Virus record (IMG/VR): IMGVR_UViG_3300006926_000015
Location: 1 to 29,957 of that record
Strand: one strand, 5' to 3'
DNA length: 29,957 nt
Origin: a virus
The notes below the pieces were generated by a model. It was not told the origin of the DNA, made no database searches, and was given only the letters and a program-made list of their open reading frames with translations. Below, piece by piece: positions 1-29,957 of the stretch (its first letter is position 1; every line of letters begins with the position of its first letter). The position numbers and the translations under genes are program-made.

Positions 1-123
1 AACAAAAGGGTTTCTTGCACCACCTCATCAATTTCATTTTTATCTTTTGTAAATCTAAATGCCTGCTCTCGGAATTTTGGAATGTGTTCTGTGATATGAA
101 TATATATTTTATTCAAAATCAGG
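1..123. repeat. Left copy of 123-bp terminal direct repeat
   Basis: Bases 1-123 are identical to 29835-29957. The repeat covers the 3' end of the 122-aa gene and the 5' end of the sigma-like gene, which join smoothly when the ends are overlapped. This fits an assembly overlap of a circular or circularly permuted genome better than a true packaged terminus, which would more often lie outside a coding sequence. Confidence 0.95.
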
Positions 124-477
124 TGCTTTTAATTTTTCCAACTTCTCCACTAAGTCGTGAGAACTTTCAGTAAGCATAAATCTATAAGCTCTAATGGATT
201 TTGCGTTTCTTTTGGTTTCCATTCCTGCTAAAAAACCTGTGGTCATAATTGACATATTGGTTGGAATGATTGCAAGAAAATCAAAATAATTTCCTGGCTC
301 AATTTCTTTTTTGTAGCCATTATGATGCTTAATAATTATGTTGCAAATATCTACCCAATCTTTAAATCTACTGACATTTGCACCCGTGCAAAGTTTTATC
401 GTTCCACTTAAAAGATTTAAATAATCATTGAGCAAAATTTTATGTAAATTATTTATTGCAATTGGTTTATTAAACAC
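109..477 (-). CDS. Hypothetical phage protein, 122 aa
   Basis: I do not recognise a named family. The protein is mixed alpha/beta with no clear membrane segment; its middle (about residues 60-85) reads as a compact conserved-looking core with the stretch GNYFDFLAIIPTN. The start is GTG at 477; the frame is open a little further upstream but offers no ATG, so GTG is the best choice. It follows the NinG-like gene after a gap of 28 bases. On the circular map its stop overlaps the TTG start of the sigma-like gene by 8 bases, so the two are probably translationally coupled. The position at the end of the early cluster suggests an early or middle function, but no role can be assigned. Confidence 0.75.
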   Translation of the reverse strand: MFNKPIAINNLHKILLNDYLNLLSGTIKLCTGANVSRFKDWVDICNIIIKHHNGYKKEIEPGNYFDFLAIIPTNMSIMTTGFLAGMETKRNAKSIRAYRFMLTESSHDLVEKLEKLKAPDFE

Positions 478-505
478 ATTGACAAATAACTCAAAAAAAT
501 TCGGA

Positions 506-889
506 CTACGACATTGATCTTAGAATTTTATCAACAAGCTTTTTATAATAACTGATTTGCTCCTCATATTCGTGAGCCATTATTTTAACGGTGGATTTAC
601 TTTTAAGTTGCAATGCTTCTGCAATTTCTGATCCAAGTTTTTGACCGAACAAATACTGCTCCCCATATCGAAAAATATTACAGGACGGACATTGTGGTCT
701 GCAATTTTCTAAGTCAAATCTTGTGCTGAGGTATTTTCGGCTGATGAAGTGGCCATTTTGTAGATTTTTATAGTGGTCAAATTTGTGGCACGTGAAACAA
801 TAATTGAAACCATTTTCGTCTGCATCTTTTAATCTAACATATTTTGAGAATACTGCATCAAGCTTTTTTTTTAATTTACTTATTTTCAT
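506..889 (-). CDS. ninG: NinG/Rap-like recombination protein (HNH-type zinc fold)
   Basis: The 127-aa protein matches the phage lambda NinG (Rap) family. A CxxC pair at residues 31-34, the NGHFISR block at 45-51 and a second CxxC pair at 67-70 followed by N are the expected zinc-binding and HNH-like signature. In lambda, NinG takes part in Red-dependent recombination and Holliday-junction processing; here it would act on phage DNA in the cytoplasm. The length is shorter than lambda NinG (about 200 aa) but normal for the compact versions in small phages. Its ATG overlaps the stop of the upstream acetyltransferase-like gene as ATGA, so the two are coupled. The family assignment rests on motifs only. 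Confidence 0.82.
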   Translation of the reverse strand: MKISKLKKKLDAVFSKYVRLKDADENGFNYCFTCHKFDHYKNLQNGHFISRKYLSTRFDLENCRPQCPSCNIFRYGEQYLFGQKLGSEIAEALQLKSKSTVKIMAHEYEEQISYYKKLVDKILRSMS

Positions 890-1355
890 TTCTTAATATT
901 GTAACTCCACCTCTTTTTTAATTCTTTGCTTGTGTGTTTTCTTTTCTTATCTAATTTGGTATTCCAAGACAACCCCCCTGCATTTTCCTTTTCAAGAATA
1001 AAATTGCTTGCTTTCAAACTACTGCCATTCTCACTCATAAAAGTGTATGTGATAACTTTTTTATATCCCTTCAATTTAGCATACTTAATGACATAACTAC
1101 ATAATTTACTGACTGCATTTTTTATTCCTACTGTGCAAATACGATTTATTTCCAAAGTTGTGCCATTGTCCAAATTCCGTGATACAGGTCTTCCACAAAT
1201 TGCAACTCCAACCAAAGCGCTTTTGTAATAAACCCCAATACTAAATTTATGGCCTACTACTTTGTCGTGATGTCTGTGATGCCTTTAACATATTCGTTTG
1301 CTACGCTTAATTCTATTTGTTGAATATACCATTTCTCCGTATTAAATAAATTCAT
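886..1355 (-). pseudogene. Frameshifted GNAT-like (XF1762-type) protein gene
   Basis: From the ATG at 1355 the frame encodes 32 residues and then hits TAG at 1257-1259. The rest of the protein (to 886) continues in another frame. Adding one base to the short A run at 1284-1286 (minus strand AAA) restores one reading frame of about 156 aa, in which a KRHHRHHDK-like segment leads into HKFSIGVYYK and GVAICGRPVSRNLD. That order matches my memory of the XF1762-type phage family, which resembles GNAT acetyltransferases. The ATG overlaps the upstream stop as ATGA and the downstream stop overlaps the NinG-like start, so the locus is fully embedded in the operon. It may be a real frameshift mutation or a one-base assembly error. 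No classical slippery heptamer is present. Confidence 0.75.
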
Positions 1356-1723
1356 TCAAATATTGATAGTTGTCCTGTGCCCCCAAACATCATTGTTTGT
1401 CCTTCCATAGCATTTAGAACTTTAACTTGACTGGATATTCTTTGGCGTAAAGAAATAATGCAATCTTCCAATTCATTTATATTCGTTGCTGTATAATATC
1501 CTTTACTGCAACTGCAAAGTCCATAAATCAAATTGTTTACTCTTATATAATTAATGATCTTCCTCAATCTTGCTCCGTGTAAATTCATTTTTTCACAAAT
1601 TAAAGTTCCTGAAACTGCTGAGTTTTTGCCTTTGCGCATTGATATTCCTTTGACAATTAATGGAACTATTTCCAGCTCATCAGCATTCAACTCATAAGTA
1701 ATATTTTCAAAATTTTTTATCAT
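1352..1723 (-). CDS. Winged-helix-like protein with C-terminal clamp-binding-like motif
   Basis: The 123-aa protein has a predicted DNA-binding region at about residues 15-80: basic and helical, with a recognition-helix-like RLRKIINYIRVNNLI segment followed by a short strand and the turn SKGYYTAT. A helix rich in charged residues (85-105) follows. The last residues, QLSIFE (118-123), resemble the bacterial sliding-clamp binding motif QL(S/D)LF, suggesting contact with host DnaN. Similar winged-helix proteins without assigned function are common in Bacteroidota phages. Its start overlaps the 42-aa membrane ORF by 17 bases and its stop overlaps the next gene as ATGA. A role as a DNA-bound regulator or replication accessory is inferred. 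Confidence 0.78.
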   Translation of the reverse strand: MIKNFENITYELNADELEIVPLIVKGISMRKGKNSAVSGTLICEKMNLHGARLRKIINYIRVNNLIYGLCSCSKGYYTATNINELEDCIISLRQRISSQVKVLNAMEGQTMMFGGTGQLSIFE

Positions 1724-1835
1724 TTAAATTTTTAATTTTAGTTTTTAAATAATGTAAAAATCTTTCGTATTTCAATTTGTTTCTATAAATCAAATACAAA
1801 AATATGATCCACCCAAATACTATCCAGAAAATCAT
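1707..1835 (-). CDS. Small membrane protein, 42 aa
   Basis: This short ORF opens with one strongly hydrophobic helix (residues 1-17, IFWIVFGWIIFLYLIY) and continues with a basic, cytoplasmic-looking tail. The start ATG overlaps the stop of the preceding 59-aa membrane ORF as ATGA, and its 3' end overlaps the winged-helix gene start, as do neighbouring genes. Coupling on both sides and a clean membrane topology argue that it is expressed despite its size. Function is unknown; small early membrane proteins of phages sometimes serve superinfection exclusion or host takeover, but nothing here proves that. Confidence 0.55.
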   Translation of the reverse strand: MIFWIVFGWIIFLYLIYRNKLKYERFLHYLKTKIKNLNDKKF

Positions 1836-2011
1836 AAACAGTCGTGTAAATCTTTCACATCATTTGGTTGAATACCATAATCTCTTTCTTGGTCTCTTTT
1901 CATTTTTTCTTTTATTTTCTTTTTAAAAAGTAAATAGAAGGATAAAAAAAAACCAAAAAGAACTCCAATGATAAATGCAAGAGTGCATACTACAATTGTA
2001 ATAAATTTCAT
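1832..2011 (-). CDS. Small membrane protein, 59 aa
   Basis: The ATG at 2011 lies 6 bases after the stop of the Cys-rich gene and follows an A-rich leader. The product starts with a long hydrophobic segment (about residues 3-29) with a Cys at position 9, then a lysine-rich stretch (30-39) and a polar tail. The topology is N-out or N-in single-pass; the Cys is not in a convincing lipobox. The TGA stop overlaps the ATG of the 42-aa membrane ORF. The pair resembles overlapping two-component membrane genes such as Rz/Rz1 in layout only: it sits in the early region, far from the lysis genes, so I do not call it a spanin. Confidence 0.62.
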   Translation of the reverse strand: MKFITIVVCTLAFIIGVLFGFFLSFYLLFKKKIKEKMKRDQERDYGIQPNDVKDLHDCL

Positions 2012-2017
2012 AATTTT

Positions 2018-2371
2018 TTATTTTTGGTTATTAGTTGGCAAATCTTTTACTGACTTGACTGCATATTTTACATTTGCATCTTCTACTGCCCTATCCCAAG
2101 CGCTTTCACAATGGTCTTTGCATTCATAACAAAGTCCTTGATCTCTGTCCATTTGTGCTTCGCAACAATCACTTCTCTCACTCCATTCGTCTTCACATTC
2201 GCAATCGTCATTTTCTCCGCACATAATACAGGGTTGATGATCTTCACAAAATTCATCATCCATTTCTGCATCTTTGTAACATAAATTGCACGGCGTATTA
2301 TTTCCATCCCATTCTGTTGGGTCATCCCCATAAGTTGATCTTGTGCCTTTTACCCATTTTTCATAATTCAT
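2018..2371 (-). CDS. Acidic cysteine-rich protein, 117 aa
   Basis: The protein carries a dense series of Cys pairs: CNLC (28-31), a single Cys with following His near 42-45, CIMC (48-51), CEC (57-59), a CC pair near 69-70, CYEC (81-84) and a further Cys and His at 87-88. It is very rich in Asp and Glu. The spacing suggests several small zinc-binding knuckles, perhaps two rubredoxin- or RING-like sites, with an acidic surface. I do not recognise a named family. Acidic small phage proteins can mimic DNA or bind host proteins, but that is speculation. The start overlaps the preceding 34-aa ORF as ATGA. A second reading frame in the same stretch is a shadow and is not reported. Confidence 0.75.
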   Translation of the reverse strand: MNYEKWVKGTRSTYGDDPTEWDGNNTPCNLCYKDAEMDDEFCEDHQPCIMCGENDDCECEDEWSERSDCCEAQMDRDQGLCYECKDHCESAWDRAVEDANVKYAVKSVKDLPTNNQK

Positions 2372-2472
2372 TTTTTCTCTGTTTTTTGTTTTGCGATTAA
2401 TACTAATGCCTCTCTAATTTTAGGCAATTCTCTTATAATTGTTTCATAAAATTGTTTTTCATATATTGTCAT
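2368..2472 (-). CDS. Tiny ORF, 34 aa, translationally coupled
   Basis: An ORF of 34 codons begins with ATG at 2472, eight bases beyond the stop of the preceding 124-aa gene, after an A-rich leader. It ends in TGA overlapping the ATG of the Cys-rich gene. The product is one amphipathic helix (YEKQFYETIIRELPKIREAL). The ATGA junction matches the style of neighbouring genes, which is the main support. It could instead be a leader that couples translation. No function is evident. Confidence 0.45.
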   Translation of the reverse strand: MTIYEKQFYETIIRELPKIREALVLIAKQKTEKK

Positions 2473-2479
2473 AATTTCT

Positions 2480-2854
2480 TTATTTTTTATTGGTTATTAA
2501 TTTGGGTGGTTCTCTGTAAAGTGGAACCTCAGCTTTTGGTTTATTAAGTGTATGCACCTCGTATGTTGCATAATCAATTAAAGATTTTTGTTTACGCACC
2601 CATTTATAAAATGTTGGAATACTTAAAAAATCTTGATCTGCTGATCTCACTCCATTATGGAATGCAGTTTGAATATCTGATAAAAATAATTTTCTAAATT
2701 TATTCTCTGTAATTAAATCTTTCGCAAAAGTTTGAGCAAGTAAGGCCATAGTTTTTCCGTCTGTTCGGTGTCCAAGTTCAATTGTTGTTTTTGCAATCAA
2801 GTCATAAATTTTATCCGTCAATTCTTTATGATCCATAAATTTTAATGCTTTCAT
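2480..2854 (-). CDS. Hypothetical replication-cluster protein, 124 aa
   Basis: The 124-aa product is mostly helical, with the stretch LGHRTDGKTMALLAQ (about 27-41) and a C-terminal FYKWVRKQKSLID (82-94) that recall small conserved proteins found next to replisome-organiser genes in flavobacterial phages. I cannot name a family. The ATG overlaps the stop of the replisome-organiser-like gene as ATGA, so the two are probably made in fixed proportion. Position suggests a helicase-loader or replication-accessory role. That is inference from neighbours; no Walker motif is present, so it is not a DnaC-type ATPase. Confidence 0.75.
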   Translation of the reverse strand: MKALKFMDHKELTDKIYDLIAKTTIELGHRTDGKTMALLAQTFAKDLITENKFRKLFLSDIQTAFHNGVRSADQDFLSIPTFYKWVRKQKSLIDYATYEVHTLNKPKAEVPLYREPPKLITNKK

Positions 2855-3510
2855 AAATAATTTTTTCCTTTTTTATATTCATCCAATTGTGCATCAATTT
2901 TTGATGCTGATTTTTTGGGCGCAATAAATTGTGATCTGTTTCTGGTTTCCCAAGTTCGGACGCAAGCTTTCCAATCTTTCATTTTGTTTTTACCAATCAT
3001 CCAACCTTTGCTGATGTAGAAATCTAAAAATGTTTGCACATCAACATCATTATTTCTTTTATCACAATAAACTTTCAGCTCATCAAAAGTAGGTGGTTTA
3101 AATATATAATTATTTATTTTAATTTCTTTATTCTTATTAATAGTTGTTGGATTACTTGCTGACTTGCTGTCAAAATCTTTCACAACTTGTTGTTCAATTT
3201 CTTCACAACTTATCAGATGAATTAAAATTTCGTGATTAATCATAAAAAATTGTCTTGCTGGTGTTCCTTTGCGTTTTGTGACAATGATCTTGTGTTCACG
3301 TAACACTTTCAATGCTTGTCTTTGTTTGTATGCGCTGAGAGTTGTATCTCTTTCAATATTTTTTTCTGTATTAAAAAACCATTGTGAATTTTCAAAATAA
3401 TGATTTTTGGAAATTAAATCAGCCAATAATAAAGTTGCTTCAATTCCAATTGATCTTGCAAGTTTTTTGTTTACAATATAAAATGCTGTTGAACTTAATA
3501 AATTTATCAT
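2851..3510 (-). CDS. Replisome-organiser-like replication initiation protein
   Basis: The 219-aa protein has an N-terminal winged-helix domain (about residues 1-100) in which the segment QRQALKVLREHKIIVTKRKG is the recognition helix and wing. A low-complexity Ser/Asn/Lys linker follows (110-130). The C-terminal module (about 135-190) begins PPTFDELKVYC and contains WMIGKNKMKDWKACVRTWE. This two-part architecture is usual for phage replication initiators of the replisome-organiser or DnaD-like type, which bind the origin and recruit host helicase. It overlaps the DnaA-like gene upstream and the 124-aa gene downstream by ATGA junctions. Binding sites were not identified. Confidence 0.78.
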   Translation of the reverse strand: MINLLSSTAFYIVNKKLARSIGIEATLLLADLISKNHYFENSQWFFNTEKNIERDTTLSAYKQRQALKVLREHKIIVTKRKGTPARQFFMINHEILIHLISCEEIEQQVVKDFDSKSASNPTTINKNKEIKINNYIFKPPTFDELKVYCDKRNNDVDVQTFLDFYISKGWMIGKNKMKDWKACVRTWETRNRSQFIAPKKSASKIDAQLDEYKKGKNYL

Positions 3511-4025
3511 AATTGAATATCAATTTTAATTTCGTAACCCTCAAATATAGCTTTTATTTTTTCAACATTTTCGCACATATCAGCATAAATTGTTCTGAAA
3601 TTGTAAGTGGTTGAACCAGAAGTAATTACAATTGTGACTCTACCATTTTTTGCAACCATTTTGTTTTTCAGCAATATTTTTCTGATTTCTGGTTTTCCTA
3701 AAATCGGTGCTGACTTCTGATCTGAATAAATATTTTCATAAAGTAAGTTGAATTTATCTCTGTACTTTGCCCAATTTCCATAAAGATTTTGATGCATTTT
3801 CAACCAATGATAAACACAAGTACGGTCGCGGTTCAATGCCTCAGCAATTACTTTGTGATGTATTTTATGTTTTTCTGATGCGATTTGACAAATACAAATT
3901 CTTGCTAAATTCAAATCTTGTTTACGTGATTTACTCAATAAAGAGTACAGAGGTAAATGAAAAACCTCTGACGCTTTATTGATTATTGAATTTAACTGCT
4001 TGGTGTCAGTTATATTTATTTGCAT
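3507..4025 (-). CDS. DnaA domain IV-like DNA-binding protein
   Basis: The preferred start is ATG at 4025, just after the SSB-like stop at 4027. The frame is open further upstream, but that would run 110 bases into the SSB-like gene. The 172-aa product has a DnaA C-terminal-like helix-turn-helix at about residues 15-80: SKSRKQDLNLARICICQIA matches the basic helix and AEALNRDRTCVYHWL matches the DnaA signature, where most DnaA proteins have RDHTTV. There is no AAA+ ATPase domain, so it can bind DnaA-box-like sites but cannot melt DNA alone. The rest (90-172) is unassigned alpha/beta. It probably helps host replication proteins recognise the phage origin. Confidence 0.78.
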   Translation of the reverse strand: MQINITDTKQLNSIINKASEVFHLPLYSLLSKSRKQDLNLARICICQIASEKHKIHHKVIAEALNRDRTCVYHWLKMHQNLYGNWAKYRDKFNLLYENIYSDQKSAPILGKPEIRKILLKNKMVAKNGRVTIVITSGSTTYNFRTIYADMCENVEKIKAIFEGYEIKIDIQL

Positions 4026-4026
4026 T

Positions 4027-4518
4027 CTAAAATGGCAAATCTGTTTTGTCAGCCATTGACATTCCAGATTTTTCTCCAACTCCATTTTCAGCTGAAGATT
4101 TTTCTGAATAAACCCAATTAACAAACTGATCCGCAACTTTCAAAACTTCTTCCACTTCCATTTCTCGGTCTGATGCTGAAAATTCAATTGCAGCTTTTAA
4201 ACTTGATTGTTTTACTATCATTTTTTGAATATCAACTCCACCTTTGGGTGCTGGTCTTCCAACAAACTGATTGTTCTGACCACTTGGCTGGAAGTCAGAA
4301 AATGGTTTGATCTTATGAAAATCTTTTTTTGATGTATCATAAGTATATGGTGCTTCTTGACCAACCACAAATTTAGTTTGAGTTTCAGTTTTACTCATAT
4401 ACTGACCGTGATCTCCATTTTCCATTGTGATTTCCCACTTGTATAAAAGTCCATATTGACTTTCCCAAGTTCCGTTTCCATTTACTGATTTGACTACTGC
4501 TTTTTTTACTTGATCCAT
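4027..4518 (-). CDS. Single-stranded DNA-binding-like protein
   Basis: The 163-aa protein begins with an OB-fold-like region (about residues 5-60: GTWESQYGLLYKWEITMENG and following strands), then a Gln/Asn/Pro/Gly-rich linker (75-92), a helical segment (95-135) and a flexible Ser/Glu-rich tail ending in DLPF. The tip closely resembles the acidic D(D)IPF end of bacterial SSB, which recruits replication and repair enzymes. It would coat phage ssDNA in the cytoplasm. It lies directly upstream of the DnaA-like and organiser genes and 2 bases after the zinc-ribbon gene. The sequence is divergent from classical SSB, so the call rests on layout, the C-terminal tip and context. Confidence 0.75.
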   Translation of the reverse strand: MDQVKKAVVKSVNGNGTWESQYGLLYKWEITMENGDHGQYMSKTETQTKFVVGQEAPYTYDTSKKDFHKIKPFSDFQPSGQNNQFVGRPAPKGGVDIQKMIVKQSSLKAAIEFSASDREMEVEEVLKVADQFVNWVYSEKSSAENGVGEKSGMSMADKTDLPF

Positions 4519-4520
4519 AA

Positions 4521-4706
4521 TTATTTATTTGTTTTATTTTGCCTACTCTTTTTAAGTTTTTCGGCTTTCACTTTTTCTAATGTCTTGATTCTAAATATTA
4601 TAACTTTTGTATTACAAAAATCACAACACAATCCTTTTTTTAATGGCTCCGCATTATTTCCGAAACCAATTTTTTTCTCTTGACAAATTACACATTTATA
4701 TTTCAT
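4521..4706 (-). CDS. Small zinc-ribbon protein, 61 aa
   Basis: The protein begins MKYKCVIC (CxxC at residues 5-8) and carries CCDFC (27-31), giving the four cysteines of a zinc knuckle spaced by a glycine/asparagine turn; a lysine-rich tail (48-61) follows. Small proteins of this pattern are common beside replication genes in marine phages, with no established role. The ATG is 3 bases past the stop of the preceding 59-aa ORF and the gene ends 2 bases before the SSB-like start. Nucleic-acid or protein binding is plausible. Confidence 0.75.
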   Translation of the reverse strand: MKYKCVICQEKKIGFGNNAEPLKKGLCCDFCNTKVIIFRIKTLEKVKAEKLKKSRQNKTNK

Positions 4707-4709
4707 AAT

Positions 4710-4889
4710 TTAAAATTTATCAATTAATTTATTAAGTTCCTTTTTTAAGTATGGAACTCGTTCTGATTTCTCTTTTGGCAAGATCACAAATAAATTGCTT
4801 TCCGTTTCTTTGCAAAGCAAATCTAACATTTTTTCTAATTTATGTTCTCGCATTTCCAATAAAACCCATTCTTTTAATCTCTCTTTCAT
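4710..4889 (-). CDS. Hypothetical helical protein, 59 aa
   Basis: An ORF of 59 codons starts with ATG at 4889, overlapping the stop of the 87-aa gene as ATGA, and ends with TAA at 4710-4712, three bases before the zinc-ribbon ATG. It fills what would otherwise be a 179-base gap in a region with no other gaps. The product is a charged, mostly helical protein (LEMREHKLEKMLDLLCK in the first half) without recognisable motifs. The coupling and the perfect fit between neighbours support expression. Function is unknown. Confidence 0.68.
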   Translation of the reverse strand: MKERLKEWVLLEMREHKLEKMLDLLCKETESNLFVILPKEKSERVPYLKKELNKLIDKF

Positions 4890-5149
4890 AATTCCTCAAT
4901 GTGTTTAATCACTTGCTTTTTGATATATTCTTTCTCGCACAAACCTGAGTTCAAAAAAGTATAAGCATCCATAATTATGGTTTTTTCTTTTTTCACGGGT
5001 TCGTCCAAAGACAAAGAATTTTCATAATATTCCAATGTCAAATAAATCTCATTGTCGTGACAAGCAAAAGTTGTGATGTCGGTTGCATACAGAAAATCTG
5101 GTTCCGGTTTTTTGCAGCATTTTTTCTTAGTACATTTTTTCTTTGCCAT
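4886..5149 (-). CDS. Hypothetical protein with basic Cys-rich N-terminus, 87 aa
   Basis: Residues 2-14 are almost all Lys and Cys (AKKKCTKKKCCKK), a basic cysteine patch that may bind metal or nucleic acid. The remainder (20-87) is mixed strand and helix with no familiar motif. The ATG overlaps the upstream stop as TAATG and the stop overlaps the next ATG, so the gene is tightly coupled on both sides. I do not recognise a family. Confidence 0.7.
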   Translation of the reverse strand: MAKKKCTKKKCCKKPEPDFLYATDITTFACHDNEIYLTLEYYENSLSLDEPVKKEKTIIMDAYTFLNSGLCEKEYIKKQVIKHIEEL

Positions 5150-5529
5150 TATTTCAATTGTTTAATGAATTTGTGCATTTGGTTTCTCCAAACATCTTCT
5201 GTAATTGGATCATTGCTTGCATCAAAAGCACAAGTTATGGTTGAAAAATGATATTCAAAACCTTCACTTGTGTCTTTTAAATAATCAGCAACAATTTTTC
5301 CGTCCACAACTCTCACTCTATAATACCAAGTTTTGAAACCTTTGTCCCATTTAAAATATGCTGGAAGATCACTTGCTTTATATTGTTTTATTTTGCTCAC
5401 TCTTTCTACAACATCAAAAGTCAATTCTTTTGCTTCTTCCAGCTCATTAATTTTTTCTGTCATTAATTTATCCACTTCTTGTAAGTTGGATATTTCTACT
5501 TTTAGTTCTTCGTGTCTGATTTTGTCCAT
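5149..5529 (-). CDS. Hypothetical protein, coiled-coil N-terminus, 126 aa
   Basis: The first 50 residues form a charged heptad-like helix (MDKIRHEELKVEISNLQEVD and onward), probably an oligomerising coiled coil. A compact domain with aromatic strands follows (FKWDKGFKTWYYRVRVVDGK, about 59-78). No named family was recognised. It starts 4 bases after the stop of the 98-aa gene and ends with a TAATG overlap to the 87-aa gene. It belongs to the first part of the early cluster; role unknown. Confidence 0.72.
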   Translation of the reverse strand: MDKIRHEELKVEISNLQEVDKLMTEKINELEEAKELTFDVVERVSKIKQYKASDLPAYFKWDKGFKTWYYRVRVVDGKIVADYLKDTSEGFEYHFSTITCAFDASNDPITEDVWRNQMHKFIKQLK

Positions 5530-5533
5530 TTTT

Positions 5534-5830
5534 TTATTTGTTTAAGTCCTTCAATTTATACTCTTTTGATTTTATTTTTGCTTCTGTTTCTTTTTTTGTT
5601 TCACCAAGAAATATATTTCTATATTTTCCTGTGGTTCTGCTGTAATCCCAAGCATTTTTGTCCAAAGTCACTTGTTCATATTCTAAACCATCTTTTTGCT
5701 TCCATTCTTTGACTGCAATTAATGTGTCATAAGATTGAAACATTTTTTTGTAATTCATTGTGATAATGAATTGATTTGCAATAAGATTTCCATTTGATGA
5801 AATCATATTTTTTACATTTAATTTTGTCAT
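5534..5830 (-). CDS. Small conserved-type phage protein, 98 aa
   Basis: The 98-aa product has a strand-rich N-terminal half, including FQSYDTLIAV, and a distinctive end in which WDYSRTTGKYRNIFLGE leads into a repeated charged helix (ETEAKIKSKEYKL). I remember this WDYS-TTGKY-FLGE pattern from small hypothetical proteins in phages of several hosts, without a known role. It is the first gene after the terminator at 5859-5885, yet no matching promoter lies in the 29-base gap, so transcription probably reads through. Confidence 0.74.
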   Translation of the reverse strand: MTKLNVKNMISSNGNLIANQFIITMNYKKMFQSYDTLIAVKEWKQKDGLEYEQVTLDKNAWDYSRTTGKYRNIFLGETKKETEAKIKSKEYKLKDLNK

Positions 5831-5858
5831 TTTCTTTATTTTTTTAGTGGATCATTAA

Positions 5859-5885
5859 AAAAAGCACCCATTTTGAGTGCTTTTT
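5859..5885 (-). terminator. Rho-independent terminator after the 127-aa gene
   Basis: Arms 5859-5867 and 5877-5885 pair perfectly over 9 bp around a 9-base loop. On the minus strand the hairpin runs into seven T residues. It starts 8 bases beyond the stop of the 127-aa gene and ends before the 98-aa ATG at 5830. On the plus strand the T tract is also good (five T), so it may work both ways. Confidence 0.85.
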
Positions 5886-5893
5886 GTGATACT

Positions 5894-6277
5894 TTATTTT
5901 GAATAATCAGGTGTTATTTCAAGATTTGTTGCATAGTTTTCTCGTACATAATCAAAATCAACTTTCATCATTTTTCCATTTGAATTTTTTACAATGAAAG
6001 GATATTTGTGTGAACGACTTGCATATCCAAATAATTTGAAACCGTCTTTGTCAGTTTTTTCCAAATCATAACCATAAATTTTATTGATTGATAATAAGTC
6101 AAGTTCAATTTTTGATTTTGCACCAGAATTTCTAATTTCCATTTTCATTGAAAAACTGACTTCATCAAAAGAAATATTTCCTTGTTTGATTTTAATTCCG
6201 AATTGTGCTTCTAAATGATCTGTTGATTTTTTAAGTTCTTCTCTGAACTTCCGTAGATTGACTTTGTTCATTTCCAT
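5894..6277 (-). CDS. Hypothetical first early protein, 127 aa
   Basis: This gene stands alone between a canonical promoter (6307-6336) and a strong terminator (5859-5885). A longer frame reaching 6340 exists but would run through the promoter, so ATG at 6277 (or 6271, MNKVNL) is the proper start, about 23 bases past the predicted transcription start. The 127-aa product has a helical N-terminus (1-30), a domain with KIKQGNISFDEVSFSMKMEI (about 24-43), and a C-terminal part (75-110) with GFKLFGYASRSHKYPFIV. I recall small phage proteins with this GNISY..F and G-Y-SR-KYPF pattern but no function. Its isolated unit suggests a regulator or early takeover protein; that is inference. Confidence 0.77.
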   Translation of the reverse strand: MEMNKVNLRKFREELKKSTDHLEAQFGIKIKQGNISFDEVSFSMKMEIRNSGAKSKIELDLLSINKIYGYDLEKTDKDGFKLFGYASRSHKYPFIVKNSNGKMMKVDFDYVRENYATNLEITPDYSK

Positions 6278-6306
6278 TTGTCGTTTTATGTATTGATTAA
6301 TAATAT

Positions 6307-6336
6307 GCAAATATAGACAATAGAAGTGACATTTCA
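6307..6336 (-). promoter_or_regulatory. Leftward Bacteroidota-type promoter for early genes
   Basis: On the minus strand TTG (6336-6334) is followed after 19 bases by TATATTTG (6314-6307). This fits the Bacteroidota consensus TTG / TAnnTTTG with normal spacing. Transcription should start near 6300, giving a leader of about 23 bases before the ATG at 6277. The -33 element lies inside an inverted repeat (6331-6352). Confidence 0.8.
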
Positions 6337-6366
6337 ACACATTTTAGTTGAAAAGTTGCTAACAAC
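6331..6366. promoter_or_regulatory. Operator-like inverted repeats overlapping the early promoter
   Basis: TTTCAAC (6331-6337) and GTTGAAA (6346-6352) form a perfect 7-bp inverted repeat with an 8-base spacer. Next to it AGTTG (6353-6357) and CAACT (6362-6366) form a 5-bp inverted repeat with a 4-base spacer. All four half-sites share CAAC/GTTG. The first repeat covers the -33 box, where a bound protein would block RNA polymerase. The binding protein is unknown. Confidence 0.5.
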
Positions 6367-6407
6367 TGAAAGTTTATGCTTATCTCAAAAGAAGCGATTT
6401 AAAGGAC

Positions 6408-6441
6408 TTTGGGGTGCAAGTGATATATTACACTACCTTTG
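6408..6441 (+). promoter_or_regulatory. Possible rightward promoter, divergent from the early promoter
   Basis: On the plus strand TTTG (6408-6411) is followed after 22 bases by TACCTTTG (6434-6441), matching TTTG / TAnnTTTG with a slightly long spacer. An imperfect palindrome (6419-6434) lies between the boxes. No convincing plus-strand gene follows, so any product would be an antisense RNA against the metallophosphoesterase end. Confidence 0.35.
6419..6434. promoter_or_regulatory. 16-bp imperfect palindrome, operator-like
   Basis: AGTGATATATTACACT pairs at its outer four bases on each side (AGTG/CACT) around an AT-rich core. It sits between the -33 and -7 boxes of the possible rightward promoter, a usual operator position. 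It is short and AT-rich, so chance is possible. Confidence 0.35.
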
Positions 6442-6468
6442 CATAGTAAATGCCTTAGAAGTCGTTAT

Positions 6469-7206
6469 TTACCCCAAGACCATTGGCTCAATTAGTGGCA
6501 TTTTGCCACTATCCAAAACGACTCCACATCCCAAAATTGGTTTTGCTGTATGGAATTTTGCATATCCATAAGCGAAACTTTTATAATCAATTCCACAAGG
6601 ACATTGCATTCCCCATTTTAGATCAGTCAATGAAGCTGTGAAATCAACAAAAGCTTGGGTGTGAATATGGCCCTGAACCATTGAACTTCCCCAATTCTGA
6701 ACTCGTTTAATAATTCCTTTGCCAGAACATCCTGTTCCGTGAGTATATAAAACATTGTCGTGAACAAATTGTTCTTCAAATTTCCAAGTTGGGGTTCCCA
6801 GAACTTCATTAAGATTTCTGACAAAACGCTTATCAATTCCTGCTTCCTCACTTTTGCGAGCAATAATTAAATCGTGATTTCCCAATGTAATAGTTGCGTT
6901 CGGAAATGCCTCAAACCAATCTTTTACTTTCTCAATTGCCTCGTCCAACTCATATTTTGCTCCTGGACTTTCTGTGGAAATTGAATGAAAAGACGAAAAA
7001 TGAGAATCCAAAATATCTCCGGTAAAAGACACTTCCGAACAATTGTATTTATTATAAATATCAATACAATGTCTCAAATAATTCTTGTGAGTGTACGGTA
7101 AATGCACATCCCCAACAATCAACCTATTTACTTTCTTTTTTCTCAAACCTTCAAGAACTGTTATTTCGTGAGGTTTCAGACGAAATCTATTATTTTTTAT
7201 TTGCAT
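6469..7206 (-). CDS. Calcineurin-like metallophosphoesterase
   Basis: All motifs of the calcineurin-like phosphoesterase superfamily are present, counted from ATG at 7206 (245 aa): GDVH (D33, H35), GDILD (63-67), GNHD (109-112), His156 in THG, and GHIH (179-182). The enzyme should bind two metal ions and hydrolyse phosphomono- or diesters; whether the substrate is nucleic acid, nucleotide or phosphoprotein cannot be told. A TTG two codons upstream (7212) is an alternative start. It overlaps the end of the 64-aa holin-like gene by 17 bases and is the last gene of the late transcript. Its place after the lysis cassette is unusual, since phage enzymes of this class more often sit with DNA metabolism genes. 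Confidence 0.88.
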   Translation of the reverse strand: MQIKNNRFRLKPHEITVLEGLRKKKVNRLIVGDVHLPYTHKNYLRHCIDIYNKYNCSEVSFTGDILDSHFSSFHSISTESPGAKYELDEAIEKVKDWFEAFPNATITLGNHDLIIARKSEEAGIDKRFVRNLNEVLGTPTWKFEEQFVHDNVLYTHGTGCSGKGIIKRVQNWGSSMVQGHIHTQAFVDFTASLTDLKWGMQCPCGIDYKSFAYGYAKFHTAKPILGCGVVLDSGKMPLIEPMVLG

Positions 7207-7384
7207 CCGCAATCCCCTGACCTAACACGAGGGCAATTAAAGAATATAGAATTGATTGTGAAACCTCAGGGTCAATTCCCCAAGTGTCGCTTAAAAGTTG
7301 CACAACAATTCCAACTACTGTGTAAAGAAATTTCCGACTACTGAACATTCTTTTTAATGTTTGATAAATGATCCATTTTTGCAT
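7190..7384 (-). CDS. Holin-like small membrane protein, 64 aa
   Basis: A basic N-terminus (about residues 1-17) precedes one hydrophobic segment (18-33, KFLYTVVGIVVQLL) and a second, weaker one (44-57), with a GQGIADANKK end. The LGQGIAD tail is typical of small membrane proteins beside endolysins in Bacteroidota phages. It starts 16 bases after the M15 peptidase stop and overlaps the phosphoesterase gene. It may form the membrane hole or act as antiholin to the 63-aa protein on the other side of the peptidase. Confidence 0.68.
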   Translation of the reverse strand: MQKWIIYQTLKRMFSSRKFLYTVVGIVVQLLSDTWGIDPEVSQSILYSLIALVLGQGIADANKK

Positions 7385-7400
7385 TTTACTTTTTTTTAAA

Positions 7401-7868
7401 TTAATAAGTCCAAACCACTTCTTGTGATTTTTCTTTGTCTAAATCTACGTGAATAAAAGTTCCCCCCATTCCAAATCTTGTGAACCCAACTTTCATTAGT
7501 GCATTTAATATTATATATTTCTGATCCGAGCCCTTTGCACTAATATCTGCTGCAAGACCTTTTTTGTGAGCACTTGAAAAAACTCCCCCAACTTTCAAAT
7601 TATGCTCCTGAGTTCTGTACCCAGAATTGATTTTGAAAGGCACATTTGCAACCTCTCTTGCAGCTTCCAATTTAGTCAAAAAATCAATGTCCATTTTGCT
7701 TCCGCTTCCAGGCAAATCAGGACTTTCAAATTCATTGAGTTCAAAATATTTTAATTTCAGTTTTGTCATTTTAAAGCGATTTAAGGCACTTAACACTACT
7801 TGTAGTACCCTACTACTAAAAAAATTACTTATCCACTTGCTTGATAAGAGAAGTAATTTCTCAATCAT
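7401..7868 (-). CDS. M15-type peptidase endolysin
   Basis: The 155-aa protein is a peptidase M15 (D-Ala-D-Ala carboxypeptidase/L-Ala-D-Glu endopeptidase-like) domain. Zinc ligands are visible: His101 in SAHKKGLAADI, Asp108 in the same block and His140 in FIHVDLD. SGYRTQEHN (82-90) is the other conserved block. It should cut the peptide cross-links of host peptidoglycan at lysis. The first 33 residues are an extra amphipathic, leucine-rich segment; the usual domain would begin at the internal Met34 (ATG at 7769). I keep the outer start because its ATG overlaps the upstream stop (ATGATTGA). If used, the extension could tether the enzyme to the inner membrane. Confidence 0.88.
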   Translation of the reverse strand: MIEKLLLLSSKWISNFFSSRVLQVVLSALNRFKMTKLKLKYFELNEFESPDLPGSGSKMDIDFLTKLEAAREVANVPFKINSGYRTQEHNLKVGGVFSSAHKKGLAADISAKGSDQKYIILNALMKVGFTRFGMGGTFIHVDLDKEKSQEVVWTY

Positions 7869-8052
7869 TTTTATCTTTTGCGTCTTTTTGTCTCTTGTGA
7901 TGCAAATACTTATCTACTGTATAGATTATTGAAATCAAAAGTAGAATTATTTTAAGTGCAATTTCTATGTTGGAAAATGTCGTGACGCTTAGTATCGTGG
8001 CATTCACTCCTGTCACTTCCGCAACTTCTCTTAATGAGCTTTTTATCGGCAT
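7861..8052 (-). CDS. Putative holin, 63 aa
   Basis: A polar N-terminus (1-27) leads into one transmembrane helix (about 28-49, IEIALKIILLLISIIYTV) and a highly charged C-terminal tail (KYLHHKRQKDAKDKND). This topology and the 8-base overlap with the M15 peptidase start are typical for a holin next to its endolysin. A hairpin at 8071-8098 separates it from the head genes. Holins share little sequence, so the call rests on topology and position. Confidence 0.65.
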   Translation of the reverse strand: MPIKSSLREVAEVTGVNATILSVTTFSNIEIALKIILLLISIIYTVDKYLHHKRQKDAKDKND

Positions 8053-8070
8053 TTGATATATATTTTTTTA

Positions 8071-8098
8071 AAGCCAATTCATTTTTTCGTTTTGGCCT
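8071..8098 (-). terminator. Weak hairpin upstream of the lysis genes
   Basis: AAGCCAA (8071-8077) pairs with TTGGCCT (8092-8098) over 7 bp including one G-U, with a 14-base loop. On the minus strand only three T follow, then seven A. It may attenuate late transcription before the lysis genes or be a processing site. The T tract is too short for a confident terminator. Confidence 0.3.
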
Positions 8099-8112
8099 GT
8101 ATGTTATTTTTT

Positions 8113-8652
8113 TTAGCAATTGTCGCAATTATTTGGTTTTTCTAAATTCATTCCTGCATAAAAGGCATTTTTATCAACAGGCACATCACAAGTTGTGGAT
8201 TGTCCATAAAGAGGATAAGTTGAATTTGAGCAACATAAGAAATCCACTAATCGTTTTGTATAAAATTCCGCCGTGTTTCGCACTTCCTCTCGCAAATCTT
8301 GGGCGTCTGTTCTGGACAATGCCTGTCCACTTTCTGAGGTTTTTGCATAAATATTTCCATTTTGGATTTTGTATCTTAAAAAAGGTATGCATTCACAAAA
8401 CCCCCAATGCACAAGCATATCCGCAATGTAATCATCCAACAAAATTTTATATGGCTCATTGCCTACGTCTCCTACTGTGCCTGCTGAAATCAATCCTGAT
8501 ATGTGGTCAAACAATTGAGTTCCCAATTTAGGAACCAAATATTTTTTTTGACTAACTCTCACATAAGGTAGTAAAAAATCAACATCCACATTTCCCTGAA
8601 TGGCTGTGCTCTCCTTTAATTTGTCTTCGCTGATGAAAAGTATGTAACTCAT
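8113..8652 (-). CDS. Head-tail connector candidate (DUF6712-like)
   Basis: The 179-aa protein is helical with the segment LLPYVRVSQKKYLVPKLG (about 27-44) and a central helix pair DYIADMLVHWGFCECIPFL. It matches my memory of DUF6712-type proteins, which lie next to portal genes in Bacteroidota phages and are likely head completion or adaptor proteins. It starts 14 bases after the portal stop. Cysteines cluster at the end (NNCDNC). No catalytic motif is seen. The connector role follows from position and length. Confidence 0.65.
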   Translation of the reverse strand: MSYILFISEDKLKESTAIQGNVDVDFLLPYVRVSQKKYLVPKLGTQLFDHISGLISAGTVGDVGNEPYKILLDDYIADMLVHWGFCECIPFLRYKIQNGNIYAKTSESGQALSRTDAQDLREEVRNTAEFYTKRLVDFLCCSNSTYPLYGQSTTCDVPVDKNAFYAGMNLEKPNNCDNC

Positions 8653-8666
8653 TTTATTCTATTTTT

Positions 8667-10634
8667 TTATCCGTATTTTTCTCTAAGCCAATTTTGGTAG
8701 AAACCTGCACCTGTTAAATGTTTTGGTGCCACAGGAACTTCATACTCATTTGCCGGTGGTCGAAATCCTTGACTTCTTGCTGAGGTTGTGGAAATTATTT
8801 CTGCACTATCAATGTCATAATTCTCTCCAATTCTTGTTTTATAAATTCTTCGGTACCACCGGTGGAAACAGTTCCCACCGCCTTTATATAAAAAGATGTC
8901 ATAATTGTCAAGTCCATAAGGGCCCCAACCAGGATTTGCGCTGATCTCACTCAAACTTCCCATAAGTCCACCGTCTGCGCTTGGAATAAGTTGTTCTTTT
9001 TTATAAACTTTCCCTGAATTGGAAGCCCACATCATTGCATCACAAAAATCTCTGCTTGAACTTCCGCTTTTATAAAATAAACTTCTGTCTCTATTATAAT
9101 GGTATCTCACTCTATATAATGCATCTCTATTGTCTGTCTGTTTACTTCCCCCGTCTTGTGATCCACGCGCATTCACATTTCCACTTGCCCGTGTTTTTAC
9201 TAAATTAATTTTTGCCAATCCATTTAATTCACTTTCAAAATCAAATTGAGGGTGTTCATCTCCAACTTCGCTATCATCCACAAGTTCCCAATCATCTGAC
9301 ATTATTTCTCCATTTTCCGACAACCATTTTTTCAAGTCAGTTTCTTGCACTTTGGACAATTTGTGACATTTACTCAATGTGCTTGTTGGATTTGTGATCT
9401 CATCCTCTCCGTCTTTTAGAACATCCCCTTCCAATGCTTCCAATCCAAGTTCTTCTCTGATTTCATCAGTCGTCATAACCGTTCTCATATCATCAATACC
9501 AAATCTTGAAGTGATTGGTTTGGACTGAACAAAACTTAGTGGCAAATACATTTCATTAATATCAAGAATTTTATGTAAAGTTTTCATAAGATGAGTTTGA
9601 TACGGCATTATTACGGAATTAAGATAAACTTCGAAGGCGCTGTTTAATTCTTCGGCATTATTTCCGAGACCTGTATCAGATTTAATACCCATAAGCATTG
9701 GACTGGTCACTCTGTGAGAAACTAAAATGTTAGAAGTCATTAGTTCTTGCAATGCCAAATATTGTTTATCCGCATTTGACATTGCAATTGGTGTGATCTC
9801 AGGAATACGGTCTTTGCTTTCTGAAAATGTTAAAATAAAACGTCCACTCGCATTGGTTCCCGTAAATTTCTCAGTCAAACTTTTTTCTATTGCAAATCTT
9901 TCTTCCTGTGTTGGAACTCCATTCGCAAAAGAAATAAAATATGATCCTGCAAAACCATTCTGTATATTGTTTAAATGAAACTCAGCAATATTCTGATCTA
10001 TTAAAGCCCAATTGCATCCACCTACATAATCTGGCACATAATAAATATCCATATTTGGCGAATATCTTCCTGTATATAAAATTTGATTTGGTGTTTCAAT
10101 TTCAGCTGGATTGAATGCTGGAACCATTTTTGGCTCATTCTCTCTTAGATTTGACCAATCAGATGAAATCCAATATTCAGTCACTTGTCCTGTCTCATCT
10201 GGTTTTCCTGCTCGTAATCTTTCCACCGGAATGTGATAAATCTCACTAATGGATTTTTTATCCTTAGACCAAATAATGTTGATTGCGTACCCACCCTGAA
10301 GCTTGAAGTCAAAAGATAATTTTTTTACTACTTCGTGCAAAGTTTCTGTTGGATTTGCATTTGCCAGGAATTTCTGTAATTTCACATAAGCGTCCAATGT
10401 GTAATCCAAGTCTTCCTCACATTGTAAACTGTCTCCTGCAATCATATCAGAAGTGGCATTAATTATTGCTGCGTGAGTAGAACTATTGTAGAATAAATCA
10501 ATTAAAAATTGTGGATAGGCGTTGGCACATTCTTCTGTTCCATATTCCACCCATTCTCTTGAACTGCTTTCCCTAACTTTTGGCGCAGTTTGAGTTTCCA
10601 AATTGACATTTAAAATTGTATTCTTATTCTCCAT
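8667..10634 (-). CDS. Portal protein with extra C-terminal domain
   Basis: The first roughly 400 residues fit a phage portal protein: an N-terminal clip/wing region with FLIDLFYNSSTHAAIINATSDM (first part, 43-62), a central VTSPMLMGI and GLGNNAEELNSAF block (about 318-342) and the stem helices. The portal forms the dodecameric DNA channel at one vertex of the head and binds TerL and the connector. Residues from about 480 to 655 are an additional domain with YRVRYHYNRDRSLFYKSG, a DFCDAMMWAS helix and KGGGNCFHRWYRRIYKTR. I have seen this GG-NC-H-W-R-Y pattern in proteins of Bacteroidota phages, often attached to head proteins. The usual family length is 400-520 aa, so 655 indicates a fusion. 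The ATG overlaps the previous stop by 11 bases. Confidence 0.85.
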   Translation of the reverse strand: MENKNTILNVNLETQTAPKVRESSSREWVEYGTEECANAYPQFLIDLFYNSSTHAAIINATSDMIAGDSLQCEEDLDYTLDAYVKLQKFLANANPTETLHEVVKKLSFDFKLQGGYAINIIWSKDKKSISEIYHIPVERLRAGKPDETGQVTEYWISSDWSNLRENEPKMVPAFNPAEIETPNQILYTGRYSPNMDIYYVPDYVGGCNWALIDQNIAEFHLNNIQNGFAGSYFISFANGVPTQEERFAIEKSLTEKFTGTNASGRFILTFSESKDRIPEITPIAMSNADKQYLALQELMTSNILVSHRVTSPMLMGIKSDTGLGNNAEELNSAFEVYLNSVIMPYQTHLMKTLHKILDINEMYLPLSFVQSKPITSRFGIDDMRTVMTTDEIREELGLEALEGDVLKDGEDEITNPTSTLSKCHKLSKVQETDLKKWLSENGEIMSDDWELVDDSEVGDEHPQFDFESELNGLAKINLVKTRASGNVNARGSQDGGSKQTDNRDALYRVRYHYNRDRSLFYKSGSSSRDFCDAMMWASNSGKVYKKEQLIPSADGGLMGSLSEISANPGWGPYGLDNYDIFLYKGGGNCFHRWYRRIYKTRIGENYDIDSAEIISTTSARSQGFRPPANEYEVPVAPKHLTGAGFYQNWLREKYG

Positions 10635-11202
10635 TGTATATATAATTATTAGTTGCTGGTTCTTCGTATTGAATGTAAGTAACTTCTGTTGGAACTTCTT
10701 TGACTTGCAATTTTCCTTCCTCTACAATCACTCCAAGCACCCCCCCATAAGTTTCTGGATTTGGACCTTCCTCATCCCATACATCCAAATCTCCTGTAAA
10801 ATCAAAAGGTGCATACATTTCTGCAATGCAGTCAAATGGTTCTTCTTCCCAAGTTATAGTAATTCCATTTGCAAAATATACTTCACAAATTTCATAATAC
10901 CAAAAACCTGCTGGTTTCAAACATATCAACCCCTGATAAACATTTGCACCTGCGCAATTTTGTTGGAATGTGATTTCAGAATATTGATAGTTTGATCTGG
11001 AAAGTCCAAAATCCACAATTCCGTCAGTCGTTGTATATCCTTTTGGATAAGCGTAAATTGTGCGGTCGTTCATATCATTTGTGAACTTCACTAAATATGT
11101 AAGTGTATTCCTATTGATTACATTGTTGGTTGTGTGTGCGGTTCTTTGCACAGGCCTCACTTCAAATGTAGTTGGGTTTACGTTTCTGACTGCGTGTATC
11201 AT
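10624..11202 (-). CDS. Hypothetical virion-associated protein, 192 aa
   Basis: The product has a strand-rich core including VYQGLICLKPAGFWYYEIC (aromatic and hydrophobic) and an acidic C-terminal half (DLDVWDEEGPNPETYGG). I do not know a family name, but it lies between the tail-tube candidate and the portal, where structural proteins are expected. I prefer ATG at 11202 because the alternative TTG at 11241 lies in the T tract of the terminator at 11249-11267. The TACTTTAA motif just before the ATG recurs at other late gene starts. If the TTG is used the protein has 205 aa. It overlaps the portal start by 11 bases. Confidence 0.72.
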   Translation of the reverse strand: MIHAVRNVNPTTFEVRPVQRTAHTTNNVINRNTLTYLVKFTNDMNDRTIYAYPKGYTTTDGIVDFGLSRSNYQYSEITFQQNCAGANVYQGLICLKPAGFWYYEICEVYFANGITITWEEEPFDCIAEMYAPFDFTGDLDVWDEEGPNPETYGGVLGVIVEEGKLQVKEVPTEVTYIQYEEPATNNYIYNGE

Positions 11203-11248
11203 ATCTATTAAAGTAAATTGGGTGGATTTATTTGTATTCAAAAAAAAA

Positions 11249-11267
11249 GGTGGTCACAATGACCACC
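11249..11267 (-). terminator. Strong rho-independent terminator between two late units
   Basis: GGTGGTCA (11249-11256) and TGACCACC (11260-11267) pair perfectly over 8 bp with a 3-base loop. On the minus strand the hairpin ends directly in nine T residues, and an A run lies on the upstream side. It starts 27 bases after the tail-tube candidate stop, so most late transcripts carrying capsid and tail genes should end here. Confidence 0.92.
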
Positions 11268-11293
11268 CCTTTTAAACAAATAAAGAAATTCTT

Positions 11294-11860
11294 TTAACTT
11301 GTAACTATGTTGATTGGTCCCCCACTATCAATATTGTCAAATGGTGTTGTTGTATAATCAGTAACCATAACCATTGGATAAGATTGGTTGGCTTCAAATG
11401 TCCATTCATAACCGTTGAAATCTCCCATTGCCGCACCGGATGAATTTGTGCCCCCTGAAATAGTGCATCCTGCATCAGTTCCAACTGCAATGATTACATT
11501 TTTTCCTGTTGCGTTTACTTCATTTAATTCCACGAAACAAAGTAAAGTATTTTGAGCAATTAATTTCAATTCATTCTGATCTTCTTTGGTCAGTTTATGA
11601 AGTTTTACAGTCACAGTTGGGGTGTAAAAAACAGTTCCATTTTCTGCGGATGCTGCGACTGCTTCTGACAATCCTCCTGCTCCACGTTTCATTGAATATC
11701 TGTAAAGATCAGACACTCCTGCAATATCTGTAACCACAGAACTTGCGTGTGTTATTGTTGCTGGTTCATAGGCGCAAAAGTAAACATATTTTACTCCCCC
11801 TGTGGTGGTCAAACATCCACCCAATCCCCGTCCTTTCGTTAAATCACAATCAAATGGCAT
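11294..11860 (-). CDS. Major tail (tube) protein candidate
   Basis: The 188-aa protein is beta-rich with Gly, Thr and Ser, includes VYFCAYEPATITHAS (about 26-40) and a long central block with FYTPTVTVKLHKLTKEDQNE, and ends with a small beta domain (FNGYEWTFEANQSYPMVMV). Size, composition and its place directly after the major capsid gene and before a strong terminator suggest an abundant virion protein, most likely the tail tube. I have no certain sequence match, and a head decoration protein is the main alternative. The upstream gap of 37 bases is AT-rich. Confidence 0.65.
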   Translation of the reverse strand: MPFDCDLTKGRGLGGCLTTTGGVKYVYFCAYEPATITHASSVVTDIAGVSDLYRYSMKRGAGGLSEAVAASAENGTVFYTPTVTVKLHKLTKEDQNELKLIAQNTLLCFVELNEVNATGKNVIIAVGTDAGCTISGGTNSSGAAMGDFNGYEWTFEANQSYPMVMVTDYTTTPFDNIDSGGPINIVTS

Positions 11861-11897
11861 AAGTATATTTTTTTTAGATTAATTATTCAATTTTAAA

Positions 11898-12833
11898 TTA
11901 TTTTTGCCAAGTAATATCCAATGCATAACCTGATTGAACTGCTAATGAATACTTAGCTACAATTCTAATATTATCTGAACCATTAATCGGTGCCATATCT
12001 AAAACTCGTATTTCAGTTTGATCCGAAAATAAATCTGCGCCTGCAAATAAATTGGATGCCTGAGCAACACAAGCGTTATCATCTGGAATGCCAGGACAAA
12101 CTGCTATTTTACAACCCTCAAAATAAGGTTGGTAAGTATCATTCATTGAATATGCATTCACATATCCTGCTTGACTAATCGCTGCAATATACATTCTGTA
12201 AGTTGTCGGGTTCATATACATATATAAATCCTCAGAAATTTTAGAATAAACTGCACTTGGTACCGCAGTCAATAAAGCTGATAAGTCACTTATAATTGTT
12301 GCGACTGCGTATGTTCCACCTGTCGGTGCTGGTGCTGCAGTAACAGCATCAGCAACAAATAATCCTGTTGCTGCAGTCATAAACCCTTCAAACTCTCCTG
12401 CTGTCGCAACTGCTCCATTCCAAATACTATTTTCAGCATTTTCTGCAATAATTCCTGCAATTCTGCTTAATAGGAAAGTTGAAAAATCAGGACCCATTGC
12501 TGTATTCCATTGACCGGCTTTCATTTGTTGTGCTTGCCAATCGTCAATTAAGTCCGCTTTACAAATTTCATAATTGATTTGTAAAGGAACTGGTTTGAGA
12601 ATTTTTTCAGTCATAGTAAGATCACCTGCTGATGTCCAATCACAAGAACGTGCTGTAACTAAACTTCCCTCTCCTGTTCTCCCCCCTGTAAGTTGAGAAA
12701 TTGAACGCTGGTATTTAATGTTTTCAAGTAAAGTCATATATTCCAAAGACTTTGCTTCTTTTAATGCTGCAGCAATATACTGACCAGCGTGATCTCCAGA
12801 ATAATTGCTCGTAATCGCTAATGATGATGCCAT
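11898..12833 (-). CDS. Major capsid protein (HK97-like fold)
   Basis: The 311-aa protein has the composition and layout of an HK97-fold major capsid protein: an N-terminal helix region (1-45, GQYIAAALKEAKSLEYMTLL), an E-loop-like region around residues 50-90, and a C-terminal part with EGCKIAVCPGIPDDNACVAQ and RIVAKYSLAVQSGYALDITW that I recall from Bacteroidota phage capsids. It lies right after the scaffold candidate, separated by a 28-base A-rich leader that would give strong translation. No separate delta domain is present, so scaffolding is given in trans. Many copies form the icosahedral shell. Confidence 0.82.
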   Translation of the reverse strand: MASSLAITSNYSGDHAGQYIAAALKEAKSLEYMTLLENIKYQRSISQLTGGRTGEGSLVTARSCDWTSAGDLTMTEKILKPVPLQINYEICKADLIDDWQAQQMKAGQWNTAMGPDFSTFLLSRIAGIIAENAENSIWNGAVATAGEFEGFMTAATGLFVADAVTAAPAPTGGTYAVATIISDLSALLTAVPSAVYSKISEDLYMYMNPTTYRMYIAAISQAGYVNAYSMNDTYQPYFEGCKIAVCPGIPDDNACVAQASNLFAGADLFSDQTEIRVLDMAPINGSDNIRIVAKYSLAVQSGYALDITWQK

Positions 12834-12861
12834 AATATTATTTTTTTAATTTTGTTTTTTA

Positions 12862-13425
12862 TTATTTTTGTTGTAAATTGTAATTAAACCTTTCAACTGA
12901 GGACAATTGATTATAAGCTTCTGTGCTTAATTTTTCTACTTTTTGTCCTGTTCTTCCACTTCTGAATTTATTGAATTGAACTCTTGATCCAGATGCTTCG
13001 CCGGATAGTTTTTTGATTTGTCTTTTCAATTTTGCATTTTCAGTTTTTGCTTCTTTCATTGCAGCTTTTACAACTTCAATAATTAAAGTTTTTACCTCTT
13101 TCATCAACTGTGATTTTGCTTCAACTGCTTCTTCTGTACTTTCAGTTTCTTCTGTTGGTGCTTCTTCTTCCTCAGTCAATAATTCTGCCACAATTCCTTC
13201 TTCTTCCACAGTAAAACCAACTCCATCTTCCGTCTCATAAGAACCAACAGGCAAAGGCATAGTCGTTCCGTCCTCTGTTAAAATTCCAATATCAACTCCT
13301 GCTTCTAATTCTGGTGCTGATGAAACTACAATCGTTCCGTCAGTTAATTTTGCTTGCCACTCTAAGGAAATTTTATCCAATCCTAATGCGACTAAGATTT
13401 GTTTTTTTAAATTCGATTTTGCCAT
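12862..13425 (-). CDS. Capsid scaffold-like protein
   Basis: The 187-aa protein sits immediately upstream of the major capsid gene. It has a short beta-rich N-terminal domain (about 20-78, with DGTIVVSSAPELEAGVDIG), a very acidic linker (78-102, Glu-rich), a helical coiled segment (104-140) and a basic C-terminus (143-187). An acidic, helical protein with a basic capsid-binding end is the usual design for scaffolding proteins that guide procapsid assembly and are later lost or cut. Its context between the protease and the capsid gene supports this. Sequence identity to known scaffolds was not recognised. Confidence 0.68.
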   Translation of the reverse strand: MAKSNLKKQILVALGLDKISLEWQAKLTDGTIVVSSAPELEAGVDIGILTEDGTTMPLPVGSYETEDGVGFTVEEEGIVAELLTEEEEAPTEETESTEEAVEAKSQLMKEVKTLIIEVVKAAMKEAKTENAKLKRQIKKLSGEASGSRVQFNKFRSGRTGQKVEKLSTEAYNQLSSVERFNYNLQQK

Positions 13426-13492
13426 TTTGATGTTTTTTTTAAGGTATGTTTGGTTATTAAAGTATTTATTTAAAGTTTATTTGATTTTCATT

Positions 13493-14059
13493 TTACGAAA
13501 CCCCCACCCAAGTAATTCTCTCGTGGTTTACATCATCTTCTAATTTAGAAACCAAATTGTGATATTTTTCTGTACTGATGTCAAGTCCTAATGCTTCTGC
13601 TCCACTTTCTAATGAAGAAATTTGTTGATTTAATGTATTGATGATTTGTATTGCTTGCCCTTCCCAATATGATAAATCTTGTTCTGCTTCATCATATTGA
13701 CTTTTAGCTTCATTTTCTTCTGCAACCAAATCTTGCATTACGTCTTCAATTCCGAACATTTTATCCATTTCTTCTTCCATTTTTCTTTCCTGCTCAGCTC
13801 TCAAATCTTCTACTGCTTGATTTGCTTCATCCACTTTCTCCATTTGCTTATGCTTTTCAATAAGAACACTTTCTACATACATAATTTTTTCTTCGTGAGC
13901 ACCGTGCATAGCGGATAAATCTCCTAAAATTCCCTGTCCTTCTGCATAAGCTTCATCCAAAGACGATAAAACACTTAACATAATGTGATTACTTCTGCCA
14001 GAAGTTTTCATTTGTTTTGTAGTTGATTGAACGTTTGCTGTAAATCTATTTAAATCCAT
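13493..14059 (-). CDS. Coiled-coil head-module protein, 188 aa
   Basis: Nearly the whole protein is helical and strongly charged, with a coiled-coil run from about residue 60 to 160 (EDLRAEQERKMEEEMDKMF and beyond) and a His-Gly-Ala-His patch near 52-55. No enzymatic motif is seen. It lies between the 127-aa helical protein and the scaffold candidate, so it may be a second scaffold part or an internal head protein. I do not recognise a family. Confidence 0.7.
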   Translation of the reverse strand: MDLNRFTANVQSTTKQMKTSGRSNHIMLSVLSSLDEAYAEGQGILGDLSAMHGAHEEKIMYVESVLIEKHKQMEKVDEANQAVEDLRAEQERKMEEEMDKMFGIEDVMQDLVAEENEAKSQYDEAEQDLSYWEGQAIQIINTLNQQISSLESGAEALGLDISTEKYHNLVSKLEDDVNHERITWVGVS

Positions 14060-14083
14060 ATTCTTTTTTTTTAAAAATTATTT

Positions 14084-14467
14084 CTAAGACCAGAACTGCT
14101 CTATTTTTCTTTCCCACTCATCAATTTCGTCTTGTAAATTGATTAATTGATTTTCTAATTCAGCAACTTCTCGTGGTGTTTCAAGACCAAGTTCATCAAT
14201 GGTTCCAATTAAATCATCTAATAAACTTTCTGCTTCTCCGTGATACTGAGCCATATCAAATCTCACAATATCTCTTGCTTTTACAATTGCAGTTTGTGCT
14301 TTGTCATATTCTTCTTCCACAAATTCTCCCAACCAACCCTGACTGATTTTTTCTTCAATATCATCCATTCTTGACAATGCAATTCTGTATGCTTGCGGAT
14401 GATTTCTCATTTTGATTTTGATACTATCTTTTAAAGTGGTAAAATATTTTGGTGGTATTCGTTTCAT
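14084..14467 (-). CDS. Helical head-module protein, 127 aa
   Basis: The protein starts with a basic region (1-30) followed by acidic helices and ends in a coiled-coil-like stretch (95-127, LENQLINLQDEIDEWERKI). No motif of known function was found. It starts 6 bases after the prohead protease gene and shares its probable transcript. A role in head assembly is inferred only from neighbours. Confidence 0.7.
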   Translation of the reverse strand: MKRIPPKYFTTLKDSIKIKMRNHPQAYRIALSRMDDIEEKISQGWLGEFVEEEYDKAQTAIVKARDIVRFDMAQYHGEAESLLDDLIGTIDELGLETPREVAELENQLINLQDEIDEWERKIEQFWS

Positions 14468-14473
14468 AATTTC

Positions 14474-15079
14474 TTAATTTAATATTTCATTTAGAGCACT
14501 CAATATTTCGTGATCTTTTGGTGTTTCTTTTGTCAATGTTTCTAATCGGTCTACAAAATATCCTTCTATGGAAATTCCTTTTAACTCACCCTCTAAAACT
14601 TTCTCCCAAATTTCATCATTTTCGATTTTCATTTTTACCATCCAAGTTCCTTTTTTTAATTTGTACCCATAAAGATTTGATTTGTCTTGTTCTGGGTCCT
14701 CAATGATCCAACTTTCTGTGGTCAGCACTCCTGAAACTCTTTCTTCGTGCTGATATGTTGCTTTGTGATGATTATTGTATCTCAAATACATTTCACTCGC
14801 TTTTTTTACCGTCTCTTTGGAAAAATAAACATAATACTCACTTTCAGTATTGGGGTCGAAGCGGAAAATATTTTTATCTGGCACAAGTGCCGGCGAAATT
14901 ATTTCACGAGAATATTTATCAATCTTTGACATTGTAAGATTTTTCCTTTGTTTATTAAAGTAAACAAAATCAATTTCTATTGCTGGTGCTGAGACCAAAC
15001 TAATGCAATCAATTGACAATTCAGCATTCTCGTCAGAAATAACCAACTCTGTAATTTTAGTCAATTTCTTTTTTATCAT
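14474..15079 (-). CDS. XkdF-like prohead protease (Peptidase_S78_2)
   Basis: The 201-aa protein matches the XkdF-like serine protease family. Visible blocks are ISLVSAPAIEIDF (26-38), NNHHKATYQHE (102-112) with likely catalytic histidine, ESWIIEDP (122-129), GTWMVKMKI (144-152) and GELKGISIEGYF (164-175), where Ser170 is the likely nucleophile. These proteases cut scaffold and capsid proteins during head maturation. A second ATG at 14932 follows a TACTTTAA motif, but the ISLV-APAIE block is part of the family N-terminus, so the outer start at 15079 is kept. It is the first head gene after the tape measure. Confidence 0.85.
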   Translation of the reverse strand: MIKKKLTKITELVISDENAELSIDCISLVSAPAIEIDFVYFNKQRKNLTMSKIDKYSREIISPALVPDKNIFRFDPNTESEYYVYFSKETVKKASEMYLRYNNHHKATYQHEERVSGVLTTESWIIEDPEQDKSNLYGYKLKKGTWMVKMKIENDEIWEKVLEGELKGISIEGYFVDRLETLTKETPKDHEILSALNEILN

Positions 15080-15114
15080 AATTATTAAAGTATTTTATTC
15101 ATTTATATTTGATT

Positions 15115-17214
15115 TTAAACACTTGCACGTCTTCTAATGTTTGCCAATTGTTCTTGACTATCTGTCATATCATCTGTGACCACATAAGCTTGCGTTGCGC
15201 CTGGTGCCTCTCCACTTCCAAGTTCAAAAGCACCCCCAACCATTTCTGGTGCCAATTCTGCTACTTCTGGTTCTGCATCTCCACCAATTGCTGCACTCAC
15301 ATCAGGTGCCGCACCTTCAGGACCACCCCCACCCCCACCGTCACTTCCACCGTCAGGGGTTTTTGTTGCATATATTTCTTTAACATTCGCATATCCTGCC
15401 ACAAGTGCTGCAGCTGCAGCAATCCCACCAAGAACAGGACCGACAAAAGGAATTGGTGCAAGAGAAGCGAATGCACTTGTTGCTCCCTGCAATGCTGAAA
15501 TTGTTGCTGATGCTGCAGCTGCAGCTTTTCCTGCTTTGCTTTCTTTCCCCATTATTGTGGAAATTCCGTCAAATGCCTGTTTTGCCATATCAACTTTGGC
15601 CTTCATATTGATCTTGGCCATTTTCTTGTCTGCTTTGTCTGCTGCCTTATTTATAGCATCCTCTTTCTTCTTATATTTTTTATTGATCTCAGCAATTATT
15701 TTTTCAAAATTTTCGTGTTCCATTGCTGCAGCAATATCCTTTTCTTTTTGAATTTGCAATTCCATTAAAGCGTGTTCACGAATATTCTCAATGCTTGCCA
15801 AAAGATTTTCTTGCTGTAAATCGTATAAATATTGCTCGTCTTCTAATTTCTTGTCGTATGCTTCTTGCTCTAATATTTTTTGTTCTTCTAACATTTCTGC
15901 ATTTGCCAAATCTTGTTCTAATTTCATCTCAGCAATCTCTGCTTCAACATCCGCACGTTCTGACAATAATGCAGTTAATTCTGCTTGCGCTTCAACATTA
16001 CCCTGATTTAATGCAAGTTCTCTTTCTGCTTCTGAAATTGCAAGATCAGCCATTTCCAATCTGACTGATGCCTGTTCTTCTAAGATTGCTTTCATTTCTT
16101 CAGCTGCAGCTTTTCGTTCTTCAAAAGTTGCACTCTCATCATCCCTTATTCTTTGCTGCATTGCGAGGTCTCTGTCGTATGCTGCAATTTTACTTTCTAA
16201 AATTGCCCTTAATGCGATTGCTTGATTTTGTGCTTCCGCTAATGCACCACTTGCTGCATAAGTTGCTGCAATATCAATTTCAGCAATTCCGTCTGCTGCC
16301 TTAGAAACAATGTCTCCAATCTCTCCAATTGCATCTCCAATATTATTCACAACATCTTTCCCTGCATCAATTGCTGCCTCTGCAACTTCTACCATTGCAT
16401 CTTTTGTTTCAAGTATTCCTGCTCTAAGATTTGTAATTTTACTCACATCTCCTGATCCAAAAATAGAAGTTTCCCAAGCCAACATCAATCCCTGTACTGC
16501 TAATTTGATTGTATAAAATGCCATTTTCAATGGTGTCAATCCAATTGTGATTAATCCCTTCACTACCTTTGTCAATCCGTCAAATCTGTCACTTGATGCG
16601 GTCACCCACTCATAAACATCCACCAAAACATCTGCAACTTGTCCAAAAACATTTGCCACAGTTGATGTGACTTTCTCAATCAAGTCCATTGCCTTCTTAT
16701 TTTTCTTCAATCCCTGCCAAAGAAGTGCAAGTGCTCCAACAATCATCCCAATTCCTAACGCTTTGAATGCACGACCAACCATTTTTGTGGCATTCCCCAT
16801 AAGTTTTGTTGCTAATGTGCCCTTTTTTGTGGCCTTATTTTTCTTCTTTTGTGCTTGTTCCGTCTTTTTAATTGCTTTTTCCAAACTCTTTTCTTCACGA
16901 ACTGCGGTTTTCATCTCTCCATTTAACTCTTTTAAGCCAAGTTTTTCAAGTTTGATTTCATCTTTTGTTGCTTTTATCGCTTTTTCCAACTCAAAAAACC
17001 CCGCTGCACCTGTTTTTGGGGTGTCTCTGAGCTTCGCTTCCATTCCAACCAGGTCTTTTTCCAGATCAATTATCACTTGATTTTGAATATCTAAGTTCTG
17101 ATTTAGATTTGATACATCAGTTTTTGCTTTTTTTAATGAAGTTGCAAAATCATCCGTATCTTTTGTCGCAGTTTTTATGTTGCTTTTGATTGAAATATCT
17201 ATTACTGTACTCAT
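15115..17214 (-). CDS. Tail tape measure protein
   Basis: This 699-aa, mostly helical protein has long coiled-coil regions at about 30-115 and 340-530, a hydrophobic segment near 150-166 (LGIGMIVGALALLWQGL) and a second, Ala/Gly-rich membrane-like region near 570-620 (ASLAPIPFVGPVLGGIAAA). The C-terminus is flexible with a run of glycines near 630. This is the usual design of a tape measure protein, which sets tail length and helps DNA cross the membrane. At about 0.15 nm per residue the tail would be near 105 nm, an estimate. The alanine-rich, GCA-heavy coding creates several long but meaningless frames on the opposite strand. Confidence 0.87.
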   Translation of the reverse strand: MSTVIDISIKSNIKTATKDTDDFATSLKKAKTDVSNLNQNLDIQNQVIIDLEKDLVGMEAKLRDTPKTGAAGFFELEKAIKATKDEIKLEKLGLKELNGEMKTAVREEKSLEKAIKKTEQAQKKKNKATKKGTLATKLMGNATKMVGRAFKALGIGMIVGALALLWQGLKKNKKAMDLIEKVTSTVANVFGQVADVLVDVYEWVTASSDRFDGLTKVVKGLITIGLTPLKMAFYTIKLAVQGLMLAWETSIFGSGDVSKITNLRAGILETKDAMVEVAEAAIDAGKDVVNNIGDAIGEIGDIVSKAADGIAEIDIAATYAASGALAEAQNQAIALRAILESKIAAYDRDLAMQQRIRDDESATFEERKAAAEEMKAILEEQASVRLEMADLAISEAERELALNQGNVEAQAELTALLSERADVEAEIAEMKLEQDLANAEMLEEQKILEQEAYDKKLEDEQYLYDLQQENLLASIENIREHALMELQIQKEKDIAAAMEHENFEKIIAEINKKYKKKEDAINKAADKADKKMAKINMKAKVDMAKQAFDGISTIMGKESKAGKAAAAASATISALQGATSAFASLAPIPFVGPVLGGIAAAAALVAGYANVKEIYATKTPDGGSDGGGGGGPEGAAPDVSAAIGGDAEPEVAELAPEMVGGAFELGSGEAPGATQAYVVTDDMTDSQEQLANIRRRASV

Positions 17215-17217
17215 AAT

Positions 17218-18078
17218 TTAAAGATTTGTCCTTGTTTCATTAATATTCATTACTGCGTGGTGTAAAACTTCTTGTTCTTCGCACCCTGTAATCCATAATT
17301 GCACGTCTCCATAAACAGTATCTTCCCCTTCTCCTGTCGTATATTGAATAAACACAAAAGAACTGTCACAAAATTCTCCACCATTGCAAATTTCAACAGG
17401 TTCTCCAATACAAATTGTGGCCTCTCCGTCGTTATTTACCCAAATTGCCCCACTATTTTTATAAAATTTATAAGCACCACCTGATTTAAGATAGGATGTC
17501 ATTGTGATCTCAAATCCAACTATGGAATTTGTCTGCAAAACCAAGTCTCCCCTACCATTTATTTTCATAATTGTGGGTGTCGCATCACTTGTAACTCCTG
17601 TAAATTGAATTTGTGATGCTTGTGCATAACCATTTAATCTCAATGGACTTTCAAAATCAAAAACTCCTGCCCCCTGCATCACTTCTCCCTGTCGTAAGAT
17701 TTTTCCTTCAAGCCCAGAAATATTTGCTTCATCAATATAGTCAGAAATATCATTTCCTTTGCCTGTTATAATTCCATTTTGAACTCCCCTTCCTATGTGA
17801 TTTTCTGATCCATTAATTTCATTGTAATAACTACCTTCTTTGACTTCATTCAAAACTCCTGCAATTGCATTTCCCAACTTGATTGTAGTTTTCATTAAAG
17901 TGCCAAGATTTTGTGCTGGAAACGCCTCACAAATATTTGTAGTTGGGTTCCATTTATAACCATAGGCCTCACAACTACTTTGATTGGGGGCACAGTTCAC
18001 ATTTCCGTCAGTAAAAATTACTTGCCCTGTTTCTGTCGTATGGCTCGGTTTTATATTTTGTCCTCTTTTGAATTTCAT
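17218..18078 (-). CDS. Tail fibre/tip-associated protein candidate
   Basis: The 286-aa protein has an N-terminal Cys block in which CEAYGYKWNPTTNICEAF (about 34-51) recalls segments of tail fibre proteins in flavobacterial phages. A Gly/Asn-rich stretch with GRGVQNGIITGKGNDIS (97-113) looks beta-helical, and the C-terminal half is beta-rich. It lies between the large tail-tip protein and the tape measure; its ATG overlaps the upstream stop as TAATG. A receptor-contacting role is plausible but not shown. Confidence 0.6.
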   Translation of the reverse strand: MKFKRGQNIKPSHTTETGQVIFTDGNVNCAPNQSSCEAYGYKWNPTTNICEAFPAQNLGTLMKTTIKLGNAIAGVLNEVKEGSYYNEINGSENHIGRGVQNGIITGKGNDISDYIDEANISGLEGKILRQGEVMQGAGVFDFESPLRLNGYAQASQIQFTGVTSDATPTIMKINGRGDLVLQTNSIVGFEITMTSYLKSGGAYKFYKNSGAIWVNNDGEATICIGEPVEICNGGEFCDSSFVFIQYTTGEGEDTVYGDVQLWITGCEEQEVLHHAVMNINETRTNL

Positions 18079-21000
18079 TATGTTATAAGTATTAATTCAA
18101 CTGATGCCAACCTATCTGAATTGTATTTAATTTTGTTCACTCTGTATTCTCTATTTTTTACGAATACTGTATCGTAAAATGAAAATTCCTCTATGTCTTG
18201 CGGTGTCAATGCCATTTTCAATTTCAATACTCTCACATCAGGGTTGTATAATTCATTATAATATGGTGCCCAATAAGTATTGAAAAGGTTGTTCACAGTT
18301 GGACTTCCAACAGGATTTACTAATGGACATTCTCCAAAGTTTAAATCAATAGTATTCCCTGTTGTCGGACATTCACTTAGGTGCGTCATTTGTCCATAGA
18401 CAACTGATAGCATTTGAACCCACCCACCCCATAAAAGGAACACTAATGTTATTCCTGGTGGCATTGGCTTCAATCCATTGTCATAAAGTATTCTTGGTTT
18501 ATTGTCAAATGGTTGAAATTCTGTGCCTTCATCATTTGCCGAATAAATGTGAGAAACAATAAAATCTGGGTGGATCATAGAAAGTGGTGCCACCAAAGTT
18601 GGTGCGAATGGTTTGGCTGTAATTTTTTTCTCTCCTGTCAAGATACTGAAAAACTGACTTCCTGCCTCATAAGTTTTGTCTCCATAGTAATATCCTGCAA
18701 GTGCTTTTTGATATACTGAAAGTCTATAATCCTTCTCGTCGTGGTCATATCCAAAAATTGTTCTTTTTGGAATTTTATTTAATGGTTCGTGCTTGATATT
18801 TTTTAGATCAACTTTCTGCGTCCAATCCCATTTCCTACTATTTGGATTGTCAATAAAAATGTCATTATATGGCTCAATCACTAAATGGTTTGGTCTTGAT
18901 GCATCAGGCATTGTAACTAAATTAAACATTTCTTTTAGGCCAGCCCAAAAATCATATTGTTTCATTTGTCCTCTTAGTCCCTGCATTAAGAAATCCATTG
19001 TTGATTGACCACCACTAATTTGAAAGAACTGAACATTTTTTTCATCTACATTGTAAATGTCTTTATAAGAGGACCAAGCCCAAGTAGTAACATCCGTATT
19101 GTTTGACAAATGTATTCCACCACATCCTGCTGATTTTCTAAATTCCCAACGGATTAAATCATTTTCTTGACAAACAATAGCATACATAGAACTACTTGCG
19201 TTTCCTGCTCCACATTCGTGATTTACACTTGGCAAAAGTGTGCAATCATTTCTTTGGTCCCAACAACTTGTAGTCGGCGTGGAACTTGGATGCATACTGT
19301 CATTGAAACTAATTGCTCCCGTATGTTCTACCACATTAAGCCCTGAAATAAAATCAGTTCTCACAACTCTCCATTCCCCTTCTGTATTATGATGAGTTCG
19401 TTTAAAACGTGGCACTCCCATTCCTATAACAGTAGTGTCATTGTATTGAATTTCCATAACTCCTGTGATAGGATCATAATAAGTATATTGGGTTCCTGCT
19501 GGGTTTTCATTGACCATATTTGGCATATTCCATTGAACCCAAGCACCTGGTGCTGTTGAACTTCCCCCTGTTGAACTTGATGCACTCCCAATCACATCAG
19601 GACTTAATACAGTAAATGTTGCTGCAAGACTTTGACTTGCTGCACCCCAATTAAAGTCCATAAATAATTTCTTAAAATAAGCACCATTTAAAAAATTACT
19701 CTCATAAGTGAACGGTGTCACTTCAAACATTTTGTCTAATAAATATTTGCAATTCACAAATGGTCTGCACATACTTTCAAACCCCATTGCAGCAATTGTG
19801 TCAGCTGGGTTTGTGATCTGAAATAGTTGAAAAGTACCCGTCCAATTTTGAACAGGATATTTCATAACATTTGTATTGTTCACTCCGAGTGCTGGATCAT
19901 AAGCAAAACTATTTACATTTAGTGGGGTTGTCAATGGAATACCTACTGTATCATCCCAACTATCCTGAATGGTGTCCCAATCATAATTGTGACCGAGTTC
20001 CATAAAATCTAATTCTCCGATTGTTGATGCTTTCAAATAATCACAAAATGTAGTTGGCTCAGAATAAAGATTTATATTATAACTCACTTGCTGGTCTTTC
20101 TCTTGCACATTTATCAACTTCATCCACCCCTCAAAAATTGTGACTGTATCATCTTTAATTAATGCTTTCGTTTTGGCAAAAGGATTGAATACATAGGGGT
20201 CGTGATTTTGTGTTCTTGTCACATCAAAATAATGTGAGAAAATTATGTTGTTTCTTTTAGTTGCTGGTATTAAAAAACTTTTACTGTAACTCGCAATCTT
20301 CTCATCTACATTTGTGAAGTTATCAACTGACAAATTAAGTGGAATACTCTCATCTTTATATAAATCCAAAATTACTTGTCCGTCTGTAAGATAAGTTGTA
20401 ACTGAACCTGATGCTTGAACTGGATTGTTTCTGATAAGACCGTCAGGTTGGTACTGGTCAATAGTTGGATTGTTCCTGTCAGGATAGTGGTGGGTTGAAG
20501 AAACCAAACTCACTTTTGTGATGTCTATTGTATTTCCTGCACCACCCTCTGATTGAAAAGACAATTGTAAAACTTCCAAATTTGATTGTGCTATAAAATC
20601 TTGATAGTATCTTTGGCCTGGTGTCGTCCAAACTGACAATGGATTTCCAACCATTTTTCCTGTCTCTGCATCAACCCAACCTTCTCCACCCTGCAACATT
20701 CCATTTCTACCACCGCATTGTTGCATTGTTCTTTCCCCTTCTTGAAATTCAAACCCACCTGTTATTCCTAATCTTAAATTTGATTTGTCAGGGTCTCCGC
20801 TGTAATCATCAATCGTAACCAACACTCTATAAGAATTTCCTGCTTGCAACTGATCTACTTTTGTTGCGACCGCATTTAAAGTATTTACTTCTCCTGTTTG
20901 AGTTGCATCCAATTTTAAACTTCCTGTTGCTGTGCTTGGTGGATTGGAAACATTGCTTGAACATATTGCATTCCATAAACCAATCGGCAATGAATTGTCC

Positions 21001-21248
21001 ATTAAACGTGGAATTGTAGAAGCAAATCCTGATGCTATTGCATCAACTGTAAGATTTGTATTTAGTCCCTGATTGAATGTTGGATTTCCTAAAAATTGAG
21101 TTCCCTGATTTGGAATTTGATAAGGCACAGGACCACCATCATTTAGGATTCCATTTCCATTTCCTGTTCCACCCCCTGTGGTATTGGGTCCTGTATAAGA
21201 AAAATATCCGTCATAAATTTGTGGAAAAATTATCAGTTGTATTGCCAT
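18078..21248 (-). CDS. Large tail-tip/baseplate protein with carbohydrate-binding-like N-terminus
   Basis: At 1056 aa this is the largest product. Residues 1-50 are Gly/Asn-rich. Residues about 52-255 read like a jelly-roll carbohydrate-binding module: an NPTFNQG start, YRVLVTIDDYSG in the middle, and TPGQRYYQDFIAQ and GNTIDITKVSLVSS at the end. From about 290 onward the protein contains LYKDESIPLNLSVDNFTN and YSKSFLIPATKRN, patterns I associate with baseplate or tail-hub proteins of Bacteroidota phages. It is TAATG-coupled to the fibre-like gene and follows the 517-aa tail gene by two bases. It may join tail tip structure with host glycan recognition. Confidence 0.72.
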   Translation of the reverse strand: MAIQLIIFPQIYDGYFSYTGPNTTGGGTGNGNGILNDGGPVPYQIPNQGTQFLGNPTFNQGLNTNLTVDAIASGFASTIPRLMDNSLPIGLWNAICSSNVSNPPSTATGSLKLDATQTGEVNTLNAVATKVDQLQAGNSYRVLVTIDDYSGDPDKSNLRLGITGGFEFQEGERTMQQCGGRNGMLQGGEGWVDAETGKMVGNPLSVWTTPGQRYYQDFIAQSNLEVLQLSFQSEGGAGNTIDITKVSLVSSTHHYPDRNNPTIDQYQPDGLIRNNPVQASGSVTTYLTDGQVILDLYKDESIPLNLSVDNFTNVDEKIASYSKSFLIPATKRNNIIFSHYFDVTRTQNHDPYVFNPFAKTKALIKDDTVTIFEGWMKLINVQEKDQQVSYNINLYSEPTTFCDYLKASTIGELDFMELGHNYDWDTIQDSWDDTVGIPLTTPLNVNSFAYDPALGVNNTNVMKYPVQNWTGTFQLFQITNPADTIAAMGFESMCRPFVNCKYLLDKMFEVTPFTYESNFLNGAYFKKLFMDFNWGAASQSLAATFTVLSPDVIGSASSSTGGSSTAPGAWVQWNMPNMVNENPAGTQYTYYDPITGVMEIQYNDTTVIGMGVPRFKRTHHNTEGEWRVVRTDFISGLNVVEHTGAISFNDSMHPSSTPTTSCWDQRNDCTLLPSVNHECGAGNASSSMYAIVCQENDLIRWEFRKSAGCGGIHLSNNTDVTTWAWSSYKDIYNVDEKNVQFFQISGGQSTMDFLMQGLRGQMKQYDFWAGLKEMFNLVTMPDASRPNHLVIEPYNDIFIDNPNSRKWDWTQKVDLKNIKHEPLNKIPKRTIFGYDHDEKDYRLSVYQKALAGYYYGDKTYEAGSQFFSILTGEKKITAKPFAPTLVAPLSMIHPDFIVSHIYSANDEGTEFQPFDNKPRILYDNGLKPMPPGITLVFLLWGGWVQMLSVVYGQMTHLSECPTTGNTIDLNFGECPLVNPVGSPTVNNLFNTYWAPYYNELYNPDVRVLKLKMALTPQDIEEFSFYDTVFVKNREYRVNKIKYNSDRLASVELILIT

Positions 21249-21250
21249 AT

Positions 21251-22804
21251 TTACGCCCTTTGAATATTAGTTGGTTTGCTCTTATTTACTTTGAATTTAT
21301 ATTTTATTAATCCGTCATTTGCAGTTGTTTTTTTGGTATATGATTTTGAACCAACTGTAACTCCCTCAATGTATTTATGAATATAGTTTGCATAAGAAAA
21401 TGCCAATTGCGGTTCGTCATCATTCCATTGGTGGATGATGTAAACATCAGAACTTGTAAATAATTCTTCTAACCACGCTGCGGTTTCTTGATCTATATAA
21501 TCTGTGTTTAAATCAACACTCTCCTTTGTTTTGTTTATGAATATTTTGTCTCCGCCTAAATGGTCGTATGGGTTCCAAAATTGTTCATTCCAAGTTCCGC
21601 CCAATTGAGAATATGTGACGCCTTTGGTTTTCCATTTGTGAACGTTTTTCTTTGTGAATGTGTAATAGTCCCAAGTTCCCATTCTATTTAGCCAAGTCAA
21701 TCTGACGCTTTCAAAATTGTGACAATCATCTGAAATTATTTCAAAATTGTATCTTCTGCTGAGTGGTCGAAATCCCTCTCCCTCATTATCTTCTGATGCG
21801 AATACATCATAGCTAACGGCACTTGCTGGCCAAGTTTGATTTCGCCCTTTCATATTTGCAAGCCCGTGTCCAAAGTAAACTAAATTTGTAGCAACATCAA
21901 TATGTATTGGGTGCTCTGCGCCACCATTGACGTGAGTGTTTTCATACCAATTGGATTGGACTATTGCGCCTGTCACATCAAAAAATTCAAGTGCAATTCC
22001 TGGAACCCAATTGTCAAGTCCTGGATAGGCCCAATCTGGCATTGTTTCAATGTCATAAAACCCACTATTTTTAGGACTTTCAACTTTTAAAAGATTAAAG
22101 AACGCTACGGTGCCATAATCATTTTCTCTAATCTTTTGTTTGACAGGCATATTAGTAACGAACCTACCACCCTCAGCACTTCCTGCTGTGCCTCTTATTA
22201 TATAATCTCCTGAACCGTCTTCATAATTAAAATCTTGTGGATTGTAACCAATGTAATTTTGCACCCCATTTCCTGTCGGATCAGAACTTGTGAGTGGATT
22301 TGTATTTGATAAAACTCCATTGAAAACAAAATTCTCATTGATGAACGCTGTTTGCGACCAATCTTTTTCTATATTACCTGTTGCTGTGTTTAAAAATTCA
22401 ATTCCAAAATCAACTAAATATGTGTGCATATTATGGCGATTGGTACAAAACCTATCAATCAAATGTATTGCGTGAGGTTTTGAATTTGTGTATGGAACTT
22501 GCTTGAACGTGGAAAAATTATTTGGGTGGTCAATGTCAGTTCCTCGTCTTCCCTGATAAGTTGGTTTTGCATAACTTTCTATAATTGTTCCAATATCAAA
22601 TATTCCAACTCCTGCTGCATTTGGACTTGTTTTTAAAGTTGCTAAGACTGACCAATTTGCTAAACTCTTTCCACCCCAAATTGAACATAAGAATTTTACA
22701 TTGCTTTCATTCAAAACTGTATTCTGAGAAGCTATTGTGTAAACAATGTTTTGCCCTACGCATAGGAATTGAAATAATGGTTGCTGTACTATTGTGAGTG
22801 CCAT
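21251..22804 (-). CDS. Tail protein (distal tail/baseplate candidate), 517 aa
   Basis: The 517-aa protein is rich in beta strands and aromatic residues, begins with LTIVQQPLFQFLCVGQNIVYT, and has a middle part with SDDCHNFESVRLTWLNRMGTW (first 20 residues only are quoted elsewhere as a strand-turn block) near 345-366. It lies between a gp10-like tail completion gene and the 1056-aa tail-tip gene, which points to a distal tail or baseplate ring component. No enzymatic motif is visible. I recognise the type from Bacteroidota phage tail modules but cannot give a family name. Confidence 0.65.
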   Translation of the reverse strand: MALTIVQQPLFQFLCVGQNIVYTIASQNTVLNESNVKFLCSIWGGKSLANWSVLATLKTSPNAAGVGIFDIGTIIESYAKPTYQGRRGTDIDHPNNFSTFKQVPYTNSKPHAIHLIDRFCTNRHNMHTYLVDFGIEFLNTATGNIEKDWSQTAFINENFVFNGVLSNTNPLTSSDPTGNGVQNYIGYNPQDFNYEDGSGDYIIRGTAGSAEGGRFVTNMPVKQKIRENDYGTVAFFNLLKVESPKNSGFYDIETMPDWAYPGLDNWVPGIALEFFDVTGAIVQSNWYENTHVNGGAEHPIHIDVATNLVYFGHGLANMKGRNQTWPASAVSYDVFASEDNEGEGFRPLSRRYNFEIISDDCHNFESVRLTWLNRMGTWDYYTFTKKNVHKWKTKGVTYSQLGGTWNEQFWNPYDHLGGDKIFINKTKESVDLNTDYIDQETAAWLEELFTSSDVYIIHQWNDDEPQLAFSYANYIHKYIEGVTVGSKSYTKKTTANDGLIKYKFKVNKSKPTNIQRA

Positions 22805-22810
22805 ATCTTT

Positions 22811-23395
22811 TTATTTTGTGATTATTTTCATTTCTCTGTCAAAATCATCTTTGAATGCAACTCCATAACCTTCATCTAATTTTTTTATTCCATTCATAAT
22901 TGCGTTTTGAAAAAAACTTATTCCGTGCATTCCTTTTATATAAATTGCCCTGCTTATTAAAAATGTCAATGATTTATCTGTGATATATTGACCACCTCTA
23001 TTTCCTGCTGATTTCCATTCTTTTAGAACTCTACCTTTCAGTCCTTTGGTTTTTATCCACTTGTATATGCCTTTCCTCAATCCACCACCACCTGATTTTC
23101 CAAATTGATATGGACTGTCTTTCCGTTTGCCTTCATAAGTTATATACCACCTACGACCACCATAAGATTGGTCTGCTATGGTTCCCCCCTTCCCCTTAAC
23201 TCCTTTGTCTTGGAAATTTCCATAATCAGCCATTTTAAAAAAAACTGTGATCTCTCCTTTGCTTGGCACAATATCATAATCAATAGTGCCTTCCAATTTC
23301 GTGGAACCTTTTTTGGTTTTTAGATTGCTCTTTGCCTCTGCAACTATTTCTCTTGCAATACTTTCCAAATACTTTTCTTGCTCAATGGTAAGCAT
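22811..23395 (-). CDS. HK97 gp10-like tail completion protein candidate
   Basis: The 194-aa protein has the general layout of gp10-like or neck/tail-completion proteins: an N-terminal helix with EQEKYLESIAREIVAEAKSN (3-22), a beta segment with YGNFQDKGVKGKGG (73-86) and a helical C-terminus. The Y-F-DKGVKGKGG stretch is characteristic of tail-completion-like proteins in Bacteroidota phages as I remember them. It starts 3 bases after the stop of the 168-aa gene. Function is inferred from pattern and position. Confidence 0.6.
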   Translation of the reverse strand: MLTIEQEKYLESIAREIVAEAKSNLKTKKGSTKLEGTIDYDIVPSKGEITVFFKMADYGNFQDKGVKGKGGTIADQSYGGRRWYITYEGKRKDSPYQFGKSGGGGLRKGIYKWIKTKGLKGRVLKEWKSAGNRGGQYITDKSLTFLISRAIYIKGMHGISFFQNAIMNGIKKLDEGYGVAFKDDFDREMKIITK

Positions 23396-23398
23396 TTT

Positions 23399-23905
23399 TT
23401 AGCTTGGCTCTATTTCAGTTGATGCAACAAATATTTCAATATCAACATCTTCTGTTTCATTGGCATTGTTAATTTCAATATAAGAAACATTTTGCAAAGC
23501 ATCAACATAATTCGGTGCTGCACTTGAACCAAGTGTTCCAGCTGAACAATCCCAAATCATTGTGCTTTGTCTTGGTTCTAATTGTACTCTGTAACTGTTC
23601 GCCCCCTCTGCGTCCTCACATTGACTTTCCAATCCATTTCCAACAAATGCACATTCTATTGTGTGTGTTGAACTTAAATTTGTAACTCTGACATATATTG
23701 CATTTGTGTATGCAAATTGAGAATACTTAATTGCTGATGCTGGGGTTGATCCAAAGTTTGCAATTTTTGTTGTCGCTGTTGCAAGGCAAGTTTTTACATC
23801 AGATGAAGTTTGTGTAACTCCTGTAATGGAACAAACATTTGTACTTCCTCTCACGCTTCCATTTAACGTGATACTTTCTGTGACGGTGCTCGTTAGTGTG
23901 GCCAT
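23399..23905 (-). CDS. Hypothetical virion protein, 168 aa, beta-rich
   Basis: The protein is Thr/Ser/Asn-rich and almost wholly beta, starting with a SITLNGSVRGS block (residues 11-21) and containing IYVRVTNLSSTHTIECAF (70-87). Such composition is typical for tail tube, decoration or head-tail joining proteins. It could be an alternative to the 188-aa product at 11294-11860 as the major tail protein, since it lies in the tail module. No signal peptide is present. Confidence 0.6.
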   Translation of the reverse strand: MATLTSTVTESITLNGSVRGSTNVCSITGVTQTSSDVKTCLATATTKIANFGSTPASAIKYSQFAYTNAIYVRVTNLSSTHTIECAFVGNGLESQCEDAEGANSYRVQLEPRQSTMIWDCSAGTLGSSAAPNYVDALQNVSYIEINNANETEDVDIEIFVASTEIEPS

Positions 23906-23947
23906 AATTTTGATTTTTTATTTTAATCTATTTTTAATTCTTTTGTC

Positions 23948-24541
23948 TTATTGAACGCAACTTGAAACTGCGTCATCTTCTGTTTCTATAAAAGGACTAT
24001 CACAAGCCGGAAAATCATATTGAACATAAACTCCAAAATCTAATGTCCACCCTGTAACTGCATTGTCAAATCTTTCTGTGAATGGATTAAATATGAAATC
24101 TCCTTTTATATAATATTCTGGCAATGCGTCTTCCCAACCTACTTGTGCTTGGTCTTTCAACATACTGCCATTTTTAAATTCATTCACAATATCAAGTAGA
24201 ATTTGCAAAGTATCTGATTGAACTTGTTGCTGATTGCTCTGACTTGGTTCCACCAAATCCATAATTATTAATTGGAAATTGAAAACCATTTCTGCATCTT
24301 CTGTTTGCACATTGTCAGTCACTAAATGAAAATATGGATATGTAGTATTTTTTTCCAAATCTACTGCCCAAATATCTCCACTATCAACTTGCTCCACAAA
24401 TTTATGTTTCCAAGCAATGCACAATAAAGTTTCAATTACATTGTTAAAAGTTTTATAACCAACGCTGTCGTGTGGAAACTGATCTGTGACAGAAGTTTCA
24501 CTTTGATTTCTCCACATTGCATATCTACTTTCATTTGCCAT
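23948..24541 (-). CDS. Tail terminator/completion-like protein, 197 aa
   Basis: The protein contains YKTFNNVIETLLCIAWKHKF (29-48) and a block around 85-125 with FNFQLIIMDLVEPS and QSDTLQILLDIVNEF. This order (helix, strand with MDxV, then SDTLQ-LLD helix) recalls tail completion proteins next to chaperone genes in Bacteroidota phages. It starts two bases after the stop of the chaperone extension frame. The role is inferred. Confidence 0.62.
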   Translation of the reverse strand: MANESRYAMWRNQSETSVTDQFPHDSVGYKTFNNVIETLLCIAWKHKFVEQVDSGDIWAVDLEKNTTYPYFHLVTDNVQTEDAEMVFNFQLIIMDLVEPSQSNQQQVQSDTLQILLDIVNEFKNGSMLKDQAQVGWEDALPEYYIKGDFIFNPFTERFDNAVTGWTLDFGVYVQYDFPACDSPFIETEDDAVSSCVQ

Positions 24542-24543
24542 TT

Positions 24544-24822
24544 CTAATATTTTTTATTGTGTCGTCTTTGTTGCTTTTGTGTTTCTTCCAAGTCTGTTTC
24601 ATAACATAACCAAGTCAAACAAGTATATAATTCCATTTTCACTATGCTTTCTAAATTCCTGATATTTCCATTTGTCAATCGATACATCACTCCGAACCAT
24701 CCCCAGCGTTTTGAAAATGTTTCGTCTGTGTTTCTGACTGTTTCACCTGGCTCGTATTCTCTTTCAGTTTGGTCACCAAATACTGTGGCAAAATTAGCAA
24801 GAGTTGTTTTGCGAAACTCCAA
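24544..24822 (-). CDS. Tail assembly chaperone extension, reached by -1 frameshift
   Basis: This frame (92 aa) has no convincing start of its own: it opens at TTG (24822-24820) directly inside the T9 run. Read after a -1 slip it follows residue 177 of the upstream chaperone, giving a 269-aa fusion, the analogue of lambda gpGT. It contains KRWGWFGVMYRLTNGNI and a MELYTCLTWLCYETD helix, patterns I associate with the end of tail chaperones in Bacteroidota phages, where they can be in the same frame. The 136-base overlap with the shorter frame is normal for programmed shifts. Confidence 0.72.
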   Translation of the reverse strand: MEFRKTTLANFATVFGDQTEREYEPGETVRNTDETFSKRWGWFGVMYRLTNGNIRNLESIVKMELYTCLTWLCYETDLEETQKQQRRHNKKY

Positions 24823-25352
24823 AAAAAAACCAGAGCACTTTCAACTATTGATGCTGGCATCTCTTTAAATTCCTGTATGCGCATTGGTTTTGTGCTCGTG
24901 TCGTATGCTTCAATTGTATAAAAATTATCTTTGGTTTCTAAAACAGGACGGTATAAAATTGCCATAATCTTTGCAAGATTTTCTTGCATTCCGTCTGTGA
25001 TGCACGTCTCCAAATCCGCCCACTCCCCCAATGTGATTTCCTGTAAATTAGGATGAAATCCGTATTCAACATCATTGAGTGTAAATCTATTTCTCAGATC
25101 ACTATTAGCTCTACTTTGAATATCAGCCAATTTTGTGAGCAAAGAATTTACATCAGTCAATGAAAATTGTTTGATTAAGTTTGTTGGCATATCAGATAAA
25201 TTCTCCAACATACTCAATGCTTCATTTGCTTTGCCCTGCTCTCCATTATGTGCTGCAACAAGCTCAGCCCATTTATCCAACGTCACGTCTTCCCAAGAAT
25301 TTATGATGTTAAATGTTTGTTTCTTTCCGTCTTTATCGATTTTGACTTTCAT
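24687..25352 (-). CDS. Tail assembly chaperone, short form (gpG analogue)
   Basis: The 221-aa protein has an acidic helical first half (TLDKWAELVAAHNGEQ, about 24-39), a central FTLNDVEYGFHPNLQEITLGEW segment (first part only, 108-127) and a FKEMPASIVESALVFFW block ending at residue 178. The slippery T9 lies exactly at codons Val175-Phe177. Ribosomes that do not slip make this 221-aa form; those that slip make 269 aa. Such chaperones coat the tape measure during tail assembly. It is the first gene after the 25353-25517 non-coding region and so opens the late transcript. Its distance from the tape measure gene, about 7.5 kb, is unusual. Confidence 0.78.
   Translation of the reverse strand: MKVKIDKDGKKQTFNIINSWEDVTLDKWAELVAAHNGEQGKANEALSMLENLSDMPTNLIKQFSLTDVNSLLTKLADIQSRANSDLRNRFTLNDVEYGFHPNLQEITLGEWADLETCITDGMQENLAKIMAILYRPVLETKDNFYTIEAYDTSTKPMRIQEFKEMPASIVESALVFFWSFAKQLLLILPQYLVTKLKENTSQVKQSETQTKHFQNAGDGSE
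24819..24831 (-). promoter_or_regulatory. Slippery site for programmed -1 frameshift
   Basis: On the minus strand GG is followed by nine T (24829-24821) and GG. In the zero frame the codons are GTT TTT TTT TGG. The heptamer T TTT TTT (24828-24822) fits the X XXY YYZ rule, and a -1 slip moves the ribosome onto TTG GAG TTT of the extension frame. No clear downstream pseudoknot was identified by eye. Confidence 0.7.
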
Positions 25353-25441
25353 AATAGTTAAAGTAAAAAATGAATATTTAGTTTAAAATTAGGTGACGTG
25401 ATATATTTTTATATATTTGCACCACTTGTTTTGGTAATAAA

Positions 25442-25476
25442 GTGCAATATCCTTTTGTCGTAAACCTGAATTGCAC
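25442..25476. other. Hairpin in the non-coding region between terL and the tail genes
   Basis: GTGCAAT (25442-25448) and ATTGCAC (25470-25476) are perfect 7-bp inverted repeats around a 21-base loop. With the terminator hairpin (25484-25517) it makes a two-stem structure. The core TTGCAC also occurs at 25417-25422 and 25521-25526. Apart from these elements the 165-base gap (25353-25517) shows only AT-rich sequence and a TATATTTG (25412-25419) on the plus strand without a good -33 box. Confidence 0.45.
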
Positions 25477-25483
25477 GAAATTG

Positions 25484-25517
25484 AAAAGAGAGTGCATTCC
25501 GTAATGTGCTCTCTTTT
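25484..25517 (-). terminator. Terminator directly after the large terminase gene
   Basis: AAAAGAGAG (25484-25492) pairs with CTCTCTTTT (25509-25517) over 9 bp, with partial pairing inside the loop. The hairpin abuts the TerL stop at 25518. Downstream on the minus strand the T tract is TTTTCAATTT, moderate; on the plus strand six T follow, so the element may act in both directions. Confidence 0.7.
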
Positions 25518-26828
25518 TTATTGCACAAAATACTTCCCATAATTTCCGTCAATCTCATAAAACATTCTCATTGCCATTGCATCAGCGTAGTCTGGTGATC
25601 TGCCAAGAATATCTTTAACTTCATCTTTTGGAATCAATTTTAATTTATTGTCTTTGTCTGCATCTTTGGTTCTGACTTGTTCAAGTTCTTCAATTATATA
25701 TTTTTCAATATTCACATCAGGACAATCAATTCCAATTTGTCCTTTGTTGATTAAGTCAGCCAACTTATAATAGCATTGTGTTTTTAAGTTTTGATAGTTC
25801 TCTTTCTTTAATGGTTTTGAATTATTGACAAAACCTCTGCATCTCATAAAATCTTTTGCGCCACCACCAACTCCGTCTTCATCAACAATGATATTGTTTA
25901 AATTGACTTCATATTTTTGCTGTAAGATTTTCAATTGATTTACGACCACATCAATTGCTGACCTGTCCAATGCTTTTATATATTCAATGTGTAATCCATT
26001 CCAAACCATAAACACAGTTTTGTCTGCACCAAATCTTGCAACATCACAAGTGATATATTTCCCACCAAGTTTTCCAACGGATGAAAATAAATTAATGATG
26101 CTGTCGTAATTAATCAAACTGTCGTTTGTTGTATCGTATTCCCAATTTCCAAATAATAATCTTTGTTGCGAAACCTCATCCAAAGTTTGTAATTGTGATT
26201 TGTAATGTTTGCTGATGTATTCATTATCATCCACCAAACTCTGAATAAATTTTCTATGGATTGGCAATGTGCCTTCCTTTGCTGGTTTGTAATATTTTGT
26301 ATAAGTCCAATTCTTTGAGGGGTTGCAAGTCATTAATAATTTTGGTTGGATATTGAACTCATCTAATTTGTATCTCAATCTTGATGCAACAATATTTTTT
26401 GCTTTCTCTGTAATTTGATTTGCCTCGTCTATAAATGCTGCAGTAATTTCTAAACTTCCAAGAGAATCAAAATTTCGGTCTCCTGGATATAAGAACAAAT
26501 CCTTCAATAAAATTTCTGAACCATTGTAGAATGTGATTATGTTTGATGATCCATTGAAACTATAATGCTTGCCTGATTTAAATTTCCACTCCTCACATAT
26601 TTCAAAAAATGTATTCAATGTAGTTTTCTTTAAACTATCAAGCTTTGATCTTGCTAATAAATATCTTGTCTTTGGATATTTGATTGCCAATAAAATTATC
26701 CAAGCACAACCCAAATAAGACTTCCCCCCACCTGCTGCGCCCCCAAATAAAACCTCAGTCGTTTCATTATCAAATAAATATTCTATTGCGGTTTCTTGGG
26801 TGCTCGTAAATTCAGTATCAATAATCAA
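25518..26828 (-). CDS. terL: Terminase large subunit
   Basis: The 436-aa protein is a phage packaging ATPase-nuclease. Walker A is GGAAGGGKS (29-37), Walker B FIDEAN (132-137), the coupling motif TCNPS (167-171). The RNase H-like nuclease domain shows CDVARFGADK (Asp262), IIVDEDGVGGG (Asp316, Asp318) and SPDYADAM (Asp413, Asp416). It pumps DNA into the prohead through the portal and cuts concatemers. Start is TTG at 26828, overlapping the small subunit stop by 11 bases; no in-frame ATG lies near. Its size is normal for compact terminases. Confidence 0.95.
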   Translation of the reverse strand: MIIDTEFTSTQETAIEYLFDNETTEVLFGGAAGGGKSYLGCAWIILLAIKYPKTRYLLARSKLDSLKKTTLNTFFEICEEWKFKSGKHYSFNGSSNIITFYNGSEILLKDLFLYPGDRNFDSLGSLEITAAFIDEANQITEKAKNIVASRLRYKLDEFNIQPKLLMTCNPSKNWTYTKYYKPAKEGTLPIHRKFIQSLVDDNEYISKHYKSQLQTLDEVSQQRLLFGNWEYDTTNDSLINYDSIINLFSSVGKLGGKYITCDVARFGADKTVFMVWNGLHIEYIKALDRSAIDVVVNQLKILQQKYEVNLNNIIVDEDGVGGGAKDFMRCRGFVNNSKPLKKENYQNLKTQCYYKLADLINKGQIGIDCPDVNIEKYIIEELEQVRTKDADKDNKLKLIPKDEVKDILGRSPDYADAMAMRMFYEIDGNYGKYFVQ

Positions 26829-27177
26829 CGCCTTTGATATTTACATTAATTTTAATCGGTTCGTCTCCTGAACTCAAATCAATTTTGTTGGTTTCATTCC
26901 ACCCCAATTGTGTTTTTGCTGCGTGAATAACTACACTCGGAACTTTGTCTTGTACGCATTCATAATATTTTGATTTGATAAAATCTTTTTGAATGTTCTG
27001 AACTTCATTGACTGCATTTTTAAAATCATCATCTTCTTGCAACCATTTATAAAAATTCGTTCTTGACAATTCAGTTGTCTTCAATGCGGTTGTCACAACT
27101 CCGAGTGAAACTTCTAATGCTTTTAACATTCTCTCTTTGTTGATTTGTGTTCTATTTTGTTCTATTTTTTCAGCCAT
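26818..27177 (-). CDS. terS: Terminase small subunit candidate
   Basis: The 119-aa protein has an N-terminal helix-turn-helix-like region (about 15-55: KALEVSLGVVTTALKTTELSRTNFYKW, in which SRTNFYKWL is the recognition helix) and a helical oligomerisation part (56-95) followed by a beta tail. This architecture, with WLQEDDDFKNAV following the HTH, fits small terminase proteins that recognise packaging sites. It directly precedes terL with an overlap and overlaps the methyltransferase end by 16 bases. Confidence 0.82.
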   Translation of the reverse strand: MAEKIEQNRTQINKERMLKALEVSLGVVTTALKTTELSRTNFYKWLQEDDDFKNAVNEVQNIQKDFIKSKYYECVQDKVPSVVIHAAKTQLGWNETNKIDLSSGDEPIKINVNIKGVDY

Positions 27178-28148
27178 TGTTTTTGTATTTGAGTTGATAT
27201 TTGTGCAATCATAATTGGCGGAACTGACATTCCTATTAAATATTTTGGGTCCATTGTTTTGAAATCGTAGTCAAGAGGATATGATCCAATTTTACAATAT
27301 TCACTTTTACTTAATGTTCTTTTTTGTGTTGGGTGGTAACTGTCTCCTGAAGTTATTGTAAAACTGACATCATTCATTTTAAGCTTCTTGATTGCTTTAA
27401 ATAATCCAACGCTTCCCCCTTGTTTCGCTTTCTCCCAATAGTTCGCGTAGAGTGGTGTTAAATCTCCTGGTGGGTGGTCTTCACTTATTCTATTAAATGG
27501 AATTATGCTTTCGTTAAATTCTAACTTCAACTTAGGAAAATCCAAATCATTTCTGTGACAAATAAAAAAAACTCTTTCTCGTTTTTGTGGAACCCCCATT
27601 GATGCTGCATTCAATAAAAATAATTGTACTTTGTAACCTGCATCTTTTAGTGCATCATTGATTTTATGCACATAAACTTTTGCATTGCCAGAAATTAATC
27701 CTTTGACATTTTCTGCAAGAATAACTTTTGGCTGTAACTTCTTTGCGAGTTTTATAAAATCAAAAAACAAATCATCTAACCTTTGAACTGTTTGTCCTTC
27801 TCTAAAATTCTTATTTTTTCCCCAATCCTTTTCTCTGTTTCCAATCATTGTAAAACTTGAGCACGGTGGTGATCCGTCTAAAATATCTAAGTCATATAGT
27901 TCGTCAGGAAATTTTGTGCGGTCTGCAAATATTCTAATGTCTTCTGCATAAAAATATTTTGGATTGTGATTTGCCTGATAAACCTCAGCAATTGCTACAT
28001 CAATTTCCACCCCACCTAAATGTTCACAACCAGAAAGTTTATAGCCCATTGTGGACCCACCACCGCAAACGAATGTGCCAAAAACTTTTAGGCCATTTTT
28101 TTCAGGATAACCATTTTTCAAATTCCATTTGTAATTAAATTGTGGCAT
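27162..28148 (-). CDS. DNA (cytosine-5) methyltransferase
   Basis: All main motifs of C5-cytosine methyltransferases are present in 328 aa: FVCGGGSTMG (motif I, 26-35), DGSPPCSSFT with catalytic Cys96 (motif IV), AENV (motif VI, 145-148), QKRER (motif VIII, 188-192), a KSEYCKIGSYP block (motif IX) and GMSVPPIM near the end (motif X). The region between VIII and IX, the target recognition domain, is short. It transfers methyl from S-adenosylmethionine to cytosine, most simply to protect phage DNA from host restriction. No cognate restriction enzyme gene is seen. It overlaps the ParB-like gene by one base (TAATG) and the terminase small subunit gene. Confidence 0.93.
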   Translation of the reverse strand: MPQFNYKWNLKNGYPEKNGLKVFGTFVCGGGSTMGYKLSGCEHLGGVEIDVAIAEVYQANHNPKYFYAEDIRIFADRTKFPDELYDLDILDGSPPCSSFTMIGNREKDWGKNKNFREGQTVQRLDDLFFDFIKLAKKLQPKVILAENVKGLISGNAKVYVHKINDALKDAGYKVQLFLLNAASMGVPQKRERVFFICHRNDLDFPKLKLEFNESIIPFNRISEDHPPGDLTPLYANYWEKAKQGGSVGLFKAIKKLKMNDVSFTITSGDSYHPTQKRTLSKSEYCKIGSYPLDYDFKTMDPKYLIGMSVPPIMIAQISTQIQKQWLKK

Positions 28149-28750
28149 TAGACTTTTCGGATATTAGAAATTAATATCTTGACTGCCTCGCCTGGTGTTG
28201 CAGCAATTTGACTAAGTTTATTTTTCACAAAATGAAAATCGTCTTCAATATATTCCAATGATAACTTCATTGTGTTTTCAAGATCATCAATGTCAATCTC
28301 TTTATTTTTATTTGCATAGTCAAGATCATCAGGGTTTTGCCATACAGGAACCAACCACTTATCAAGAAGTACACTATCCCATTCATTTGCCAACATATCA
28401 TATTCCCATTCTCCAGCTGTGGCATTGTCTTTAATTATAATTTCCTCACAATATTCTAAATAGGTTTTGGGCTCTCTGTCTTCCTCAATTGCTTTCATAT
28501 TCATTTTGTCGGACATTTCTTTTGTAAACATATCTGTCCATATTTCTTTTCTGTTTAAAAATTGATGTGCTTTCAATCTCATATTTCCACCAAGCACCAT
28601 AAAATCCTCATCAATAATTACAGGTCTCAATTCCATAAATGCTGGAATTGTCTCAATGCTATCCACTAATTTTTTGAACCTCTCATTTTTAATTACTCTT
28701 GGGTTCTTTGGGTTTGATTTGATTTTGTAAATTTTGATTTCTGATTTCAT
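28148..28750 (-). CDS. ParB-like nuclease-domain protein
   Basis: Residues about 5-70 form a ParB/sulfiredoxin-like domain: NPKNPRVIKNERFKKLVDSI (13-32), LRPVIIDEDFMVLGG and the GGNMR box (54-58). A second conserved block, IIKDNATAGEWEYDMLANEW (first part near 104-123), is what I recall from ParB-like proteins linked to phage methyltransferases. Residues 130-200 are acidic and helical. It is a standalone ParB-like protein without partner ParA, so it is more likely a DNA-binding or nuclease partner of the adjacent methyltransferase than a segregation factor. Confidence 0.85.
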   Translation of the reverse strand: MKSEIKIYKIKSNPKNPRVIKNERFKKLVDSIETIPAFMELRPVIIDEDFMVLGGNMRLKAHQFLNRKEIWTDMFTKEMSDKMNMKAIEEDREPKTYLEYCEEIIIKDNATAGEWEYDMLANEWDSVLLDKWLVPVWQNPDDLDYANKNKEIDIDDLENTMKLSLEYIEDDFHFVKNKLSQIAATPGEAVKILISNIRKV

Positions 28751-28781
28751 TTGATATGTTTCTATATTAATTTAAAGTATT

Positions 28782-29009
28782 TTATTTACATTCATTTGCC
28801 AATGCCTCTCTTTTGTCTTTGTCCAATTCTAAAACTTTAATCAGTTTCTCTCTGGTCAATAATTCTTTTGATCCATTAATTTGTCTGTATTCTTTCGGAT
28901 TAAAAATGAGTTTGACTTCACGAACAAAATTGTCTTTGTCCAATTTTACAATCCACCTATTGTTTTTGCTATGGTTGGCAAGTTTCAAATGTGTAAGAAA
29001 ATTACTCAT
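28782..29009 (-). CDS. Hypothetical protein, 75 aa
   Basis: The preferred start is ATG at 29009, overlapping the upstream stop by 8 bases; a longer frame begins at 29033 but would overlap by 32. The product is basic and charged, with the central FVREVKLIFNPKEYRQINGS (near 29-48), and ends in a helix rich in Lys and Leu. No family was recognised. It lies between the zinc-ribbon and ParB-like genes. Confidence 0.65.
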   Translation of the reverse strand: MSNFLTHLKLANHSKNNRWIVKLDKDNFVREVKLIFNPKEYRQINGSKELLTREKLIKVLELDKDKREALANECK

Positions 29010-29412
29010 CTTTATGTTTTTGATAAATGTCATTGAGGCCTTTCCAAATACTGTGCAAACACGAACCGCAACTGGTTTGATTTGAATAATTAGTTCCGTG
29101 AATTGTATTATATAATTCTATAATTCTAATTTTTTGCTCATAATTTTCTGGTCGTTTATCTTTAAATAATGGATGAATTTCAATTACTGCTGCAATCAAA
29201 TCTTTGTCCAATTCTGTTGGGGTTTCAATGGTTGTGGTCTTCATCCATTTTTTATCTGGACAGGACATTGAAGAAATTTTGGATTTCACTCTCACAAAAC
29301 ATCCACAAGATAAACAAGTTCCTGTTGGTTTAAAATACTTAGGACAAGTCTTGCAAATCTCTAACCTCTCATTGTAGATTGATGCGCTTGTAAAAAATTT
29401 ATTCAGTCTCAT
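29002..29412 (-). CDS. Zinc-ribbon protein, 136 aa
   Basis: The first half carries CKTC (20-23), CLSCGC (33-38) and a further Cys at 51 before PDKKW, a metal-binding pattern common in phage proteins of unknown role (DUF6171-like, from memory). The second half is helical with CGSC at 115-118, perhaps completing a second metal site. It overlaps the sigma-like gene by 14 bases and so may be made with it. Binding to nucleic acid or RNA polymerase is possible. Confidence 0.75.
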   Translation of the reverse strand: MRLNKFFTSASIYNERLEICKTCPKYFKPTGTCLSCGCFVRVKSKISSMSCPDKKWMKTTTIETPTELDKDLIAAVIEIHPLFKDKRPENYEQKIRIIELYNTIHGTNYSNQTSCGSCLHSIWKGLNDIYQKHKDE

Positions 29413-29950
29413 TTAATAATTTTTTTAATTGATTTCTCACTTTGTCTATTGTAGTGAATAAAGAATTTCTGCTGATCTTAGTTTTCTCCGCGAGTTTATC
29501 TAATGTGTTCCCTTCGTAATAATACAATTTAAAAATTTCACGGTCGTACCAATAAAAATCATCAAGTGCTGCATCAATTTTTTCTAAGTTCACATAATTG
29601 TCCACCCCTGTATTATTTGGCAAATCTTGAATTGTGCGGTTCCATTCATTTTTGGTATCAGTCGTATGGTAAATGTCATTCAATTTAGAATAATATTTAT
29701 TGATCTTGTAATAATATTTATTGTTTTTGCAAGTCAGGTTTCTTTTAATCATAATACAACCATAAGAAACAATTCCTTTTATTCCGTCAGTTGTATAAAT
29801 TTTTTTTAAGGTGGCGGGGTTCATTTGTAAAAAAAACAAAAGGGTTTCTTGCACCACCTCATCAATTTCATTTTTATCTTTTGTAAATCTAAATGCCTGC
29901 TCTCGGAATTTTGGAATGTGTTCTGTGATATGAATATATATTTTATTCAA
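29399..29950 (-). CDS. Sigma-70-family-like regulator (sigma region 2/4 layout)
   Basis: The 183-aa protein has an N-terminal region resembling sigma region 2 (about 15-45, FREQAFRFTKDKNEIDEVVQ onward), a Lys/Tyr/Asn-rich linker and a C-terminal region 4 helix-turn-helix (about 130-180: WYDREIFKLYYYEGNTLDKL, then SRNSLFTTIDKVRNQLKKLL). It resembles ECF-type sigma factors. It could direct host RNA polymerase to phage middle or late promoters. The start is TTG at 29950, inside the right repeat copy; the frame offers no ATG upstream. On the circular map it overlaps the 122-aa gene by 8 bases. Region 2 is weak, so the exact class is uncertain. Confidence 0.78.
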   Translation of the reverse strand: MNKIYIHITEHIPKFREQAFRFTKDKNEIDEVVQETLLFFLQMNPATLKKIYTTDGIKGIVSYGCIMIKRNLTCKNNKYYYKINKYYSKLNDIYHTTDTKNEWNRTIQDLPNNTGVDNYVNLEKIDAALDDFYWYDREIFKLYYYEGNTLDKLAEKTKISRNSLFTTIDKVRNQLKKLLNETE

Positions 29951-29957
29951 AATCAGG
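29835..29957. repeat. Right copy of 123-bp terminal direct repeat
   Basis: Identical to bases 1-123. It contains the first codons of the sigma-like gene. Joining the two copies gives one continuous minus-strand gene order with normal overlaps. Confidence 0.95.

Follow-up and report, generated by a model that had tools for sequence, protein, structure and literature searches.

The window is a whole IMG/VR virus record of 29,957 bases, and its positions 6275-6468 are best read as the site of a leftward promoter that serves the early (replication) operon of a marine flavophage transcribed in one direction. Comparison with related loci suggests that this promoter carries a conserved operator of unidirectional early promoters, which appears degenerate in the window and clear in the relatives. 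The operator is built from 9-bp boxes resembling DnaA boxes, and the reading put forward here is that early transcription is controlled by a DnaA-type protein of either the host or the phage (probability roughly 0.55). An earlier note on this DNA had described an operator-rich control region; as a control region for the leftward early genes this is supported, and far better by the relatives than by the window alone. The coordinates of the features are collected in Table 1.

Table 1. Features of the window that bear on the early promoter and its surroundings.
Feature	Position	Strand	Remarks
Metallophosphoesterase	6469..7212	-	phrog_221, E 1e-40; Pfam Metallophos
Rightward promoter-like boxes TTTG-N22-TACCTTTG	6408..6441	+	TTTG 6408-6411, TACCTTTG 6434-6441; no gene
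Near-palindrome AGTTGCTAACAACT	6354..6367	.	contains box 0
Conserved element TTGTTAGCAACTTT (family form TTGTTAATAACTTT)	6352..6365	-	two mismatches from TTGTTAATAACTTT
Inverted repeat TTTCAAC-N8-GTTGAAA	6332..6353	.	perfect 7-bp arms; over the -33 element
Degenerate tandem box TGTTGAAAT	6331..6339	-	25 bp after box 0; overlaps the -33 as in relatives
Early promoter Pe	6308..6338	-	GTTG -33 at 6338-6335, N19, TATATTTG -7 box at 6315-6308
First early gene, 126 aa	5894..6274	-	no family match
DnaA domain-IV-like DNA-binding protein (predicted), 172 aa	3510..4025	-	no AAA+ domain; candidate box ligand
Replication initiation / DnaD-like helicase loader	2851..3510	-	phrogs_9773, 428, 186; adjoins the DnaA-like gene
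Sigma-factor-like protein	29399..29956	-	phrog_36, phrog_1740; open at the right end of the window

All plausible genes of the window are found on the - strand, and the region is the gap between two of them. Upstream of the promoter lies the metallophosphoesterase, the final gene of a late/lysis block (portal, endolysin, phosphoesterase). Downstream lies the early block, in which the 5894-6274 gene is followed by an SSB-like candidate (called by eye, with phrog_993 at E 0.004 as its sole profile match), the DnaA-domain-IV-like protein, the DnaD-like loader and a NinG-like nuclease. With a - strand gene on either side, the region is not the divergent one that the earlier note described. The same one-way arrangement is found in most relatives. 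Four of them (L010, L013, L014, L015) have an additional 162-aa gene on the reverse strand between the phosphoesterase and the early genes, which makes their arrangement a genuinely divergent one; three of the four, all but L015, also show TTGCTAACA (the box variant of the window in reverse) 16 bp before TGTTAATAA. At the right end of the window, the sigma-factor-like gene follows the homologue of the 109-477 gene in four relatives (L009, L010, L012, L019), so a circular or circularly permuted map, transcribed in one direction, is probable. Kept in relatives, this gene is a candidate late regulator. Two RNA features were also observed on the - strand. An Rfam DUF805b RNA (RF02914) was found at 4540-4574, 21 bases upstream of the 4027-4518 gene (49.8 bits, gathering cut-off 35.6). 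At the end of the phosphoesterase gene (6459-6524), the nested stems AGTCGTT/AACGACT and TAGTGGC/GCCACTA form a terminator candidate with a folding energy of -26 kcal/mol (z -2.46) and without a T run.

Bacteroidota promoters generally follow a spacing rule of N19 between the -33 and -7 boxes. Pe has this arrangement, with a -7 box of the housekeeping TANNTTTG type and a TTG-type -33 about 19 bp upstream, and a strict leftward-type promoter was present in just 1.7% of shuffles of the 191 bases. The near-perfect leftward promoter of the earlier note, GTTG-N19-TATATTTG, is confirmed. In the sections available of a study of Bacteroidota promoters, the TANNTTTG box is placed at -12 to -5 relative to the start (PMC9723704); if this holds for Pe, transcription is predicted to start at about 6303.

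The same region had been likened to a temperate-phage switch, with a possible rightward promoter and a palindrome between its boxes. Such a divergent switch with a rightward transcript is highly improbable. The rightward boxes are indeed present, a loose pair of this type arose in only 3.8% of shuffles, and TANNTTTGCATA, common to both -7 boxes, occurs only twice in the window (two occurrences were reached in 6 of 100 shuffles). However, the flanking genes are both on the - strand, the spacer is 22 bases long, a search for a rightward gene returned only open frames antisense to - strand genes, and the pair was absent from the 39 other family contigs scanned. Among the 42 loci described below it recurred only in L004, which is identical to the window over 211/211 bases; P12024S has a single unrelated match, antisense and within one of its early genes. 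A PHROGs scan of 30 window proteins matched no integrase or CI/Cro-type repressor, and the divergent genes and back-to-back promoters of a lambda-type switch were not found. The rightward boxes are probably due to chance, and the palindrome between them falls below 12 of 14 positions. The rightward promoter was rejected as part of a switch on the absence of such a pair from the other family loci scanned, and the likeness to a switch finds no support, with no rightward gene and with most relatives being transcribed one way.

Relatives were collected by a portal-protein search (19 loci) and a portal alignment (at least 80 loci). A readable phosphoesterase stop was found in 45 of the loci listed, and 42 were kept, including L004, Nonlabens phage P12024S (its stop placed by annotation) and Flavobacterium phage 11b. 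L025 was left out for its different gene context and L017 and L044 for the 34 and 19 nt left, while loci in which the contig end cuts the phosphoesterase gene did not enter the counts. Within the first 350 nt past the phosphoesterase stop, TTGTTAATAACTTT (at most one mismatch, same direction) was found in 25 of the 42 loci and was missing at this stringency from the other 17. Its density there is 27 matches in 13.9 kb, compared with 3 in the other 589 kb of these same loci, both strands counted. The window's copy, TTGTTAGCAACTTT, is the sole match of the window to TTGTTARYAACTTT, even allowing one mismatch. In an alignment of the window and nine relatives, chosen as element carriers, TTGTTA--AACTTT is invariant. 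A sense TANNTTTG other than TAACTTTG lies within the first 260 nt past the phosphoesterase in 31 of the 42 loci; TTAATCAA, a candidate conserved leader, was found in 7 of 34 and is weak. In three viral records (L100, L101 and L102, of 41, 80 and 5 kb), the same element and promoter were observed before other early-looking genes.

In the family, 9-bp boxes (TGTTAATAA) are arrayed at a 12-bp pitch, one of them over the -33. Arrays were counted where TGTTAATAA is exact, in the 25 non-redundant loci left after removal of the near-duplicates L013, L014, L015, L019, L065 and L071 and of L023 and L024, further boxes being allowed one mismatch. Same-direction boxes were found at +12 (7), +24 (11), +25 (3) and +36 (2), and once each at +13, +35 and +37, so that 23 of the 26 fall at +12, +24, +25 or +36, compared with 0.33 on average and at most 3 in shuffles. 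In 18 of the 25 loci there is also a box of opposite direction at exactly -16. The family array thus holds up to 3-4 same-direction boxes and usually one opposite box 16 bp upstream. The longest arrays seen, in L012 (14300-14357) and L019 (14290-14347), comprise five successive boxes at a pitch of 12-13 bp.

The array also keeps its distance from the promoter. This was measured in 24 loci that have box 0 together with a -7 box, the latter in relaxed form in three of them, with the window and L004 counted once and L015, L019, L065, L071, L023 and L024 removed beforehand. In 22 of the 24, the distance from the start of box 0, the first and best box of the array, to the -7 box is 46-49 or 56-57 bp, the exceptions being L012 (69) and L066 (34). 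Over the -33, a box starting 20-25 bp ahead of the -7 box was found in 22 of the 24 when up to two mismatches were allowed (shuffle mean 4.5, max 10) and in 16 when no more than one was (shuffle mean 0.8, max 5). In L047 and L064 an extra weak box follows the one over the -33. In the window, box 0 (TGTTAGCAA, 6364-6356 on the - strand) starts 49 bp before the -7 box, as in relatives. The +12 and -16 boxes were not found there, and only a +25 box is present.

These results bear on the two CAAC/GTTG inverted repeats of the earlier note, one of them over the -33 box. Both repeats exist, but they are common by chance: of the shuffles of the 191 bases, 21% held a 7-bp inverted repeat and 40% a 14-mer matching AGTTGCTAACAACT in self-complementarity. 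Four GTTG/CAAC within 44 nt are rare (0.3% of shuffles). The suggested check of half-site conservation was run, and the GTTG/CAAC letters are not kept, but the same positions hold TGTTAATAA-type boxes. The repeats are the family element in diverged form together with a degenerate box over the -33. An ordinary constitutive early promoter, with the window's repeats as an A+T-rich coincidence, would agree with inverted repeats that are not significant alone and with boxes that are degenerate. It is nonetheless quite improbable, as the window matches the family element in both sequence and position (TTGTTA--AACTTT) and shares the box-to-promoter distance of 49 bp with the relatives.

The box variants found are TGTTAATAA, TGTTGATAA, TGTGGATAA and TGTGAATAA, of which TGTGGATAA is the E. 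coli DnaA box TTATCCACA read on the opposite strand. Against TTATCCACA, with at least 7/9 positions taken as our own threshold for a DnaA box, the family TGTTAATAA scores 7/9 and the window's boxes 5/9 and 6/9; box 0 agrees with the family box at 7/9. In the portions of the E. coli literature at hand, DnaA prefers boxes 2-3 bp apart, corresponding to a pitch of 11-12 bp (PMC11317965). Boxes spaced in this way are present in the relatives, with their 12-bp pitch, whereas the window shows only the +25 box.

A candidate reader of the boxes is encoded in the early block itself. The 172-aa product of the 3510-4025 gene scores 30.0 bits against Pfam Bac_DnaA_C (PF08299), just under the cut-off of 31.5. 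The same profile matches 18 of 20 family members in their N-terminal half (E up to 0.01), the window's 5.4e-7 being the best. A predicted model of the protein (pLDDT 87.5) was searched with Foldseek, and the top matches were DnaA domain IV with DNA (3pvp, TM 0.87; 1j1v, TM 0.85, by target length) at rmsd 1.4-1.9 and probability 1.00, with E values of 1.3e-3 to 2.9e-3 and none below 1e-3. The protein is thus predicted by its model to adopt the DnaA domain IV fold. Sequence searches returned less. A six-member profile matched nothing in the PDB at E 0.01, and with twenty members the DnaA chain 2z4r was found at E 0.06, behind a designed protein at E 0.03. No match to two members was found by tblastn in 50,697 phage records, and a PHROGs search with 20 members gave only two single weak matches (E 0.003). 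Within the family, all 24 contigs that extend at least 3.4 kb beyond the phosphoesterase encode the DnaA-like protein, a count that includes near-duplicates and one contig identical to the window, six members having trained the profile. In all 20 aligned phage members an Arg replaces the His of the host DnaA DH(A/S)T motif, so the specificity of the phage protein may differ from that of host DnaA.

As to the regulator, the earlier suggestion of a host product or an early protein agrees with these findings, but the candidates it named do not. The 127-aa protein was reassigned as NinG/Rap-like (phrog_5034, E 1.3e-18) and the 123-aa protein belongs to phrog_2113, of unknown function. A better candidate is the DnaA-domain-IV-like protein or host DnaA.

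Further analysis revealed the element in genomes of the host phylum. A scan of genome contigs for TTGTTAATAACTTT located 25-55 bases before TANNTTTG gave a sample of at least 80 loci, 67 of them Bacteroidota by our own sorting of the titles. Among the matches listed, the element-promoter distances are strongly phased, with peaks at about 39-42, 47-52, 58-64 and 66-69 bp. The 47-51 bp range holds 33 of 68 Bacteroidota-titled matches among those listed (expected 11.0) and, with all titles included and homologous downstream DNA collapsed, 21 of 50 clusters among those listed (expected 8.1). By homology cluster, 16 of the 58 downstream proteins among the matches listed are replication or dNTP proteins: thymidine kinase (4), NrdD (4), dNK (2), DnaN (2), DnaA (2, Firmicutes), DnaB and an NrdG-like radical SAM protein. 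The other 42 of these 58 include MraW, YidC, Lon, TypA, CdaA and MgtC. For identity, 20 of the 58 proteins, and 10 from the 30 Bacteroidales loci below, were examined, picked partly for likely function.

Within Bacteroidales, TTGTKRATAACTT before TANNTTTG was matched in 83 of 295 genomes, and 17 of the 30 matches taken as loci lie at 47-51 bp (expected 4.8). Eight of the 30 loci precede genes for DnaE (3), RNR (2), GyrB, UvrD and DnaN, the gene names for L290 and L271 resting on first-residue likeness to L288 and L272; the other 22, ORF-less loci counted, do not. In four contigs (L137, L141, L173, L182) the element was observed at exactly 49 bp from a similar promoter. No ORF of 60 aa begins in the next 200 nt there, and the promoter may serve an RNA gene. 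A wider, hand-copied Bacteroidales table (105 rows, one exact duplicate removed; 23 in total for the reversed-pattern control) placed 49 of 104 at 47-51 bp (expected 16.8). Boxes with a TG centre behave alike, and those with GG and GA centres number just 13, of which 7 lie at 47-51. In Flavobacteriaceae the strict phased element is rare, found in 10 of 299 genomes against 1 for the reversed-pattern control.

Canonical TGTGGATAA was seen beside the host element 7 times (shuffle mean 0.34), and 5 of the 7 are in records not titled Bacteroidota; the 67 Bacteroidota-titled loci hold 2 (shuffle mean 0.30, max 2). As this restriction removed most of the canonical-box signal, the DnaA reading was lowered and a rival raised, in which a different Bacteroidota regulator of replication and dNTP genes reads the boxes and the phage borrows a host regulon. 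This rival is possible, though doubtful. It would account for the 2/9 positions at which TGTTAATAA and TGTGGATAA differ, for the scant enrichment of the canonical box in Bacteroidota-titled loci, and for the phasing, which is common to many activators. It also agrees with the Flavobacteriaceae, where the TA-centred and canonical boxes (TGTTAATAAC with TGTGGATAAC) co-occur in only 1/80 and 0/80 genomes. On the other hand, TG-centred boxes lie in phase in Bacteroidales, as do GG and GA together, though these are only 13. Enrichment near the element also holds for the wider class TGTNNATAA, which occurs 21 times in Bacteroidota-titled loci against a shuffle mean of 7.2 and a maximum of 15. The 12-bp pitch and the DnaA-like protein in every long enough family contig likewise argue for a DnaA-type reader.

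Within 600 nt upstream of dnaA in 30 Flavobacteriaceae genomes, no box cluster was found (1 TGTGGATAA and 2 TGTTAATAA in all). A link to the host oriC upstream of dnaA in this family was dropped on this result, all 30 located loci being without a cluster. The result also speaks against the DnaA reading, as do the degenerate boxes of the window, the 17 loci without the element, the rarity of the phased element in Flavobacteriaceae, the many downstream host genes outside replication, and the sub-threshold Pfam score and Arg substitution of the phage protein. The array could instead serve primarily as the replication origin of the phage, where the DnaA-like protein binds, the DnaD-like protein loads the helicase, and the neighbouring promoter serves both the early genes and the transcriptional activation of the origin. 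This is compatible with control by a DnaA-type protein and, as the primary role, unlikely. The 14-base element is almost absent elsewhere in the loci, the gap after the phosphoesterase is 70% A+T, and the initiator-like and loader-like genes are adjacent, as an origin would have it. However, a box follows the -33 element even as the number of boxes changes, the same element precedes many host promoters, and the GC skew shows no turn.

Under control by a DnaA-type protein, the operator upstream of the promoter would consist of DnaA-box-like 9-mers read by host DnaA on entry, by the phage DnaA-domain-IV-like protein, itself an early product, or by both. Once occupied, a good upstream box on the right helix face would help RNA polymerase. 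As the phage protein accumulates, the array would be filled down to the -33 and early transcription would be shut off. The positions, conservation, phasing, pitch and predicted fold come from the analysis itself; we infer the identity of the binder and the direction of control, the latter borrowed from E. coli nrdAB (PMC8203912). In the accessible parts of two papers, nrdAB is activated at low and repressed at high DnaA-ATP (PMC8203912; PMC11317965), and nrdD, nrdG and replication genes are listed as members of the DnaA regulon of E. coli (PMC11317965).

In its action the region is likeliest to resemble a DnaA-box promoter, of which the window copy would be only a putative member. As in the double DnaA boxes described in these parts for E. 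coli nrdAB and nrdDG, the tandem 9-mers of the relatives lie 2-3 bp apart, and replication and dNTP genes are the targets. Where E. coli DnaA promoters have GG at the box centre, TA stands here; the array holds 3-4 putative DnaA sites, and it belongs to an early operon of a phage. A phage parallel is the lambda pR/pO region, an early promoter region with DnaA boxes that is influenced by host DnaA, as described in the relevant extracts of two papers (PMC3985674; PMC8203912). The present region is likewise a phage early promoter region with boxes, here DnaA-like; the lambda boxes lie in those extracts downstream of pO, whereas this array lies upstream and reaches the -33. Lambda is not known to encode a DnaA-like protein. 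The closest parallels in gene order are P12024S (Inhavirus) and 11b, in which lysis genes, the metallophosphoesterase and a gap with a Bacteroidota -7 box also precede early replication genes. In the parts examined, unlike the present family, these two phages have neither an exact TGTTAATAAC nor a homologue of the DnaA-like protein, and P12024S retains only a TTAGCAACTT stretch.

In the literature searched, no description was found of the phage element or of a DnaA transcription regulon in Bacteroidota. A wider proposal, offered tentatively, is that a Bacteroidota-wide DnaA regulon acts through TTGTKRATAACTT on one helix face ahead of replication and dNTP promoters. A large family of uncultured marine flavophages would have taken it over with a 3-4-box array at the early promoter and an AAA+-less DnaA, reduced to the DNA-binding domain, which would monitor its own abundance and compete with host DnaA both for this promoter and for host replication genes. 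With the present analysis, a vague operator-rich region becomes a defined cis-element with a geometry and named candidate binders. If the DnaA reading is true, the host replication cycle would be tied to phage early transcription through DnaA in Bacteroidota, and the known phage proteins would gain a family that combines the DNA-binding domain of DnaA with the lack of an ATPase.
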